A stretch of 64,000 nucleotides of DNA from an uncultured Anaeromusa sp. GTDB taxonomy: Bacteria > Bacillota > Negativicutes > Anaeromusales > Anaeromusaceae. The notes under the pieces were generated by a model that was given only the letters and a program-made list of their open reading frames with translations, searched no databases and was not told where the DNA came from. A program made the position numbers and the translations under genes. Positions 1-64,000 of this stretch are shown here, piece after piece. The DNA is taken from assembly GCF_963668665.1 (NCBI RefSeq), contig NZ_OY764902.1, forward strand, positions 1,677,501 through 1,741,500. The letters are read 5' to 3'. Within the stretch, counting starts at the first letter, position 1, and each line of letters opens with the position of its first letter.

Positions 1-80
1 ACTCCTGTTGAAAATTATACCGTATAACCCTCCATCGTACCCTCTCGCGACTCCGATTCTCCTGTTCAATCCTGTCTGTT
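1..80. repeat. Dispersed intergenic repeat, family A copy 1
   Basis: Pyrimidine-rich stretch carrying the modules CCTCTCGCGACTCC and TTCTCCTGTTCAATCCTG, which recur with small changes in about nine other intergenic gaps of this window. It is cut by the window edge. No gene is visible in 1-263. Confidence 0.6.
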
Positions 81-263
81 CTGCGTAGCTTTCTCTTATT
101 GGCGAATTGAAAGATTTTTGCAAAATAGAACAGGCGGCGGCTCTTTGTAAATAAAAAAGCAACAAAGGTGTATGGGGCGAGCGTGAGCGACAGGCGAACG
201 TACGCAACAAGGCAGTTGAGGCGAACGTTCAAATGGAAATGAGGAATAACATTCGGCAAAATA

Positions 264-292
264 TTGACAGGAGAAGATTTCCCTGTTATGAT
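264..292 (+). promoter_or_regulatory. Sigma-70 promoter of purA
   Basis: TTGACA (264-269), a 17-base spacer and TATGAT (287-292). Transcription would start near 299, giving a leader of about 140 bases before purA. Confidence 0.8.
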
Positions 293-324
293 ATTTATGG
301 TGAAAAATGAATAACTTGCGGGAG

Positions 325-369
325 ACTCAATCTCGGCGCTCCATGATGAGACCGTATTGAGTTCTTTTT
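325..369 (+). promoter_or_regulatory. Attenuator-like hairpin in the purA leader
   Basis: ACTCAAT (325-331) and ATTGAGT (356-362) can pair and are followed by a T-rich run. It lies between the promoter and purA, so it could be a conditional terminator. The pairing is only 7 bp and it matches no riboswitch class I recognise. Confidence 0.35.
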
Positions 370-438
370 ATGCGTGAAAAATGGCTAAGCTAAATTAATC
401 ATGGCTCGTTTTGAGCTATAAAAAAGGTGAGTGATATC

Positions 439-1722
439 ATGTCAGCAATTATTGTTATCGGCAGTCAATGGGGCGATGAAGGAAAAGGGAAAGTAGTCGA
501 CTACCTGGCGGAACAGGCTAACGTGGTTGTTCGTTATTCCGGCGGCAACAACGCCGGCCATACTGTAGTGGTAAAGGATGAAGCCTATAAGCTGCAACTG
601 CTGCCTTCGGGCATTCTTTATAAAGGAAAGACCTGCGTTTTGGGCAATGGCGTCGTCATTGATCCGGAAGCCATTTTAAAAGAAATCAATGGAATGAAAG
701 AACGGGGCATTGATACTTCCAGCCTGCGCATTTCTACGCGGGCGCAGGTGCTACTGCCGTATCATCGTCGGCAGGACGAAGCAGAAGAAACGGCTCGTGG
801 CGAGTTTAAAATCGGCACGACCAAGCGCGGCATCGGTCCTTGTTACATGGATAAAGTGGCTCGCTGCGGCATCCGCATCGTGGACTTGATGGACCCGGAA
901 GAGTTTGCAGCCAAGCTGAAACATAATCTGACGGCTAAAAATGAACTGTTGGTGAAGCTTTACGGAGCAGAGCCTTTTGAATACGAGCCCATGCTGAAGC
1001 AGTACTTGGCTTTTGCCGAGCAGCTTCGTCCGTATGTGGCTGATACGACCTACCTTCTCAACGACGCCTTGGACAAAGGCGAAAAAGTGCTCTTTGAAGG
1101 TGCGCAGGCGACCTTGTTGGATCTGGACCACGGCACCTATCCCTATGTGACTTCGTCCAATCCGATTGCCGGCGGTGCTTGCACCGGAGCCGGCGTAGGC
1201 CCTGGCAAGATCGACAAGGTAGTTGGCGTAGTGAAAGCCTATACCACGCGCGTCGGCGAAGGTCCGTTCCCGACTGAACTGCATTGCGCCATGGGCGACA
1301 CCATTCGCGAGGCTGGCCATGAATTTGGTACCGTTACCGGTCGTCCGCGTCGTTGCGGCTGGCTGGACGCCTGCATTGTCAAATATGCCGGCCAAGTAAG
1401 CGGTCTGGATGCGCTGGCCATTACCCGCCTGGATATTCTGGACGGCTTAGACAGCATCAAGCTTTGTGTTGGCTACCTTTATAACGGTGAGATCATTAAA
1501 GAATATCCGGCCAGCTTGAAGGTATTGTCCAAGGTGGAGCCGGTTTACGAAGAATTTGCCGGTTGGAAGACCGACACTACCAAAGTGCGCCGCTACGAAG
1601 ACTTGCCGGCGGCTGCCAGAGCCTATTTGGAACGCCTCAGCGAAGTGGCGGGCGTCCGTCTCGGCATCGTTTCTGTCGGCCCGAATCGCGAGGAAACGAT
1701 CATTATGGAAGAAATGTTTTAA
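439..1722 (+). CDS. purA: Adenylosuccinate synthetase
   Basis: Catalyses GTP-dependent condensation of IMP with aspartate, the first committed step from IMP to AMP, in the cytosol. The N-terminal P-loop WGDEGKGK (about residues 11-18), the NNAGHT motif, the TGRPRRCGW loop and the C-terminal SVGPNREET nucleotide-contact motif are all present. The length of 427 residues is normal for the family. The frame is open from a GTG at 427, but AAAAAGGTG (421-429) is well spaced for ATG 439, which starts the canonical MSAIIVIGSQWG. It is a single gene behind its own promoter, and tRNA-Lys follows. Confidence 0.97.
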   Translation: MSAIIVIGSQWGDEGKGKVVDYLAEQANVVVRYSGGNNAGHTVVVKDEAYKLQLLPSGILYKGKTCVLGNGVVIDPEAILKEINGMKERGIDTSSLRISTRAQVLLPYHRRQDEAEETARGEFKIGTTKRGIGPCYMDKVARCGIRIVDLMDPEEFAAKLKHNLTAKNELLVKLYGAEPFEYEPMLKQYLAFAEQLRPYVADTTYLLNDALDKGEKVLFEGAQATLLDLDHGTYPYVTSSNPIAGGACTGAGVGPGKIDKVVGVVKAYTTRVGEGPFPTELHCAMGDTIREAGHEFGTVTGRPRRCGWLDACIVKYAGQVSGLDALAITRLDILDGLDSIKLCVGYLYNGEIIKEYPASLKVLSKVEPVYEEFAGWKTDTTKVRRYEDLPAAARAYLERLSEVAGVRLGIVSVGPNREETIIMEEMF

Positions 1723-1729
1723 AAAACTG

Positions 1730-1758
1730 TTGACACGGGAATGACATGGTGATATAAT
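1730..1758 (+). promoter_or_regulatory. Promoter of tRNA-Lys
   Basis: TTGACA (1730-1735), 17-base spacer, TATAAT (1753-1758): a perfect sigma-70 promoter beginning 8 bases after the purA stop. Confidence 0.9.
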
Positions 1759-1775
1759 TTCGTTCTGTGAGACAT

Positions 1776-1851
1776 GACCTACTAGCTCAGTCGGTAGAGC
1801 ACCTGACTTTTAATCAGGGTGTCGTTGGTTCGAGTCCAACGTGGGTCACCA
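1776..1851 (+). tRNA. tRNA-Lys (anticodon TTT)
   Basis: 76 bases with a full cloverleaf: acceptor GACCTAC/GTGGGTC, D arm with AGTCGGTA, anticodon loop CTTTTAA, T loop TTCGAGT and an encoded CCA. Confidence 0.97.
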
Positions 1852-1861
1852 TCAAAAACTC

Positions 1862-1894
1862 AGCCTTTCAGGTTCGCCTGAAGGGCTTTTTTTT
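1862..1894 (+). terminator. Terminator after tRNA-Lys
   Basis: AGCCTTTCAGG and CCTGAAGGGCT flank a TTCG tetraloop and are followed by eight T residues. Confidence 0.9.
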
Positions 1895-1914
1895 ATCGGA
1901 GCAGAAGCTTTACT

Positions 1915-2057
1915 CACGGCTCGCACCAAAACAGATCTTTTTTCGTCAGCCTTTGTCAGAAAGCCTCGGCATAGCCCCATTATGCCTGCGTTTTCTTTCG
2001 CGCCTGACGGAAAAATCTTTTGTTTTGGCGGAGCGTTCATTAAAGCATCAGCTCCTT
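1915..2057. repeat. Long palindromic repeat, family B copy 1
   Basis: About 140 bases, very similar to 4508-4655, both just downstream of a terminator. The outer arms (CCAAAACAGATC and GATTTTTCC-type) and inner arms are imperfectly complementary, so the whole unit can fold into one long hairpin. Confidence 0.6.
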
Positions 2058-2105
2058 GCAGCCACTAGCTTTTGAGACGAAGTTGCTCATTATGCTAGTG
2101 GCTGC
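2058..2105. repeat. 12-bp perfect inverted repeat
   Basis: GCAGCCACTAGC (2058-2069) and GCTAGTGGCTGC (2094-2105) are exact complements with a 24-base loop. There is no T run right after it, so it is not a clear terminator. Confidence 0.6.
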
Positions 2106-2170
2106 TGTCGTTTTAGACTCTAACTGTTATTCGTCTTAATCGGATTTTTTTGTTCTGTGATCATCTTGTT

Positions 2171-2300
2171 CCAATAAAAGTCTCAAATACAATCATTGCT
2201 CCGTAACCCTCTGCGAAATCCTCCGATTCTCATCGAGACTCTTGTTCAATCTTCGTACCCTCACTCTACTCCCGTTACTCTTGTTGCATTTTCGTATCCC
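2171..2300. repeat. Family A repeat copy 2 with AAAAGTCTCAAATAC module
   Basis: Starts with CCAATAAAAGTCTCAAATAC, a module also seen at 36026 and 37911, then CCGTAACCCTC, CTCATCGAGACTCTTGTTC and CTCTACTCCCGTTACTC modules. Fills the gap before the RNase J promoter. Confidence 0.6.
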
Positions 2301-2321
2301 GCGCCTTGCACGGGAGCGTTA

Positions 2322-2350
2322 TTGCTTTTAATAAGAATTCGCGATATAAT
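2322..2350 (+). promoter_or_regulatory. Probable RNase J promoter
   Basis: TTGCTT (2322-2327), 17-base spacer, TATAAT (2345-2350). The leader of about 160 bases contains the hairpin CTCGC-ATGCAA-GCGAG (near 2432-2447) followed by a T-rich stretch. This could attenuate transcription, but nothing there is recognisable as a known element. Confidence 0.6.
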
Positions 2351-2516
2351 TAATGGAATGCATTGAGCGGATAGAAGTCAGCCCCTACTTGGTATACGGA
2401 ACGGACGACAACCATATAGCGGTTATATAGGAACTCGCATGCAAGCGAGCTTTCTTTTGTATGTAAAAATGCAGTCGGCAATAAGAAATTTATAATAAAA
2501 CATGGAGGATTTTTTA

Positions 2517-4187
2517 GTGAGATCATCAAAACCAAAAGGAAAATTGCTGGTTATCCCCTTGGGCGGCCTAGGGGAAATCGGCAAGAACATGACGGTGTTT
2601 CAATACGGCGATGACATCGTGATTCTGGATGCAGGCCTGTCGTTCCCGGAAGATGACATGCTGGGCATTGATTTAGTCATTCCGGATATGTCGTATCTGT
2701 TTGAAAACCGAGACAAAGTGCGCGGCGTTGTTTTGACCCATGGTCATGAGGACCATATTGGCGCGTTGTCTTATTTGTTGCGGGAGGTTAATGTTCCCGT
2801 ATACGGCAGTCGTTTGGCCTTGGGCCTTGTGGAAGGGCGTCTGAAAGAAAATCGCGTAGGCAAGTACAATCTGGTACCGACAAATCCAGGGGATGAGTTG
2901 ACGCTGGGCGTCTTCAAGATTGGCTTTATTCAGGGCAGTCACTCCATTCCTGATGCCTGCGGCATTTACTTTAAGACACCGGTGGGAACGGTAGTGCATA
3001 CAGGAGACTTCAAGATTGATCAGACTCCTGTAGACAATAAGCTTATTGATATTCATAAATTTGCCGAATTGGGCAATCAAGGTGTGATGCTCCTGATGTC
3101 GGACAGCACCAATGCGGAACGACCCGGCTATACCGCTTCGGAGCGGACCGTAACGGCGGCGCTGGACGTGCAGTTCCGGGCGGCGAAAAACCGTATTATT
3201 ATGGCTAGCTTTGCCTCGAATGTGCTGCGTGTGGGTCAGGCCATTCAGACCGCGGCTAAATATGGCCGCAAAGTAGTAGTAATGGGCCGCAGCATGGTAA
3301 ATGTGGTGGGGATTTCGACGGAAATGGGATATTTGGATATTCCAGAAGGCGTCTTGATTGAGCCGGAAGAGATGAAAAACTATCGCGACGATCAGTTGCT
3401 GATTTTAACTACCGGCAGCCAGGGCGAGCCGATGGCGGGCTTGAGCCGCATGGCCTCAGGCACCCATCGCAGCGTAGCTATTGTGCCTGGCGATACGGTG
3501 ATTTTTTCCGCTACGCCGATTCCGGGGAATGAGAAGTCTGTTTCCCGTACTATCGACAGCTTGCTTCGTCTGGGCGCGCATGTAATATATGAGCGTTCTT
3601 CAGGGGTTCACGTTTCCGGCCATGCCAGCCGGGAAGAACTGAAACTGATGCTGAATTTGGTGCGTCCGAAATATTTCATCCCCGTTCATGGCGAGTACCG
3701 TATGCTGCGGCAGCACGGCGCGTTGGCGGAAGAGATGGGTGTGCCTTCGGAAAACGTTTTTTACGGTGAAAACGGGCATGTTTTCGAGTTTACGCGTAAA
3801 GCGGCGCGCATGGCTGGCAAGGTAAAGGCGGGACGCGTCTTTATCGACGGCTTGGGCGTGGGCGATGTGGGCAACATTGTGATTCGGGACCGGCAGCAGC
3901 TGGCGAACGAAGGGGTCATTATTGTCGTCGTCACGCTGGACAAACAGCGGAATGCACTCTTGTCCGGACCGGATTTGGTCTCGCGCGGCTTTGTCTATGT
4001 GCGTGACGCTGGCGGTCTGATGAACGAGGCGCAGCAAAAGGTGCGTCAGGCGCTGGATCGCTGCTCGGAGCGCAACTTGAGCGACTGGTCCTCCATCAAG
4101 GTTCAAGTCAAGGAAACTCTGGGCAAGTTCTTGATGGAAAAAACCGGCCGTCGGCCGATGATTCTGCCGATTATTATGGAAGTGTAA
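2517..4187 (+). CDS. rnj: Ribonuclease J
   Basis: Metallo-beta-lactamase/beta-CASP ribonuclease combining endonuclease and 5'-3' exonuclease activity in mRNA decay and rRNA maturation. The zinc motif HGHEDH is near residues 75-80, downstream metal-binding segments include GDFKID and SDSTN, and the beta-CASP region carries VHVSGHAS and PVHGEYR. The length of 556 residues fits. An ATG at 2502 overlaps the ribosome site GGAGG (2504-2508) itself, whereas GTG 2517 sits 8 bases after it, so GTG 2517 is preferred. It is monocistronic; the tyrS T-box promoter starts 9 bases after its stop. Confidence 0.95.
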   Translation: MRSSKPKGKLLVIPLGGLGEIGKNMTVFQYGDDIVILDAGLSFPEDDMLGIDLVIPDMSYLFENRDKVRGVVLTHGHEDHIGALSYLLREVNVPVYGSRLALGLVEGRLKENRVGKYNLVPTNPGDELTLGVFKIGFIQGSHSIPDACGIYFKTPVGTVVHTGDFKIDQTPVDNKLIDIHKFAELGNQGVMLLMSDSTNAERPGYTASERTVTAALDVQFRAAKNRIIMASFASNVLRVGQAIQTAAKYGRKVVVMGRSMVNVVGISTEMGYLDIPEGVLIEPEEMKNYRDDQLLILTTGSQGEPMAGLSRMASGTHRSVAIVPGDTVIFSATPIPGNEKSVSRTIDSLLRLGAHVIYERSSGVHVSGHASREELKLMLNLVRPKYFIPVHGEYRMLRQHGALAEEMGVPSENVFYGENGHVFEFTRKAARMAGKVKAGRVFIDGLGVGDVGNIVIRDRQQLANEGVIIVVVTLDKQRNALLSGPDLVSRGFVYVRDAGGLMNEAQQKVRQALDRCSERNLSDWSSIKVQVKETLGKFLMEKTGRRPMILPIIMEV

Positions 4188-4195
4188 GACTGGAT

Positions 4196-4224
4196 TTGAC
4201 AAGAAGAAGGTCTTCGGCTATATT
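4196..4224 (+). promoter_or_regulatory. Promoter of the tyrS leader
   Basis: TTGACA (4196-4201), 17-base spacer, TATATT (4219-4224), placed exactly where transcription would start at the T-box leader. Confidence 0.85.
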
Positions 4225-4230
4225 GATGCA

Positions 4231-4486
4231 TATACGAACAATGTGACGAATGGGAGAAGTAATGGCAAGGCGTCTTTTAGAGAGCCGGGGGATGGTGCAA
4301 CCCGGTAGGCGCGTGCGATGAAATACACCCAGGAGCAGCAGGCTGAAAACCCTAGGGGGTTATTAGGCTGGGCCGGCGGATCGCCGTTACCGATCATAGT
4401 GGAGCGGTCAGCCCTAGGGCTGGCAACCAGGGTGGTACCACGGGCATACGGCTCGTCCCTCATTTGATGAGAGACGAGTCTTTTTT
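4231..4486 (+). promoter_or_regulatory. T-box leader, tyrosine-specific
   Basis: Contains AGGGTGGTACCACG (4429-4442), the T-box sequence whose UGGU bulge pairs with uncharged ACCA ends and matches discriminator A of tRNA-Tyr. The specifier candidate TAC (4324-4326) lies in GATGAAATACACCC, in the usual Stem I context. The leader ends in a terminator hairpin (CTCGTCCCTCAT/ATGAGAGACGAG, 4452-4479) with a T run. Low tRNA-Tyr charging should favour antitermination and tyrS expression. Confidence 0.95.
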
Positions 4487-4507
4487 ATTAGGGCCGCTCG
4501 CTTCCTC

Positions 4508-4655
4508 TCAGTTCACGCCAAAATGTATCTTTTTACGACTGGCTTTGTCAGAAAGCCTCGGCAGAGCGCCGCTATGCCTACGTTTTCTTTCGCGTCAGAC
4601 GAAAAAATCTTTCTTTTGGGCGAGAGCGCTCAGAGCACGAGCGGCCCTTGAAAAT
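4508..4655. repeat. Long palindromic repeat, family B copy 2
   Basis: Shares the block CTTTGTCAGAAAGCCTCGGC and the block TTTTCTTTCGCG with 1915-2057, in the same order and spacing. Arms CGCCAAAATGTATC and CTTTCTTTTGGGCG pair. It separates the T-box terminator from the tyrS start by about 230 bases, so readthrough RNA would carry it as part of the 5' UTR. Confidence 0.6.
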
Positions 4656-4739
4656 GAGAACTAAAGGGTTCTAAAACAAGTAGACTTTTGGAGAGGTTTC
4701 TGTGAAATTTTGATAGGATAGCAAGAGGAGGAACTGAAA

Positions 4740-5957
4740 ATGAGTGTATTAGACGTCTTGAAAGAACGCGGCTATGTGCAGCAAATGACCCATGAGGATG
4801 AAATTGCCGAGCTGCTGGAAAAGGAAAAGATTACGTTTTACATCGGTTTTGATCCGACGGCGGACAGCCTGCATGTGGGGCATTTCTTGGGCATGATGGT
4901 TATGGCGCATATGCAGCGCGCCGGGCACCGTCCGATCTGCCTGATTGGCGGCGGTACTGCGATGGTAGGCGATCCGTCGGGGAAGACGGATATGCGCAAA
5001 ATGATGACGCCGGAAACCATTGAACAAAACGGCGAGTGCTTTAAAAAGCAGATGGCTCGCTTTATTGATTTCAGCGAGGATAAAGCGGTGATGGCCAACA
5101 ACGCGGATTGGCTGATGCAGCTGAATTACGTCGGCTTTCTGCGGGAAATCGGCGCGCATTTTTCCGTCAACCGCATGCTGACGGCGGAATGCTTTAAGCA
5201 GCGCTTGGAAAAAGGCCTATCCTTCCTCGAATTTAACTACATGATCATGCAGGGCTATGATTTCTTGGAACTGAACCGTCGTTACGGCTGCGTCATGCAG
5301 ATGGGCGGCGATGATCAGTGGTCCAATATTCTTGCCGGCGCTGATCTGATTCGGCGCAAGGAAAGCAAGGCGGCCTTCGGCTTGACCTTTACATTGCTCA
5401 CTAAGAGCGACGGCAAGAAAATGGGTAAAACCGAGAAAGGCGCTCTTTGGCTGGATGCGGAGAAAACCTCTCCGTACGAGTTCTACCAATACTGGCGCAA
5501 TGTGGATGACGCCGATGTGGAAAAATGCCTGTCCCTTTTGACCTTCCTGCCGATGGAAGAAGTGCGCCGCTTGGGAGCGCTCAAAGATCAGGCCATCAAC
5601 GAAGCCAAGAAAGTGCTGGCCTTTGAAGTGACGAAGCTGGTACATGGCGAAGCTGAGGCCGCTAAAGCCAAAGAAGCGGCGGAGGCTCTCTTCGGCGGTT
5701 CCGGCGCTTTGGATAACGCTCCTACCGTTACGATTGCCCAAGCGCAGCTCGGCGGCAAGATCATCGACATCATGGCCGAAGGCGGTATCATTGCTTCTAA
5801 GAGCGAGGGACGCCGCCTGGTGCAGCAGGGAGGTCTGCTCCTAGGCGATGCTAAGGTAACGGATTTGGACGCCGTGTTGACGGCGCAGGACTTCACTGAC
5901 GGCAGTGTGCTGTTGCGCAAAGGCAAGAAAAGCTATTTTCGCTTGGTCCTGGAGTAA
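4740..5957 (+). CDS. tyrS: Tyrosyl-tRNA synthetase
   Basis: Class I synthetase charging tRNA-Tyr. HIGH-type motif HVGH at residues 45-48, tyrosine-pocket sequences [10 protein letters not shown], and the KMSKS-type loop KMGKT near residue 228; a C-terminal S4 RNA-binding domain covers roughly 340-405. The length of 405 residues is normal. AGAGGAGG precedes ATG 4740 with good spacing. The upstream T-box with a TAC specifier fits this product. The original transcription terminator downstream appears to have been split by the IS at 6081. Confidence 0.97.
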
Positions 5958-5961
5958 TGTC

Positions 5962-6034
5962 GGAGAGGTACGGTTTTTAACAGGAGTAAAGGGAGTAATC
6001 GGAGGGTACGCTGAGGGTTACGGAGTACGATTTT
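5962..6034. repeat. Family A repeat copy 3 (reverse orientation)
   Basis: Purine-rich on the plus strand: TTTTTAACAGGAGTAAAGGG and GAGGGTTACGGAGTACG modules, directly after the tyrS stop. Confidence 0.6.
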
Positions 6035-6053
6035 TGAAAATGCTTTAAAAATA

Positions 6054-6067
6054 AGAGGCTGTGTCGC
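6054..6067 (+). terminator. Left arm of the tyrS-side terminator, split by an IS
   Basis: AGAGGCTGTGTCGC here pairs (with two G-U pairs) with GCGGCGCAGCCTCT at 7806-7819, which is followed by TTTCTTTTTTT. Removing the IS between them restores an intrinsic terminator with a loop of about 20 bases. Confidence 0.7.
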
Positions 6068-6084
6068 TGTGTTTGTGATATGCT

Positions 6085-6130
6085 CCCCCTAGATAGGACA
6101 ATGAAAAAATACATTGTCCTATCTAGGGGG
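6085..6130 (+). promoter_or_regulatory. Hairpin masking the transposase ribosome site
   Basis: A 19-bp perfect inverted repeat (6085-6103 against 6112-6130, 8-base loop). The left arm is the terminal repeat of the IS and the right arm contains AGGGGG (6125-6130), the ribosome site for ATG 6138. RNA entering from outside would fold and hide the site; RNA starting inside would not. Confidence 0.75.
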
Positions 6131-6137
6131 TAATTTT

Positions 6138-6857
6138 ATGCCACAAAAAGAAAAGGTATCGACCACTTTGAAGGTAGAGGCTTGCAAGAAGTATTTGGCA
6201 GAAAGCATAAGCATAGCTGACATAGCAAAAGCCCTAGAAGTTGACGGGAAAATAGTAAGAAGATGGATTTTTCAGTACCAGTCAGAAGGTAAATCCGGCT
6301 TAGAACCACAGAAACACAATCGAGTATATCCGCCTAAACTGAAGCTGGCAGCTGTGACTGATTATCTGCAAGGCAACGATTCTCTATTAGATATTTGCAA
6401 GAAATATCAGATTCACTCAGATTGCCAATTGAGTCGCTGGCTAAAGCAGTATAATGGACATGAGGAGTTCAAGCTCCGGTCAGGAGGAAGTCGAATCATG
6501 TCGAAAGCTAGAAAAACGACGCAGACTAATCGTGTAGAAATCGTTGAATACTGTCTTGCTCATGATATGAATTATGGCGAAACAGCCCTAAAATACCAGG
6601 TATCATACCAACAGGTATACCAATGGACAAAAAAATATCTAGAAATGGGAAAAGTGGGTCTGGAAGATCGGCGTGGGCATCGGGTTGGAACCTTGCCTGG
6701 CCGTACCCCGCAAGAAGAACTAGAGGCTGAAGTTGCCCAGTTGAAACACAAGAACTGGAGGCTGCAGATGGAGGTTGATGTGCTAAAAAAACTGCAGGAA
6801 CTGGAAAGAAGGGATGTCTTGGCTTTACGCGGCAAGAACGAGAATACGAAGCGGTAA
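6138..6857 (+). CDS. IS3-family transposase OrfA (DNA-binding part)
   Basis: 239 residues, long for OrfA. Three helix-turn-helix-like repeats can be read: about residues 10-55 (ISIADIAKALEVDGKIVRRW), 65-110 (SLLDICKKYQIHSDCQLSRW) and 135-185 (NYGETALKYQVSYQQVYQW). A C-terminal leucine-rich coiled coil (about 195-230) is typical for OrfA dimerisation. An upstream in-frame TTG at 6114 has no ribosome site; ATG 6138 follows AGGGGG. The gene overlaps the OrfB frame by -1 at an A7 run near its end. Confidence 0.9.
   Translation: MPQKEKVSTTLKVEACKKYLAESISIADIAKALEVDGKIVRRWIFQYQSEGKSGLEPQKHNRVYPPKLKLAAVTDYLQGNDSLLDICKKYQIHSDCQLSRWLKQYNGHEEFKLRSGGSRIMSKARKTTQTNRVEIVEYCLAHDMNYGETALKYQVSYQQVYQWTKKYLEMGKVGLEDRRGHRVGTLPGRTPQEELEAEVAQLKHKNWRLQMEVDVLKKLQELERRDVLALRGKNENTKR
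6785..6791 (+). other. A7 slippery site for -1 frameshift OrfA to OrfAB
   Basis: Seven A residues inside OrfA codons CTA AAA AAA CTG. A -1 slip enters a frame open without stops from here to 7723, joining OrfA to OrfB through about 37 linker residues (...YEAVKALAEDNQKHYPVEIL). This is the standard way IS3 elements make the active OrfAB fusion. Confidence 0.8.
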
Positions 6858-6901
6858 AAGCTTTAGCTGAAGATAATCAAAAGCATTACCCAGTTGAGAT
6901 A

Positions 6902-7723
6902 TTGTGTAAAATCCTGCATGTCAGCCGGTCGGCCTACTACCATTGGCGCAATGATGGTAAAAGCTTGCGTGAACAAGAAAACGAACGGCTAGCCAAAGAA
7001 GTGATAGAAATCCATGCGCAGCATCCGGATAAAGGGTACCGCCGGATTCGAGACGATCTAAGTCGCAAATACAAGGAACAAGTAAACGACAAACGCATCC
7101 TGCGGATTACTCGGAAACTCCATATCCAGTCTACAATAAAGAACCCGCATAACTGTTGCACTCGTCGTGCATCGAATCCGGCTTATATAGCAGACAATAT
7201 TCTGAACCGCAAGTTCCATGCAGATTGTCCTAATGAAAAATGGTTGACTGATGTAAGTGAGTTTAAATATTTTGAAGGTCCAGTCATGCGCAAGCTTTAT
7301 CTGAGTGCCATATTGGATCTCTATGATCGCAGAATTGTGTCGTTTGTAGTGCGCGACCATAATGATAACCGGCTGGCGTTTGATACGTTCGATGCAGCAA
7401 TAAAAGCAGAACCAACCGCACATCCACTGTTTCACAGCGATCGCGGATTTCAGTATACGAGCCTCGGCTTTCGCAATAGACTCGTCAAACAGGAAATGAC
7501 ACAAAGCATGTCTCGCGTAGCCCACTGCATTGACAATGGGCCCATGGAGGGCTTCTGGGGAATACTAAAGCGCGAGATGTACTATGGCCGGAAATTCACC
7601 AGCAGAACCGAATTGATACATGCAATCCGTAGCTATATTCACTACTACAACTTTGACCGGTTACAACGAAAACTGGGTGTTATGACACCTTGTGAATACC
7701 ACGAACATTACAAGGCTGCATAG
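6902..7723 (+). CDS. IS3-family transposase OrfB (DDE catalytic part)
   Basis: rve-type integrase core. Starts with a helix-turn-helix (CKILHVSRSAYYHW) and HTH_21-like region, then catalytic D in KWLTDVSEFKY, second D in FHSDRGFQYTS, and E in DNGPMEGFWGILKREM. 273 residues from TTG 6902, but the frame is open back to 6791 and the usual product is the OrfAB frameshift fusion. There is no clear independent ribosome site at 6902. Confidence 0.9.
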   Translation: MCKILHVSRSAYYHWRNDGKSLREQENERLAKEVIEIHAQHPDKGYRRIRDDLSRKYKEQVNDKRILRITRKLHIQSTIKNPHNCCTRRASNPAYIADNILNRKFHADCPNEKWLTDVSEFKYFEGPVMRKLYLSAILDLYDRRIVSFVVRDHNDNRLAFDTFDAAIKAEPTAHPLFHSDRGFQYTSLGFRNRLVKQEMTQSMSRVAHCIDNGPMEGFWGILKREMYYGRKFTSRTELIHAIRSYIHYYNFDRLQRKLGVMTPCEYHEHYKAA

Positions 7724-7728
7724 GGAAA

Positions 7729-7754
7729 ACAGCCCATCCAACTGGATGAGCTGT
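7729..7754 (+). other. Hairpin after OrfB inside the IS
   Basis: ACAGCCCATCC and GGATGAGCTGT flank AACT. It has no good T run, so it may be an RNA 3' end or a block to transcription leaving the IS. Confidence 0.4.
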
Positions 7755-7805
7755 AAAGAAAATCTTTATGTTTTTAATTGTCCTATTGACGGGGAGCACA
7801 CCATT

Positions 7806-7832
7806 GCGGCGCAGCCTCTGTTTCTTTTTTTG
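7806..7832 (+). terminator. Right arm and T run of the IS-split terminator
   Basis: GCGGCGCAGCCTCT (7806-7819) followed by TTTCTTTTTTT; its partner arm is at 6054-6067 on the other side of the IS. See the finding on this insertion. Confidence 0.7.
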
Positions 7833-7918
7833 TGCCCTCACTTTACTTACTCTACTCTTGTTACTTTTCGTATCCCTCTGTCGAACCCTCTGGTTCTCAT
7901 CGCGACTCCTGTTCGTTT
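7833..7918. repeat. Family A repeat copy 4
   Basis: CCCTCACTTTACTTACTC, CGTATCCCTCTG and CTCATCGCGACTCCTGTTC modules. It lies directly downstream of the minus-strand regulator gene, so its purine-rich strand would be transcribed with that operon. Confidence 0.6.
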
Positions 7919-7926
7919 TTTCTTGT

Positions 7927-8580
7927 TTATCGTTCTTGCAGCGTGCCCATGAGGCCATGTTTGAGGGCGTAGTTGACCAGCTCGCTTTTGCGCGTGGCGC
8001 CGATTTTTTCCATTACGCGTGTTTTGTAGGTTTCGACGGTTTTGGCGCTGAGGGTGAGTTTTGGGGCGATTTCGGTGATGGCGTAGCCGTGGACAATATA
8101 GCGCAGCACTTCCAGCTCGCGGGTGCTGAGCAGGTCCTCAGGCCGGTCCGCTGCGGCTGTTTCTTCTCCCAAGGTACGCAGCAGGCGCTGTGAATCTTGA
8201 GGGGATAAGTAGCGGCTGCCGGATAAGACGGCGCGCACGGCGTCAAAAAACTCTTTGTCTACGGCGTTCTTGGTTAAAAAGCCTTGGGCCCCCAGGCGGA
8301 AGCCTAAGCGAATGTATTGCTCGTCTTCGTGCATGGTCAAAAGCAGGATGCGCGTTTGTGGCGAGGCGCTGCGGATATGTTCAATGCAGGATAGGCCGTC
8401 TAAGGCGGGCATGGAAATATCGAGAATGATTAGGTCTGGATGTAAGTCTCGCACCAGCTCGATGGCTTCCAGGCCGTCGGCGGCTTCGCCCACAAGCTCC
8501 AAAGACGGGTCTTTTTGCAGCATGGCTTTGAGTCCGGCGCGGATTAAACGATGGTCATCGGCTAAAACAATGGTATTCAT
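7927..8580 (-). CDS. NarL/FixJ-type response regulator
   Basis: 217 residues. The receiver domain (about 1-120) has the acidic pair DD at 8-9, phosphoacceptor D54 in IILDISMP and the conserved K in FLTKNA. A LuxR-type helix-turn-helix lies at about 150-212 (LSTRELEVLRYI, KLTLSAKTVETYKTRVMEKI). It starts at ATG 8580 in a 4-base ATGA overlap with the kinase gene and has ribosome site AAGGAG just upstream. Cognate partner of the kinase at 8577-10007; the likely target is the divergent transporter gene at 11086. Confidence 0.93.
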   Translation of the reverse strand: MNTIVLADDHRLIRAGLKAMLQKDPSLELVGEAADGLEAIELVRDLHPDLIILDISMPALDGLSCIEHIRSASPQTRILLLTMHEDEQYIRLGFRLGAQGFLTKNAVDKEFFDAVRAVLSGSRYLSPQDSQRLLRTLGEETAAADRPEDLLSTRELEVLRYIVHGYAITEIAPKLTLSAKTVETYKTRVMEKIGATRKSELVNYALKHGLMGTLQER

Positions 8581-10007
8581 AAAGGAGTCTCCTTTGTTAA
8601 CGGAATTTCGACGCGCAAGAGAGTGCCTTCCTTGGAGGCGAGAGAGAGGGTGAAGCGCCCGCCTAAGAGTTCTACTCGTTCGCGCATGCCTTGGATGCCC
8701 AAACGTTCTGTTTCGGCAGTTTGCTTTTCGTTTACGCCGCGGCCATTGTCAGCCAGTTCAATGCACAGCCAATCGCCTTGTTGGCGGAAGCGCAGGCACA
8801 GGGAAGAGGCCTGGGCGTGGCGGATGATATTCGTGACCCCTTCTTGAACAATGCGGTAGAGCGCTACGGCGACATCGGAGCGCAGGTTCCACTCTTCTTG
8901 TTCGCTTTCCAGCGTCCACTGCAGGGACAGCGGCGTGCAAAGCCGCTCCAGATGCCTTCGTAAGGCGGCAATAAGGCCGATGTCGTCCAAGACCGGCGGA
9001 CGCAGCTCGACGGCCAGGTCGCGGATGCCTAACAGCACGCCCTCGGCAACATCGCGAGAGCGCAGCAGTACTTCCCGGTAGGTGGGATCGTCGGTTTCTT
9101 CGGCCAGCATACGCATGGTTACCATCAAGGAAGCTAAGGCTTGGCCGGTTTCGTCGTGGAGTTCCCGGGAAATGCGTCGGCGTTCGTCTTCCTGGGCGCG
9201 CAGCAGGCGTTCCATAAGATGAGCTCGCACGGCTTCTTTTTGCTGCAGCTCCTGCAGCAGACGTTCTCGTTCATCCAGGTTGCGGGTTAAGGTGCCGGTC
9301 ATGGCGTTAAAGGCGGTGGTGAGGCGCTCTACCTCCGGCGCGCCGCCGCAGGAGGCCTGCTTTTGCCATTGTCCGGAGGCAATCTTGTCGGCGACAACCG
9401 CAAGCCGCTCCAAGGGCGCGGTAATGGCTTTGGCGATGCGGCCGCTGGCCAGGGCGGCTACAAAGCAGACCAAGACGGTCAGCAGCACTACTTCCGCCAG
9501 CTTGCCTGCCAGGTATTGCCTGGCGGCGGAAGTGGAAAGACCGACATGAACGCTGCCTAACGAACCTTGGTCGATGGGAGCTGTCATTTCCAGCAGGCGG
9601 CCTTCGTTGCTGGTAAGCTGGCGGCTTTGGGGCGATTCAGAAGGCTGGGTTTGGCGGGCTCGTTCAATCAACGCCGAGGGAACGCCGCCGTCAAAGGTAT
9701 GGGCCAAGATACGCCCGGAGGTGTCGGAAATAAAGATATAGCGAATATAGTGGCTGGTCTGCGAGCTTTGGCGCACTTCCTCGCCTAGCGTGTAGTAATC
9801 CTCCGCCATGATCATGACAGCGCTTTTGGAAGCTACATGAAAAGCAGTCTCTTGCCCTAAGCTTTCTAATTGCTTGTGTAGCAAATCGTTGCTGACTTCC
9901 CAAATAATGCCGCTCATGAGCGAAGCCAGCAGCACCAAGAGGACTACGCTGTACATTTGAATGCGGCTGCGGATAGAAAGGCGGCTTACGGCCGCGCGGA
10001 TGTTCAT
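8577..10007 (-). CDS. NarX/UhpB-type sensor histidine kinase
   Basis: 476 residues. Transmembrane segment at about 17-37, extracytoplasmic sensor to about 170, second membrane segment about 172-190, HAMP, then a HisKA_3 domain with H284 in RRISRELHDETGQ and a HATPase_c domain with ADNGRGV and the IQGMRERVELLGG motif. The frame is open to 10055, but ATG 10007 forms an ATGA overlap with the stop of the upstream lipoprotein gene and gives a sensible N-terminus. The three overlapping genes must be translated together. The PhnD-like lipoprotein probably docks on the external sensor. Confidence 0.93.
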   Translation of the reverse strand: MNIRAAVSRLSIRSRIQMYSVVLLVLLASLMSGIIWEVSNDLLHKQLESLGQETAFHVASKSAVMIMAEDYYTLGEEVRQSSQTSHYIRYIFISDTSGRILAHTFDGGVPSALIERARQTQPSESPQSRQLTSNEGRLLEMTAPIDQGSLGSVHVGLSTSAARQYLAGKLAEVVLLTVLVCFVAALASGRIAKAITAPLERLAVVADKIASGQWQKQASCGGAPEVERLTTAFNAMTGTLTRNLDERERLLQELQQKEAVRAHLMERLLRAQEDERRRISRELHDETGQALASLMVTMRMLAEETDDPTYREVLLRSRDVAEGVLLGIRDLAVELRPPVLDDIGLIAALRRHLERLCTPLSLQWTLESEQEEWNLRSDVAVALYRIVQEGVTNIIRHAQASSLCLRFRQQGDWLCIELADNGRGVNEKQTAETERLGIQGMRERVELLGGRFTLSLASKEGTLLRVEIPLTKETPL

Positions 10008-10924
10008 GGCAGCGCCTCGCGGCGGCCGAAGGCCTGGCGGAAGCTGCTGTACCATTCCTCGCTGGGCGGGACGAAGCGGTCAATGAGGAGGCCTTTGAGG
10101 GCTTCTTTCAGTTCGGGCTGTTCGTGCAAGCGGAGGAAAAGCTCCTGCAGTTGCTGGCGTTCTTCCGGCGGCATGCTGCGCCGCACGACTACCGGTCCGG
10201 TGCCCATGGCGGGAGAGGTTTCGATGATGCGTACTGCATCGGCGACTTCGGGGTAGTTCTGTCTGGCGTGGTTATAGGCCAAAGTGGAGACGGACGCGCA
10301 TTGAACCGAACGGTTGGCGACGGCGTGGAGCGATTTTTCGTGGCCGTAGGTATAAACCGAATGGGAGAAAAAGCTTTCCGGCGTTTGGCCGAGTTCCTGC
10401 AGCCTTCTGGCTAGATAGACATAGCCGGAGTAGCTCATGGGATCGGAAAAGGCGACAGTGCTTCCTTTCAAATCGCTTAGTGTTTGGCAGGGGCTGTCAC
10501 GGTGTACCAAGATGACGGCGTTATAAAGAGAACTGCCCATGCGTTCTTGCGCGGCGATGACGTGCATGTCGTCAAGGGACGGGTATACGCCAAAGGCGCC
10601 TGCCGGGAAAAAGGCCAGATCCGTACCGCCGTTGCGCAGCAAGACCGATACCTCCAGGTAGTTGCGCCTGGGGATCAGCACGGCTTGACGTCCTGTGGCT
10701 TGGCCAAGGTAGTCTGCGATGCGCCGAAAATGCGCCGCTGTTTCGGCGGGCGAGAGACTCGAGATGACGGCGATGCGCAGGATTTTATCGCTGGTATGCA
10801 GCTTGTCCGGCGCGCCTAGAGGCTGGGTTTGACGAAAATCTACGTCCGGAACGGCATGGGGGCTGCAAGCGGTAAGGGTTAGGCAGCAAAGCAGCAACCA
10901 TAAAATACGCAGTGGGAAAGACAC
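10004..10924 (-). CDS. PhnD-like phosphate/phosphonate-binding lipoprotein
   Basis: 306 residues starting at GTG 10924 after AAGGAGG. The signal peptide ends in lipobox LTAC (C20), so the protein is a membrane-anchored lipoprotein. The body matches the PhnD/TctC-like periplasmic-binding fold: RIAVISSLSPAETAAHFRRI, GGTDLAFFPAGAFG, SDLKGSTVAFSDPMSYSGY. There is no ABC permease or ATPase gene nearby; instead it is the first gene of a kinase/regulator operon. This suggests a sensory role, as for PgtC of Salmonella or HptA of Staphylococcus. The ligand is inferred to be an organophosphate, not shown. Confidence 0.88.
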   Translation of the reverse strand: MSFPLRILWLLLCCLTLTACSPHAVPDVDFRQTQPLGAPDKLHTSDKILRIAVISSLSPAETAAHFRRIADYLGQATGRQAVLIPRRNYLEVSVLLRNGGTDLAFFPAGAFGVYPSLDDMHVIAAQERMGSSLYNAVILVHRDSPCQTLSDLKGSTVAFSDPMSYSGYVYLARRLQELGQTPESFFSHSVYTYGHEKSLHAVANRSVQCASVSTLAYNHARQNYPEVADAVRIIETSPAMGTGPVVVRRSMPPEERQQLQELFLRLHEQPELKEALKGLLIDRFVPPSEEWYSSFRQAFGRREALP

Positions 10925-11000
10925 AACAACTCCTCCTTGAGTGTGAAAAATACAATGTAAGGAAAAGGCTTACGAGCGTGGGAAGAAATCCTGCCATAAA

Positions 11001-11034
11001 GTTCAGCCAAATCCCGCTGGGGTGAAAACTGAAC
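11001..11034. promoter_or_regulatory. Possible operator between divergent operons
   Basis: Inverted repeat GTTCAG (11001-11006) and CTGAAC (11029-11034) in the 160-base gap between the sensory operon and the transporter. A regulator binding here could act on either side. Position-based inference only. Confidence 0.3.
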
Positions 11035-11085
11035 ATTTGTAATAATGATAAAGGAAGTTATTATTTTTTAAAAGAGGTGGCAGCT

Positions 11086-12459
11086 ATGTTTTCATTCTTG
11101 AAGCCAAGAGCCGCGACGCAGACGGTGGCGGCGGCCGATGTGGAACGCACGTACAAAGTCTACCGGATTCAAGCTCTTTTAGGCGTGTTTTTCGGCTATA
11201 TGGCGTACTACATTGTGCGGAATAATTTTGCTCTTTCTACTCCCTATCTTAAAGCGCAGCTGCATCTGAGCGCAACCGAAGTAGGCATGCTCAGCAGCTA
11301 TATGTTGATTGCGTACGGCGTCAGCAAAGGTATTATGAGCAGCTTGGCCGATAAGGCGGATCCGAAACGCTATATGGCGCTGGGACTTTTGATGTGCGCT
11401 GCAGTCAATTTGACCATGGGCTTTTCCACAGCATTTTGGATGTTTGCCGGCTTAGTGGTACTGAACGGCATGTTTCAGGGGATGGGCGTAGGCCCCAGTT
11501 TTATTACGATTGCCAATTGGTTTCCCCGGCGGGAACGCGGCATTGTAGGGGCGGTTTGGAATATTTCTCATAACGTAGGCGGCGGCATTGTGGCGCCCAT
11601 TGTCGGCGTGGCCTTTTCTCTTGTAGGCGGTCCGGAAAACTGGCAGGTGGCGAGCTACCAGGTTCCTGCGCTTGTAGCTGTTTTCTTCGCCATGGTGGTG
11701 CTGCTTTTATGCAAAGGATCGCCGGCCAGCGAAGGCTTGCCGACTTTAGCGAAAATGAGGCCGGAACAGGCCAATCCCGCAGAACTGCGGAAAAACAATG
11801 CCCAGGCGCCGGAAGGTATGACCGCTTTGCAGATTTTTTGCCAGTATGTACTGAAAAACAAAAATGCCTGGTTCGTATCATTAGTAGATACCTTCGTTTA
11901 CATGGTTCGTTTTGGCATGATCAGCTGGCTTCCTATTTATCTGTTGGAAGTAAAGCATTTCAGCAAAACCGAAATGGCTATCGCCTTTCTGTTCTTTGAA
12001 TGGGCGGCCATCCCATCGACTTTGTTTGCAGGGTACCTGTCGGACAAGTTTTTTAAAGGGTATCGCATGCCGCCGGCCATTATCGCCATGTGTTTGATCT
12101 TCTTCTGCGTCATTGGCTATTGGCAGAGCACTACGCTGTTCTGGACTACGGTCTTTGCGGCGATTGTAGGCTGTTTGATCTACATTCCCCAGTTTTTGGC
12201 GTCCGTACAAACCATGGAGATTGTTCCCTCCTTTGCCGTTGGCTCGGCAGTGGGCCTGCGCGGCTTCATGAGCTATATTTGCGGCGCCTCCTTGGGTACC
12301 AGCTTGTTTGGCTTCATGGTGGATCGAGTGGGTTGGGACGGCGGCTTTTACGTACTCTTGACCGGCGTGGTTTGCTGTGTGTTCTTCTGCATCCTGACGC
12401 ATCGTGGTGCGCAACAGTTGGCTAAAGAGCGTGAAGAGCTGCAGCGCGCAGCAAGCTAA
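11086..12459 (+). CDS. Organophosphate:phosphate antiporter (MFS, GlpT/UhpT/PgtP type)
   Basis: 457 residues, 12 predicted membrane segments. Family signature regions are clear: VYRIQALLGVFFGYMAYYIV, RNNFALSTPYLK, NGMFQGMGVGPSF, RRERGIVGAVWNISHNVGGG and the late VDRVGWDGGF. Proteins of this family exchange cytosolic phosphate for glycerol-3-phosphate, hexose phosphates or phosphoglycerates; substrate is not readable here. Ribosome site GAGGTGG favours ATG 11086 over GTG 11077. It is divergent from the PhnD/kinase/regulator operon, the same gene set as pgtABCP or hptRSA-uhpT. Confidence 0.93.
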   Translation: MFSFLKPRAATQTVAAADVERTYKVYRIQALLGVFFGYMAYYIVRNNFALSTPYLKAQLHLSATEVGMLSSYMLIAYGVSKGIMSSLADKADPKRYMALGLLMCAAVNLTMGFSTAFWMFAGLVVLNGMFQGMGVGPSFITIANWFPRRERGIVGAVWNISHNVGGGIVAPIVGVAFSLVGGPENWQVASYQVPALVAVFFAMVVLLLCKGSPASEGLPTLAKMRPEQANPAELRKNNAQAPEGMTALQIFCQYVLKNKNAWFVSLVDTFVYMVRFGMISWLPIYLLEVKHFSKTEMAIAFLFFEWAAIPSTLFAGYLSDKFFKGYRMPPAIIAMCLIFFCVIGYWQSTTLFWTTVFAAIVGCLIYIPQFLASVQTMEIVPSFAVGSAVGLRGFMSYICGASLGTSLFGFMVDRVGWDGGFYVLLTGVVCCVFFCILTHRGAQQLAKEREELQRAAS

Positions 12460-12483
12460 TTGGTCTTAAAATAGTAGAACGTT

Positions 12484-12535
12484 GAATTCGGCTTGGCTGG
12501 GGCGGGTAACTGCAACGGCTAGGCCGAATTTGCTT
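12484..12535 (+). terminator. Probable terminator of the antiporter gene
   Basis: GAATTCGGC and GCCGAATT arms with a 30-base loop, followed by TTGCTTT. The large loop makes it a weak call. Confidence 0.45.
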
Positions 12536-12603
12536 TAATATACCAGTATTTATAAAACGAACCGCGAAATACACGAAAAACGCGAAAGGGGGTTGTTAAA
12601 ATA

Positions 12604-12692
12604 CTCTTTCATAACCCTCACTTTACTCCCTTTACTCTTGTTTAAAAAACGTGTCCTCCGTCGTACTCTCTTTCTCGTCATGTCTCCTGCCA
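12604..12692. repeat. Family A repeat copy 5
   Basis: ATAACCCTCACTTTACTCCC, TTTACTCTTGTT and CCGTCGTACTCTC modules. The rest of 12536-12860 is AT-rich with no recognisable gene. Confidence 0.6.
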
Positions 12693-12873
12693 ATGGAATT
12701 CCTCCATTGCAAGTTGACTTTAAAAAACCAGTAAAAACGCGACATGTACAGTTTGTAAAGTTTCTTGGTGAAGGACAAAGTATATTTTTTTAAAAGTTAA
12801 GAATTTGTTTTCTACGGCCTTGGAGTGTGCTATGATGAGATAGCAGTCGATAACACGACGAGGAGGATGGAAC

Positions 12874-13782
12874 GTGAGAAAGTTTGAAGAAGTTCTAGAG
12901 AAAGCAAAGGGAATTCCTACGTGTAAAGTAGCGGTAGCGGCAGCGGAAGACGAGCATGTCTTAGAGGCGGTGCTGGCGGCGAAAAAGCAGGGGATTGCCG
13001 AAGCGATTCTTGTCGGTGATAAAGAGAAAATCTTGGCCCTGGCGGCGCAGTGCGGCGTAGCGGCGGACGATTTGACGATAGTGCATGAGGCCAATCCTGC
13101 TAAGGCGGCGCTGGAAGCGGTGCGTTTAGTCAGCTCCGGAGAAGCCCAGGTAGTCATGAAAGGCTTGATTCCTACGGCTGATTTTCTGCGGGCGGTGTTG
13201 AACAAGGATGTAGGCTTGCGTCAAGGCAAGCAAGTGTTGTCTCATGTGGCGGTGATGGAGATTCCCGGGCGGGAGAAATTGCTCTTTATGAGCGACGGCG
13301 CCATGAATATGCGGCCCGATTTGCCGCAGAAGGTACAGATCTTGAAGAATGTCGTTCATGTGGCGCATGCATTGGGCTTGGAAAAGCCACGTGTAGCGGC
13401 GTTGGCGGCGGTAGAGGTCGTCAATCCGGATATGCCGGAAACGGTGGATGCGGCGGCGTTGACTAAAATGTGTGAACGCGGCCAAATCAAGGGCTGTATT
13501 GTAGACGGCCCCTTGGCGCTGGATAATGCCTTAAGCGAGGAAGCGGCGCATCACAAAGGCATTGTCAGCGAAGTGGCCGGGCGCGCCGATGTGCTCTTGG
13601 TGCCGGAAATTATCTGCGGCAATATGCTGTACAAGGCAGCTACCTTTTTGGCGCAGGGCGCTGTGGCCGGCGTGGTGGTCGGCGCTAAGGCTCCAATCGT
13701 CATGACTTCTCGCGCCGATTCATCCGCTGCGAAGCTGCAATCCATCGCGTTGGCCGTGCTGGCGGCGCAGCCTCAAAAGTAG
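12874..13782 (+). CDS. ptb: Phosphate butyryltransferase (phosphate acyltransferase)
   Basis: 302 residues of the PTA_PTB family, converting an acyl-CoA plus phosphate to acyl phosphate and CoA. Conserved segments: VVMKGLIPTADFLRAVLN, FMSDGAMNMRPDLPQK, VEVVNPDMPETVDAA, GCIVDGPLALDNALS and a C-terminal MTSRADSSAAKLQSIALAV. GTG 12874 follows AGGAGG with 7-base spacing. No butyrate kinase gene adjoins it; tRNA genes follow, so it is expressed alone here. Substrate could be butyryl-, branched-chain acyl- or acetyl-CoA. Confidence 0.9.
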   Translation: MRKFEEVLEKAKGIPTCKVAVAAAEDEHVLEAVLAAKKQGIAEAILVGDKEKILALAAQCGVAADDLTIVHEANPAKAALEAVRLVSSGEAQVVMKGLIPTADFLRAVLNKDVGLRQGKQVLSHVAVMEIPGREKLLFMSDGAMNMRPDLPQKVQILKNVVHVAHALGLEKPRVAALAAVEVVNPDMPETVDAAALTKMCERGQIKGCIVDGPLALDNALSEEAAHHKGIVSEVAGRADVLLVPEIICGNMLYKAATFLAQGAVAGVVVGAKAPIVMTSRADSSAAKLQSIALAVLAAQPQK

Positions 13783-13819
13783 GCTAAATGGCGCATGAAA
13801 TTTATTTTATAAAAAGGCG

Positions 13820-13848
13820 TTGACAAGGTGAGGTTATTCCGTTAATAT
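13820..13848 (+). promoter_or_regulatory. Promoter of the tRNA operon
   Basis: TTGACA (13820-13825), 17-base spacer, TAATAT (13843-13848), about 40 bases before tRNA-Glu. Confidence 0.85.
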
Positions 13849-13887
13849 ATACATTGTCCCGGAGCTGCAGTAGCGGCAACGGCAAAC

Positions 13888-13962
13888 GGCCCGTTGGTCA
13901 AGCGGTTAAGACACCGCCCTTTCACGGCGGTAACAAGGGTTCGAATCCCTTACGGGTCACCA
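13888..13962 (+). tRNA. tRNA-Glu (anticodon TTC)
   Basis: 75 bases; acceptor GGCCCGT/ACGGGTC, anticodon loop CTTTCAC, T loop TTCGAAT, encoded CCA. Confidence 0.97.
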
Positions 13963-13998
13963 AACTCGCGTTTAGCGCTTCGGCGCTGGACATAGAGT

Positions 13999-14074
<76 letters not shown>

Positions 14075-14083
14075 AAAAAATGC

Positions 14084-14159
14084 GGCCCCGTGGTGTAGCG
14101 GTTAACATGCCGCCCTGTCACGGCGGAGATCGTCGGTTCGAATCCGATCGGGGTCGCCA
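14084..14159 (+). tRNA. tRNA-Asp (anticodon GTC)
   Basis: 76 bases; acceptor GGCCCCG/CGGGGTC, anticodon loop CTGTCAC, discriminator G as expected for Asp, encoded CCA. Confidence 0.97.
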
Positions 14160-14169
14160 CTTTTTTTTT

Positions 14170-14245
<76 letters not shown>

Positions 14246-14255
14246 TTGTAACAGC

Positions 14256-14287
14256 GACGCCTTTCCTGTTTGGAAGGGCGTTTTTTT
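14256..14287 (+). terminator. Terminator of the tRNA operon
   Basis: GACGCCTTTCC and GGAAGGGCGT with a TGTTT loop and seven T residues. Confidence 0.92.
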
Positions 14288-14470
14288 ATGTTCGGAAAGG
14301 CCTGAGTCTTCGGTCTGATACATAAACAAAAACGAACACATAAAACCGAAAATTCACTTAATTGCAAATGTTTATTTCGAGAGTATTTTCAAACGATATA
14401 AATAAAAGTATAATAAACATACAATAAGCTAAGATTGGCAAATGGCAGAAATGAGGGGGAGGACGTCATA

Positions 14471-16177
14471 ATGAATCAGAATAAGAGTCGTACGCCTATT
14501 GTTGCACAAATTGTGGTTATGTTTGTCTTAGCAGTGTCCTTGATGGCAGGGGTCGTAGGATACACCTACTACCATTTGCGCGCAGTCGGGGCGGAAGCGC
14601 AAAACGTCATTGAAGCGGATGCGCTGGACATGGTGGCGGCCAAAGATGCGCATACGCAATTTACGAGAGCGCTTTTGGATATGCGCGGTTTTCTCTTTTA
14701 TCCGGATGGCATGGACACCTATGAGAAGGGATATCGGGCGAACATTCAGTTGAGCTATTCCATTATGAACGACTACGTTGCCAAAGTGCACAAGCCGGAG
14801 CTGAAAGCGAAAGGCGAAGAAGTGAAAAAGCTCATTGGCGATTACATTAAGCTGGGGGATCGGGTGATTGCGGCGAAACGCGCGAACGATCCTAATTTGG
14901 CTAAGATTACTGGCGAAGGACGCGCCTTGGTAGCGGCGATTGATAAGGGCTGTGTGGAGCTGACCGAAGCGCAGCGGCAGACGTTGCTGAAAGAGACGCA
15001 AACCATGGTGGCTCATGTGCAGGATCGTTCCAACAACGCCTTGCTTGTGAGTGCGATTATCATCCTTTTTGCTTTGGCAATGGGCATTTGGTATAGCCGC
15101 AATATGGCGGCGCGCTTGGCTCATGTGAAGACGGAACTGGAATGCATCGGCAACCTGGATTTGACCCGGGCCGATGTGGTTCCAAAGCGCAATGACGAAA
15201 TCGGCGATATGGGCTTGACGATGAATTCTATGCGCAGGCAGCTCAAGCAAGTGGTGCAGCAGGTGCATAGCGGCAGCCAGACCTTAGCCGCCGCCAGCGA
15301 AGAACTGAGCGCTACGATTGAAGAAACGATGCGCGCTCTGGAGCATGTAGTGACCAGCGTCGAGGAAATCGCCCACGGAGCTACGCAAAATGCTGACAAC
15401 ATTACTACCGTTTCGGCGACCATTGAAGAAATATCAGCCGGGACGGAAGAAATGACCGCCAATGCCAACGAAGTAAATAACGGTACGCAGACGGCTGTGG
15501 AAGAAGCGAACCGGGGCATGGTCATGCTGGGCGAAGTGGTCGCGCAAAATGAGAATATAGGCCGTTCGATGGGCGAGATTACGGCGGTTACGAATAAGCT
15601 GGCAGCGGCGTCGGAAAACATCAAAGGCATTGTGGATGTGATCAATGGCATTGCCGGACAGACCAATTTATTGGCGCTTAATGCAGCCATTGAAGCGGCT
15701 CGGGCGGGAGAAGCAGGCAGAGGCTTCGCCGTAGTGGCGGAAGAGGTGCGCAAGTTGGCGGAACAAAGCGCCAAGGCCACCGAGGAAATTGCCGGTATTA
15801 TCGGCAGCATGGGCGAAGAAATCGCCTTTTCCGTTGCCCGCGTAGAAACGGCGAATAAGGATGTTCTTTCAGGTAAAGAAACGGCCCACCGCACGGCGGA
15901 GGGCTTTAAAGCCATCATTGATCGCCTGGGAAAAGTAAAGATCGGCATTGAGCAGATTACCGCCTCCGTGGATGAAACGGCGCACGGAACCCAGGCTATG
16001 GTGGATAATGTGCAAAGCATCAGCGCTGTGGCGGAAGAGACCTCGGCGACATCGCAGTCCGTGGTGCATGCGACAGAGCAGCAGCGGGCCAGTATGCGCG
16101 AGGTCAACAGCAGTGCTGAGTCGCTGGCTACCTTGGCGACGGAAATGAATCAGATTGTGGGTCGCTTTAAAATTTAA
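14471..16177 (+). CDS. Methyl-accepting chemotaxis protein
   Basis: 568 residues. Membrane segment at about 13-33, a helical sensor (4HB_MCP-like) to about 190, second membrane segment about 193-212, HAMP, and a long MCP signalling coiled coil whose hairpin tip carries [20 protein letters not shown] and [18 protein letters not shown]. It relays ligand binding to CheA/CheW and flagellar control. AGGGGGAGG (14454-14462) selects ATG 14471; the frame is open to 14435. No chemotaxis genes adjoin, so it is an orphan receptor with unknown ligand. Confidence 0.95.
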
Positions 16178-16255
16178 TACCTCTTCCTCTTGGCGGCGGG
16201 GGCGTTAGCCGTTACAATAAGGACAGGATATTTTTACAGGAGAGGGGCAGTAAGG

Positions 16256-16492
16256 TTGGCGACACTGCATGAAGCGCTGCAGCAGCTTTGCGACGAAGGT
16301 TTTTTGGATGTGATAGGGGACGGAGGCTCGATGCGAGACATTGAGGACGTCTTGGAAGAGGCGCTGGCGATCGCGTCTTTTGACGAAGATGAGTACCGCG
16401 TGGTGCGGGGCGTTCCTGGCGAGGCCTGGGTGGTTCGTTTGGAAACGGACGGACGGATGGCGCAGCGGGGACGGATGTTTGTAAAAAAATAA
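16256..16492 (+). CDS. Small hypothetical protein
   Basis: 78 residues from TTG 16256, chosen because AGGAGAGGGG (16238-16247) lies just upstream; the frame is open from 16190 with no better start. It is acidic in the middle (MRDIEDVLEEALAIASFDED) and basic at the end (GRMAQRGRMFVKK). I recognise no family. It ends just before a strong terminator and follows the chemoreceptor by 78 bases, so it may be co-transcribed with it. Confidence 0.6.
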   Translation: MATLHEALQQLCDEGFLDVIGDGGSMRDIEDVLEEALAIASFDEDEYRVVRGVPGEAWVVRLETDGRMAQRGRMFVKK

Positions 16493-16506
16493 ACCCTTTG
16501 TTTTAA

Positions 16507-16538
16507 GGAGCGGCTTGTGAGCAAGCCGCTCCTTTTTT
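16507..16538 (+). terminator. Strong terminator, next to the group II intron
   Basis: GGAGCGGCTTG and CAAGCCGCTCC around TGAG, then six T residues. The intron 5' end is only a few bases beyond the T run. Confidence 0.93.
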
Positions 16539-16541
16539 CTG

Positions 16542-18444
16542 GTTTGCCCGGCATGGGCAGTAACTAGGCGGTGAAAGTCCGCTATGGGCTTGGTAGTGGG
16601 AACCATTAGCTGAACAGCAAGGGTGTCCATCGTGAGGTGGAATCTGAAGGAAGCTGAAAGCAAAGTCCTGCACCGACGAACAGAAACCGCATATAAGGCA
16701 AGTGTGGAGCGGACGAGTTTGCCAGACAAAACGAAGTCCAACACTACCCGAACTCCATGGTGTAGATGCGGCGGTGACATGGGATGAAAGTTACTGTTCT
16801 TAACCGGGGAGGTCTTGCAAGGCTTCGAAAGACATTGGCAACCCCATGACACCCGAAGAACCCATGCAGTGATGTATGGCTCAATTGCAAGAAGTCAGCA
16901 GAGGTCATAGTACCGAAAGTTTTTTTTTCGGGAAGGACCGAACAATAACAGCTCTTTTGAGCGAGAAGAAGGTGAGGCAATGCGAAGAGAGCAGAAAACG
17001 ACTAAGGTCGGCTGCCGCTGCGAGGGTATGTTGGAAACAGAGAGTAACAGCGGAGTGCAGAGTATTGCCACACTGGAAACCGCAGAGAAAGACGGTGCAG
17101 AAGACCTGCTTGAACAGATACTGCATAGAGATAACCTAAACGAAGCCTACAAGCGGGTAGTGAAAAACGGCGGAGCTCCTGGCATTGACGGCATGACGGT
17201 GGGCGAAATGCTGCCGTATCTGAAGGAACACAAAGAAGAACTTTTAAGGAGCCTGCGCGGAGGCTGGTACAAGCCCAAACCGGTCAGAAGGGTGCAAATC
17301 CCGAAGCCGGATGGAGGAACAAGAAATCTCGGCGTACCCACCGTAATCGACCGAATGATTCAACAGGCGATAGCGCAGGTATTGACACCAATATTTGAAG
17401 AGAAATTTAGCGACAGCAGCTACGGATTCAGACCAGGACGTAGTGCGCATCAGGCGATTAAGAAGACGGAAGAATACTACAAGCAAGGCTATGTGAAAGT
17501 AGTTGACATAGACCTCACGCAGTATTTTGACACGGTCAACCATGACATCCTAATCGAACAAGTAAAGAAAGTCATACAAGACCGAGCCGTTATCAATTTG
17601 ATACGCAAATTTCTCAAGAGTGGAGTCATGTTCAATGGGCTGGTTAGTGCGACGACGGAAGGAACGCCGCAAGGCGGGAACCTGTCGCCACTGCTGTCGA
17701 ACCTCTATCTAACGGCGTTTGACCGAATGCTGGAAGAGCGCGGGCACAAATTTGTCCGTTATGCAGACGACTGCAACATATACGTCAAAAGCCAGCGAGC
17801 AGCCAAACGCGTGATGGCCGGTTGCAAAGATTATCTCGAAAAGAAACTGAAACTCAAGGTGAACGAAGCCAAAAGCAAAGCTGGAAGCCCGCTAAGACTA
17901 AAGTTTCTAGGTTTCTCTATGTACAAAGTAACCAAAAGCATAGGGATACGCCCTCATGCCAAAGCGATGAACAGGTTTAAAGGACGATTGAGGCAATTGA
18001 CAAGCCGAAAGCAAGCTAATTCAGTTTCTGACATTCTAAGTAAGTTGAAACGGTATACGACAGGCTGGCTTGGGTACTATTCGATAGCAGCCATGAGTTT
18101 CAAGATGAAAGAACTGAACGAATGGCTGCGAAGAAGAATCCGGCAAATCTTCTGGAAGCAATGGAAGAAGCCGTCTGCCAGATATGAAAACCTAAAACGT
18201 CTTGGCATCGACAAGTCGAAAGCAAGGGAGTGGGCAAATTCCCGACGAGGCTATTGGCGAGTTGCCAGGAGCTGGATTTTAAGCAGGTCATTAACAAACG
18301 AATACCTCGTATCGAGTGGTTATGATGACATAGCCGAACGATACGAGGTACTGCACTCAAGTTATTGAACCGCCGTATACCGAACGGTACGTACGGTGGT
18401 GTGAGAGGTCGGCTGTTCAATTAATGGGCAGCCTCCTACTCGAT
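16542..18444 (+). mobile_element. Group II intron with intron-encoded reverse transcriptase
   Basis: The 5' part begins about GTTTGCCCGGCATGGGC and has a structured domain I-type leader of about 440 bases. The 3' part has a domain V-like hairpin (ACCGCCGTA...TACGGTGGT, near 18366-18398) with a CGC catalytic-triad candidate, then a domain VI-like hairpin ending CTCCTACTCGAT at 18444. The encoded maturase sits between. Exact ends are inferred; GTTTG departs from the usual GTGYG. Inserted just past a terminator. Confidence 0.85.
16980..18368 (+). CDS. ltrA: Group II intron reverse transcriptase/maturase
   Basis: 462 residues. Reverse transcriptase fingers and palm: GAPGIDGMTV, RRVQIPKPDGGTRNLGVPTV, SSYGFRPGRSAHQAI, DIDLTQYFDTVNHDIL, GTPQGGNLSPLLSNLYL and the catalytic FVRYADDCNIYV. 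A maturase (X) region follows (LKRYTTGWLGYY). I see no HNH endonuclease domain at the C-terminus. ATG 16980 follows GAAGGTGAGG. Intact, so the intron may be mobile. Promotes splicing and reverse splicing of its own intron RNA. Confidence 0.95.
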   Translation: MRREQKTTKVGCRCEGMLETESNSGVQSIATLETAEKDGAEDLLEQILHRDNLNEAYKRVVKNGGAPGIDGMTVGEMLPYLKEHKEELLRSLRGGWYKPKPVRRVQIPKPDGGTRNLGVPTVIDRMIQQAIAQVLTPIFEEKFSDSSYGFRPGRSAHQAIKKTEEYYKQGYVKVVDIDLTQYFDTVNHDILIEQVKKVIQDRAVINLIRKFLKSGVMFNGLVSATTEGTPQGGNLSPLLSNLYLTAFDRMLEERGHKFVRYADDCNIYVKSQRAAKRVMAGCKDYLEKKLKLKVNEAKSKAGSPLRLKFLGFSMYKVTKSIGIRPHAKAMNRFKGRLRQLTSRKQANSVSDILSKLKRYTTGWLGYYSIAAMSFKMKELNEWLRRRIRQIFWKQWKKPSARYENLKRLGIDKSKAREWANSRRGYWRVARSWILSRSLTNEYLVSSGYDDIAERYEVLHSSY

Positions 18445-18456
18445 CATTTTTTATAT

Positions 18457-18518
18457 CTCCTAACCCTCAACTGCGCCTTCGCGCGACTTCCGTGACTCTT
18501 GTTCAATCCCCGTGTCCT
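18457..18518. repeat. Family A repeat copy 6
   Basis: CCTAACCCTCAACTGCG, CGCGCGACTTCCGTGACTC and TTGTTCAATCCCCGTGTCC modules just after the intron 3' end. Confidence 0.55.
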
Positions 18519-18598
18519 TCTGACATTTGCGAAGGAATAATTTTCTGTTACAATTAACTATATAATGGATTGCATGACGCAGAGGGAGTCTGAATAAA

Positions 18599-21154
18599 AT
18601 GGGAGAACAAGTGGAACGCGGTTATCGGGAGCTGTTTGAGTATTCGGCTGTGGGCATGGCGGAAGTTACTTTGCAGGGCGTGTTTCGGCGGGTTAACAAG
18701 ATGTTTTGCCGTATGATGGCTTGCGAAGAAAAAGAATTGCTAGGCCTTCGGTTTCAAGATATTACGCACCCGGACGACCTGGAAGCAGATATAAGGCTAG
18801 TGGAAGAGTTGATAACGGGAGTAAGAGACCGTTATGAACTAGAAAAGCGATATGTACGATTTGACAACTCCTTTTTATGGATTCATCTTTCCGTTGCGGT
18901 CGTACGAGATGAAGCGGGGAGTCCTTTGTATTTCGTTTCTACCATTGTCGATATTTCGCAGCGCCGTGCTGGCGAGCTGCGTCTGAGGGTGTTATCAGAA
19001 GCGGTCGAGCAAAGTCCTGTCAGTATTGTCATTACCGATCCCCAAGGAGGGATTGAGTATGTAAATCCGATGTTCTGTCAGGTTACTGGTTATGGAAAAG
19101 AAGAAGTGCTGGGCAAGAACCCTCGCATTCTCAGCTCGGGGAAGATGAACAAGGCTTTTTATCGCAAGCTTTGGCAAACAGTGACTTCAAGAAAAATTTG
19201 GCAGGGTGAGTTTGTTAATCGGCGCAGGGATGGCGTCGAATACTGGGAGAAAGCCAGCATTTCTCCCATTGTAGATGAACAGGGACGAATTTTGCATTAT
19301 GTCGGCGTCAAAGAGGATGTTACCGAGCGTAAGCGCAATATTGATGAACGGGAACATTTGCTGGCTGCGCTGGAACGGCGCGTCCGCGCCTTGCAGTGTT
19401 TAACGACGATTTCTAATGCTATTCAGCAGAAGGAGAAACTGGAAGACCTGTTCTGGGAAGTGCTGCGAATCTTGCCGGAAGGCTGGCGGTATCCGGCGCT
19501 GGTGCATTTGGTGTATGACGGCGTGGATTACGCCTACCCTGGTTTTTTGCAGACTGCGGATCGTTTGCGGGCGGTCTTGAAAGTGGGCGAAGCTACGCGA
19601 GGCTGGGTGGAGATTGTTTATCCCCAAGAGCATCCGCGAGCCTATGAGGGGCCGTTTTTGCGCGAAGAACGGGAGTTGTTAGAAACCGTGGCGCGTATGC
19701 TGGGGCAGAGCCTGCGGCGGCGGGAAAGCGAGGCGAAGCTGGAGCAGGCCAGGGAAGCCGCTATGGAGGCCAATCGGGCGAAGAGTCTGTTTTTATCAAA
19801 TATGTCTCATGAAATTCGCACGCCCTTGAACGCCATCCTCGGCTTTTCGGAAATCTTGTACCGTGATGCCGCCATGGGGCGCGAGCAGCGGGAAAAGCTG
19901 CAGATTGTTAATCGCAGCGGCGCCTATTTGCTGGCGTTGATTAATGATGTGCTGGAATTGGCCAAAGTGGAATCCGGACGCGTCGTCCTGCAAAACTCTC
20001 TTTTTGACTTGCGCCGCTTGGTCCGGGACATGGGCAGCCTGTTCCAGGTGCGCTTGGACCAGAAAGGCTTGCAGCTTTTGCTGGAAACCGTGGAGCCTTT
20101 GCCGGAGCAGGTAAAGGGAGATGAAGGGAAAATACGGCGCATTCTGGTCAATTTGATTGGCAATGCGTTGAAATTTACGGATCGCGGCGTTATCAACGTG
20201 CGTTTAGCGGGAAAATCCTTGGGAGACGGGCAATGGCGACTGCAAGTCACTGTGAAAGACAGCGGCATAGGCATTGCGGCAGAGGACCAGGAGGCTATTT
20301 TTGGATATTTCGAGCAGGCGTACCATCAACGGCATGATCGAGGCGGTACAGGGCTAGGGCTGGCCATTAGCCGCGAATTTGCCCGGGCGATGGCTGGCGA
20401 TATTTCCGTGTCCAGCCGGCCAGGTGAAGGGGCCGAATTTCTGGTGACCTTGCTTTTAGAAGAAGGAACTCAGCAGGAGACGGCTATACCTCGGTCGGAG
20501 TTGGTGGCCGGGCTGCTGCCGGGACAACAAGCATATCGGATTCTTGTCGCCATGTCCGTAGAAACGGATGCGCTTTTGCTGCAAGCGATGCTGGAACAAT
20601 CCGGTTTTTTGGCGATAGCCGTAGCTGGCAAAGAGGAATTGCTGCAAGAAAGCGCTCGCGGCGCGGATCTCATTTTTGCGGACTTGGCCTTGCTGCAGAC
20701 CGAGGAGTATTGGCTGGTTCGAGAACTTCAGCAGCGTTCGAGCCGTTGCGATTTGCCGATTATTGCCGTATCCGCCGGCTTGGGGGCGGACGAGGTGCAG
20801 CAGGTCTTGCTGCAGCAGGTGCGAGCCGTACTGAGCAAGCCTTTTACAACCGAGCAGGTTTTGAATATGGCGGCGGCTCAGACAGGGGCTCAATATGCCT
20901 ATCAAGAACTGGAGAAAACCTCCCCGGCCACTTGGCAAGGTCGTTGTTACTTGGAGAATCCGCTGCGGGAGTCATTGCTGGCGGCAACCCTTGACGGGGA
21001 TATTGAACGGCTGGAAGAGCTGCTAGTGCAGGTTGAGGTGAAGGAGCCGGGACTGGCGGCGTACGCGCGGGAGTTGGCTGGCGCGTTTCGACTGGATGCG
21101 TTGGCGGCGTTGTGGGAGCAGGGAGAGGAGTCTAGAGATGGAACGAAAAGCTGA
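18599..21154 (+). CDS. Hybrid sensor histidine kinase (PAS-PAS-GAF-HisKA-HATPase-pseudoreceiver)
   Basis: 851 residues, soluble. PAS about 8-122, PAS/PAC about 128-248, a GAF-like segment about 265-375, HisKA with H404 in FLSNMSHEIRTPLNAI, HATPase_c about 515-630 (NLIGNALKFTDRG, DSGIGI, GGTGLGLAIS). The following receiver-like domain (about 655-770) has FADLAL and the conserved KPF, but the acidic pair is replaced (ILVAMSVE), so phosphorylation there is doubtful. The C-terminal 80 residues are unassigned and may be Hpt-like. It overlaps the HD-GYP regulator by 17 bases, making that the likely phosphorylation target. Confidence 0.9.
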   Translation: MGEQVERGYRELFEYSAVGMAEVTLQGVFRRVNKMFCRMMACEEKELLGLRFQDITHPDDLEADIRLVEELITGVRDRYELEKRYVRFDNSFLWIHLSVAVVRDEAGSPLYFVSTIVDISQRRAGELRLRVLSEAVEQSPVSIVITDPQGGIEYVNPMFCQVTGYGKEEVLGKNPRILSSGKMNKAFYRKLWQTVTSRKIWQGEFVNRRRDGVEYWEKASISPIVDEQGRILHYVGVKEDVTERKRNIDEREHLLAALERRVRALQCLTTISNAIQQKEKLEDLFWEVLRILPEGWRYPALVHLVYDGVDYAYPGFLQTADRLRAVLKVGEATRGWVEIVYPQEHPRAYEGPFLREERELLETVARMLGQSLRRRESEAKLEQAREAAMEANRAKSLFLSNMSHEIRTPLNAILGFSEILYRDAAMGREQREKLQIVNRSGAYLLALINDVLELAKVESGRVVLQNSLFDLRRLVRDMGSLFQVRLDQKGLQLLLETVEPLPEQVKGDEGKIRRILVNLIGNALKFTDRGVINVRLAGKSLGDGQWRLQVTVKDSGIGIAAEDQEAIFGYFEQAYHQRHDRGGTGLGLAISREFARAMAGDISVSSRPGEGAEFLVTLLLEEGTQQETAIPRSELVAGLLPGQQAYRILVAMSVETDALLLQAMLEQSGFLAIAVAGKEELLQESARGADLIFADLALLQTEEYWLVRELQQRSSRCDLPIIAVSAGLGADEVQQVLLQQVRAVLSKPFTTEQVLNMAAAQTGAQYAYQELEKTSPATWQGRCYLENPLRESLLAATLDGDIERLEELLVQVEVKEPGLAAYARELAGAFRLDALAALWEQGEESRDGTKS

Positions 21155-22220
21155 TATCATGATTGTGGATGATACGCCGGAAAACTTGAAGCTGCTTTCG
21201 CTGCTGCTGCGCGAGCAAGGGCATCGAGTGCGGGCGCTGCCCAGCGGGAAGATGGCCTTGGCGGCCATGCGCAACCAGCGCCCGGAAATTCTCTTGCTGG
21301 ATATTACCATGCCGGAAATGGATGGGTATGCTGTGTGTGAAGCTATGCGCGCCGAGGGGCTGTTAGCGGATGTGGCGGTGATTTTCGTCAGCGCCCTAGC
21401 GGAGACCTTTGACAAGGTGAAGGCTTTTCAGTGCGGCGGCGTGGACTATGTGACCAAACCGTACCAAGCGGAAGAATTACAGGCGCGCTTGGAGACGCAT
21501 TTGTCTTTAAAGCGGTTGCGCGAAGAGGTGCAAAGACACAATCGGGACTTGCAGCAGCAGGTGAAGGCTCAATTGGATGAACTTCACCATGCCCAGATGG
21601 CTACGATTTTAGCGATGGTTAAGCTGGCGGAAGCGCGGGACGATGATACAGGGAAGCATGTGGAACGCATTCGAACGTTTTCAGCGATGTTGGCGGCCGA
21701 AGTGCAGCGGCGAGGCGGGTATCGTGAAGTAGATGACGCCTTTGTGGAAAATATCTATAACGCCAGCCCGCTTCACGATGTAGGCAAGATCGCCATTCGC
21801 GACGCCATCTTGCTTAAACCGGGGCGATTGACACCGGAAGAGTTTGAAGAAATGAAGCTCCATACGGTGTATGGAGCGCAGACGCTGCGGCAGGTTCGCC
21901 AGGAGTACCCGCACAATGCCTTTTTGAATATGGGCATTGATATTGCCCAGGCCCATCATGAACGCTGGGACGGCAGCGGTTATCCCAACGGTCTGCGGGG
22001 CGATGCGATTCCCATAGCGGCGCGCATGGTGGCGGTGGCTGACGTGTATGACGCTCTTTGTTCTAAGAGGGTGTACAAAGAAGCCTATTCGCATGAAACA
22101 AGCTTGGACATGCTGCGCCAAGGAGCGGGCGCTCATTTTGAGCCGCAGCTGATTGAAGCCTTCTTGGCGATTGAGGCGGAGGTGCTGGCGCGCAGCCGCG
22201 AGCTGCGCGAAGGCGAGTAA
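21138..22220 (+). CDS. Response regulator with HD-GYP c-di-GMP phosphodiesterase domain
   Basis: 360 residues. Receiver domain with acidic pair DD (11-12), phosphoacceptor D55 in LLLDITMPEMDG and conserved K in VDYVTKPY; a short coiled coil; then HD-GYP with SPLHDVGKIAIRDAILLKPG and AHHERWDGSGYPNGLRG, all metal-binding motifs intact. Hydrolysis of c-di-GMP is the family activity. ATG 21138 follows GGGAGAGGAG within the end of the kinase gene, so the two are translationally linked. Confidence 0.95.
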   Translation: MERKADIMIVDDTPENLKLLSLLLREQGHRVRALPSGKMALAAMRNQRPEILLLDITMPEMDGYAVCEAMRAEGLLADVAVIFVSALAETFDKVKAFQCGGVDYVTKPYQAEELQARLETHLSLKRLREEVQRHNRDLQQQVKAQLDELHHAQMATILAMVKLAEARDDDTGKHVERIRTFSAMLAAEVQRRGGYREVDDAFVENIYNASPLHDVGKIAIRDAILLKPGRLTPEEFEEMKLHTVYGAQTLRQVRQEYPHNAFLNMGIDIAQAHHERWDGSGYPNGLRGDAIPIAARMVAVADVYDALCSKRVYKEAYSHETSLDMLRQGAGAHFEPQLIEAFLAIEAEVLARSRELREGE

Positions 22221-22241
22221 AGATTAAGAAATGGGGAACTT

Positions 22242-22336
22242 GAACAGGAGTCGCGATGAGAACAGGAGGGCTCGACGGAGGGTTACGGAGAACGTATTTT
22301 TTAACAGGAGTATAGGGAGTAGAGTGAGGGATACGA
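22242..22336. repeat. Family A repeat copy 7 (reverse orientation), the fullest copy
   Basis: Plus-strand purine-rich modules in order: GAACAGGAGTCGCGATGAGA, ACAGGAGGGCTCGACGG, AGGGTTACGGAGAACG, a T run, AACAGGAGTATAGGGAGTAG and AGTGAGGGATACGA. Confidence 0.65.
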
Positions 22337-22347
22337 TAGAAATTTTG

Positions 22348-22395
22348 AAGGACGGAACTTGGCGGCGGTGAGCCGTCAAGTTCCGTCCTTCTTTT
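22348..22395. terminator. Bidirectional terminator between convergent genes
   Basis: AAGGACGGAACTTGGCGG and the near-complement GCCGTCAAGTTCCGTCCTT form a long hairpin followed by TCTTTT on the plus strand. It separates the HD-GYP gene from minus-strand ybaK. Confidence 0.85.
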
Positions 22396-22401
22396 AGATT
22401 G

Positions 22402-22869
22402 TTACTCTGTGCAGGTAAGGCGCGCCGCTATTTGGTGCAGCGCCAGGAGGGCCCGGGGATCGACGGCCAAAGTTAGGTTTTCTTGGCCGCTGCCGCCGTA
22501 GACCAGCGGATAGCGCAGAAGGGCCTCGTCGAACAGACAAGGGAAGTTAAGGCCGAAAAGAGGCATGTTTCCCGGTTCAAAGCCGGTGATGTCGTAGACC
22601 CTCTTGTATTTGACAGGCGTGAGTTTTGGTGCGTTTAAGAGTGTAGCCGCTTTGACGAGATCCAAGCGGCCACGGTCACCGGCAAGGAGGCAAAGAAACC
22701 GCTGCGAAGGGTCCGCTTCCACCAGCAGTACAGGGGCGGTTTGGCCGACGGCAATGCCAAAATAAGCTGCGCCGTCCTCGGCAGAACGCAGAGGCCTTGT
22801 TTGCGGCAAAAGCTGGTATGCATAGCCGTTTTCCTGTAATGCTTTCTCCCAAGGGAATTGATAATGCAT
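22402..22869 (-). CDS. YbaK/EbsC-family aminoacyl-tRNA deacylase
   Basis: 155 residues. The YbaK fold is suggested by YQLLPQTRPLRSAEDGAAYFG, the strand LLVEADPSQRFLCLLAGDR, the catalytic-lysine-type segment VKAATLLNAPKLTPVKYKRVYDITG and the C-terminal GGSGQENLTLAVDPRALLAL. Members remove mischarged amino acids from tRNA (Cys-tRNA-Pro, Ala-tRNA-Pro). Its ribosome site AGGAGGG is part of the adjoining family A repeat copy 8. Confidence 0.85.
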   Translation of the reverse strand: MHYQFPWEKALQENGYAYQLLPQTRPLRSAEDGAAYFGIAVGQTAPVLLVEADPSQRFLCLLAGDRGRLDLVKAATLLNAPKLTPVKYKRVYDITGFEPGNMPLFGLNFPCLFDEALLRYPLVYGGSGQENLTLAVDPRALLALHQIAARLTCTE

Positions 22870-22871
22870 TA

Positions 22872-23012
22872 TCGTACCCTCCTCTGCTTCTATTCAATCC
22901 TGTTGTTTCTTGCGTACCCTCCCTCTACTCCTGTTAAAACTCCCGTAACCCTCATTCGAGCCCTCGCGCGACTCCGGTTCTCTTGTTCAATCCTGTTCAA
23001 TTCTTGTTCTAC
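22872..23012. repeat. Family A repeat copy 8
   Basis: Two tandem sets of modules: CGTACCCTCCTCTGC, TTCAATCCTGTTGTTTC, CGTACCCTCCCTCTACTCC, CCCGTAACCCTCATTCG and CGCGCGACTCCGGTTCTC. It fills the whole gap between ecfT and ybaK, both on the minus strand. Confidence 0.65.
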
Positions 23013-23674
23013 CCCACGATAATCCAGACGCTGACGGCCGCCATGGCCGCCAAAGCCAGGTAGTCCGTGATCCGCAAAGACACTTTACCCGCAAAGGTGC
23101 GTCCGGGAGCGCCGAAGCCGCGCAGCTCCAGGCTGACCGCCATGGTCTCTGAGCGGGTGATGGCCCGCAGTACCAGCGGCTGTACAACTGCCAAGTAGGA
23201 AGCAAAGCGTTTCAGGGGATTGCCGCCGGGATGGTAACCGCGGCAGGCTTGGGCTTCGCGGACCGCTTTGCTTTCCGCCAGAAAGTCAGGGACAAAACGC
23301 AGCGCCGTCGTCAGCATGAAAGCGTATTCATAGGGCACTTTGCACTGCGTTGTCAGGGCCGTAGTTAGATCCTGCAGGCGCGTTGTCGCCAAAAGCAGCA
23401 CGAAGATAAGGGTCATTACCAGCATTTTTAGGGCAATGGCGATGGAAAAATCAAGGCTGGCGCCAAAGGCATATTGCATCAACCCTAGGAGTACGGCAAA
23501 GACGAACAGGCCTGTAGAGGCGGCCAAGGTGTTGCGCAGCTTTCCTGCTAAGGCCAGAGCCAGGAGCTCCGCAAAAATGAGCAGGGACAGCTCCAACGGC
23601 GTTTGGAGGAGCATGGCCCAAAGCGTGACGGCCAACGTGAGGAGCAGCTTTGTCAAAGGAGCTAATTTATTCAT
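23009..23674 (-). CDS. ecfT: ECF transporter transmembrane protein EcfT
   Basis: 221 residues with about five membrane segments. Two coupling-helix motifs typical of EcfT are present: AVREAQACRGY and LELRGFGAPGRTF. It joins the substrate-binding S component to the ATPase pair. Overlaps the upstream ATPase gene by 8 bases. Last gene of the Trp T-box operon. Confidence 0.92.
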   Translation of the reverse strand: MNKLAPLTKLLLTLAVTLWAMLLQTPLELSLLIFAELLALALAGKLRNTLAASTGLFVFAVLLGLMQYAFGASLDFSIAIALKMLVMTLIFVLLLATTRLQDLTTALTTQCKVPYEYAFMLTTALRFVPDFLAESKAVREAQACRGYHPGGNPLKRFASYLAVVQPLVLRAITRSETMAVSLELRGFGAPGRTFAGKVSLRITDYLALAAMAAVSVWIIVG

Positions 23675-24485
23675 GGCGAAGCCCTCCTTTCAGCAAGGGC
23701 AAAAGCTGCTGGCAAAATGCTTCGGCATCGCTAACGCCCGGTTGCTTCAGCAGCCGGGACAGTTGCAGCAGAGAAGGTTCGGCCAGGCCCCATTGCTGTA
23801 AATCATGAGCGCCGGAGAATAAATCCGCTACCGTGCCGTCAAAAACTTTGCGACCGCCCCCGAGGACGGCGACACGTTTAAAATGGGCGGCTAGAAGTTC
23901 CATATCATGGGTGATCATCAAAATAGCCATGCCTTGACGATGCAGGTCCTGTAAAAGTGACATCAACTGTCTGCGCTCCCACGCGTCTTGGCCGCTGGTG
24001 GGCTCATCTAAAATGAGCAGGCGCGGCTTCATGGACAGGGCGGAGGCAATGGCGACGCGCTGCTTGAGACCTTTGGGCAAAAGTCGCGGGTCTGCTTGCG
24101 CTTGGTCAGTCAAGGAGACGGCCTGCAGGGCCTTGGCGACGGCTTCGCTTGTTTCTGCGGCGCTGAAGCCGAGCTGCTGGGGGCCATAGGCCACTTCCAG
24201 AGCGACAGTGTCGCGAAAAATCTGGCGGTCCGGATTTTGGAAGACATAGCCGATGTGTCGGGCTCGTTGAGCGGTGCTGTGTCTGGCCAAATCTTCATCG
24301 TCCAGGAGGATGCGTCCGCCGGTGGGCTTGATGAGTCCCATGATTAGGCGAGTCAAGGTGGTTTTGCCGCTGCCGTTGTGTCCGGCGAGGGCCATGAAAT
24401 CGTCAGCCTTTAGCTCCAGCGAGACTTCGTGCAGGGCAGGGGCTTGCTGGCTGTATTGAAAAGAAATGCATTCAAGTGTTAGCAC
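23667..24485 (-). CDS. ecfA: ECF transporter ATPase, signature-degenerate subunit
   Basis: 272 residues. Walker A GHNGSGKTTLTR, Q-loop VFQNPDRQIF (the EcfA-type hallmark), Walker B RLLILDEPTSGQD and switch H in MITHDME are intact. The ABC signature reads LLPKGLKQRVAIA instead of LSGGQKQRVAIA, so the serine and second glycine are changed. It overlaps the partner gene by 7 bases. With its partner it powers substrate uptake. Confidence 0.93.
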   Translation of the reverse strand: MLTLECISFQYSQQAPALHEVSLELKADDFMALAGHNGSGKTTLTRLIMGLIKPTGGRILLDDEDLARHSTAQRARHIGYVFQNPDRQIFRDTVALEVAYGPQQLGFSAAETSEAVAKALQAVSLTDQAQADPRLLPKGLKQRVAIASALSMKPRLLILDEPTSGQDAWERRQLMSLLQDLHRQGMAILMITHDMELLAAHFKRVAVLGGGRKVFDGTVADLFSGAHDLQQWGLAEPSLLQLSRLLKQPGVSDAEAFCQQLLPLLKGGLRHE

Positions 24486-25342
24486 GATGGACTGTCTCCT
24501 TTAGCATAGGCTTGCAATTCGGCGGCTGCTTCCGCTTCGCTTTTCCAGGGGCGCAGAGAATGTCCCAGCGTTTGTTCCAGGTGGAAGCGGGCTTGCCAGA
24601 GCGGCGGCAGGGCCGGACGCAAGGATTCTTCCAGCCACAAATGGCGAAGGACGGTGTCGGCATCGCCTTGGCTGGCGATACATCCTTCCTGCAGAAAGAC
24701 AAATTGGTCGGCGTAGGGAAGGACGCAGGCTAAGTCGTGCTCGACGGCTAAGACCGTCAGTCCTTCTTCCTGGTGCAACCGATGCAATAAAGCATATAGC
24801 TCGCTGCGGCCTTTGGGATCAAGAGCCGAGGCCGGTTCGTCCAAAATGAGAATCGAAGGCTTGGTCGCTAAAAGGGAAGCTAAAACCAGACGTTGTTTTT
24901 GGCCTCCTGACAAGGCGGCGGTTTCGCGCCGCTCCAGACCGGACAGGCCTACCTGTTCCAGGGAGGAACTTACGCGAATCTTGATTTCTGCAGGGGGCAG
25001 CCCCATGTTCTCCAGGGCGAAAGCTACCTCTTCTTCAACTGTCATCGCCACAAGCTGCGTCTCGTAGTCCTCCAGCAAGATGCCGGTCATGGTAGCTAAG
25101 ACGGCAATGCCGGTTGTGCGGGTGTCTTGACCCATTACATAAACGCGGCCGCTCAAAGAGCCGCCGTAGTAATGGGGAATGATGCCTGCCGCAGCCCGGC
25201 ATAAAGCGGTTTTACCGGCCCCGTTGGGGCCGGTAAGTACGGTAAAGGAGCCTGCCGAAATGGCCAGGTCGATGTCTTGCAGGACGGCGGTCCGGCGAGG
25301 ATAGCTATAGGTGAATTGTTCAAATTTTAGGGCGTCAGTCAT
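24479..25342 (-). CDS. ecfA: ECF transporter ATPase, canonical subunit
   Basis: 287 residues. Walker A GPNGAGKTALCR, signature ALSGGQKQRLVLA, Walker B SILILDEPASALD, switch VEHDLA. The Q-loop region has LLEDYETQLV rather than the usual FQNPD. Second gene of the operon, 7 bases downstream of the S-component gene. Confidence 0.93.
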   Translation of the reverse strand: MTDALKFEQFTYSYPRRTAVLQDIDLAISAGSFTVLTGPNGAGKTALCRAAAGIIPHYYGGSLSGRVYVMGQDTRTTGIAVLATMTGILLEDYETQLVAMTVEEEVAFALENMGLPPAEIKIRVSSSLEQVGLSGLERRETAALSGGQKQRLVLASLLATKPSILILDEPASALDPKGRSELYALLHRLHQEEGLTVLAVEHDLACVLPYADQFVFLQEGCIASQGDADTVLRHLWLEESLRPALPPLWQARFHLEQTLGHSLRPWKSEAEAAAELQAYAKGDSPSC

Positions 25343-25349
25343 GATGCGC

Positions 25350-25922
25350 TCAGTCCTCCTGGCGGTTCAGCAATTTGCGCGCCGGCAGGTACAAAAGCTG
25401 GGTGATGACCCCGTTGGCGGCGCCGACGGCCAGTACAACAGGCAGCATGCCGTACAGATATACTTCGTTAGGAATGGAAAGAATGACTTTCAGCAAGGTT
25501 ACAAAAGTAAAGCCGCTGGCGACGGTGCTGAAAAAGCCGGTAAGTCCGGGGGCTAAAGGCAGGCCGCCGATGTTGAGGCGCGAGACAAGGGGCAGGAAGA
25601 GCGCGCATGTAAGAGCGCCGATAGGTTCGCTGATCAGGTTGGCGTAGGGGATGGCGGACTTGGAGGTGGGTACATTCAGCGCCCCCGCCACCAGGCCGAT
25701 GCCGATGACTTGTCCTAAAGTCGGGCGGACTAGGTTGATGGCCAGGCAGTACATGGCAATCATCCAGTTAAGAGTCAGGCCGGCGATGTTCGGCGTGACC
25801 AAATGTAAAATAGCGCCAATGGCTAAAAGCAGAGCCGTAACTGCTACCCAGCGGAAGCGGCCGCCTTGGTTGGCTTCAAAAGTAACGGTCTCCTGTGCTT
25901 GTACTTGTGCTTGTTGTTTCAT
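25350..25922 (-). CDS. trpP: ECF substrate-binding component, tryptophan type (TrpP-like)
   Basis: 190 residues, about five to six membrane segments. The segment VAVTALLLAIGAILHLVTP resembles TrpP/YhaG proteins, and the body is a small S-component-like membrane protein. ATG 25922 follows AAAGGAGGAG; the frame extends upstream to 26150 only as an artefact across the leader. The leader is a T-box with a TGG specifier and a UGGC bulge matching discriminator G of tRNA-Trp, so tryptophan (or a precursor) is the likely substrate. ATPase and EcfT genes follow in the same operon. Confidence 0.82.
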   Translation of the reverse strand: MKQQAQVQAQETVTFEANQGGRFRWVAVTALLLAIGAILHLVTPNIAGLTLNWMIAMYCLAINLVRPTLGQVIGIGLVAGALNVPTSKSAIPYANLISEPIGALTCALFLPLVSRLNIGGLPLAPGLTGFFSTVASGFTFVTLLKVILSIPNEVYLYGMLPVVLAVGAANGVITQLLYLPARKLLNRQED

Positions 25923-25949
25923 GTGAAACTCCTCCTTTTTCTTTCTGAG

Positions 25950-26246
25950 CATACAAAAAACCCCTCGTCTATCGTAAAACGATAGGGACGAGGGGTTAAC
26001 CCGCGGTGCCACCCTAATTGGCTGCAAAACAGCCCGGCTTGACAAGGTACGGCTATGTAAGCGATACCTGCTTTCGGATAACGGCGAAAGATTCCGGCAG
26101 CGACTACCCCGCAAGCGGCTCGGGCTGCATCTTCCAGGTCCATTCCACATCTCGAGCAGTACCGGACTCTCACCAACGCCGGCTCTCTGAAACTCTCTTG
26201 AGTAAGTGTACTCTTCCTGGTCATGGATGATTGTATTATGGATTTG
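25950..26246 (-). promoter_or_regulatory. T-box leader, tryptophan-specific
   Basis: On the minus strand: T-box AGGGTGGCACCGCG (26015-26002), specifier TGG (26142-26140) in GTGGAATGGACC, Stem I AGAGAGCC segment, and a final terminator hairpin (AACCCCTCGTC.../...GACGAGGGGTT with T run, about 26000-25956). The bulge UGGC pairs with GCCA, matching tRNA-Trp. Confidence 0.93.
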
Positions 26247-26252
26247 TTTACT

Positions 26253-26281
26253 ACTATACCGTCGTCAAAGACCTTTGTCAA
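26253..26281 (-). promoter_or_regulatory. Promoter of the Trp T-box operon
   Basis: Minus strand TTGACA (26281-26276), 17-base spacer, TATAGT (26258-26253), starting about 28 bases after the stop of the thioesterase gene. Confidence 0.88.
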
Positions 26282-26308
26282 TGCTTTGCAAGACTCTATG
26301 GAGAAAAA

Positions 26309-26731
26309 TTATTCTTCTGCAGGCAGCCATTCTACGTCGCCGAGGACGAAAAACGTACCCTTGCCCTTCATGACCAGTTTGCCTCTTTCGTCATACAGCT
26401 CGCCATCGACGACCATAGTGCTGCGGCCGGCATGGATTACCGTGGCTTTGGCGGTAACTTCTTCGCCGCTGGGTACGTTGCGGATGAAAGAAAGGCTGAG
26501 ATCGGTGGTTACGACCTTGCGCCGCATGCTGAAGCAGGCGGAACCCATGGCGGTATCGATCAAGGCGGCAAAGGCGCCACCGTGAACGGTCTTGTGAATA
26601 TTGGTATGAATATCTTCCTTGATCGGCATGGAAAGCACGGCCTTGCCCGGTTCGATAGAGACGAATTTCATGCCTAACAGTTTGACGAAGGAATTCGTTT
26701 CATAGATGTGTGTAAAAAATGCTTCCAACAT
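26309..26731 (-). CDS. Hotdog-fold acyl-CoA thioesterase (PaaI type)
   Basis: 140 residues. Characteristic motif HGGAFAALIDTAMGSACF with the catalytic-type D, and the strand TTDLSLSFIRNVPSGEEVTAKA. Such enzymes hydrolyse acyl- or aryl-CoA esters. AAGGAG lies 6 bases before ATG 26731. It is 26 bases after the exported protein gene and likely co-transcribed with it. Confidence 0.9.
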   Translation of the reverse strand: MLEAFFTHIYETNSFVKLLGMKFVSIEPGKAVLSMPIKEDIHTNIHKTVHGGAFAALIDTAMGSACFSMRRKVVTTDLSLSFIRNVPSGEEVTAKATVIHAGRSTMVVDGELYDERGKLVMKGKGTFFVLGDVEWLPAEE

Positions 26732-26757
26732 GGCTGTCTCCTTGTGACAGCGGCCGC

Positions 26758-27282
26758 TTAGTTCTTGCCTTTGCCGTTGCCTGTGTTTTTATCTTTATCG
26801 TTGTCGTTTTGCTGCAGATGGACTTGGTGCTTGTCAGCGCCAGGCGCGTTGCGTCCTTTGACCGGTGGATTGTGTTTTTCATCTTCCAGTAATTGTTCCA
26901 AATCGGTTTTTTCCTTGTCCATTTTGCCGTCTTTAAATACTTTATCGCATTTTTTGCGGACATCTCCTACGGACAGACCAAGTGCTTGGGCTACCTTGCC
27001 CCAACCCAGCGGTTTTTCACGCAATGTAAACACTTCGCTTACCGGCTTGCGGCTGCGGTCCGCCAAACTGTAGGCTAAGGCGATTTCACCGCGTCCATAG
27101 TTGCGGTTTTCCCGCAAATCGCTGATGCGGGAGGTGTCGACGGAAACGCCGAAAACTTTGGACAACGAGCTGGCTAAAATGGCGTCTAAAGATTCTTCAT
27201 CCGGCGCTGGTGCGGCCCCCGCCGTGGCGGTAAAACCGAAGCAAAGGCAGCAAAGCAGTAATACGAAACGTACAAAGGACAT
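26758..27282 (-). CDS. Exported hypothetical protein
   Basis: 174 residues. Signal peptide (about 1-23, cleavage after TAGAA). The mature part has helical segments (LDAILASSLSKVFGV; GWGKVAQALGLSVGDVRKKC) and a highly charged, probably disordered tail rich in K, D, N and G (DNDKDKNTGNGKGKN). No enzyme motif seen. Probably periplasmic. Ribosome site GAGAGGAG precedes ATG 27282. Confidence 0.75.
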   Translation of the reverse strand: MSFVRFVLLLCCLCFGFTATAGAAPAPDEESLDAILASSLSKVFGVSVDTSRISDLRENRNYGRGEIALAYSLADRSRKPVSEVFTLREKPLGWGKVAQALGLSVGDVRKKCDKVFKDGKMDKEKTDLEQLLEDEKHNPPVKGRNAPGADKHQVHLQQNDNDKDKNTGNGKGKN

Positions 27283-27304
27283 GAATCAACACTCCTCTCC
27301 TTCA

Positions 27305-27472
27305 ATGCCCAGTTATGAGGGCATTTATCTACGATTTATGATAACACAAAAAATGCGCCTTGCGAACCGTATTCAGGGTCTTCGGGGCCTGGAAGAAAGG
27401 AACGAAGAAGCCGAAAAAGAAAGAAAAATCTGTAAATTAATAAAAGAATACCAGCATATGGCAGGAAAATAG
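27305..27472 (+). CDS. Possible small charged protein
   Basis: 55 codons (or 44 from ATG 27338), helix-prone and rich in E, K and R (LRGLEERNEEAEKERKICKL). No ribosome site is visible for either start, and it lies in the divergent gap before pgaA, so it may not be translated. Confidence 0.3.
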   Translation: MPSYEGIYLRFMITQKMRLANRIQGLRGLEERNEEAEKERKICKLIKEYQHMAGK

Positions 27473-27574
27473 AAATAAAAGCGAGAAATAAAAAGTCATT
27501 ATTACTATATAAGCATATTAGGGATAATTATGCAAAATGACGCAAGGGGAAAGCAAAGTCAGGGGGGTGAGGGC

Positions 27575-29872
27575 ATGTTCAAAAAAGCGGTGACATCCAG
27601 TTTGGTGATGCTGGCCATGTTACCTGTCATGGCTACTGGTGAAGCGGTGGCGCCGGGTTCAGCCGCTGACGCGGCGTCCGCTAAAACCCTGGTGCAGCAT
27701 CAGGCTGTTCAAGAGGGCATGATGCAAGCGCACCAGCGAGCGATTGAACTTTCACGGGCCGGGAAAATGAATGAGGCCTTGGTGATTCTGCAAGAAATTA
27801 GCCAGCATCCGAGCGCGGGCGATGCCGTTTGGTATGATTATTTGACGGTGCTGCAGTGGTCGGGAAACAACAAAGCGACCATTGAAATGTATCAAAAACG
27901 CTATGCAGGCAAGGAAGGCGCGGTTCCCGGATTTGTACTGCGGTCTTTGGGCGGCGCGTACTACCAATTGGAGGACTTTGAGAAATCGCAGCAGTACTAC
28001 ACTCTCGCTGTGGCCAAAGGCGAGCTTCCTTCGCGGCTGCAGTTGGCGGAAGCGGCTATGCGTGCAGGCGATACGGCGACAGGGCAGGCTATGTATGGAA
28101 CGCTCTTAAAGGAGACTCCCGATAATGGCGCGCTGTACTTGAGCCGTTCCAATATGGCCTTATACCGCAAAGATTTCTTGCAGTCCCAGGCGGATTATCG
28201 CAAAGCATTAGAGCTTTTAGCTGGTGAAGGGAATTTCGAAAAGAAGCGGGATTTTGATTCGGAGCGGGCGGCTATTTTAATACGTACTGATTCGTTACAG
28301 GAAGCCATTCTTTTACTTAAGCCCTATATGGAACAGGGGAAATCCAATAAACGTATGGAATGCGACTATATTATGGCGCTGCGTTTGCGCGGGGACTATA
28401 AGCAGGCGATTGTCGAAGCGGCTCGCTTGTGGCCGGATTTGGGCGATGTCCCTACGTATGGCTTGCAGGCGTTGGGCGACTCTTATTTGCGCACGCAGCA
28501 GTATGAAAAAGCCGAGGCCGTCTATGCTGCCTTGCTTAAGAGGGAACCTGCAAGAGCTACAGCTTCTTTGGGGCAGGCGTATTCATTAGTAGCTAGAGGG
28601 CGTGTGGCGGATGGGGTTGCTCTTTATCGTAAGACCTATGCCTTGGAGCCGGGAGCTGCCGCGCGGATTTTGGCCGCCGACGCCAACAGCTTTTTCGTCA
28701 ATGACCGTTATGAAGCGGGTAAGGCGTTGTACGGGCTTTTGTTAGAGCTGGAACCATCCAAAGCCAGCCATTATCGTGAATACGGCAATAACTTAGCCAG
28801 GACGGAGATGCCTCGCGAAGCTTACGGCGTGTTCCGGCGTTTAGCGGCGCTGCCGGAAGGGGAATTGTACGGCTTGGCCGGCGAAGTCAAGACGGCAGTG
28901 GCTGCTGGCGACTACCAGTCGGCGCAAAAAGCGCTGGCGCAACTGCAGGAGCGCTATGCCAAACATGCCTTGACGGCCGAAGCGGCGCAGGTGTATGGCG
29001 CGCGCCGCATGGGCGACGCCACAACAGGCTTTGTCTCCTTCACAGATTATAAAGGAAACCGGGTTCGCACGTGGGATCATTCCGGCGAGCAAGCGTTAAA
29101 CGGCGGCAATTGGGATGTGTTGTGGGCGTTCGCAAACAACCGTGTTGCCGATGATGTGGATGTGAGCCGCATCAACACGCAGAGTGTCGGTCTAGCGTAC
29201 CGAGATCGCTGGTGGTCTACTTATTTTTGGGGTTCCGCCTATAGCGGCGAAGGTTTTAGTATGAGTGGTCTGCGCTGGGAAACGCGGCTGTATTTGCGGG
29301 ATTATACGCAACTGACCTTTGCGATGGGACGCCGCCCGTTGCTGGATGCGCAGGCCTGGCGTAACGGACCTATACGGGACTCCTTCCACTCGGTGTCTTT
29401 GACGCACCGTGTAGGAGCAAGAGACACGTATTCGCTGGGGTACGAATGGAGCGGCTATACGGACAGCAACCGCTACAGCGCGCTTACGGCGGATTTTACG
29501 CACAATGTCTATGCGACGAACAAGAAGGTTCTCAGTTGGTTTTTGTTCTTTAACCGGTCGCGGTATAATTTTGACTCGCCCTTGTACGAATCTCCAGCTT
29601 TGCGTTTGGGCTACGGCGGCGGCGTGTATCAGCGCTGGAATATTCCTAAAGGATATTGGTCCTTGACTTCAGCTCTAGGCTGGGGTTATGACAAGCCAGA
29701 TCCGACCGATTTCTCGCCGTATTTCCGCTTGGAATATGGGCACGATTTTTCGGATTTTCACTCCTTGGTTATTGGTTTCGAGTATGGTTTGCGCACCAAT
29801 AGGGCTAATAGCGTAAGGGATTCGTTTTTTGCCTACCGGCAGTTTGACATTCGTTACAATGTGCGGTGGTAA
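27575..29872 (+). CDS. pgaA: Poly-N-acetylglucosamine outer-membrane exporter PgaA
   Basis: 765 residues. Signal peptide (FKKAVTSSLVMLAMLPVMATGEAVA), then periplasmic TPR repeats to about residue 480 (for example YYQLEDFEKSQQYYTLAVAKG, YLRTQQYEKAEAVYAALLKR split across repeats), then an outer-membrane beta-barrel ending in aromatic FDIRYNVRW, a typical C-terminal barrel signature. Exports partly deacetylated PNAG across the outer membrane. The frame opens at 27530, but AGGGGGGTGAGG selects ATG 27575. First gene of pgaABCD. Its presence supports a diderm cell envelope. Confidence 0.88.
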   Translation: MFKKAVTSSLVMLAMLPVMATGEAVAPGSAADAASAKTLVQHQAVQEGMMQAHQRAIELSRAGKMNEALVILQEISQHPSAGDAVWYDYLTVLQWSGNNKATIEMYQKRYAGKEGAVPGFVLRSLGGAYYQLEDFEKSQQYYTLAVAKGELPSRLQLAEAAMRAGDTATGQAMYGTLLKETPDNGALYLSRSNMALYRKDFLQSQADYRKALELLAGEGNFEKKRDFDSERAAILIRTDSLQEAILLLKPYMEQGKSNKRMECDYIMALRLRGDYKQAIVEAARLWPDLGDVPTYGLQALGDSYLRTQQYEKAEAVYAALLKREPARATASLGQAYSLVARGRVADGVALYRKTYALEPGAAARILAADANSFFVNDRYEAGKALYGLLLELEPSKASHYREYGNNLARTEMPREAYGVFRRLAALPEGELYGLAGEVKTAVAAGDYQSAQKALAQLQERYAKHALTAEAAQVYGARRMGDATTGFVSFTDYKGNRVRTWDHSGEQALNGGNWDVLWAFANNRVADDVDVSRINTQSVGLAYRDRWWSTYFWGSAYSGEGFSMSGLRWETRLYLRDYTQLTFAMGRRPLLDAQAWRNGPIRDSFHSVSLTHRVGARDTYSLGYEWSGYTDSNRYSALTADFTHNVYATNKKVLSWFLFFNRSRYNFDSPLYESPALRLGYGGGVYQRWNIPKGYWSLTSALGWGYDKPDPTDFSPYFRLEYGHDFSDFHSLVIGFEYGLRTNRANSVRDSFFAYRQFDIRYNVRW

Positions 29873-29887
29873 AGGAGGGGAGCGGGC

Positions 29888-31801
29888 ATGAAAGTCAATT
29901 GGCAAGAGGTTATAAACGGATGGAAACGGTTAACTCTGGCGTTGGTATTTGTCTGGGTTGCCTTGAGCGGTGCGGCGTCAGCCGGCGGTTCGGTTTCCAT
30001 TCTTTGTTACCATGACGTGGGAGAACCGCTAAGCCCGTGGACCGTGTCCGAGCAAAATCTACAAAATCATTTTAAATATCTCCATGATAACGGCTATACG
30101 GTGATCCGGGTGGAAGATTACATTGCGTTTGCCAAAGGAGAACGACAGGCGCCGGATAAAGCGGTGCTGTTGACCTTTGACGATGCGGATATCTCATTCT
30201 ATGAGAAAGTGTATCCTCTTTTGAAGCAATACCAGTATTCTGCTGTCTTGGCCGTAGTGGTGGGCTGGCTGGATGCTTTGCCGCCGGGGGACGTAGGCAA
30301 GCTGGTAAACTGGAAGCAAATGAAGGAAATGCAGGATAGCGGCTATGTGGAAGTCGCTTCCCACTCCTATAACATGCACCGCCGGGGCATTGTCAATCCC
30401 CAAGGCGATGGCGCCATTGTAGGAGAAGTGAGGCTTTTTGACGGTAAGCGCTACGAAAGCGAAGACGCCTATCGGGCTCGTCTGGCGTATGACTTTGCGC
30501 AGGCGCAGGCGGCTTTTGTCCGTGAATTAGGGCATCCGGCGCGGACGCTGGTGTGGCCGTATGGCGGCTATACGGAGCAGGCATTGGAAGTGGCCCATGA
30601 GGCGGGCTTTGAGGTGGCCCTGGGACTGGGGGGCGGTGCAAATCGGATGAGCGAAAGGTCATTGAGCGAAGGGAAACGCAACATGGTGTACGGTAATCCT
30701 GATGCAGCGGCTTTTGGGAAGTTTTTGAAAAGCAGGCTGGCGGATTGGCGGCTGCGTCCGATGCGTATGGCGCAGGTAGATTTGGATCAGATTTATGACA
30801 AAGACGCTCGCCAGATGGAGGAAAATCTGCGGCAGCTGATTGAGCGGCTGAGCGCGTCGGACGCCAACTGTGTGGCGCTCCAAACCTTTGCCGATCCTAA
30901 TGGCGACGGCAAGCTGGAAAAAGTGTATTTTGCCACCTCGCACGCACCGATGGAAGCCGATGTGTTCGGCCATGTGGCGTTGCGGTTGGTGGACTCCGGC
31001 TTCCGCGTTTTTGCTTGGTTTCCGACGCTGGGAGGACAATGGCTGCTTAAAGGCCATCCGGAGGATGCCGTTAAGGCCAGCGAAACAGATAAAATAGGCT
31101 GGTATCAGCGAGCTACTCCCTTCAGCCCTCGCGTGCGGGAACAAATTCGCGCCTTGGCTAATGATTTATCGGCGTACTCCCGCATAGACGGCATTTTGTT
31201 GCAGGATGATCTGTATTTAAACGATTTTGAAGACTTTTCACCGGCGGCGCAAGCTGCTTATCAGCGCGAGTTCGGCCGGGCGCTAACGCCGGAGGTGCGC
31301 AAGGATGCGGCGCGTATGGCGGAGTGGAGCGCCTGGAAGACTCGGGAGCTGGAAAACGTGGCGGCAGAAGTGATTGCCGAAGTGCGAAAAAATCGGCCGG
31401 ATACGCTGGCTTTGCGCAATATTTATGCGGAGCCTGTGCTGAATCCGCAAGCGGAAGAATGGTTTGGCCAGAATTATGCACATTATCTGCAGCAGTACGA
31501 CTATACGGTAGTCATGGCCTATCCGTTTATGGAAAAGCAAGGCAAAGATTCGGCGGGGTGGCTGCGTAAGCTGGCGGCGGCGGCGCTGCAGCAGCCGGAC
31601 AACAATGTCAAAGTTCTTTTTAAACTGCAAACCTATGACTGGGCCGGCAAACGTTGGCTGAGCCGCCAGGAGCAAAAACAGCAGACTGAAGCCCTGCGAT
31701 CTGGCGGCGCCCGGCATCTGGGATATTACCCGGAAGGCTTCTTTGATCCCCGTGCCGTTCTCGTAACGTCGGAAGAACGGGAGGTGCTTGATCAGCCATG
31801 A
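29888..31801 (+). CDS. pgaB: PNAG N-deacetylase PgaB
   Basis: 637 residues. A signal peptide with AASA cleavage (no lipobox cysteine, unlike the E. coli lipoprotein) leads to a CE4 polysaccharide deacetylase domain, about 35-280, with CYHDVG, LLTFDDAD and SHSYNMHRRG. The C-terminal domain (about 300-637) matches the PgaB glycoside-hydrolase-like part with DGILLQDDLYLND. It deacetylates PNAG before export through PgaA. 15 bases after pgaA, 4-base overlap with pgaC. Confidence 0.92.
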   Translation: MKVNWQEVINGWKRLTLALVFVWVALSGAASAGGSVSILCYHDVGEPLSPWTVSEQNLQNHFKYLHDNGYTVIRVEDYIAFAKGERQAPDKAVLLTFDDADISFYEKVYPLLKQYQYSAVLAVVVGWLDALPPGDVGKLVNWKQMKEMQDSGYVEVASHSYNMHRRGIVNPQGDGAIVGEVRLFDGKRYESEDAYRARLAYDFAQAQAAFVRELGHPARTLVWPYGGYTEQALEVAHEAGFEVALGLGGGANRMSERSLSEGKRNMVYGNPDAAAFGKFLKSRLADWRLRPMRMAQVDLDQIYDKDARQMEENLRQLIERLSASDANCVALQTFADPNGDGKLEKVYFATSHAPMEADVFGHVALRLVDSGFRVFAWFPTLGGQWLLKGHPEDAVKASETDKIGWYQRATPFSPRVREQIRALANDLSAYSRIDGILLQDDLYLNDFEDFSPAAQAAYQREFGRALTPEVRKDAARMAEWSAWKTRELENVAAEVIAEVRKNRPDTLALRNIYAEPVLNPQAEEWFGQNYAHYLQQYDYTVVMAYPFMEKQGKDSAGWLRKLAAAALQQPDNNVKVLFKLQTYDWAGKRWLSRQEQKQQTEALRSGGARHLGYYPEGFFDPRAVLVTSEEREVLDQP

Positions 31802-33063
31802 CAACGCTCGAAATGTTTGGCGCCTATATTTTCTATTATCCCATCATCATGAGTCTGATCTGGATGATCGGGGGCGTTTACTACCATTTTCGCTACGAGC
31901 GCAACCAGCCGGAATATCCGGCGCTGACAGCGTACCCGTTGATGTCTGTGCTCATTCCGGCGAGAAATGAGGCTGGCAATATCCGAGAAACGGTGGAAGC
32001 GGTTCTGGACAGCTCCTACCCGAACTATGAAGTGATTGTCATCAACGATGCCAGCACGGATGAAACCGAAAGTATTTTGCGGCAGTTAGTAGCGGAGCAT
32101 CCCCAAGTGCGCCTTCTTAATCTGACTGTCAACCAGGGAAAGGCCACTGCTCTCAACTACGGGTTTTTGATGAGCAAAGGCGAGATTGTTGTGACTGTGG
32201 ACGCCGATTGCATGCTGGATGCGCGGGCGCTGCACTGGATGGCCTGGCATTTCACCAACTTTCCTCGCGTGGGGGCTCTTACAGGTAATCCGAGGGTGCG
32301 CAATCGCACGACGCTGTTGGCGCAGATTCAGACGGCGGAATACGCCAGCGTTATCGGTCTGATTAAGCGGACCCAGCGGGTGTTGGGCAAGGTGCTCACC
32401 GTGTCCGGCGTTATCGCCGCCTGGCGGCGTCAGGCGCTGCTGGATGTGGGCCTCTGGAGCAATGATATGATCACCGATGATATTGACATGACCTGGAAAA
32501 TGGAAAAACGCTTCTGGGATGTACGGTATGAAACCAAGGCGATCGGTTGGATGCTGGTACCCGAGACCTTCTGGGGGCTTTGGCGGCAGCGCTGTCGTTG
32601 GGCCCAGGGCGGCGTAGAGGTTATCCGCCGGCATCGCAACGTTTGGGCCGATTGGCGGCAGCGGCGCATTTGGCCGCTGTATATCGACTATGTGCTCAGT
32701 ATTGTTTGGGCCCATATTTTCCTGATTTGTATGCTCTTTTGGGGTTATGGCCAGCTTAGCGGCGATTGGTTTTTCATTGCCCAGCTGGGCAATCCGGTCG
32801 CTCTATGGAACGGCTCGATTATTGCGGTGGCGTGTATGCTGCAATTTGCCGTCAGCCTGCTGGTGGACAACAAATACGATAAGCGTATGTGGCTTACGTA
32901 TTTCTGGGTCATTTGGTATCCGGTTGTCTATTGGATCTTCAATGCCATGACGGTGCTGGTGGCTACGCCTCGGGGGCTGACCAAAAAATTTGGCAAGGCG
33001 GCGATCTGGGCCAGTCCAGATCGCGGCTTGAGGGCGGTGACGCATGATGCGCAACAAAAATGA
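31798..33063 (+). CDS. pgaC: PNAG synthase glycosyltransferase PgaC
   Basis: 421 residues, inner membrane. N-terminal membrane segment, GT2 domain with INDASTDET, VDADCML, TDDIDMTWKME and the processivity motif QRCRW, then C-terminal membrane helices. Polymerises UDP-N-acetylglucosamine into poly-beta-1,6-GlcNAc. It starts in an ATGA overlap with pgaB and overlaps pgaD by 20 bases. In E. coli the PgaC/PgaD pair is activated by c-di-GMP. Confidence 0.95.
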   Translation: MTTLEMFGAYIFYYPIIMSLIWMIGGVYYHFRYERNQPEYPALTAYPLMSVLIPARNEAGNIRETVEAVLDSSYPNYEVIVINDASTDETESILRQLVAEHPQVRLLNLTVNQGKATALNYGFLMSKGEIVVTVDADCMLDARALHWMAWHFTNFPRVGALTGNPRVRNRTTLLAQIQTAEYASVIGLIKRTQRVLGKVLTVSGVIAAWRRQALLDVGLWSNDMITDDIDMTWKMEKRFWDVRYETKAIGWMLVPETFWGLWRQRCRWAQGGVEVIRRHRNVWADWRQRRIWPLYIDYVLSIVWAHIFLICMLFWGYGQLSGDWFFIAQLGNPVALWNGSIIAVACMLQFAVSLLVDNKYDKRMWLTYFWVIWYPVVYWIFNAMTVLVATPRGLTKKFGKAAIWASPDRGLRAVTHDAQQK

Positions 33064-33529
33064 ACTTCCCATTATCTTTGTGCCTCAATTAGAGCCCAAG
33101 GGGCAGCGGACGTTAGAAGGAATGCTTAAATTTGTGCTGACCGTTCTTTTGATCCTGATTTTGGCGGTGCTTACCCTGGCTGTCTGGGTAGGATCCGGCT
33201 TCTATGTACAAGAACAGATTCTGGCGGACGCTTATATCAAGAAATCCTGGGGTATGCTGTTTACTGTGGGCTGGGTAGCCTTGGCGGCGTTTTTGATTAT
33301 GTTGATTTGGCAGCAGTATAATCTGCGCGTCTTTGGCAAACGTACGCGACGGCAATTTCCGCCGCCTGTGGGCCCCGCGGAAGTGGCCAAAATGCTGAAA
33401 ATTTCGGAAGACACTGTGGTTCATGCACAAAGTCTGCGCATCGGCGTCTTTTATGTAGAAGATGGCAAACGGATTCTCTGCGATGATGAAAAAATGTGTA
33501 TGTCCTTGGAAACGGAGAAGAAGGAGTAA
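33044..33529 (+). CDS. pgaD: PNAG synthase accessory membrane protein PgaD
   Basis: 161 residues with two membrane segments (about 28-50 and 66-88) and a cytosolic tail containing a MerR-like or helix-turn-helix-like stretch (GPAEVAKMLKISEDTVVHAQ). Position after pgaC and topology fit PgaD, which binds c-di-GMP with PgaC in E. coli. Sequence conservation in this family is low, so the name rests mainly on context. Confidence 0.8.
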   Translation: MMRNKNELPIIFVPQLEPKGQRTLEGMLKFVLTVLLILILAVLTLAVWVGSGFYVQEQILADAYIKKSWGMLFTVGWVALAAFLIMLIWQQYNLRVFGKRTRRQFPPPVGPAEVAKMLKISEDTVVHAQSLRIGVFYVEDGKRILCDDEKMCMSLETEKKE

Positions 33530-33568
33530 TAAACCGACTCAAAAGTGTTGTTTCAGAGGTGGTTTTGC

Positions 33569-33616
33569 GAGAACTGGAGTTACGAAAGAATGAGTAATTC
33601 CAGTTCTCTTTTTGAT
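33569..33616 (+). terminator. Terminator of pgaABCD
   Basis: GAGAACTGGA and TCCAGTTCTC arms with a 20-base loop and a CTTTTT run. Confidence 0.75.
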
Positions 33617-33755
33617 GCACCTTAAGCGTTATCCCGAAGGATCCTGTTGATTTTGTAATCCGTCTTTTTTATAAAACAATACATAGTGTGGGAAGGAGTT
33701 TTATAAAGCCAAACCGAAAGTGATAAAGTAAACTTGTACGGAAGAGGAGGCAGAC

Positions 33756-33998
33756 ATGAACGAGAAAACAGGGGCGCGAAGAGTGTTTTTACAGATCTTT
33801 ATGGCCTTGGGAAGTCCGCTATTTTTATTGGCCATTGTGGCCTTGTTCTTTTTTGCTTTTGGCGCGGGCTATCTAGTAGCATGGGTATTGAAGCCGCTAG
33901 GCTTTTGGCCGTTTGTCGGCTATCTGGATTTTTTGATCAAAGAAGTGGTAGGGTGCTTTGTGCTTAGCTTTTTAGCGATTGCCTTGGCGAGGCGCTGA
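33756..33998 (+). CDS. Small two-helix membrane protein
   Basis: 80 residues with membrane segments at about 17-43 and 60-76 (FLLAIVALFFFAFGAGYLVA and VVGCFVLSFLAIALA). AGAGGAGG precedes ATG 33756 well and a terminator follows, so it is a real single gene. Function unknown. Confidence 0.8.
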   Translation: MNEKTGARRVFLQIFMALGSPLFLLAIVALFFFAFGAGYLVAWVLKPLGFWPFVGYLDFLIKEVVGCFVLSFLAIALARR

Positions 33999-34007
33999 GG
34001 AAGCGTT

Positions 34008-34042
34008 GAAAATACCGAAACCGTAGGTTTCGGTATTTTTTT
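34008..34042 (+). terminator. Terminator of the small membrane protein gene
   Basis: AATACCGAAACC and GGTTTCGGTATT with a GTA loop and a run of seven T. Confidence 0.92.
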
Positions 34043-34107
34043 GTCTCTTTTTGTATTGAAATTGTTTTTAAGTATACATGAAGGCGTAGATTTCGAGTGG
34101 CAGGATT

Positions 34108-34135
34108 TTGACAGTGTAACGGGAATAAATATAAA
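34108..34135 (+). promoter_or_regulatory. Promoter of the DASS carrier gene
   Basis: TTGACA (34108-34113), 16-base spacer, TATAAA (34130-34135). Confidence 0.7.
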
Positions 34136-34192
34136 GCTTTATGCATAACGAATATATAATTAGAGAGAAATAGGTCGGGGGAGGAAGTCATC

Positions 34193-35749
34193 GTGCAGGA
34201 AAAAGTGTTACATAGTGACGAATTGGGGGATAAAATTCGTGAAGCAGAGGCCTGTTTTGACCGTCGCAGGAAAAACCTGGGCCTTTTTTTAGGGCCGGCG
34301 TTGGGGATATTGGTTTATACGCTGCCGTTGAGCGGTCTGCCGGAGGAGGCCCATCGGCTGTTGGCGATTATTGCTTTTATTGCGACTTGGTGGATTACTG
34401 AGCCGGTTCCCATACCTGTAAGCGCTCTTTTAGGGCCGGTATTGGCTATTTTGTTTGGCGTTATCTCTCCGGCTAAGGCGTTCGCGCCCTTTGCCAATCC
34501 TTTGATTTTTTTGTTTATGGGGAGCTTTATGCTGGCCACAGCGATGATGAGCCACGGTCTGGATAAACGCTTTGCCTATGCCATTTTGTCTATGAAATGG
34601 GTTGGCTCCAGCCCGACGCGCATTTTGCTCGCCCTGGGACTTGTAACTACGTTATGCTCCGGCTGGGTGAGCAATACGGCCACCGCGGCGATGATGATGC
34701 CCATTGCGATGGGGCTGCTGTTGGCGATTAAAGACATGCATGCAGCGGCCGGCAAGGGCGATCTGGATTTGCATCAATATAAATTTGCTACCGGTCTGAT
34801 GCTGATGGCTGGCTACGCTTCCTCCGTAGGCGGGGTGCTGACGCCGGTAGGAACGCCTCCGAATCTGATTATGATTGGACTTTTAGAGCAACTGGGCGCG
34901 GTAAAGGTGTCTTTTTTCGAATGGATGATTTGGGGCAGCGTGGCGATGGTTGCTTATTTTGTGATTATGTTCGTCGTAATTAAGAAGATGTTTCCTGCCG
35001 ATGTTGACTACATTGAAGGCGCCGAAGAGATGATCCGTGAACAGCGTTCCAAACTGGGGCCTTGGAGAGCGGGAGAAATCAACTCGGTTATTGCCTTTGC
35101 CGTAGCGGTGACTTTGTGGGTGCTTCCGGGATTTATGGCGATGGCCTTGGGGGCGGATCATCCGTTGCTGAAAGCCTATAATTCCTATTTGTCCGAGGCC
35201 GTCGTAGCCATGCTGGCCGGGCTATTGCTGTTTTTGCTGCCTACGGACTGGAGCAAACGAGAGTTTACTCTCAGCTGGCCGGACGCGGTCAAGGGCATCG
35301 ACTGGGGAACGCTGGTGCTCTTTGGCGGCGGCTTATCGTTAGGGAGCATGATGTATGTGACAGGTCTTTCTAAGTGGATTGGCGTGCTCATTGTAGATGC
35401 TACCGGGGCTCATTCGCAGCTGGCGCTAGTGACGACTTTCGCAGTTTTCTCTTTGCTCATGTCGGAGCTGACGTCTCATACGGCGGCTACCAATATGGTA
35501 GGACCCTTGGGGATTACGGTCGCCATGTCGGCAGGCCTTAGTCCGGTGCCGGTAGCGGTGGCTATTGCGCTGGCGTCTTCCCTAGGCTTTATGCTGCCGG
35601 TTTCTACGCCTCCTAATGCCATTGTCTATGCCAGCGGCTATATTCCCATTACCAAAATGATTAAAGCAGGTTTTATCTTAGATGTTATCGGCATTTTTTT
35701 CATTACCATCCCCATTGTGCTGTACTTAGTAACGTGGGTAGGCTACTAA
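34193..35749 (+). CDS. DASS/SLC13-family carboxylate transporter
   Basis: 518 residues, 12 or more membrane segments. The two substrate/sodium motifs are visible: GWVSNTATAAMMMPI and TSHTAATNMVGPLGI, plus TPVGTPPNLI and VSTPPNAIVYASGYI. Members import di- or tricarboxylates (succinate, malate, citrate, tartrate) or sulfate with sodium, or exchange them. The substrate is not readable. GTG 34193 follows GGGGAGGAAG. No pathway genes adjoin. Confidence 0.93.
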   Translation: MQEKVLHSDELGDKIREAEACFDRRRKNLGLFLGPALGILVYTLPLSGLPEEAHRLLAIIAFIATWWITEPVPIPVSALLGPVLAILFGVISPAKAFAPFANPLIFLFMGSFMLATAMMSHGLDKRFAYAILSMKWVGSSPTRILLALGLVTTLCSGWVSNTATAAMMMPIAMGLLLAIKDMHAAAGKGDLDLHQYKFATGLMLMAGYASSVGGVLTPVGTPPNLIMIGLLEQLGAVKVSFFEWMIWGSVAMVAYFVIMFVVIKKMFPADVDYIEGAEEMIREQRSKLGPWRAGEINSVIAFAVAVTLWVLPGFMAMALGADHPLLKAYNSYLSEAVVAMLAGLLLFLLPTDWSKREFTLSWPDAVKGIDWGTLVLFGGGLSLGSMMYVTGLSKWIGVLIVDATGAHSQLALVTTFAVFSLLMSELTSHTAATNMVGPLGITVAMSAGLSPVPVAVAIALASSLGFMLPVSTPPNAIVYASGYIPITKMIKAGFILDVIGIFFITIPIVLYLVTWVGY

Positions 35750-35752
35750 AAA

Positions 35753-35793
35753 GAAAACAGCGGGGTGACCAGTGCGGTCATCTCGCTGTTTTA
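35753..35793 (+). terminator. Terminator of the DASS gene
   Basis: AAAACAGCGGGGTGACC and GGTCATCTCGCTGTTTT with an AGTGC loop. Confidence 0.85.
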
Positions 35794-35882
35794 CTAGCTA
35801 TGCCAGAATTTATAAGTTTTTACGGCTGAAAACCATAGGGTTTTCAAGGGATGGGAGCTTCTGTATAAACGGCGGCATAACT

Positions 35883-36036
35883 GTATTTGAGACAAGATTT
35901 CCGCGCGCCTCGCAAAAACCGGAGTCGACGGCAGTTCCGCGAACTCGCTGGCGCTCAGACATACGGAACTTTCCTCCGTCGCCTCCTGTTTTTGCGTCTT
36001 GCGGACCGGCTTGCTCCCAAAAAGTCTCAAATACAG
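35883..36036. repeat. Long palindromic repeat, family C
   Basis: GTATTTGAGAC at the left is the exact complement of GTCTCAAATAC at the right. Inside, CGCAAAAACCGGAGTCGACGG pairs imperfectly with CCGTCGCCTCCTGTTTTTGCG-type sequence. The unit can form one hairpin of about 150 bases. The edge AAAAGTCTCAAATAC also occurs at 2177 beside family A. Confidence 0.6.
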
Positions 36037-36062
36037 TCACGGCCGCCGCAGGCTCATTCGCT

Positions 36063-36145
36063 CCATCTCTTTACTCTGTCTACTCCTGTAAAATTCTACC
36101 CCTCAGTCGTACCCTCTCGCGACTCCGGTTCTCTTGTTCAATATT
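36063..36145. repeat. Family A repeat copy 9
   Basis: TTTACTCTGTCTACTCCTG, CCTCAGTCGTACCCTC and CGCGACTCCGGTTCTCTTG modules. Lies directly next to the family C palindrome. Confidence 0.6.
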
Positions 36146-36199
36146 TTCACTGCTCTGTGCGACGCTCTCTTCTTTGGACCGCGCTAGTGGTGCAGAAAA

Positions 36200-36229
36200 C
36201 AAAAAAACGGCTATCATTTCGATAGCCGC
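36200..36229 (-). terminator. Terminator of the tRNA-Ser pair
   Basis: Minus strand CGGCTATCGAAATGATAGCCG followed by seven T. Confidence 0.9.
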
Positions 36230-36240
36230 GATTGCTTGCG

Positions 36241-36331
36241 TGGCGGAGTGGGTGGGATTTGAACCCACGCACGGGTTACCCCGTCTAACGATTTAGCAAA
36301 CCGTCCTCTTCAGCCACTTGAGTACCACTCC
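36241..36331 (-). tRNA. tRNA-Ser (anticodon GCT)
   Basis: 91 bases with long variable arm; acceptor GGAGTGG/CCACTCC, anticodon loop TTGCTAA, T loop TTCAAAT, discriminator G, encoded CCA. Confidence 0.95.
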
Positions 36332-36358
36332 GTGTGTCTTGATTACCGTAAGGTTGTC

Positions 36359-36447
36359 TGGCGGAGGGGGTGGGATTCGAACCCACGGTTCCTTGCGGAA
36401 TCACCGGTTTTCAAGACCGGCTCCTTAAACCACTCGGACACCCCTCC
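36359..36447 (-). tRNA. tRNA-Ser (anticodon TGA)
   Basis: 89 bases with long variable arm; acceptor GGAGGGG/CCCCTCC, anticodon loop CTTGAAA, discriminator G, encoded CCA. Transcribed first, 27 bases before the other tRNA-Ser. Confidence 0.96.
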
Positions 36448-36465
36448 GTGTCCGATACGAACCAA

Positions 36466-36495
36466 ATTATAGCAGGATTAGCGGGGTATTGTCAA
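36466..36495 (-). promoter_or_regulatory. Promoter of the tRNA-Ser pair
   Basis: Minus strand TTGACA (36495-36490), 18-base spacer, TATAAT (36471-36466). Confidence 0.85.
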
Positions 36496-36666
36496 TGGGA
36501 AAATCAGAAATCTTCTCATGGAACCTCTTGAAAACTGTTTCTAGGTTATTTATTGGTTAAATAAGCGGAATCGCGAGCAAGAGCCTTGACTCGCGTGTAA
36601 GGGGAGAGTAATATCTATTCGTGGGTTTCTATGATGAAAAATAGCCAGAGAAAGCAGGTGAAAAGA

Positions 36667-36762
36667 ATGGATGCCGATCGACCTAGTAGTTTGAAGGAAA
36701 GTGCAGTGAAAGATGAAGTACCTCCCGGAGCAAGGCCCGTTCTTTTTGCCTGCCTTAGATGA
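36667..36762 (+). CDS. Possible leader peptide upstream of corA
   Basis: 31 codons from ATG 36667 preceded by CAGGTGAAAAG, with an open frame back to ATG 36631. The peptide contains DEVPPGARP. It lies 95 bases before corA. Leader peptides control corA and mgtA in enterobacteria, but no homology is claimed. The rest of 36496-36856 shows no recognised riboswitch. Confidence 0.3.
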   Translation: MDADRPSSLKESAVKDEVPPGARPVLFACLR

Positions 36763-36856
36763 CGCAAAACCATTGTTATTTGACGTGAAATTTGCATAAA
36801 ACAGCGGCGGTTTTAAGAACGGTTGCTTTCCTCTTGGAGTCCAAGGGGGAACGAAT

Positions 36857-37825
36857 ATGTTAAAAGTATATAAAAGCGTTTGCGAAGCCTGCGCACAACT
36901 GCAGGAGCTGACCGTGGATACGGCGGAAAAAGGAACTTGGTTTAACTTAATCAATCCTACGCCGTCGGAACTGGAGATTGTCGCGGAAGCTACGCACGTA
37001 TCGATGGATTTTCTTAAAGCGGCTTTGGACGAAGAAGAACGTTCCCGTACGGAAATCGAAGATAACTGCATTTTGGTTATTACGAACATTCCGGTGGTAC
37101 GGGGCAAAGACATGTATGATACGCTGCCGCTGGGCATGATTGTGACCAAGGACTATGTTATAACCGTTTGCCTGGAGAACAATGACGTATTGTCAGAGTT
37201 TAATCCGCATAATGCCAGACTGTTTAGTACCTTTAAAAAGACGCGTTTTATTTTCCAACTGTTGTATCGGTCTGCGACCTTGTATTTGCGCTATTTGCAG
37301 CACATCAGCCGCAGAACAAACGACATTGAAAAGCAACTGCGCAAGTCCATGAAAAACAAAGAACTCTTTCAACTCTTGGAGCTGCAAAAAGGTCTTACTT
37401 ACTTTGCCGCTTCCCTGAAGTCCAATGGAGTGGTATTGGAAAAACTGTTGCGCCTGCGTTCCAGCACGCATCTGCAGACCTTCATCAAACTCTATGAAGA
37501 AGATGAAGATTTGCTGGAAGACGTCATTATTGAGAATAAGCAGGCTATTGAGATGGTGGAGATGTATAGCAACATCTTGAACGGCATGATGGACACCTTT
37601 GCTTCGATTATCTCGAACAATCTCAACATCGTTATGAAGTTTTTGGCATCCATGACGATTATTCTAGCCATACCTACTATGATTTCCAGCTTCTTCGGCA
37701 TGAATGTTGCCGGGTTGCCCCTGGCGGAGCATGAGCAGGGCTTTCTGATCATTTCCGGTATTGCCGGGGTCATGACGGTTTTGGCGGCGGCCCTTCTTTG
37801 GCGCCGTGGTATGTTTACCTTGTAA
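36857..37825 (+). CDS. corA: CorA-type magnesium/cobalt channel
   Basis: 322 residues. A large cytosolic N-terminal domain and long helix lead to two C-terminal membrane segments; the pore motif GMN is in SSFFGMNVAGLPLAEHEQGF. The end RRGMFTL is basic-aromatic as usual. Pentameric Mg2+ channel of the inner membrane. Start ATG 36857 follows AAGGGGGAACG. Confidence 0.95.
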   Translation: MLKVYKSVCEACAQLQELTVDTAEKGTWFNLINPTPSELEIVAEATHVSMDFLKAALDEEERSRTEIEDNCILVITNIPVVRGKDMYDTLPLGMIVTKDYVITVCLENNDVLSEFNPHNARLFSTFKKTRFIFQLLYRSATLYLRYLQHISRRTNDIEKQLRKSMKNKELFQLLELQKGLTYFAASLKSNGVVLEKLLRLRSSTHLQTFIKLYEEDEDLLEDVIIENKQAIEMVEMYSNILNGMMDTFASIISNNLNIVMKFLASMTIILAIPTMISSFFGMNVAGLPLAEHEQGFLIISGIAGVMTVLAAALLWRRGMFTL

Positions 37826-37848
37826 AAAGAGCTATCTGGATATAAGTA

Positions 37849-37889
37849 AGCCCCGGCGCGGATGTTGTCCGCTCCGGGGCTGTTTTTTT
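37849..37889 (+). terminator. Terminator of corA
   Basis: AGCCCCGGCGCGGA and TCCGCTCCGGGGCT with a TGTTG loop and seven T. Confidence 0.93.
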
Positions 37890-37910
37890 CGTTATCTGGA
37901 CCGTCTGGAT

Positions 37911-38000
37911 CCAATAAAAGTCTCATACGATGGCTGCCGTCGCAGCCCTCATTCGTACCCTCTGGTTCTCCCGCGACTCCTGTTCAACGTTCGCTCCGTA
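37911..38000. repeat. Family A repeat copy 10 with CCAATAAAAGTCTCA module
   Basis: CCAATAAAAGTCTCATACG, a small GGCTGCCGTCGCAGCC palindrome, CCTCATTCGTACCCTC and CCCGCGACTCCTGTTC modules, between convergent corA and the deacetylase. Confidence 0.6.
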
Positions 38001-38004
38001 CTTC

Positions 38005-38781
38005 CTAGACCCCGGCTTTGGGAATATGCCGTTTGTCCAGCACTTCGCGGATATCCGGGTCGAACCCGAAGACAGGAATGCGAGTTAGGTGAAAGCTGGC
38101 GGAAATCTGCGAGCAGAGCCCTTGTTTTACCGTGAATCCTTCGCTATACCCGTAGGACTGAGCAATTTGGATGGTGTTTTCATCATAGCTGCCTTTGGGA
38201 TAGGCGATGGAATTGACGGATTTTCCTAAAACATCTTCCAAGGCAATCTTGGAGTAGCTCAACTCCATGCGCCGTTCTTCCTCTGTCAGATCTCCCAAGG
38301 CTTTGTGAGTGACCGTGTGCGAGCCGAAGGACATGCCGTGAGCGGCCATCTCGCGGATTTGAGCAGGCTTTATGCGATCGGCGTTGGGCAGCATGCCGGT
38401 GATGATGAAGAAAGAAGCCAGCATGTCGTTTTTTTGCAGAATCGGAAACGCATTCTCGTAGTTATCTAAATAGCCATCGTCAAAAGTAATGAGCAATGGT
38501 TTTTCCGGCAGTTCAATCTTTTGGTTGAATAAGAACTGCTCAAATTGCTCCAAGGAAATAGATGTATATTGCAGTTCCTTTAGGGTGCGCAAATCGCGGG
38601 CAAGCCGATTGGGCGTGATGGTTAGATCGTCATTAGTGTAGCCCACGCGATGATAGAGCAAGATGGGGATGATGCGATCAGCAACGCCGATGCTGCTGTG
38701 CGACTGAAAAAGCAGACTGCAGCCTGCGGTGGCAGCCAAAGTGGTAGCGCAAAGACGAAGAAATCGACGACGCGAAAGCAT
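38005..38781 (-). CDS. Exported polysaccharide deacetylase (CE4)
   Basis: 258 residues. N-terminus MLSRRRFLRLCATTLAATAG has a twin-arginine-like motif, then a cysteine in AGCS, so Tat export and possible lipidation. CE4 motifs ILLYHRVG, LLITFDDGYLDN and FGSHTVTHKAL give the metal-binding D and two H. Removes N- or O-acetyl groups from cell-surface glycans. AGGAGG precedes ATG 38781; the frame starts at TTG 38790. It could act on PNAG or peptidoglycan; it is not next to pga. Confidence 0.9.
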   Translation of the reverse strand: MLSRRRFLRLCATTLAATAGCSLLFQSHSSIGVADRIIPILLYHRVGYTNDDLTITPNRLARDLRTLKELQYTSISLEQFEQFLFNQKIELPEKPLLITFDDGYLDNYENAFPILQKNDMLASFFIITGMLPNADRIKPAQIREMAAHGMSFGSHTVTHKALGDLTEEERRMELSYSKIALEDVLGKSVNSIAYPKGSYDENTIQIAQSYGYSEGFTVKQGLCSQISASFHLTRIPVFGFDPDIREVLDKRHIPKAGV

Positions 38782-38931
38782 GACAGACAAACCTCCTGCA
38801 CGGCAAACTAAGCAATAAAAACATCCCTTCTATTGTAGCAGAACGGCTGAGGCTTTGTGCAATAAAATAGTAAAAAAGGCGTTAAAAAGACATTTCTTTA
38901 CGGAGCGGTGCAGAAAATGAGAGCTGGAACC

Positions 38932-38960
38932 TTGACTTTTGGGCGCTGAGAAGCTAAAAT
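38932..38960 (+). promoter_or_regulatory. Promoter of tRNA-Thr
   Basis: TTGACT (38932-38937), 17-base spacer, TAAAAT (38955-38960). Confidence 0.82.
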
Positions 38961-38972
38961 TATCTCCGTAGC

Positions 38973-39048
38973 GCCGATATAGCTCAGCTGGTAGAGCGGC
39001 TCATTCGTAATGAGTAGGTCGTAGGTTCGAATCCTATTATCGGCTCCA
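38973..39048 (+). tRNA. tRNA-Thr (anticodon CGT)
   Basis: 76 bases; acceptor GCCGATA/TATCGGC, anticodon loop TTCGTAA, T loop TTCGAAT, encoded CCA. Confidence 0.96.
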
Positions 39049-39055
39049 GTAATTT

Positions 39056-39091
39056 CGCGGGTTTCCAGGTTTGTGGGAGCCCGCTTTTTTG
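39056..39091 (+). terminator. Terminator of tRNA-Thr
   Basis: GCGGGTTTCC and GGGAGCCCGC with a loop of about 8 bases and six T. Confidence 0.8.
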
Positions 39092-39253
39092 TTTTTGTCC
39101 CTTATGGATTTTAAGGAGAAAAAATAGTGAATAAAAATGCTTTATATTAGAATTAATATGAAAACGCAAAATAGATTATGTAAATAAAAATAAAAGTTTT
39201 TTAGAGGCCCTGGAACAGATAGTTTAAAGCTATTTTTATATTGAAAGAGTGTT

Positions 39254-39281
39254 TGAGCCGCCGGTGAGGGCGGCTTTTTTT
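39254..39281 (+). terminator. Terminator-like hairpin at the left edge of the AT-rich patch
   Basis: GCCGCCGGTGAGGGCGGC followed by seven T and ATATGGCAT. A near copy is at 42456-42482. No gene is seen between 39092 and here. Confidence 0.6.
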
Positions 39282-39372
39282 ATATGGCATCATAACGCCG
39301 GAATAATGGCACCCAATTTACCGGAATGCTGGTACTGTCACACAAGAATATTCATTGTCGACGAATTTATGA

Positions 39373-39534
39373 TTCGCGACTACCAAGCGATTCATAAAAC
39401 TTGGTTTGCGCGTGGAAAGCAACGAATTATCATATAAGACGGTGTCTGCGCTTAGGGAAAGTGTAACTGATTTTTTAGAAGTAATAAACGCCAATCCAGA
39501 AGCCATCATACAGCGTCTGTGCTGTATGATATAA
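39373..39534 (+). pseudogene. Remnant of the 3' end of a gene, possibly a transposase
   Basis: An open frame of 53 codons without a start, ending LRESVTDFLEVINANPEAII and a CCMI end. The composition looks coding and the frame is closed upstream by TGA at 39370. A 10-bp perfect hairpin (ATCATACAGC, 39505-39514, with 39521-39530) lies at its end. I cannot assign the family. Confidence 0.4.
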
Positions 39535-39586
39535 AAACGATCATTCTTTAATTCAACTTATATAGATAATTCTTGACGTGTTGTTG

Positions 39587-39618
39587 AATCATATGAGACT
39601 TTATTGACTCATGTGATT
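39587..39618. promoter_or_regulatory. Palindromic operator overlapping the tetR promoter
   Basis: AATCATATGAGAC (39587-39599) and GACTCATGTGATT (39606-39618) are complementary at 11 of 13 positions. The right arm contains the -35 box TTGACT (39604-39609) of a promoter with -10 TATCTT (39627-39632), a layout typical of autorepression. Confidence 0.65.
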
Positions 39619-39664
39619 TTTTGTAGTATCTTACATTGTGTAACAGAGATTAGGAGGAACATCC

Positions 39665-40210
39665 ATGAATACAACAGCTAATGAAGAGCAGTTATTAAAA
39701 CAGCTTGCAGCAACAATTGTCGAAAAGCCAAGAAGCACCATCAAAGAACTTGCTGAATCTGTAGGAATCAGCAAAGCAACACTGCATAGGTTTTGTGGAA
39801 CAAGAGAAAATTTGCAACAGATTTTGACAGAAAAATCCAGAGAATCTTTAGATAGTATCATCAAAGTCGCACAGAAAGATTATCAAAGTTACCAGGACGG
39901 TATAAGACACTTAGTCAATATACATTATGAAAATAAAGAATATCTAATTTTTACATGTGGTATGCATTCTAGTATTGAGAATGCATACTGGGTTCCTTAT
40001 ATGAAGGCAATTGATTCTTTCTTTCTGAATGGACAAAAAAAAGGAGCATTTAAAATTGATTTTAATGTAGCTGTTTTATCAGAGTTATTTATATCAGTTA
40101 TTTGCGGAATGATTGATGCAGAAAAAAGAAAAAGAATAGCCTCTAACGGTATAGAAGAGGTACTTGAAAAATTCTTCTTATACGGAGCTTTAGAAGATTC
40201 ATCAAAATAG
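39665..40210 (+). CDS. TetR/AcrR-family transcriptional regulator
   Basis: 181 residues. N-terminal helix-turn-helix at about 22-50 (TIKELAESVGISKATLHRFC), then an all-helical ligand domain (about 70-181). The codons are AT-rich compared with flanking genes. Preceded by a palindrome likely to be its own operator, and followed 171 bases later by an oxidoreductase gene that it probably controls. Confidence 0.88.
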   Translation: MNTTANEEQLLKQLAATIVEKPRSTIKELAESVGISKATLHRFCGTRENLQQILTEKSRESLDSIIKVAQKDYQSYQDGIRHLVNIHYENKEYLIFTCGMHSSIENAYWVPYMKAIDSFFLNGQKKGAFKIDFNVAVLSELFISVICGMIDAEKRKRIASNGIEEVLEKFFLYGALEDSSK

Positions 40211-40381
40211 TAAAGTAAACTTACTAGATATTCATATTCTTAATTTAAATGATTTTCAAGAATATATTGATATTTCTAATCGGTGTTGCACTGAAAGTGG
40301 GGATATACTTATCTTTTCGTTTTTGATATTGAGTATAATTTACAAATAAAGAAATAATTAAAAAATATGGAGGGAATTAAC

Positions 40382-41248
40382 ATGAAAATTTCAATTTTAG
40401 GTACTGGACTCATGGGAGCTGCATTAGGCGAAGGTTTAATGCAGGCTGGATATGAAATAACCGCTTACAATCGTACCGCTTCTAAAACAGAAGCACTTGT
40501 GGCCCTTGGTGCAAAGGCGGTAGCTACACCTGCCGAAGCAATTGAGATTGCTGACGCTGTAATTCTTGTGGTTGCTGATGAAAGTGGTGTCCGTGATCTG
40601 CTTTTAAATGATGCAATACGTCCATTTCTTAGTGGAAAGAAAATTTTAAATGCATCAACAACCAATCCCGAAGAAATCGTGAAAATTGCACGTGAAGTAG
40701 AAGAAGCAGGTGGTAGTTTAGCAGAAATGTCTATTATGATTGGAGCTGAAGAACTGCGAGATAGAAAGGGACAGTTCCTCTTAGGGTGTAAGGCTAGTGA
40801 TGAAGTATTCTGGAAAGAAATTCTTCTTAGTATTGGTGATTCTACACATCGCGTTGGTGAAATGGGTGATGCTTCAAAAGCTGAGGCACCAATGTTATTA
40901 TCTTCTATGTTTTTAAGTGTAGCAACAGCTTATGCAGCTGCATTCGTTACAAAATTGAATGTTCCAAAGGAAATCAGTGAACGTGGGATTCAAATGGCAA
41001 TCCCAGGATCAGAATATATACTTCCCAATATGTTTGCAAGAGACTATAGTCAGTGCATGGCATCTGTTGACGCATTTACTTCTGTATCCAACACAGCAAT
41101 TAATTCTGCGAAATCATTAGGCGTACCCACTAAGATTCTTGAAGATATGCTTGCACTTTATGCAGCTGCTGCAAAACGGGGATTTGGAGAACAAGATGGT
41201 TCGGCTATAATGGAAGTATTACTTAATCCTAATGTGGATGAATTTTAA
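40382..41248 (+). CDS. NAD(P)-dependent oxidoreductase, beta-hydroxyacid dehydrogenase/imine reductase superfamily
   Basis: 288 residues. Rossmann N-terminus with SILGTGLMGAALGEGLMQAG, NRTASKTEAL and NASTTNPEE; the C-terminal helical domain has GDASKAEAPMLL, where the family's catalytic lysine region lies. NADP preference is suggested by NRT after the second strand. Substrate unknown. GGAGGG before ATG 40382 selects that start. AT-rich like the neighbouring tetR gene, suggesting joint acquisition. Confidence 0.88.
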   Translation: MKISILGTGLMGAALGEGLMQAGYEITAYNRTASKTEALVALGAKAVATPAEAIEIADAVILVVADESGVRDLLLNDAIRPFLSGKKILNASTTNPEEIVKIAREVEEAGGSLAEMSIMIGAEELRDRKGQFLLGCKASDEVFWKEILLSIGDSTHRVGEMGDASKAEAPMLLSSMFLSVATAYAAAFVTKLNVPKEISERGIQMAIPGSEYILPNMFARDYSQCMASVDAFTSVSNTAINSAKSLGVPTKILEDMLALYAAAAKRGFGEQDGSAIMEVLLNPNVDEF

Positions 41249-41265
41249 GCAAAATTGATGCACAA

Positions 41266-41300
41266 AAAAATACTAACTAATATTGTTAGTATTTTTTTGT
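41266..41300 (+). terminator. Terminator of the oxidoreductase gene
   Basis: AAAAAATACTAAC and GTTAGTATTTTTTT with a 7-base loop. Confidence 0.9.
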
Positions 41301-41479
41301 GTACTTCACTTCTGAAATATGGTCTATTTCTCGGCATTTCCGATAGGAATTAATTAACATTACTAAAAGGACTGAATTTATGTTTAGAAATGGATTAAAT
41401 ATCGGCATGATGCTATCCATTTTGATAATCATGAACTACCGTCTTACCAGGATAGAGTACAATTAAACTCGCAAAAGTG

Positions 41480-42440
41480 AAAAAGGAGAAGCCATCGAAA
41501 GCTCCGAAAAGGTAAGTGCTAGCAAACCCAAAGGAGTGTGTAATCGATGGCTTACCAAAATTCTACCGTACTTTTCGAAAAAATGCTAATGAAATTTGTG
41601 TTGGACGAAGAACCCATGTTATCGATGCTCAAATGGCTCTGTGAACGGCTTATGGAAGCCGAAGTAGAAGGAAAGCTTGGCGCTGAAAAATCTGAGCGTA
41701 GTGAAGACCGCCAAGGATACCGCTCCGGCTATCGGGTTCGCCGCTTCGACACACGAATGGGGACGATGTATTTAATAATACAGAAGGCAAGCGCGACATT
41801 TTGGCTGTTGAACCGATGTATGAAGAGTCAACTGCTACTTACACTAAACTATTTGAAAACCTCAAGGAACGTGGAATAAAGAAGGTTTGGCTAGTGGTAT
41901 CCGACGCTCATAAGGGATTGGTCAAAGCGGCCCGCGAGTCCTTTGTCGGCTGCTCTTGGCAACGATGTAAGGTTCATTTTATGCGTAACATTTTAGGATG
42001 TGTTTCCAGTAGAGATAAGAAATACTTTGCAGAAAAGCTAAAACAGATTTGGCTCCAACTAGACTATGACAGCGCTACAAAATATGCCGATGGGCTCATG
42101 AACGAGTATGAAGGAAAATATCCGCAAGCCATTGCCACCTTGGAAGAAGGGTTGGAAGAATCCCTTCAATTCTTCAATTTCCGGCAAATTGACGCTCGTA
42201 AAATTGCATCCGCCAATCTTCTGGAGCGGCTAAACAGGGAAATACGCCGTCGCACTAAAGTCGTAGGCATTTTCCCAAGTATGGATTCCTACATTCGCCT
42301 AGTGACCAGCTATCTTATCGAATATAGCGAGGACTGGTCTAGCGGGCGTTCTTATATAAATCCTATGCTTATCAACGAAATCCAACAACAGTTGAGAAAA
42401 AGCGCTTAGTTATTTCGGAGTGCGATGGCTTTTGTGAACA
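41480..42440 (+). mobile_element. Remnant of an IS256-family insertion sequence
   Basis: Imperfect inverted ends: AAGCCATCGAAAGCTCCGAA (about 41489) and, complemented, a similar AAGCCATCGCACTCCGAAAT (ending about 42433). The transposase inside carries an internal deletion, so the element is dead unless complemented. Exact ends uncertain. Confidence 0.75.
41547..42409 (+). pseudogene. IS256-family (Mutator-type) transposase with internal deletion and frameshift
   Basis: The N-terminal part (41547 to about 41775) reads normally to RRFDTRMGTMYL. Sequence then jumps, in another frame, to EGKRDILAVEPMYEESTATY and continues to the natural end EIQQQLRKSA at 42409. About 100 codons, including the first catalytic Asp region (DALYEK-type), are missing. 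The second Asp (VVSDAHKGL) and the Glu region (NLLERLNREIRRR) remain. Confidence 0.85.
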
Positions 42441-42455
42441 TTCCTTGTCACTATC

Positions 42456-42482
42456 CGCCGGTAGGGGCGGCTTTTTTATATG
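42456..42482 (+). terminator. Terminator-like hairpin at the right edge of the AT-rich patch
   Basis: CCGCCGGTAGGGGCGG and a T run followed by ATATGGTAT, nearly the same as 39254-39290. Confidence 0.6.
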
Positions 42483-42644
42483 GTATAGAACACAATATGA
42501 AAATGATAATAACTAAATATAGTGAGCAAATAAATATGCTTTGCAAAAGAGATACAAATATTGGCAGGTTTTTAATAGGAAAAGAAGAAAGTTTAAATAT
42601 GTGAACTTGTTTAGAGAAACATAGTTGAGGAGAATGGTGCTAAT

Positions 42645-45017
42645 ATGAAGTTTTGCTGGTCGCCAACTAGCTCGATTCGTACGTTAATTGTAAGTATTAT
42701 TGCTGCCCAGATCATTGTTTTTGCAATGCTGATTAGCTGTTTAGCATATTACTGTGGGATGAATGCGGTTCAAGATAATTCGCAGCAAATTTTTTCGATT
42801 GTAAATGATGAGATATCGAAAAATATAACCGCCTATTTAGAAGAGCCTTATCGACTAGAGAAAATACATAAAAATATTATTCGAAATGGACAGATTGATT
42901 TTTCAAATGAGCAACAACGAGATGCATACTTTGTAAGTATGCTGAAAGATTTTCCAAAGGTAACTAATACGTATTTTTCTATGGCGGATGGAAATGAATA
43001 CGGGGCGAGAAAAGAAGATGGCGGAAACATTGTAGTTTGGAATAGCGATCTTGAAAAGAAGACACTTGATTACTACACTTATGAAGAAAAAATCGGGCGA
43101 ATGAATTATATAGAAAGCTTGTTAGATTATGATACACGCCAACGCCCTCCCTTTAAAAAAGGGGCTGAATTGAAAAAACCAGGCTGGACCTCTGTATATG
43201 CTTCTGCTACGGGAAGAGGCCTTGTTGTCACTTCCGTGTACCCGATATATGCCGATGAACACTTGGTAGGGGTATTAGGCAGCTCGCTTTTGTTGAACTG
43301 GATAGATGATTTTTTGAAAGAACTGCAAATCACAGAGCATTCGTCGGTTTATATTGTTGAGCCAACGGGCAAGGTGATTGCTTCTACTAATGATGCCATT
43401 CGACAAAGTAAGTATTGGTATGATGAACTAAAAGAAGAGGATGACCCTCTCTTCTATCAATGCAAGGTGTCAATTCGGGTAAATGGGTTTTTGCTAGAAA
43501 ATATTCATGAAAATCAAAGCTTTAAATTTTATCATAACGGAGAATCGTTTTTGCTTCAGGTTCATGCCGTTGAGGGAGTAAACGGGCTCAATTGGTTAAG
43601 CTTTATCGTTATTCCTGAACGAGATTTAATGTACCAAATGGCTGCTTTTAGTGATAAGTTGCTTGTTATTACGTTGATAGCCTGTTTGCTTGGCAGCGTT
43701 ATTGGTTTTTTTACGGCAGAGTATATTGTTAGGCCCTTGCGAAAAGTAAATCAAAGGACCAGGGAAATTGCGAATGGCGATTTTTCAAGCAGGATAAAGA
43801 TTGCTCGTAATGACGAGGTTGGTGAGCTGGTTCATACCATTAACGAAATGTCTGAGAGTTTAGAACAGTATGTTCGTCGGTTGAATGATGAACGCTTGAG
43901 AATAAAATTGTTAACGTCTGGGTTGGAAAATAGTAATAGTTTTGTCTTGATTTTGAACGAACAACGAACTATCTGGTGGGGCAACAAAGCATTTGAGGCT
44001 TTATCAGGTTATAAAGTTAGTGAACTTTTTGGGAAGAGTGTCTTGATGCTGCTATCGGAAGACAATCTTCCTGAGCTAGTGGAAGAGATTCGAAACTATT
44101 TAATAAATGCCAAAGAGTGGCATGGAGAGGTGCTTGCAAAAAGGAAAAATGGTCGTTCCTATGTTGATGAAATTTCTATTATTCCTATCAGGGATGATGC
44201 CAGTGAAAAGATGCATTATCTCATCGTTGGTCAAGATATAACGGAAAAAGTTAAAGCCAGAGAGGCAATCTTAGAAGCGCAAAAAGCAAAAGTGAAGGCG
44301 GAGCAAGTTTATTTTGTGGGGACAATGGCAGCGGGAATTGCTCACGAAATTAATCAGCCGTTAAACTCTATAAAGGTTGTCTCCAGCGGTTTGCTATATT
44401 TGATTCAACGTGGGGAACAAATTGATGAGAAAGAAGTTATTGACAGTCTGCAAGAGATATCAAATCAGGTAGATCGAATAACAAGCATTATTAAACATCT
44501 TCGATCTTTTGTTAAACGAGGGGAGCGCAAAACAGCTCCTTGTGACATAAATAAGGTAGTTGCGCTGGCGGTGGATTTATTAAAAGAGCGATTGTCTACT
44601 AGTGCTATAAGGGTTGAGCAGAAAATACAGGAAAATATTTCGTTGGTGAATGCCAACATGATTGGCTTGGAAGAAGTCGTTGTTAATGTATTAGTTAATG
44701 CTATCCAAGCGCTAGACACAGTAGATAAAGCTGAAAAAGTAATTTGTATTGAGACGTTTCATCGTGATGCCAACGTCGTGTTGAGGATTAGTGACAATGG
44801 CCCGGGCATTGATGCTTCGATAAAAGAAACCCTCTTTGACTCATTTACGTCAACTAAACAAGGAGACGATAATCTTGGCTTAGGGCTGGCGATAGTAAAT
44901 AATATTATTGCTGCTTATTTAGGAACGATTGAGGTTGCTTCTTCAACTGAGGCAGGAACAACCATCATGATTGCGTTGCCCGCAGTTGAGATGGAAAAAT
45001 TGGAGGAGAAACAATGA
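42645..45017 (+). CDS. Sensor histidine kinase with dCache-like sensor, HAMP and PAS
   Basis: 790 residues. Membrane segments at about 14-38 and 345-368 enclose a large extracytoplasmic Cache-like sensor. HAMP follows (VRPLRKVNQRTREIANGDFS), then PAS (about 430-545), a HisKA domain with H in MAAGIAHEINQPLNSIK and HATPase_c with NVLVNAIQAL, SDNGPGID and LGLGLAIVNNI. NtrB-type kinase core. Overlaps the sigma-54 regulator by 4 bases (ATGA), its obvious partner. The sensor strongly resembles those of the two adenylate cyclases downstream. Confidence 0.94.
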   Translation: MKFCWSPTSSIRTLIVSIIAAQIIVFAMLISCLAYYCGMNAVQDNSQQIFSIVNDEISKNITAYLEEPYRLEKIHKNIIRNGQIDFSNEQQRDAYFVSMLKDFPKVTNTYFSMADGNEYGARKEDGGNIVVWNSDLEKKTLDYYTYEEKIGRMNYIESLLDYDTRQRPPFKKGAELKKPGWTSVYASATGRGLVVTSVYPIYADEHLVGVLGSSLLLNWIDDFLKELQITEHSSVYIVEPTGKVIASTNDAIRQSKYWYDELKEEDDPLFYQCKVSIRVNGFLLENIHENQSFKFYHNGESFLLQVHAVEGVNGLNWLSFIVIPERDLMYQMAAFSDKLLVITLIACLLGSVIGFFTAEYIVRPLRKVNQRTREIANGDFSSRIKIARNDEVGELVHTINEMSESLEQYVRRLNDERLRIKLLTSGLENSNSFVLILNEQRTIWWGNKAFEALSGYKVSELFGKSVLMLLSEDNLPELVEEIRNYLINAKEWHGEVLAKRKNGRSYVDEISIIPIRDDASEKMHYLIVGQDITEKVKAREAILEAQKAKVKAEQVYFVGTMAAGIAHEINQPLNSIKVVSSGLLYLIQRGEQIDEKEVIDSLQEISNQVDRITSIIKHLRSFVKRGERKTAPCDINKVVALAVDLLKERLSTSAIRVEQKIQENISLVNANMIGLEEVVVNVLVNAIQALDTVDKAEKVICIETFHRDANVVLRISDNGPGIDASIKETLFDSFTSTKQGDDNLGLGLAIVNNIIAAYLGTIEVASSTEAGTTIMIALPAVEMEKLEEKQ

Positions 45018-46489
45018 GAATTTTACTGGTGGATGATGAAGAGCGTAGTCGGCAGGCTATGCTTTGGATCTTGAAAAAGCTTAATCACGTCGTGACGGAG
45101 TGTGCTGATGGTGAGGAGGCTTTGCGTGTATATTCGCCGCACGAATATGAAATGGTCTTATCTGATTTGAAAATGCCGGTTCTTTCAGGGATTGAGTTGG
45201 CAATACAAATAAAAAAAATACCGGATAGTTGGAAAACGGATGTGGTGCTATTTACCGGGCATGGTGATATGAAATCGGTAGTAGAAGCGCTGCGGGCGGG
45301 TGTATATGATTATCTTGAAAAACCAGTAAATGTGGAAGAGCTGACGGTAGTTATTGAGCGAGTAGCAGAACACCAGGCACTGCTTAGGGAAAACAAAGTT
45401 TTGACGGAACGTTTTGATGAAGAGGTAGATGCCGCAACAGAGGAAACAAAGCGTGAACTTAGCACGATGAAACGCTTGGTTGCAGAAAGCATTATGGGAA
45501 AAGTAGGCATTTACTCTGAAAAAATGAAAAAAATTATGCAACAAGCGTCACTTTTAAATGGGGAACGTTCTATCCCTGTTTTGATCGAGGGGGAAACTGG
45601 AACAGGCAAGGAAATTGTCGCCAAGATGATTCACTATGGAGTTCAAGAAGATAGCGTCTTTGAAGAAGCGTTTGTAGATATAAATTGCGCTGCCTTAACT
45701 TCCAGTCTTTTTGAAAGTGAATTATTTGGGTATGGAGCCGGTGCTTTTACTGGGAGTTTAGGCCGAGGAGCGAAAGGGAAGTTTGACTTAGCTAATAAAG
45801 GAACGCTATTTTTAGATGAGATTGGTGAATTGCCGCTGGAATTACAAGGAAAACTCTTGCGCGTTCTCCAAGAAAAAGAATTTTTTCGCGTTGGCGGGTT
45901 AAAAAAAATACCAACCGATGTACGCATTATTTGTGCGACCAATGTTCCGCTTGAAAAAAGTGTTGCCGATGGTAAATTCCGCAAGGATTTATACTATCGA
46001 TTGAAAGTAGCTCATATTTCGATGCCGCCGCTTCGGGAACGGACGGAGGAAATTGTTCCGCTGGCCAATATGTTTTTGCAGCAATATTCAAAGCAAAAGA
46101 AAAAGGAATTTATAAGGGTTGCCGCTCAAACAGAAAGCCTATTAGAAGCCTACTCATGGCCGGGTAATATTCGTGAGCTTCAAAATTTAATCGAATATGC
46201 AACATTTGCGTATAATGATCAAGAATTACTTCCCTCCCATGTAGACGGTTTTATTCAGTTGCATGAGAGCAGACCTCAAAAGATCGAGGAAGGAAGCGTT
46301 GCGTCAAAGCAAACCTTCTTGGAACTTCCTTTTCCGCAAAATGGATATAACCTAAAGGATTATACGGAAGATATTATTTTGCAAGTCTTAAGTCTGTTTG
46401 ACCAAAATCAATCGAAAACAGCACAATACTTAGGAATTTCACGCCGGGCGTTATCGTATCGTTTAGAAGAAATGAGAAACAGAAAATAA
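45014..46489 (+). CDS. NtrC-type sigma-54-dependent response regulator
   Basis: 491 residues. Receiver with DDEE (7-10), phosphoacceptor in MVLSDLKMPVLSG (about D53) and LEKPVN; AAA+ domain with Walker A GETGTGKE, the sigma-54 contact loop GAFTGS and Walker B TLFLDEIGELP; arginine-finger region LYYRLKV; C-terminal Fis-type helix-turn-helix NQSKTAQYLGISRRALSYRL. Activates sigma-54 promoters; the best candidate in the window is at 54553-54568. Confidence 0.96.
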   Translation: MRILLVDDEERSRQAMLWILKKLNHVVTECADGEEALRVYSPHEYEMVLSDLKMPVLSGIELAIQIKKIPDSWKTDVVLFTGHGDMKSVVEALRAGVYDYLEKPVNVEELTVVIERVAEHQALLRENKVLTERFDEEVDAATEETKRELSTMKRLVAESIMGKVGIYSEKMKKIMQQASLLNGERSIPVLIEGETGTGKEIVAKMIHYGVQEDSVFEEAFVDINCAALTSSLFESELFGYGAGAFTGSLGRGAKGKFDLANKGTLFLDEIGELPLELQGKLLRVLQEKEFFRVGGLKKIPTDVRIICATNVPLEKSVADGKFRKDLYYRLKVAHISMPPLRERTEEIVPLANMFLQQYSKQKKKEFIRVAAQTESLLEAYSWPGNIRELQNLIEYATFAYNDQELLPSHVDGFIQLHESRPQKIEEGSVASKQTFLELPFPQNGYNLKDYTEDIILQVLSLFDQNQSKTAQYLGISRRALSYRLEEMRNRK

Positions 46490-46657
46490 ATTTGAAAAAT
46501 AGCAGGCTATTAGCATAAATGTGCTTAGCTGGCAAAGACAGGAAGGAATATACGGGCATTTGAAAGAAATATACAAAAATGGAAATTAACGTATTGCGCC
46601 TTCGAAAATAGAATTTAAGTGCTAATGTCCGCAAACTGGAACCAATGGAGGTTAGAG

Positions 46658-48808
46658 ATGAAAGTCACTATAGCTGACTCTATAAAAAAAAGCTCCCTTC
46701 ATCGGTTGCTTGCAGTGGCGTTTGTCGGAGAAATTTTGTTATTTGCGGTGTTAGCCGCATTTCTTTCTTATACGAGCGGTCTTAAAACCACAACAGAAAA
46801 TGCTCGTCAAATTGCGAGTGTAGCTAGTGATGATGTTACCAAAATGGTGTTGGATTACGTGGCAGAACCCTATCAGCTGGAACAGATTAATCGACATATG
46901 ATTTTGAACAAGGAATTGAACTATTCAGATCAAGCGCAAAGGGATAGATACTTTGTTGAAATACTTAAAGCTTTTCCACAGGTAACTAACACGGCGCTTG
47001 TGTTGGCTAACGGTAATGAGTATGGCGTTCGCCGGGAAGATAACGGCAGTTTTCTTGTTTGGAGCGGTGATCAAGAGCGGCAGGTTCTTGATTATTTCAG
47101 GTATGACGAGACACTCGGACGGACTGAATATGTAAAAAGTTTGACCAATTATAATCCCATAAAGCGACCATCGTATTTAAAAGCGACTTCGATGCGGAAC
47201 CCAGGCTGGACAGATGTGTATTATTCTGCCACTGGGAGGGGATTAGTAATTACTAAAATTTGCCCGCTGTATATCGGGAATGAAGAGCTGCTTGGAGTTC
47301 ATAGTTGCTCTATATTGTTAAATAAGTTTAATGGCTTTTTGCAATCATTAATGCTGACGGAAAATGCCGTAGCTTTTATTGTCTCAAATAGTGACGAGGT
47401 TATAGCTTCTTCTGATAAAAAGGGAAATTCAGTGAGGAAAGCAACCGTACTGACTCGCGTGAATGAGTATCCTTTGCTGGAACAAGGGTTAAAAACGCTA
47501 AAAGAAAGAGAGTCAGTAGAACCTAAGACTAACGGAGCAGAAGATATATCGTTTTCTTTTGCCGGAGAAAAATTTTATATGCACATGGCTCCGATTACAG
47601 GGGCTCATGGATTGCAATGGACCAACGTGGTTATTATACCGGAAAATGACTTGCTCTATCCGCTATATGCGTTACTGAAGAAGGTAATAGGGAGTACGGT
47701 AATTGCCTGTGTGCTGGCGTTGGTTGCTGGCTTGCTGGCTGCGCGCTATATTGTTAGGCCGATCGTCAAGGTTGAGGAAGCAGCTAAAAAAATAACCGAA
47801 GGCGATTTTTCCAGTAAAATTAAGGTGAAGTATCATGACGAAATAGGCGAACTGTCTAATGCTGTAAACATGATGTCTGAAAAATTGAAGTGTCAATTAG
47901 AGCTAAAACGAAAAGCGACGAGTGTAGAAAAGAAGCTGAGAGAACACGGCGCGGCAATGCATCAGGTTATAGGCAGGTTTGTGCCGTATGGATTTCTTGA
48001 TTTGCTTGATAAAAATAATATTTCAGAAATCGTACCAGGTGATCGTATCGAGAAAGAAATTACTGTTTTATTTACGGACATTCGCTCTTTTACAAAAATT
48101 TCCGAAGGAATGAGCAGTGTGGAACTTTTTGAATTCGTAAATCGATACCTTGATTTGGCGGTAGATGTGATTACCCAAAACAATGGCTTTGTGGATAAAT
48201 TTATTGGTGATGCAATAATGGCGTTGTTTCCTGGCGGTAGTGAAGATGCATTGCAGGCCATTGTTGGAATTCGTCAAGAAATACTGCGACGGGGGTTGCT
48301 TTATAAGGGAGAGCCGTTAAAAATTGGGGCGGGCATTCATTTCGGTAATGTTATGCTGGGTACGGTGGGGACATATACGCGTATGGATACTACGGTATTA
48401 GGCGATTCTGTTAATTTAGCCTCGCGGATTGAGAGCGCAACTAAAGTATACGGGATTGATGTTTTAATTTCGGAACCGGCGTATTACCAGTTGAAAAATC
48501 CTGGGAATTTTTATATCAGGGAGATTGATACGGTAAAAGTTAAGGGCAAGAGCCGCCCCATCAAATTGTACGAAGTATTTGATTGTGATTCTGAAGAACT
48601 AAAGCTATGCAAAAAAAAGATAGAAGTCTTGTTTAAAGAAGGATTGCAGTTGTATAAGGAAGGCGTGTTTGAACAGGCGGAGGAAATTTTTAGGCAATGC
48701 CAGGAACAGTGTCCTGAAGATCAATTGCTGACGGTATATGTTAAACGGTGCGGAACGATGAGGCGAGTTCCGCCGGGCCCTGACTGGCAAGGAATCAGTG
48801 GGATTTAA
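46658..48808 (+). CDS. Class III adenylate cyclase with dCache-like sensor and HAMP (first copy)
   Basis: 716 residues. Two membrane segments (about 17-38 and 340-362) around a sensor region, HAMP (IVRPIVKVEEAAKKITEGDF), then the cyclase domain (about 435-640). First metal Asp in VLFTDIRSFT, second in DKFIGDAIMALF with the substrate Lys; Thr in TTVLGDSVN and the transition-state N and R in NLASRIE. The Lys/Thr pair is typical of ATP-specific class IIIb cyclases. A short helical TPR-like tail ends in RVPPGPDWQGISGI. GGAGG selects ATG 46658 rather than upstream in-frame starts. Confidence 0.93.
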   Translation: MKVTIADSIKKSSLHRLLAVAFVGEILLFAVLAAFLSYTSGLKTTTENARQIASVASDDVTKMVLDYVAEPYQLEQINRHMILNKELNYSDQAQRDRYFVEILKAFPQVTNTALVLANGNEYGVRREDNGSFLVWSGDQERQVLDYFRYDETLGRTEYVKSLTNYNPIKRPSYLKATSMRNPGWTDVYYSATGRGLVITKICPLYIGNEELLGVHSCSILLNKFNGFLQSLMLTENAVAFIVSNSDEVIASSDKKGNSVRKATVLTRVNEYPLLEQGLKTLKERESVEPKTNGAEDISFSFAGEKFYMHMAPITGAHGLQWTNVVIIPENDLLYPLYALLKKVIGSTVIACVLALVAGLLAARYIVRPIVKVEEAAKKITEGDFSSKIKVKYHDEIGELSNAVNMMSEKLKCQLELKRKATSVEKKLREHGAAMHQVIGRFVPYGFLDLLDKNNISEIVPGDRIEKEITVLFTDIRSFTKISEGMSSVELFEFVNRYLDLAVDVITQNNGFVDKFIGDAIMALFPGGSEDALQAIVGIRQEILRRGLLYKGEPLKIGAGIHFGNVMLGTVGTYTRMDTTVLGDSVNLASRIESATKVYGIDVLISEPAYYQLKNPGNFYIREIDTVKVKGKSRPIKLYEVFDCDSEELKLCKKKIEVLFKEGLQLYKEGVFEQAEEIFRQCQEQCPEDQLLTVYVKRCGTMRRVPPGPDWQGISGI

Positions 48809-48827
48809 ATACAAGGAGGTTTATAAG

Positions 48828-49289
48828 TTGAGAACAAAACATATTATTGAGATCTTGCGTAAAATATCATTTTTCGAAGGCTTAGATGATAGGACGCTGG
48901 AATTCATTGCCTCGGTTGGTGAAGGGGTAAATGTTAAAGCTGGTGATGTTTTATTTCAAGAAGGCGCAGCAGGTGATAGCGTATACCTGATTATTAAAGG
49001 TAAGATCGAGGTATATAAAACCGACCAAGATGGTTATCGTTCCGTTTTGGCAACATTGGGTACAGCCGATATTCTGGGAGAAATGGCTTTGCTTGATGAA
49101 AGTCCGCGCTCGGCTTCGGCTCAGGCAGTAGAAGATAGTATATTAATTTCATTAAAAAGAATGGAGTTTCAACTTTTTTTACAAAGTAATTTTGCGGTGG
49201 TCCTAAAGTTGTTAAGCACGTTGAGCCGTAAATTGCGTGATGTTAATGATAAGTTGACGGAGCGAAACCGCAGAGGCTATTTTCCCTGA
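48828..49289 (+). CDS. Stand-alone cyclic-nucleotide-binding protein
   Basis: 153 residues: one CRP/cNMP-type beta-roll and C-helix, without helix-turn-helix DNA-binding domain. The phosphate-binding cassette ILGEMALLDESPRSASAQAV keeps the Glu and Arg that bind cyclic nucleotides. AAGGAGG precedes TTG 48828 with 8-base spacing; the frame extends to GTG 48798 inside the cyclase gene. Lying directly after an adenylate cyclase, it probably is a cAMP receptor that acts on a protein partner. Confidence 0.9.
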   Translation: MRTKHIIEILRKISFFEGLDDRTLEFIASVGEGVNVKAGDVLFQEGAAGDSVYLIIKGKIEVYKTDQDGYRSVLATLGTADILGEMALLDESPRSASAQAVEDSILISLKRMEFQLFLQSNFAVVLKLLSTLSRKLRDVNDKLTERNRRGYFP

Positions 49290-49335
49290 ACAAGAAGTGT
49301 CGCCTAGGAAGATAATTTATGGAGGAATGATGAAA

Positions 49336-49740
49336 ATGGCATTTATGGAATGGTGCGATAAGTATATGCTGGGGCTTAAAGAGGTAGATGAACAACATGA
49401 ACAGCTCTTTAACATAGTCAATCAACTGCATCAAGCGGTGGTTGAGGGGGCGGATCAGAGTGTAGTTGGCGCAATTTTAGACGATTTGATTGAGTATACG
49501 GTAGAACATTTTGAAACAGAAGAACGTTTGTTTTTGGCCCAGGAGTATCCGCGATATGAAGAGCATAAAAAAGAACATGATCTTTTAACGCAACAAGCCC
49601 TGGAGATACAGGAGAAATTTCGAGCAAAAGAGATTACGGTAACGTTTGAGTTGTTAGATTTTTTGAGTGACTGGTTAAAAAACCACACCACGGATTCTGA
49701 CTTAAAATACGCGCAATTCTCAACGATTAGCAAGGGCTAG
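49336..49740 (+). CDS. Bacteriohemerythrin
   Basis: About 134 residues, single domain. All seven di-iron ligands can be placed: H in VDEQHEQL, H and E in VEHFETEE, two H in EEHKKEH, and H and D in NHTTDSD. Binds oxygen (or senses it, or NO). GGAGG at 49321; ATG 49336 gives the usual MAF-EW start, and ATGs at 49327 and 49330 are alternatives. Sits in the middle of the cAMP gene set. Confidence 0.93.
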   Translation: MAFMEWCDKYMLGLKEVDEQHEQLFNIVNQLHQAVVEGADQSVVGAILDDLIEYTVEHFETEERLFLAQEYPRYEEHKKEHDLLTQQALEIQEKFRAKEITVTFELLDFLSDWLKNHTTDSDLKYAQFSTISKG

Positions 49741-49773
49741 ATAAAATAGTTGTCTTCATTAGGGAGGCTTGTA

Positions 49774-50658
49774 ATGGAATGTAAAGTGAAAATTTGGGGT
49801 TCGCGTGGTTCGCGCGCTGTGCCAGGTCGGGATACGTTGGTATATGGCGGTAATACTGCTTGCGTAGAAGTGCGTTTCGGTCAGCATCAGATGATCATTG
49901 ATGCTGGCAGCGGTATTTGTGAACTTATGAAAGATATATCTTTTCTGGGACAAGCCAAAAAGGCAGACTTGTTTATTTCCCATATGCACTGGGATCATAT
50001 CTTAGGGTTGCCCTTTTTCAAGCCTTTGTACCAAAGTGATAATGTTTTTTGCATTCATGGTGTCAATGGCCGGTCCTATGATTTTGAAAGCGCCTTGCGC
50101 AACGTGATGCGGGACCCAAACTTTCCGATTAGTTTCGATGATTTAAAAAGTCGGAATATCATTAAGACGCATGAGCCGGGTGCGTCGTTTAATTTGCAAG
50201 ATGTATGGAAGGAAGTAACCGAAGGAGCATATCGGACTCCGGATATTCGAGTAGATACAATGCCGAATCAGCATCCTAACGGAGGAAGTTTTTACAAGTT
50301 TTCCTGTGACGGGCGTACGGTTTGTTATGCATCCGATACGGAATGCGCCCCGGAGAAACCGGAATTTATTGATTCGCTGGTACGGTTTGTTCAAGGGGTT
50401 GATTTGCTAATTATGGACGCTAATTATACTCGTGATGAATACGAAGGTCGTGTGGGCGGATTTTCCAAAAAAGGCTGGGGCCATGCGTGTTGGGAAGACT
50501 GCGTGATGGTGGCTCAAAGAGCGGATGTGAAAAAACTGTGCCTTTTTCATCATGATGCCGCCCGGACAGATCGGGAGCAGGCCTTGATTGAAAAAGCCGC
50601 ACAATTGAAGTTTGGGGCGACAATCGCCGCCAGGGAAGGGCTGGAACTGGTATTGTGA
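49774..50658 (+). CDS. Metallo-beta-lactamase-fold hydrolase
   Basis: 294 residues. Zinc motif HMHWDH (about 75-80), later metal-binding segments NQHPNG, ASDTEC and the final FHHD. N-terminus VKIWGSRGSRAVPG resembles the family of small MBL phosphodiesterases. The reaction is unknown. In this setting, hydrolysis of a cyclic nucleotide is a reasonable but untested idea. AGGGAGG precedes ATG 49774. Overlaps the next gene by 4 bases (GTGA). Confidence 0.88.
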   Translation: MECKVKIWGSRGSRAVPGRDTLVYGGNTACVEVRFGQHQMIIDAGSGICELMKDISFLGQAKKADLFISHMHWDHILGLPFFKPLYQSDNVFCIHGVNGRSYDFESALRNVMRDPNFPISFDDLKSRNIIKTHEPGASFNLQDVWKEVTEGAYRTPDIRVDTMPNQHPNGGSFYKFSCDGRTVCYASDTECAPEKPEFIDSLVRFVQGVDLLIMDANYTRDEYEGRVGGFSKKGWGHACWEDCVMVAQRADVKKLCLFHHDAARTDREQALIEKAAQLKFGATIAAREGLELVL

Positions 50659-52190
50659 GTGTTTATTCGCCGGGAGTAGTTGCTGCGGTGCGCGAACTAC
50701 TGGATATAGGAATTGCTCTTTCCGCCGAAAAAAACTACAAAATACTGCTGGAACGTATTTTGAGTGAATCTCGCCGAATTACTGCTTGTGATGCCGGTAC
50801 ACTATATCTAGTAAAGTCGGGAAAACTAAGCTTTGAAATCATCCAAAATGATACGTTGAATATTCACCAGGGAGGGCAAGGAGAACCGATTGAGTTGCCT
50901 CCCGTTGATATTGCGGAAACGGCTGCAGCCGGTTTTTGCGCTTTGCATAATACGGTGATTAATATTCCTGATGTTTATAAACCTGAAATTAGTGGTATTG
51001 ATTTTACGGGTCCGCGACGCTATGATGCGCTTACTGGGTACCATACCATTTCTATGATGGTGATTCCGCTGGAGAACCATGAGGGAGCCATTATCGGGGT
51101 TTTACAGTTGCTAAATGCTCAGGACGAAGAAGGGGCCGTGATTCCGTTTGCTGCGTATTTGGAACCGGTAGTTCGTGCAATAGCCTCTCAAGCTGCAGTT
51201 GCGATAAGCAATATGCGTTATGTCGAAGAAATTGACAACATGCTGCAGTCTTTTGTGAGGGTTATTTCGATTGCGATTGATGAACGTAGTTCTTACAATG
51301 CCAACCATACTCGCAACATGGCCACGCTTACGGGTAAGTTTGCAAATTACATTAAAACACAACAAGACAAAGCGTTGGCTTTGGAATTATCCGATAAAGA
51401 TGTAGAACAGTTAATTATGGCTGCTTGGCTCCATGATATTGGCAAGATTGCAGTGCCGCTTAGTATCATGGATAAGCCAAGCCGCTTGGGGCAACGGTAT
51501 GAATTGGTGAAAAACAGGCTGTTTGCAATTTGCGAACAGCGTAAAGTGAAAGCTATTAAAGAGATGCTACAGCAAGAAAAACCGTTGAGAACAAAAGATA
51601 GTATTGTTGATTTATGGGACCGTGTAGCCGCGATTCAAAAAGAGATGGATCATATCAACGAATTTGTTGATAGGGTGAATGGTCCGAATTGTTTTATTGA
51701 CGACCCAATTCGGGAGGAAATTCGTGAAATAGCGGACCGTACCTGGTTGGGGACGTCGGGGTTTGAAGAAAATTGGCTACTGCCGGAAGAGGTAGAAGCC
51801 TTGCAAGTTCCTCGTGGAACCTTGACTGACTTGGAACGGCGAGTCATGGAGAACCATGTAGGGATTGCTCAAAGAATGCTGGAGCAAATCCCGTTTGGCG
51901 AGAAATATGTAAAGGTTCCTGAGTGGGCATGCGCTCATCATGAATTCCTTGATGGCAGCGGTTATCCTCAAAATTTGCACGCAGATGAACTACCCTTGCC
52001 GGTAAGGATTTTAACAATTATGGACATTTATGATGCACTGACTGCTCAAGACAGGCCATACAAGAAAGCGCTGCCTAAGGAAAGGGCTTTTGCTATTATG
52101 GAAGAAATGGCGAATGCTGAAAAACTAGATGGTGAATTACTTCGCTTATTTAAACAGAGCCGAATCTGGGAAGAAAAGCAATACGTATGA
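50655..52190 (+). CDS. GAF-HD-GYP phosphodiesterase
   Basis: 511 residues from GTG 50655. GAF domain about 15-190, short linker helix, then a split HD-GYP region: AAWLHDIGKIAVPLSIMDKP (about 255-275) and AHHEFLDGSGYPQNL (about 420). The spacing between HD and GYP is longer than in the other HD-GYP protein of the window because of an inserted helical stretch (about 285-385). Family activity is c-di-GMP hydrolysis; GAF could bind a cyclic nucleotide. Confidence 0.92.
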   Translation: MSVYSPGVVAAVRELLDIGIALSAEKNYKILLERILSESRRITACDAGTLYLVKSGKLSFEIIQNDTLNIHQGGQGEPIELPPVDIAETAAAGFCALHNTVINIPDVYKPEISGIDFTGPRRYDALTGYHTISMMVIPLENHEGAIIGVLQLLNAQDEEGAVIPFAAYLEPVVRAIASQAAVAISNMRYVEEIDNMLQSFVRVISIAIDERSSYNANHTRNMATLTGKFANYIKTQQDKALALELSDKDVEQLIMAAWLHDIGKIAVPLSIMDKPSRLGQRYELVKNRLFAICEQRKVKAIKEMLQQEKPLRTKDSIVDLWDRVAAIQKEMDHINEFVDRVNGPNCFIDDPIREEIREIADRTWLGTSGFEENWLLPEEVEALQVPRGTLTDLERRVMENHVGIAQRMLEQIPFGEKYVKVPEWACAHHEFLDGSGYPQNLHADELPLPVRILTIMDIYDALTAQDRPYKKALPKERAFAIMEEMANAEKLDGELLRLFKQSRIWEEKQYV

Positions 52191-52223
52191 CTAAGTAAAA
52201 ACGCTATTATAATGGAGGGCTTC

Positions 52224-54368
52224 ATGCAGCATAATTTGGCAAGATTTCTAAGACAAAGGGCGGTAAGAAGCTATATTATGTTGATGTTTGCTGGCGGTAT
52301 AATAGTGTTTTTGGCCATACTTAGTTATGGGCTGTATGCCAGTGAATTGCAAACGATAGAAGACAGCACACGGCAAGTCTCTGTTATTGTGAATAATGAC
52401 ATTGAAACAAGAGTCTCAAATTATTTAGAAGAGTCGTATCAACTAGAAAAAATTAGTAAAAGTGTGTTTGTTGGCCGCCAAATTGATATGTTGGATCAGG
52501 TTCAGAGAGATAGATACTTTGTGGAAATGCTTAAAATTTTTAAGCGAGTTAACAATACGTACATTGTTTTAGCAACTGGTGAACAATATGGCGCCAGTCG
52601 AGATGGAGATAGAGGATTTTTCGTTTGGGATTATGACCGTGACAAGGAGAAATTAGAGTATTATCTCTATGATGAACAACAAGGCCGTCAAGGGAAGGTA
52701 AAAAGTATACTTGGATATAATCCGCTCCAGCGGCCGCCTTATATAAAAGCAGTTGAGACGAAGCAACAAGGATGGACCAATGTCTATCCTTCGATATCTG
52801 GCGGGGGAGTCATTGTTGCAAAAACATGTCCGGTATATTCGGAGGATAATCAATTGCTGGCGGTACTTATGAGTGCTGTTGATTTAGATTGGTTTAATAA
52901 ATTTTTGGATTCCTTATCAATTACCGAGCACTCAATGGTATTTATTTTGTCAAAGGATGCAGAAATTATTGCAGCTTCTAATGCGCCGACAGTAAGCGGC
53001 GAAAAAAGGACTAGCTTGCTTCATTCCCGTGATATCCCGGTATTGAACCAGGGCTTGAGGGAGTTGAAAGAAAAAGAGGTCACACTCGAACTGCTTCAAC
53101 AAGGGGTAGAATGTAAGTTTCAGTTTGAAGGAGAAACTTTTTTGTTGTATATGAATCCCATACAAGGAGATATGCAGTGGCGCAGTGCAATTCTGATCCC
53201 GGAGAAAGACTTGCGAGAACGCTTAAGTGCTTTTTCTAACCAATTGAACATTTTAATGGTTATTGGCAGCTTTTTCGCATTGATTATAGGGGCAACTGTT
53301 GCCCGATATAGTATTGACCCGATCGTAAAGGCTACCAAAGTCGCAAAGGAAATTGCAGAAGGAGACTTTAGCAATAAAATAGCGATAGTTCGTCAGGACG
53401 AAGTCGGGGAAATGGTTCGAAGGATCGATGAAATGTCAACTAAGGTCAAGGAACAATTTGATTTTGAAAGAGAAGCGGCAGAGAATGAAAAAAAATTACG
53501 CCAACAGGAAGAAGAAATAACAAAGGCTGTAGCGAGTTTTGTGCCGTATGCATTCTTAGATATATTAGGAAAACATAGTATCCTAGAAATTTCTCCTGGG
53601 GATCATGTCGAAAAAGAAATCACCATTTTATTTAGTGACATCCGTTCTTTTACAAAAATTTCGGAAAAAATGGAAAATGCGGAGCTGTTTACATTTATTA
53701 ACTGTTATTTAGAGTTGGCTATAGACGTAATCACGGCTAACAATGGCTTTATTGACAAATTTATTGGTGATGCAATTATGGTGCTTTTTCCTAGTGCTAG
53801 CGATGATGCATTGCGGGCGATTATTGAACTGCGTAAAAAATTGCCTCAGGGTTGTTGGCAGCATGAGGAAGAACCCTTGCTTATTGGCGCGGGTATTCAT
53901 TTTGGCAGTGTGACGTTAGGAACGGTTGGAACACTCACGCGTATGGAGACTACTGTTCTTGGAGATTCTGTAAATTTAGCCGCGCGTTTGGAAAGCGCAA
54001 CTAAGGTGTATGGTATCGATATTTTGATTTCAGAACCGGTATATTGTCGGTTATTGCATCCCGAAGCATTTTATATACGAGAAATTGATACGGTAAAAGT
54101 TAAAGGGAAAAATCAACCAATTAAATTGTATGAAGTATTTGACGGTGATTCGGAGGAATTAAGACAGGCTAAAAAGGAAAATACCCCTCTGTTTATGACG
54201 GGACTGGAATTATATAAAAATGGCGATTTTGTACAAGCGGAAAAAACTTTTCGGAAATGCCAGGAATGTTGCCCGGAGGATAAATTATTGCTTGTATATA
54301 TTAAGCGTTGTTGTACCTTGCAGCGGGTTCCGCCAGGGCCTGATTGGAAAGGGATAAGCGGTATATAA
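52224..54368 (+). CDS. Class III adenylate cyclase with dCache-like sensor and HAMP (second copy)
   Basis: 714 residues with the same plan as the cyclase at 46658: two membrane segments, Cache-like sensor, HAMP, cyclase domain (about 440-640) and tail ending RVPPGPDWKGISGI. Metal Asp in LFSDIRSFT and DKFIGDAIMVLF, substrate Lys and Thr (DKFIGD, TTVLGD), transition-state residues in NLAARLE. All catalytic residues intact. GGAGGG lies 4 bases before ATG 52224; ATG 52212 is an alternative. Last gene before a strong terminator. Confidence 0.93.
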   Translation: MQHNLARFLRQRAVRSYIMLMFAGGIIVFLAILSYGLYASELQTIEDSTRQVSVIVNNDIETRVSNYLEESYQLEKISKSVFVGRQIDMLDQVQRDRYFVEMLKIFKRVNNTYIVLATGEQYGASRDGDRGFFVWDYDRDKEKLEYYLYDEQQGRQGKVKSILGYNPLQRPPYIKAVETKQQGWTNVYPSISGGGVIVAKTCPVYSEDNQLLAVLMSAVDLDWFNKFLDSLSITEHSMVFILSKDAEIIAASNAPTVSGEKRTSLLHSRDIPVLNQGLRELKEKEVTLELLQQGVECKFQFEGETFLLYMNPIQGDMQWRSAILIPEKDLRERLSAFSNQLNILMVIGSFFALIIGATVARYSIDPIVKATKVAKEIAEGDFSNKIAIVRQDEVGEMVRRIDEMSTKVKEQFDFEREAAENEKKLRQQEEEITKAVASFVPYAFLDILGKHSILEISPGDHVEKEITILFSDIRSFTKISEKMENAELFTFINCYLELAIDVITANNGFIDKFIGDAIMVLFPSASDDALRAIIELRKKLPQGCWQHEEEPLLIGAGIHFGSVTLGTVGTLTRMETTVLGDSVNLAARLESATKVYGIDILISEPVYCRLLHPEAFYIREIDTVKVKGKNQPIKLYEVFDGDSEELRQAKKENTPLFMTGLELYKNGDFVQAEKTFRKCQECCPEDKLLLVYIKRCCTLQRVPPGPDWKGISGI

Positions 54369-54392
54369 CAACTTGTGAATGACGTTCTAAGA

Positions 54393-54444
54393 AAAGAGAT
54401 CGACAAAAACTTCTCATGTGGGAAGTTTTTGTCGATCTCTTTTT
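54393..54444 (+). terminator. Terminator of the cAMP-module operon
   Basis: AAGAGATCGACAAAAACTTC and its complement around TCATGTG, followed by TTTTTA. It is a 20-bp near-perfect stem. Confidence 0.95.
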
Positions 54445-54552
54445 ATGGTTACAAGATGGAAAACTAAAATGCCTCAAAAAAAGAGTGATTAATTTGAAAA
54501 AACAGCAGACTATTATCCTGAAAATGGAACAAAAGAGAAAAAATGAGATTAA

Positions 54553-54568
54553 TGGCATGGGATTTGCT
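54553..54568 (+). promoter_or_regulatory. Sigma-54 (-24/-12) promoter
   Basis: TGGCAT-GGGAT-TTGCT, with GG and GC separated by exactly 10 bases, matching the TGGCAC-N5-TTGCW consensus. It is 58 bases upstream of the EAL-HDOD start and after the terminator. The only NtrC-type activator in the window is at 45014-46489. Confidence 0.82.
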
Positions 54569-54625
54569 TAAATATAGTAACTGCAAACAGCATAGCTTAA
54601 TCGATAGAAGTGAGAGGAGATCTTT

Positions 54626-55864
54626 GTGGAAAATAGTCAAGAAGTTCATGTTGCGCGTCAGCCGATTTTTGATCGGAAGCAAAACGTAGTGGCATATGAA
54701 TTGTTATTTCGCGGTAAGAACAGTATAAATTTGTATGATGGAGAAGATGGAGATCTTGCAACGCAGGAAGTGATAAGTAATAGTTTTTTGGTCATTGGCA
54801 TTGCACAGATATCAGGGGATAAGAAAGCGTTTATTAATTTTACTGAAAATGCATTAAAGCGCAATATGGCGCTTATGTTACCTAAAGACTTAGTAGCTAT
54901 TGAAGTCTTGGAGTCTGTGGAAGCGACTGAAGAAATCATTACATGTTGTAAAGAGCTTAAAGAGAAAGGCTATAGCATTGTTCTGGACGATTTCGTCTTT
55001 AGTCCAAGTTATATGCCATTAATTCTCTTAGCGGATATTATTAAAGTTGATTATCGAGCTACTACTTATGAGGAACGGAAAAAACTATTAGAATGCAAAG
55101 CCGCTTATTCTGTAGAATTTCTGGCGGAGAAAATTGAAACGCCAGAAGAATTCTCTGAAGCATTAGACATGGGGTTTGCTTATTTTCAAGGCTATTTTTT
55201 TTGTAAACCAGTTATTGTAGCTGCAAAAAATTTACCTGGCTATAAGACTAGCTATTTTCATATTCTCCAAGAGCTTAACCGGCCAGAAGTAGAATTTTCA
55301 TGCATCGAAGAAATTATTCGCAAAGACGTATCGTTGTCTTATAAGTTGCTTCGCTTTATCAACTCTCCTGTATTCGGATTCCAAAACAATATTAGCTCCT
55401 TGCGCCAAGCGTTAGCGCTATTAGGTCAAAAAGAAATTATAAAGTGGATTTCACTGATTTCGTTGCAATGTATGGGCCAAGATAAACCGGATGAGTTAAT
55501 GCTAAATTCACTTATTCGCGCTAAATTTGCCGAACAAATTGCCAAGACCAATAAGTGGCTACATATATCAGCAGACGCATTTCTGATGGGAATGCTTTCG
55601 CATATTGATGCGCTGCTGGGAAGAAGTATGACTGATGTTTTAGAAGAGATAGGTTTAGATGAAGAAATAAAAAATGCCCTAGTGGGAAGAACAAGTGCAA
55701 GTAAATTAGCCATGGTGCTGAAAATTGTTCAACTGTATGAACGCGCGAACTGGGGCGAATTGGAACAATGCATTGTGGCGTATGAATTTAACGAGGCGGC
55801 CCTTTGCCAGTCTTACCGAGAGGCCTTGGGTTGGGCGCATGACGTTCTTGTATCTAATCAGTAA
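54626..55864 (+). CDS. EAL-HDOD signalling protein (YuxH type)
   Basis: 412 residues. The EAL-like domain (about 1-200) keeps AYELLFRG, FINFTENAL, VLDDFVF, IIKVDY, AEKIETPEEF and FQGYFFCKP, but the loop after DDF lacks the GTG of active enzymes. The HDOD domain (about 205-400) follows (DVSLSYKLLRFINSP, LRQALALLGQKEIIKWISL). Proteins of this class regulate motility or development and are often inactive c-di-GMP binders. GTG 54626. First gene after the sigma-54 promoter. Confidence 0.9.
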   Translation: MENSQEVHVARQPIFDRKQNVVAYELLFRGKNSINLYDGEDGDLATQEVISNSFLVIGIAQISGDKKAFINFTENALKRNMALMLPKDLVAIEVLESVEATEEIITCCKELKEKGYSIVLDDFVFSPSYMPLILLADIIKVDYRATTYEERKKLLECKAAYSVEFLAEKIETPEEFSEALDMGFAYFQGYFFCKPVIVAAKNLPGYKTSYFHILQELNRPEVEFSCIEEIIRKDVSLSYKLLRFINSPVFGFQNNISSLRQALALLGQKEIIKWISLISLQCMGQDKPDELMLNSLIRAKFAEQIAKTNKWLHISADAFLMGMLSHIDALLGRSMTDVLEEIGLDEEIKNALVGRTSASKLAMVLKIVQLYERANWGELEQCIVAYEFNEAALCQSYREALGWAHDVLVSNQ

Positions 55865-55935
55865 GTGGACATTGAAATAGTAGTCTGCTCTATGTGATAG
55901 ACATAAACTAAACCAAATTTTGAGGAGGATGTTAA

Positions 55936-57657
55936 ATGAATTGGTTAAATAATTTAAAGGTTGCTAAAAAGTTGATGCTCTTAACGACAGTTTTGATGGT
56001 GGCGCTAGTATGTGTGGGCGGTGTCGGGTATTACTTCCTTAGTAAAACCAATGATTCTCTGAATCAGATGTACAATGAAAAAATAATTGCGTTAGAACTG
56101 ATAAATGATAATCGTGTTTTAGCAAGAAGAGTAGAAGCAAACTTATTTTCCTTAATGTTGTCAACAAATGAAAGTGAACATAGAGCACTGGTTGAGACAA
56201 TTAATGCCAATGTGAAAACTTTTGATGAAAACTTGACTAGCTTTGAAAAAATGCCGCTAGATTCTCATTCGCGCGAAGAAGTGAAAGAAATAAGAGCCGT
56301 ATTAGGAAAATATAGAGATGCACGTAGCGAAGTGATTGCACTTGCGAGTCAGAATAAGAACGCTGAAGCATATGCCGTATATAATCAAAAGGCTAAAGTG
56401 TTTGCAGATGAATTTATAAAGAAGTTTATTGTTTTAGGGGAAGAAACCAAAAAATCAGCGGAAGACATGAATAAACAAAATCAGAAAGACTTTGCCTTTG
56501 CGAATGCGCTTTTTATTGCTATTATTGTTTCGTCTATTTTGCTAGGCGTTGTTCTGAGTTATTTAATTATAAAGCGGATTACCAAACGTTTAGACGATGT
56601 GGTTGTGTTTATGGAGACCGTATCGCATGGCGACTTTACTCGGAAAGTATCTGAGGAAAATATGCAAGACAAAAGCGAATTTGGAGTTGTTTCCAAAGCG
56701 ATCTCTGCAATGAATAAAAGCATTAGTGATTTAATCCGAAATATTGCTGACACGTCGGAACAATTGGCTGCTTCCGCAGAAGAGTTGACCGCGAGTGCAG
56801 AGCAGTCCTCGCTTGCTTCTACTCAGGTTGCGCATTCCATTACCTCTGTGGCCCAAGGCGCTGTATCGCAAACACATGCGATTGATACAACATCAGCTAC
56901 AGTTCAAACCCTTTCGGCTGGTCTAGAAGAAGCTGCAGCTAGTGCGCAAGAGGTTACCGAAAAATCGGTTCAAGCTTCGCAAACAGCGAATGAAGGAGGC
57001 AAAACCGTTGTCCAAGCTGTTTCTCAAATGAAGCATATTCAAGAGACGGTGACTTTTTCGGCGCAAGTCGTCGATAAGCTTGGCGAAAGTTCCCAGGAAA
57101 TTGGGCAAATTGTTGATGCTATATCGGGGATCGCTGCTCAGACTAATTTGCTCGCCCTTAATGCTGCCATTGAAGCAGCACGAGCTGGAGAACAGGGGCG
57201 CGGTTTTGCGGTGGTAGCAGAGGAAGTTCGCCATTTAGCGGAACAGTCGCAAGATGCCGCTAAAAAAATAACTGGATTAATTAGTGAAATTCAAAGAGAT
57301 ACTGCCAAAGCGGTTGCTGCTATGGAAAGTGGAACAAAAGAAGTTGAGATTGGCGTGGATGTAGTTACTAGTGCGGGGAATGCTTTCCAAAATATTGAGG
57401 TCATTGTAGGGCATGTAGCAGAGCAAATGCAAGAGATGTCAACGGTTATTGAACATATGGCGCAGGGAAGTCAGCAGATTGTCACTGCCGTTGCCGAAAT
57501 AGACTCGCTAAGTAAAAAAGCTTCTTCAGAGGCGGAAAATGTGGCGGCTATTACAGAAGAGCAGTCTGCTTCTTCTGAGGAAATTGCATCTTCTAGTCAA
57601 AGCCTAGCTCATATGGCTCAAGACATGCAATTGGCCATTAACCAATTTAAGTTGTAA
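55936..57657 (+). CDS. Methyl-accepting chemotaxis protein (second receptor)
   Basis: 573 residues. Membrane segments at about 12-32 and 190-212, helical 4HB_MCP-like sensor between, HAMP, and MCP signalling domain with [20 protein letters not shown] and [27 protein letters not shown] precedes ATG 55936. It is 71 bases after the EAL-HDOD gene with no terminator between, so it probably belongs to the sigma-54 operon. Confidence 0.94.
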
Positions 57658-57679
57658 GTAGTTTCGTGAGGAGAATTCG

Positions 57680-58261
57680 ATGAGGAAAGAGTATGTTTGT
57701 ATGCGAAAAAAGGAAGTTTATGATGCTGAAAATTCGGTGTTTGCATATGAGCTAACAACGTATACCGGTCCGCCGTTTGAAATTAATGCTTTGTGGAAAA
57801 CAGAAAATAGCGGCCTTGTAAAATTGTTTCTGGAATTCGGATTTAATAGCTGTTTTGCAGGCAAGAGAGTGATTATTAAAGTGGGTGATCTCTTAAATGA
57901 AATGGGGGAAGTATTAAAATATCCGCCGGAAAAAGTTTTAGTGACGTGTTGTGAATTTAAATCAGTATGTAAAAAAATGTTGTTAGCGTGTAAGCTCTTG
58001 AAGAACAAAGGGTATTTGATTGTTGTTGATCAATATGCTTTGAAGCGAGGACATTCAAAATTATTAAAGTTAGCGGACTTTGTTAGGGTTGATTTTCAAA
58101 CAGCGTCTCTAGTTCAAATTTTCGCAGCTCCTCAGAAGGCTCAAAAATATTCATTGCAGTGTATAGCAGTGAATTTAGATACTGCAGATCGTGTTAATTT
58201 GGCGAAACACTGTAATTATCAATATTTTCATGGGGAGAACGTTGACTCTTTTTTGTATTGA
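57680..58261 (+). CDS. Stand-alone degenerate EAL-domain protein
   Basis: 193 residues. It aligns by eye with the EAL half of the protein at 54626: VFAYELTTYTG with VVAYELLFRG, VLVTCCEFKSV with the VEATEEIITCC region, NKGYLIVVDQYAL with EKGYSIVLDDFVF, LADFVRVDFQTAS with LADIIKVDYRATT, and CNYQYFHGENV with FAYFQGYFF. The Asp pair is DQ, the Lys is Arg and Gln is His, so catalysis is very unlikely. No HDOD follows. 22 bases after the chemoreceptor gene. Confidence 0.75.
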   Translation: MRKEYVCMRKKEVYDAENSVFAYELTTYTGPPFEINALWKTENSGLVKLFLEFGFNSCFAGKRVIIKVGDLLNEMGEVLKYPPEKVLVTCCEFKSVCKKMLLACKLLKNKGYLIVVDQYALKRGHSKLLKLADFVRVDFQTASLVQIFAAPQKAQKYSLQCIAVNLDTADRVNLAKHCNYQYFHGENVDSFLY

Positions 58262-58295
58262 GTCTAGTTTATGAGTATCTGGAGAAAGGTGGCTG

Positions 58296-59660
58296 TTGTT
58301 TGGTATGGATCGTATAGAGTCATCTTTCGTGGCGCCTAAAGAGGAGCTTGTTCAAGAATCAAATAAAGAGCTGCTGCAAAGAGTTAGTACTACGTTCTTT
58401 TTTCTGCACGAAGGCGTCATCACCACAGACGCAGCAGGAAAAATCCTTTTAATGAACAAAAGTGCTGAGAACTTAACCGGGTGGTCAAGCGAAGAAGCAT
58501 ATGATAAAGAATTTGCAGAAGTTTTTCATTTGCGCCATGCAGCGGCAAGAGAAAGTACGATCAATCCAGTAAAGGAGGTATTGGAAACAGGCAAATTAAG
58601 CCATGCTCCTGCTGATATTGTGTTAATCGATAAAAATGGCACGGAACGATATATCGCCGGGACTTGCGTTCCTGCAATCGGAAAAAGTCGTGCAGTGACG
58701 GGAGTAATCATCAATTTTCGCGATATTACAACAGCCTGGCAGAAGCAGAAACACAAGGAGTATTTAAGTCACCGCGATGTTTTGACGGGAGCCTTTAATC
58801 GTTTCTTTTTTCAAAAAAGAATTGAAGAAGAAATATCCTGGTCAGAGAGATACCAGGAACCGTTAAGCATGATGATGCTTGATTTGGATTATTTCAAGCG
58901 AATTAATGATACATGGGGCCATCCGGTCGGAGATCTGGTACTAAAAGAACTGGCTCAACTTATTCGAGGTTTGATTCGAAAAACGGATTTTTTGGTTCGC
59001 TTAGGAGGAGAGGAATTTATAATCGTTATGCCGCAGACGAATGGCGATGACGTTGCCAGAGCGGCAGAAAAGATCCGAATTCTTTTGGAGCAGCATCGGT
59101 ATCCGATAGTAGGACAAGTTACAGTTAGTATTGGCGTGGCTGAACATATTGAGGGGGAAACATTTGATAGCTGGTATGGGCGGGTAGACGGTGCTATGTA
59201 TCAAGCTAAAGACAACGGGCGGAATTGTGTTAAAATTGCAGACAAGCAAGAACTCCGTTCGGTTGTAGCTGATCCTCCGAAGTGGCAGGAAGAGTGGGAA
59301 AGTGGTCACAACGGTATTGATAAACAGCATCGTGAATTGATTGAGATGGGAAAACTGCTTTATGATTTATCAATTCAGGGTATTGAATCCAAGACCGTAT
59401 TAAAGCAACTAGACCGAGTGTTGAAGTATCTTGCAGAGCATATTGAGTATGAAGAGAAATTGTTGCTCCAAATAGGCTATCCCGGTTTTTTGCGACACAA
59501 AGAAACTCATGATAGATTGCTTGAAATTGCATTTAACCTTAGAGAAACCTATACCCAACGAAGGCTGAGACCCGCAATTTTTTTCTCGTTTCTTATTGAT
59601 GACTTTATTTTTGGACATATTTTGCAAGAGGATAATGATTACTTCCCTTACGTGAAATGA
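58296..59660 (+). CDS. PAS-GGDEF diguanylate cyclase with C-terminal hemerythrin domain
   Basis: 454 residues. PAS about 28-150, GGDEF about 160-320 with active motif RLGGEEF and an inhibitory I-site RKTD exactly five residues before it, then a hemerythrin domain (about 330-454) with all ligands: H in DKQHREL, HIEYEE, RHKETH and HILQED. It makes c-di-GMP from GTP under likely control of oxygen or redox state at the di-iron site. TTG 58296 follows GGAGAAAGG; ATG 58305 is an alternative start. Confidence 0.93.
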   Translation: MFGMDRIESSFVAPKEELVQESNKELLQRVSTTFFFLHEGVITTDAAGKILLMNKSAENLTGWSSEEAYDKEFAEVFHLRHAAARESTINPVKEVLETGKLSHAPADIVLIDKNGTERYIAGTCVPAIGKSRAVTGVIINFRDITTAWQKQKHKEYLSHRDVLTGAFNRFFFQKRIEEEISWSERYQEPLSMMMLDLDYFKRINDTWGHPVGDLVLKELAQLIRGLIRKTDFLVRLGGEEFIIVMPQTNGDDVARAAEKIRILLEQHRYPIVGQVTVSIGVAEHIEGETFDSWYGRVDGAMYQAKDNGRNCVKIADKQELRSVVADPPKWQEEWESGHNGIDKQHRELIEMGKLLYDLSIQGIESKTVLKQLDRVLKYLAEHIEYEEKLLLQIGYPGFLRHKETHDRLLEIAFNLRETYTQRRLRPAIFFSFLIDDFIFGHILQEDNDYFPYVK

Positions 59661-60002
59661 AAATGAGCTTACTACGGGTAAGCAAAAAGTTCATTGGACA
59701 AGTCTTTTTTGCTAATTAGTCGTGTGGCTACTCGACGTTGGCAAAGGGGCTGGTTCTAATGAACTTTTACTTTTTATTCGTCTTTAGAATTTGGCAGGAG
59801 TGGATTCAGCAAATTATTCAACCATAGTCTATAGCGGAAATCTCCAGAGCGGTATGGCCGCAGCTAATGTATGGAGGTAACCTCTATTTTGGAAATAAAA
59901 AGAGGATTGCCTGGTGACAGAGAGAATGTAATCCATTAGGAAATTATGGGATTTGCATACTGACTCAGGATTGGAAATTGTATGCTAACAAAGGAGGAAA
60001 CT
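59661..60002. other. Intergenic gap, mostly unassigned
   Basis: AAAAAGTTCATT (59684-59695) and AATGAACTTTT (59758-59768) could form a long-loop terminator followed by ACTTTTTATT. The remaining 230 bases hold no gene, known riboswitch or family A repeat that I can see. Confidence 0.4.
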
Positions 60003-60431
60003 ATGCTTGATTCTGCGATGATTTCTATATTGAAAACCCAGGTGTGCTTTTTGGGGACTTCGCACGACAATGTGCCGCGAGTGCGGCCTATGCGTCCGTT
60101 TGTTAGTGAAGAGGGAACCGTTTGGCTCATCAGTTATACAGATACTGAAAAAACAAGAGAGATAGAAGCTAATAATACGGTTGAATTATGTGCGGTTGAT
60201 GAAAACAGCAATGTTCTTCGGCTGCAGGGCAAGTTAGTGGGGGAAGAGAAGCTTCCTTTAGAAGAAAAAGAAAAGGTGCGTCGTAAAATCGTTGAAGAGC
60301 TGCCAGGCGCTGCGGACTTTTTTGCTGGATATACCGATCCGCGTATGGCGATTTTTAAATTTGAGATTGAAAATATCATTTTTCGTAGCTTGGAGAATGT
60401 TGTGCGCGCTGAACTTCATTTTCGCAAGTAA
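60003..60431 (+). CDS. Pyridoxamine 5'-phosphate oxidase-fold protein
   Basis: 142 residues of the flavin-binding split-barrel type: VCFLGTSHDNVPRVRPMRPF near the start, then VWLISYTDTEKTREIEANN and FKFEIENIIFRSLE. Such small proteins bind FMN, F420 or heme; substrate unknown. AAAGGAGG selects ATG 60003. 38 bases before tspO. Confidence 0.88.
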   Translation: MLDSAMISILKTQVCFLGTSHDNVPRVRPMRPFVSEEGTVWLISYTDTEKTREIEANNTVELCAVDENSNVLRLQGKLVGEEKLPLEEKEKVRRKIVEELPGAADFFAGYTDPRMAIFKFEIENIIFRSLENVVRAELHFRK

Positions 60432-60469
60432 ACGCAGAAACTGCTTGCTTTAAAGAAGGAGGGCTTGAG

Positions 60470-60937
60470 GTGAAGAGCATTTCTAAGTTTATTCTTTCCC
60501 TGCTCAGCTGCTTTGGCGCCGGAGCGATTGGCGGCGTACTGACGCAAAGTTCGTTGAGCACTTGGTATGCGCAGCTAGTTAAGCCGGAGCTTTCGCCGCC
60601 AAACTGGGTGTTTGCGCCTGTCTGGAATGTTCTTTATTTCTTGATGGCCATCGCCTTGTATCGCCTTTTAATAAGCGAGCGGAGACAAGGAAGGCGGCTG
60701 GCGCTGGCGATGTTTGTTGTGCAACTGCTGCTCAATATAGCCTGGTCTGCGGTGTTTTTTGGACTTCACTCGCCAGGGGGCGGGCTTGTGGTAATTGCCT
60801 TTTTAGTCTTGGCCATAGGGGCAACTATGTTATGGGGCCGTCGCGTATCTAAAGTGGCGGCGGTACTGTTGGCTCCTTATCTGGGGTGGGTTTGTTTTGC
60901 TGCGTACTTGAATTATCAATTTTGGCGGTTGAATTGA
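60470..60937 (+). CDS. tspO: TspO/MBR-family membrane protein
   Basis: 155 residues, five membrane segments. Family signature PELSPPNWVFAPVWNVLYFL and the Trp/Tyr-rich C-terminal GWVCFAAYLNYQFWRLN. Binds porphyrins and takes part in stress signalling in bacteria. GTG 60470 follows GAAGGAGGG. Confidence 0.93.
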   Translation: MKSISKFILSLLSCFGAGAIGGVLTQSSLSTWYAQLVKPELSPPNWVFAPVWNVLYFLMAIALYRLLISERRQGRRLALAMFVVQLLLNIAWSAVFFGLHSPGGGLVVIAFLVLAIGATMLWGRRVSKVAAVLLAPYLGWVCFAAYLNYQFWRLN

Positions 60938-60958
60938 CTCTGCAAGGAGGCGTTCGAA

Positions 60959-63562
60959 ATGGATCGTTACTATCAAAAATCTGTGGAAGATACGCTGGCT
61001 AGCCTGGATATAAGCGACCAGGGGCTGACAGATGCGCAAGTAATTCAGCGGCGGCAGGAGCAAGGCTTTAATGAGTTGTTGGAAACGGACAAAAAGAGTT
61101 TTGTAGAGGTGTTTCTGGAGCAGTTCAAAGACGTCTTGGTTCTGATCCTTATAGCGGCAGCGGGACTTTCTCTTTTGCTGGGGAAATGGGAGAGCTCGAT
61201 TGTCATTATGATTGTGGTCTTGCTAAACGCGCTGCTGGGTACTATCCAATATGTTAAGACTGAACAATCCTTACAGAGTTTAAAAGCCTTGTCGTCTCCT
61301 AAGGCGAAAGTAATGCGAAACGGCGAGAAAGTGGAAATTGCCTCGCGCGAACTGTTGGCGGGGGATATTCTGTTCTTAGACGCAGGAGATTATGTAAGCG
61401 CCGATGGCCGAATCCTTGAATGTTTCAGTCTGCAAGTCAATGAAAGTTCTTTGACGGGAGAATCGGAGAGTGTTTTAAAAACGCAAGAGGTGATCGACGG
61501 AGATCATGTCGCCTTGGGAGATCGGAAAAACATGGTTTTTTCCGGAAGCTTTGTTACCTATGGCAGGGCTGTGGTTGTCGTTACGGCGATCGGCATGGCT
61601 ACGGAGATTGGCTTAATCGCCAATTTATTGGAAACAGCGGAGGGGAAAAAGACGCCCCTCCAGGTTAGCCTGGACGAGTTCGGTAAGAAGCTTGCCGTTG
61701 TGATTCTTCTTATTTCTGCTGTTATTTTTGGCTTGAATACTTTTGTGCGCGGCAACGATTTCCTTGAGTCTCTTATGTTTGCGGTATCTCTTGCGGTTGC
61801 AGCCATTCCGGAAGCGTTAAGCGCGATTGTTACCATTGTGCTGGCTATAGGGACGCAAAAAATGGCCAAGGAAAAGGCGATTATTCGCAATTTGCATGCC
61901 GTAGAAAGCTTGGGCAGCATTACCGTAATTTGCTCGGATAAAACAGGGACCCTTACGCAAAATAAGATGTCGGTGCAAAAGGTATTTGTCGATGAAACGA
62001 TTCGTTCCTTTGATGAGCTGGAGCTAAGCCGGCCATTAGAAAAGAAGCTGGTTCTTATGGCGATGCTTTGCAATGACGCGGTAACGATGAAGGACAAGGA
62101 AATCGGCGATCCGACGGAAGTGGCGTTGGTCAGCCTGGGAGAAATCTATGGTTTGGATGAATTGGAGGCGCGCAAAGACTTTCCGCGTACAGGCGAGGCG
62201 CCCTTTGATTCCGAGCGCAAGCTGATGAGTACGGCCCATGATTTTGCGGGCAAATGTCTGATGATTACGAAAGGCGCTCCCGACGTGTTGCTCTCGAAAA
62301 TTACGAGTATTGCCGTTGCTTCTGACGAAAGGTCTGTGAGCGAGGCGGATTTGAAAAAAATACGCGATGCGATCTATAATTTTTCCTCGAACGGTTTGCG
62401 CGTGCTGGCGCTGGGGTATAAAGAACTCGAAGAAGGACAGATCATTACCGCGGCAGATGAAAACGGCTTGAGCTTTTTAGGCCTCCTTGCGATGATGGAT
62501 CCTCCAAGAGAAGAGACGTTAGGCGCAGTTGAGGAGTGTGTAAGAGCTGGAGTCAAACCGGTAATGATCACAGGGGACCACAAGATAACCGCTATGTCCA
62601 TAGCGAGGCAGGTCGGTATTTTGCGGGGGAACGAGGAAGCGTTAGAGGGATTTGAGCTGGACGGCATGAGCGAAGCGGAACTTAAAGAGCGAGTAGAACA
62701 CGTAGCGGTCTACGCGAGGGTGTCGCCGGAACATAAAATAAGAATTGTACGCGCCTGGCAAAGCCGCGGGGATGTGGCTGCCATGACGGGAGACGGCGTA
62801 AATGACGCTCCCGCTTTGAAACAGGCGGATATTGGCATTGCGATGGGGATTACAGGAACCGAAGTGGCCAAGGATTCGGCGGCCATGGTGCTGGCGGATG
62901 ATAACTTTTCTACGATTGTGAAAGCCATTGCCAACGGCAGAGCGATTTACGCCAACATAAAGAACTCGATTCGCTTTTTATTGTCCGGCAATACCGCAGG
63001 AATCCTTTCGGTCCTATATGCCTCGGTGGCGGCGTTGCCCGTGCCTTTCGCGCCTGTACACCTCTTGTTTATCAACCTTCTTACAGATAGCTTGCCAGCG
63101 ATAGCCATTGGACTTGAAGCCCATAACGAACGCATTATGGATGAAAAGCCAAGGCAGGCGCGTGAATCGATGATTAACAAAGCGTTTGCAGTTCATATTT
63201 TCGGGGAGGGCCTGCTGATTGCCATCTGCACCATGGCCGCGTTTTATATAGGGCTGGCGGACGGAAACGCTGCGGTTGCCAGTACGATGGCCTTTGCCAC
63301 CTTGTGTATAGCCAGACTGTTTCATGGATTTAACTGTAGAGGCAAAGAGTCGCTTTGGGCGCTGGGAGTTTTCCGTAACCTTTATGTTTGGCTGGCTGCG
63401 GCTTGCGGCTGCTTGCTTTTGGAAATCGTCTTGAACTACGCTCCTTTGGCCAGAGCCTTTGAAATCGAAGTCTTGACTTCATCTCAACATGTTATAATCT
63501 ATGCTTTGGCGATTGTGCCGCTTGTGGTTATCCAGAGCTATCGATTGCTTTTTCAAAGATAA
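60959..63562 (+). CDS. Calcium-type P2A P-type ATPase
   Basis: 867 residues. Cation N-domain, membrane segments, actuator TGES (LTGESES), PEALSAIVT in M4 with the ion-binding Glu, phosphorylation site CSDKTGTLTQNKM, hinge TGDGVNDAPALKQ and M6 LLFINLLTDSLPAIAIGLE with the N and D that bind calcium in SERCA-like pumps. Exports Ca2+ (possibly Mn2+). AAGGAGG precedes ATG 60959; 21 bases after tspO, likely co-transcribed. Confidence 0.94.
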   Translation: MDRYYQKSVEDTLASLDISDQGLTDAQVIQRRQEQGFNELLETDKKSFVEVFLEQFKDVLVLILIAAAGLSLLLGKWESSIVIMIVVLLNALLGTIQYVKTEQSLQSLKALSSPKAKVMRNGEKVEIASRELLAGDILFLDAGDYVSADGRILECFSLQVNESSLTGESESVLKTQEVIDGDHVALGDRKNMVFSGSFVTYGRAVVVVTAIGMATEIGLIANLLETAEGKKTPLQVSLDEFGKKLAVVILLISAVIFGLNTFVRGNDFLESLMFAVSLAVAAIPEALSAIVTIVLAIGTQKMAKEKAIIRNLHAVESLGSITVICSDKTGTLTQNKMSVQKVFVDETIRSFDELELSRPLEKKLVLMAMLCNDAVTMKDKEIGDPTEVALVSLGEIYGLDELEARKDFPRTGEAPFDSERKLMSTAHDFAGKCLMITKGAPDVLLSKITSIAVASDERSVSEADLKKIRDAIYNFSSNGLRVLALGYKELEEGQIITAADENGLSFLGLLAMMDPPREETLGAVEECVRAGVKPVMITGDHKITAMSIARQVGILRGNEEALEGFELDGMSEAELKERVEHVAVYARVSPEHKIRIVRAWQSRGDVAAMTGDGVNDAPALKQADIGIAMGITGTEVAKDSAAMVLADDNFSTIVKAIANGRAIYANIKNSIRFLLSGNTAGILSVLYASVAALPVPFAPVHLLFINLLTDSLPAIAIGLEAHNERIMDEKPRQARESMINKAFAVHIFGEGLLIAICTMAAFYIGLADGNAAVASTMAFATLCIARLFHGFNCRGKESLWALGVFRNLYVWLAAACGCLLLEIVLNYAPLARAFEIEVLTSSQHVIIYALAIVPLVVIQSYRLLFQR

Positions 63563-63592
63563 AGGTATAATAAAGAAATACGGAGGCGGAAG

Positions 63593-64000
63593 ATGGCCGT
63601 ATCATTAGAAGGAAAATTAGTTATTGCTATATCTTCACGGGCGCTCTTTGATTTGGATGCGAGCAACCTGGTTTTTGAGAAGGAGGGAGAAGCCGCCTAT
63701 GCGGAGTATCAAATTCAGCATGAGAACGAAGCCCTTGCTAAAGGGGTAGCCTTTCCTTTAATCAAGCGTCTCTTGAAGCTGCGGCATCCGAAAACGAACG
63801 AGGCGCTGGTAGAAATCATTCTGATTTCTAAGAACGATCCCAATACCGGGCTGCGCGTATTCAATGCGATTGAGAAATATGGCCTGGGGATTACGCGCGC
63901 CGCCTTTACACGTGGCAGAACGCCTTATAAATACTTGCAATCCTTTGAGGCGGATTTGTTCTTATCCGCCAATGCAGAGGATGTAAAACTGGCTCTTGAA
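63593..64000 (+). CDS. Cytosolic 5'-nucleotidase, NT5C1-like (cut by window end)
   Basis: The first 136 codons are present and the gene runs off the window. Family motifs: LVIAISSRALFDLDASN, YAEYQIQHENEALAKGVAFP, VEIILISKNDPNTGLRVFNA, LGITRAAFTRGRTPYKYL and ADLFLSANAEDV. Dephosphorylates nucleoside monophosphates. ATG 63593 follows CGGAGGCGG. Confidence 0.88.
   Translation, partial: MAVSLEGKLVIAISSRALFDLDASNLVFEKEGEAAYAEYQIQHENEALAKGVAFPLIKRLLKLRHPKTNEALVEIILISKNDPNTGLRVFNAIEKYGLGITRAAFTRGRTPYKYLQSFEADLFLSANAEDVKLALE

Follow-up and report, generated by a model that had tools for sequence, protein, structure and literature searches.

Gene content of the locus

In the window, the 64-kb stretch of DNA analysed here, six intact genes lie between positions 46658 and 54368, and the ORF list places all of them on the + strand. 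Profile scans were run with Pfam and NCBIfam, and catalytic or ligand residues were located by motif search. Within the genus we compared four genomes: the source genome (G000), G001, G002 (same species as G000) and the congener G003. The features are listed below.

42645..45017, + strand: histidine kinase, a neighbour outside the movable unit
45014..46489, + strand: sigma-54-type response regulator; in G002 and G003 the empty site lies at its end
46490..46657, + strand: 5' region of the cassette, common to the G003 cassette from 46511 on
46658..48808, + strand: CYC1, membrane sensor (dCache-like), HAMP, class III cyclase and TPR-like tail
48828..49289, + strand: CNB, cyclic-nucleotide-binding protein with no recognised output domain; TTG start, plausible
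49327..49740, + strand: HR, bacteriohemerythrin with seven di-iron ligands
49774..50658, + strand: MBL, hydrolase of the Lactamase_B_2 family with its ATG at 49774, candidate atypical class-II cAMP phosphodiesterase
50655..52190, + strand: GAF-HD-GYP protein (Pfam GAF, HD and HD_5), candidate cAMP-gated c-di-GMP phosphodiesterase
52224..54368, + strand: CYC2, dCache, HAMP, class III cyclase and TPR-like tail
54393..54441, + strand: intrinsic terminator, the response regulator's own, here 3' of CYC2

CYC1 and CYC2 are 50% identical. Pfam assigns HAMP and Guanylate_cyc to both, with PF00211 above its cut-off, while dCache_1 is recognised in CYC2 and reaches 31.6 bits in CYC1, under the cut-off of 45. 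GGAGG precedes the ATG of each gene, and the CYC1 start is plausible; the CYC2 query in searches began at 52227. Residues with established roles in the class III catalytic domain were placed by aligning CYC1 to CyaB (3r5g) and by motif search in both proteins. Each cyclase has the two metal Asp (LF-T/S-DIR, FIGD), the Lys of DKFIGD and the Thr of TTVLGD, and with the Asn and Arg this makes up the residue set of class III adenylate cyclases, in which the substrate pair may also be Lys/Asp. Over some 400 aa, the sensor of the neighbouring kinase is approximately 38–40% identical to that of each cyclase.

The sole Pfam match of CNB is cNMP_binding (PF00027, 88.7 bits). Its phosphate-binding cassette, GEMALLDESPRSA, contains the Glu and Arg that have known roles in the CNB phosphate cassette, and the Pfam scan found no CRP/FNR-type C-terminal DNA-binding domain. 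Two CRP-like paralogues found elsewhere in the genome carry HTH_Crp_2, and both are without the phosphate-cassette Arg. A protein-level cAMP output rather than a CRP-type one, as proposed in the initial annotation, is therefore plausible. Within the genus, a close relative of CNB occurs in G003 only; the 70 other matches listed from a 398-genome phylum sample all have open frames of at least 217 aa.

HR matches Pfam Hemerythrin and NF033749 (141.8 bits, above the cut-off of 84), and carries the seven-residue ligand set of bacteriohemerythrins: H24, H61/E65, H80/H84 and H120/D125 (numbered from 49327). The initial annotation thus described the genes correctly, namely two class III cyclases with the Lys/Thr pair, a cNMP-binding protein with an intact cassette and no DNA-binding domain, a bacteriohemerythrin with all ligands, and MBL-fold and GAF-HD-GYP proteins, both identified by Pfam with their motifs present, all on one strand. 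Its proposal that hemerythrin couples the cAMP set to oxygen fared less well, having only the position of the gene behind it. We consider it improbable that the locus is an oxygen-responsive unit, in which hemerythrin would deliver or detect O2 and regulate the cyclases or the HD-GYP protein. The intact ligands fit such a unit, as do the fused PAS-GGDEF-hemerythrin protein encoded nearby (58296–59660), the G003 cassette that lies directly 3' of that gene, and the fused hemerythrins Bhr-DGC and Bhr-HD-GYP described in passages of PMC8846402. However, the hemerythrin of the cassette is a protein on its own, and when its single sequence was searched against the stretches fetched around relatives of MBL, no hemerythrin was recognised there.

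Boundaries and distribution of the cassette

The block is a removable, optional unit, which is present or absent as a whole and occurs at two places. PF00211 has two matches in G000, both of them the cassette cyclases, none in G001 or G002, and two in G003. Close matches to CNB, MBL and the HD-GYP protein are likewise absent from G001 and G002. The site behind the response regulator is empty in G002 and G003; in G002, the end of the regulator is followed by 17 bases and then by a terminator matching the one at 54393. The G003 cassette lies at another place and has no HD-GYP gene, so that HD-GYP cannot be the sole output of the cassette in that genome. Because sequence is shared with the G003 cassette from 46511 on, the 5' edge of the cassette is placed near this position. 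The five genes common to the G000 and G003 cassettes show dN/dS of 0.07–0.18 and are therefore under constraint.

The initial annotation had noted that no terminator occurs until 54393. The strong terminator is real, but it stands directly behind the regulator in G002 and G003 and is hence the regulator's own, so the terminator-free run up to it defines no cassette operon. The terminator scan listed no terminator-like site between the upstream regulator and CYC1, and the transcript may therefore begin at the kinase (42645). Weaker terminator-like sites occur inside the cassette genes; over the scanned region the scan counted 16 terminator-like sites, no excess over shuffled sequence (mean 12.1, sd 4.0).

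Genes for c-di-GMP turnover and taxis are numerous around the locus (EAL-HDOD, MCP, PAS-GGDEF-hemerythrin). Among ten neighbouring proteins scanned with Pfam, none is phage- or defence-like and one is a transposase.

The MBL hydrolase and the GAF-HD-GYP protein

The MBL protein contains the motifs SHMHWDH, QHP, SDTE and FHHD, and fits PF12706 with [T/S]HXHXDH. According to the sections of PMC9293780 that treat them, the atypical class-II phosphodiesterases Rv1339, YhfI and C. glutamicum CpdA have the same fold and motif, and passages of PMC9117128 attribute a preference for cAMP/cGMP to two MBL enzymes of B. subtilis, one of them YhfI. On the other hand, the motif does not discriminate phosphodiesterases from RNase Z, because an aligned RNase Z also has one. 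The query used in searches (49777–50655) was shorter by one codon. The MBL profile scored 75 bits against RNase Z, 52.5 against YhfI (6kns, in one stretch covering profile positions 12–251 of 281) and 23.8 against Apyc1. Unlike an equivalog of the phosphodiesterases, the window protein falls below the NCBIfam cyclic-nucleotide phosphodiesterase cut-off (NF041851, 36.6 bits versus 400), and it also falls below the curated RNase Z cut-off (TIGR02651, 72.1 bits versus 292.95). Judged from its sequence, MBL resembles both RNase Z and cAMP phosphodiesterases. The gene set as a whole looks capable of making, binding and degrading cAMP, as the initial annotation suggested, with these activities predicted from gene content.

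A class III cyclase next to a CNB protein is also found in Pycsar (PADLOC PycC/PycTIR), and the cyclases match a PADLOC PycC model (82.8 and 81.6 bits). For CNB there is a 64-bit match to the cyclic-nucleotide-binding portion of PycTIR. Pycsar CNB effectors carry a TIR or transmembrane domain, and PADLOC lists TIR effectors for this system; in contrast, CNB is a cNMP_binding domain only by Pfam, with no TIR, and no killing effector domain was recognised. Apyc1-type MBL enzymes break Pycsar signals down, as stated in passages of PMC9117128, but the MBL profile matches YhfI better than Apyc1 and the only PADLOC match of MBL is weak (RTasMBL, 13.6 bits). Moreover, the cyclases carry sensor and HAMP domains and the adenylate-type Lys/Thr pair, PADLOC gives no match at E 0.01 for either GAF-HD-GYP or hemerythrin, and none of the ten neighbours scanned with Pfam looks like a defence gene. 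It is thus very unlikely that the locus is a Pycsar-like phage defence made of cyclase, CNB effector and signal-removing MBL enzyme.

The GAF-HD-GYP protein carries HDIGK and HHEFLDGSGYP. Its GAF domain alone has 1ykd, the GAF pair of an adenylate cyclase, as top PDB match, followed by GAF domains of cGMP-specific phosphodiesterases, and the one GAF domain tried from family f20, of the same class, gave the same result. When the full-length HD-GYP protein is the query, 1ykd is outscored by 5z7c, 4mcw and 4r8z. NKFDE is a motif of cyclic-nucleotide GAF domains, which the GAF-HD-GYP family may or may not require. It was not found in full in the window GAF domain, where the D is missing; N-A replaces N-K in 16/16 aligned rows. 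The protein shares with Tlr0485 of Thermosynechococcus, a cAMP-activated c-di-GMP phosphodiesterase in passages of PMC8846402, a GAF domain fused to HD-GYP with HD and HHExxDGxGYP, a likeness of architecture. Unlike Tlr0485, the window gene adjoins MBL and cyclase genes, and its response to cAMP is a prediction.

The complete six-gene set was found in G000 only among the genomes examined. Conserved co-occurrence of the six families, which the initial annotation proposed as a check, does not hold for the set, but a core of cyclase, MBL and GAF-c-di-GMP enzyme recurs. In f20, the arrangement cyclase-MBL-GAF-GGDEF is present in 17/17 fetched loci (of 28). In a distant taxonomic order, GAF-HD-GYP directly follows MBL in 16 of the 18 MBL-bearing genomes (of 63), with a cyclase seen in just 6/18 fetched stretches. 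MBL, HD-GYP and cyclase occur in the window's order at L133 and L134 of this taxon, and elsewhere at L087 of G664. In the phylum sample, four of nine MBL relatives have no recognised HD-GYP or cyclase nearby.

These data bear on a simpler arrangement, in which the cAMP circuit consists of the cyclases, CNB and MBL, and GAF-HD-GYP is a separate, merely co-located c-di-GMP enzyme that senses something else. The G003 cassette without HD-GYP, the c-di-GMP and taxis genes of the surroundings and the incomplete NKFDE motif would agree with it. However, distant genomes repeat both the placing of HD-GYP beside MBL and the MBL-HDGYP-cyclase order, and GAF-GGDEF of f20 occupies the same place behind MBL; we regard this separation as rather unlikely.

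A possible cAMP-to-c-di-GMP relay

The link between cAMP and c-di-GMP drawn in the initial annotation is strengthened, as the GAF domain, taken alone, best matches cyclic-nucleotide GAF domains, and MBL, the GAF-c-di-GMP enzyme and cyclase recur together. With confidence that is evenly balanced, we read the locus as an optional module for cAMP signalling. Its main output would be c-di-GMP hydrolysis by GAF-HD-GYP, supplemented by an output-less cAMP receptor. CYC1 and CYC2, whose sensors are paralogues of the one in the adjacent histidine kinase, would be membrane receptors that make cAMP when ligand is present. Inside the cell, this cAMP would have two or more receptors, among them CNB and the GAF domain of GAF-HD-GYP. 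By analogy with Tlr0485, binding to GAF may gate c-di-GMP hydrolysis by HD-GYP, CNB may work through protein contact or as a buffer, and MBL, acting as a cAMP phosphodiesterase of the atypical class-II type, would switch the signal off. From the relatives seen, MBL, GAF-HD-GYP and cyclase appear to be an old linkage group, to which CYC1, CNB and hemerythrin were presumably added later in this lineage.

Precedents for cAMP-controlled c-di-GMP enzymes, as far as PMC8846402 presents them, are Tlr0485, Lcd1 and Bd1971. Lcd1 of Leptospira is a cAMP-activated GAF-GGDEF diguanylate cyclase with the architecture of the f20 GAF-GGDEF, to which the likeness refers; the window HD-GYP would have the opposite output, whereas Lcd1 synthesises c-di-GMP, and the f20 protein sits in a cyclase-MBL operon. 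In Bd1971 of Bdellovibrio (cNMP_binding-EAL), cAMP controls c-di-GMP hydrolysis, as passages of PMC6717892 and PMC8846402 describe, through a domain related to CNB (6hq3 match, 55.2 bits). There the CNB domain is fused to EAL, whereas in the window CNB is separate and the hydrolase has GAF.

More tentatively, a recurrent relay of class III cyclase, MBL cAMP phosphodiesterase and cAMP-gated GAF c-di-GMP enzyme may turn signals into changes of c-di-GMP across one phylum. Its sign would be reversible, with GAF-GGDEF making c-di-GMP in one family and GAF-HD-GYP destroying it in others. In this genus it would have acquired another cyclase, a cAMP receptor with no output domain, hemerythrin and a neighbouring-kinase sensor that replaces CHASE2, and would now be a relocatable cassette that accounts for all class III cAMP signalling of the host.

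If this is true, c-di-GMP enzymes under direct cAMP control would be more than a few isolated proteins: an operon would encode the control as a portable circuit, and the enzyme that ends its signal would be predicted as well. The output-less receptor, beside two recognised CRP-like proteins without the cAMP Arg, raises the question of a non-transcriptional cAMP output. G000 and G002, of the same species, differ by the whole circuit and are a useful pair for testing its function, and the recurring core makes the possible link between the two messengers testable.

Genes of the cassette and cAMP repertoire of the host

The cassette consists of six intact genes on the + strand, separated by 19, 37, 33, -4 and 33 bases in order from CYC1 to CYC2.

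Genes of the cassette
46658-48808, + strand: CYC1, sensor class III cyclase, intact gene
48828-49289, + strand: CNB, stand-alone cNMP-binding protein, intact gene, TTG start
49327-49740, + strand: HR, bacteriohemerythrin, intact gene
49774-50658, + strand: MBL, Lactamase_B_2 hydrolase, intact gene
50655-52190, + strand: GAF-HD-GYP protein, intact gene
52224-54368, + strand: CYC2, sensor class III cyclase, intact gene

We picked the start codons, except the TTG of CNB, which comes from the initial annotation; the query sequences for MBL (from 49777) and CYC2 (from 52227) were one codon short. Searches with Pfam, NCBIfam and motifs confirmed the domains and motifs first assigned to the six genes, with the Cache domain of CYC1 matched only below the Pfam cut-off. 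The sensor of CYC1 shares 38-40% identity, over approximately 400 aligned residues, with the sensors of CYC2 and the upstream kinase. A C-terminal TPR-like stretch is visible by eye in both cyclases, where Pfam reports none. We notice that the last residues of CYC1 (end 48808) and CYC2 (end 54368) are nearly identical, reading VPPGPDWxGISGI. The best relative in a contig scan with CYC1 (L040) has PPEPNWEGIS at this position, and PPxxNWxG-type tails occur in L040 and the rhizobial plasmid locus L095; none was seen in the printed C-termini of L041, L089 and L133.

A PF00211 search of the 3.48-Mb host genome returned two places, both of them the cassette cyclases. Across the four genomes of the genus, the same search gave two matches in the host, two in the congener G003 and none in G001 or in G002, a genome assigned to the same species. 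By this search, the cassette holds the sole recognised class III cyclases of the host. A single-sequence search with CNB, beyond which other paralogues may exist, found two further host proteins (L005 and L009), both CRP/FNR-type with a helix-turn-helix. Judged by eye, both lack the phosphate-cassette Arg for cAMP, and they probably do not bind this nucleotide.

Relocation, age and transcription signals within the genus

In G002, the sequence runs from window 42804-46487, the region of the kinase (42645-45017) and the sigma-54-type response regulator (45014-46489), through 17 bases to window 54392 onward, with the terminator, EAL-HDOD and MCP; the cassette is absent. The congener G003 has the same empty site behind the regulator; there the cassette instead follows the PAS-GGDEF-hemerythrin gene, in the interval that corresponds to window 59667-59883. 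The cassette is a removable unit. In the G003 copy, window 50662 is followed by three bases and then by 52188, so that the HD-GYP gene is missing. At E 1e-20, a search for relatives of HD-GYP gave nothing in G001-G003. Comparison of the host with G003 gives dN/dS values of 0.07-0.18 for the five cassette genes that they share.

A recent transfer into the host was considered and rejected: between the host and G003, per-gene dS spans 0.16-0.27 for the cassette genes and 0.19-0.42 for the genes that flank them. Because these values are similar, the cassette looks about as old as its flanks, and G002 probably lost it. An AT-rich stretch of about 22 kb (window 38001-60000; 37-46% GC vs 45-57% before) includes the kinase, cassette, EAL-HDOD, MCP and GGDEF-hemerythrin genes, which may be compatible with an older acquisition. 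In G001, no close match to the kinase-regulator or EAL-HDOD DNA was present among the matches listed.

Neither a transposase nor a clear target repeat was seen at the cassette edges. In G003, one aligned block shares its final 13 bases with the start of the cassette block; in the host, approximately 25 bases behind the regulator stop are similar, by eye, to the stretch before EAL-HDOD. Both may be a trace of a relocation event or may be chance. A piece of a Mutator-family transposase (41801-42409) precedes the cassette by about 4 kb, and each of the four genomes of the genus has matches at other places to the DNA of about 41450-42455 around it. The PAS-GGDEF-hemerythrin fusion (58296-59660), directly behind which the G003 cassette is found, is likely a hemerythrin-controlled diguanylate cyclase. 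Between it and MCP, 57680-58258 encodes a 193-residue protein without a Pfam match, which shares 87% identity with its G003 counterpart.

The initial annotation had read the cassette as running to a terminator at 54393. This terminator is the response regulator's own, because the regulator directly precedes it at the empty sites of G002 and G003. The scan listed no terminator-like site between the regulator and CYC1, and transcription of the host cassette may start at the kinase promoter. A sigma-54 promoter for the cassette was rejected, with 31 pattern matches against 38.27 expected and none in the gap before CYC1. A sigma-54-like -24/-12 site with one mismatch does occur at 54553-54568; its place in front of EAL-HDOD and its conservation in G002 and G003 make it a more probable promoter of EAL-HDOD than of the cassette. 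The site is a possible target of the response regulator, although such sites are not above chance across the window.

Recurrence of the MBL, GAF enzyme and cyclase core

Conserved co-occurrence of the six families, the check proposed initially, was not borne out: the whole set was not found outside the host in the genomes searched, covering the class and a sample of the phylum. In counts that include the host, relatives of CYC2 occur in 46 of 380 genomes of the class (E 1e-15), and outside the genus only the sensor or the catalytic part matched. CNB matched 65 of 398 genomes of the phylum sample at E 1e-17, and all but the window's own among the 70 matches listed lie in open frames of at least 217 residues. 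On plasmids, CNB matched 410 records, with 80% of CNB covered in two. At the four loci of the CYC1 contig scan, no other cassette gene was recognised.

With MBL as the marker gene, the core of the cassette recurs in distant genomes. In the class, MBL is found in 30 of 380 genomes at E 1e-30, namely the host, G003 and 28 genomes of one family (f20). A cyclase sits in the same short locus as MBL in 27 of these 28. All 17 wider stretches fetched from these 28 genomes (L059-L075) carry a relative of a gene that weakly resembles the LPP20 lipoprotein family, then a CHASE2-cyclase, MBL and a GAF-GGDEF gene; domains were assigned by Pfam in two cyclases and two GAF-GGDEF proteins and by similarity to those in the rest, and the two LPP20-like genes scanned fall below the Pfam cut-off. 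This operon-like run possibly turns a surface signal into cAMP and c-di-GMP.

In the phylum sample, MBL matched 10 of 398 genomes at E 1e-20. Five of the nine besides the host have a GAF-HD-GYP gene beside MBL; in the stretches of the other four (L085, L088, L090 and L092), neither HD-GYP nor cyclase was recognised. In a distant order, that of genome G394, MBL occurs in 18 of 63 genomes (E 1e-25), with GAF-HD-GYP directly behind it in 16; a cyclase was seen at six of the 18 loci fetched there. At L126, a CHASE2-kind cyclase takes the place of GAF-HD-GYP. Scored as misses were L135 (G793), whose stretch ends in the MBL gene, and L023, at a contig start. A further search matched one of 46 genomes, G664 of another class, which had already been matched before. 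Its locus L087, together with L133 and L134 of the distant order, has the gene order MBL, GAF-HD-GYP, cyclase, as in the window's MBL, GAF-HD-GYP and CYC2; CHASE2 was assigned by Pfam in the L087 cyclase and by similarity in the other two. The HD-GYP frames of L087 and L125 are split in two and were left unmended, being counted as present and omitted from the GAF alignment. MBL also matched 246 plasmid records (142 Rhizobium, 81 Sinorhizobium). In the two Rhizobiaceae records opened, a CHASE2-cyclase adjoins the MBL relative (L095), or a cyclase, called without a domain scan, lies about 3.4 kb away (L094).

The window HD-GYP shares 44-52% identity with 15 relatives, L133 being the closest. In a 44-row MBL tree, one group (100/99) unites the window with the five others, the two rhizobial rows and 17 of the distant order's 18 rows; the window's branch is long, and its exact position is uncertain. 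This group is separate from all 17 f20 rows; the HD-GYP-bearing L134 falls on the f20 side. The G003 cassette, lacking HD-GYP, would fit a co-location without functional link, in which the GAF-HD-GYP protein stands apart from the cAMP circuit. The recurrence of the core linkage in distant genomes speaks against this, and we consider it unlikely.

A predicted cAMP circuit

The best solved-structure match of the window GAF alone is 1ykd (49.9 bits), an adenylate cyclase GAF pair, that of cAMP-bound CyaB2, followed by the GAFs of PDE5, PDE2 and PDE10. The one f20 GAF tried (L061) also has 1ykd as its best match, more strongly at 75.8 bits. Because 4mcw, a GAF-HD-GYP protein, is also among the window's matches, the match to 1ykd is no proof of ligand. 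Relatives share a conserved GAF stretch around NIPDVY, DF-S/T-GP and TGYxT. NKFDE is a motif of cyclic-nucleotide GAFs; all 16 aligned GAF rows have N-A where it has N-K.

MBL gave profile matches to RNase Z (75 bits), YhfI (52.5) and Apyc1 (23.8), with PhnP and 3',5'-cyclic-nucleotide phosphodiesterase 1 also below YhfI. The preferred substrates of YhfI, and of another MBL enzyme from B. subtilis, are cAMP/cGMP (PMC9117128), and Rv1339, YhfI and CpdA are named atypical class-II PDEs (PMC9293780). A review describes Tlr0485 as a cAMP-activated GAF-HD-GYP protein, Lcd1 as a cAMP-activated GAF-GGDEF protein, and fused hemerythrins that control c-di-GMP enzymes, Bhr-DGC and Bhr-HD-GYP (PMC8846402); the passages seen of a paper on Tlr0485 hold nothing on cAMP activation (PMC5871770). 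The CNB-EAL protein Bd1971 is active only with cAMP or cGMP (PMC8846402, PMC6717892).

PADLOC gave matches to PycC models for both cyclases and to PycTIR for CNB, as would suit a Pycsar-like phage defence. Two features make such a defence very improbable: the lack of any recognised effector domain, and cyclases that bear sensors and the adenylate residue pair.

Each part's kind is already known, as is cAMP control of c-di-GMP enzymes. A literature search of limited reach met no report of the recurrent linkage of cyclase, MBL and GAF enzyme, whichever the sign of its output, nor of the relocatable six-gene form. From the sequences, the simplest reading is that the sensor cyclases would produce cAMP, the GAF-HD-GYP protein and CNB would receive it, and MBL would end the signal as a cAMP eraser. 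In G003, which is without HD-GYP, the CNB branch alone would have been kept.
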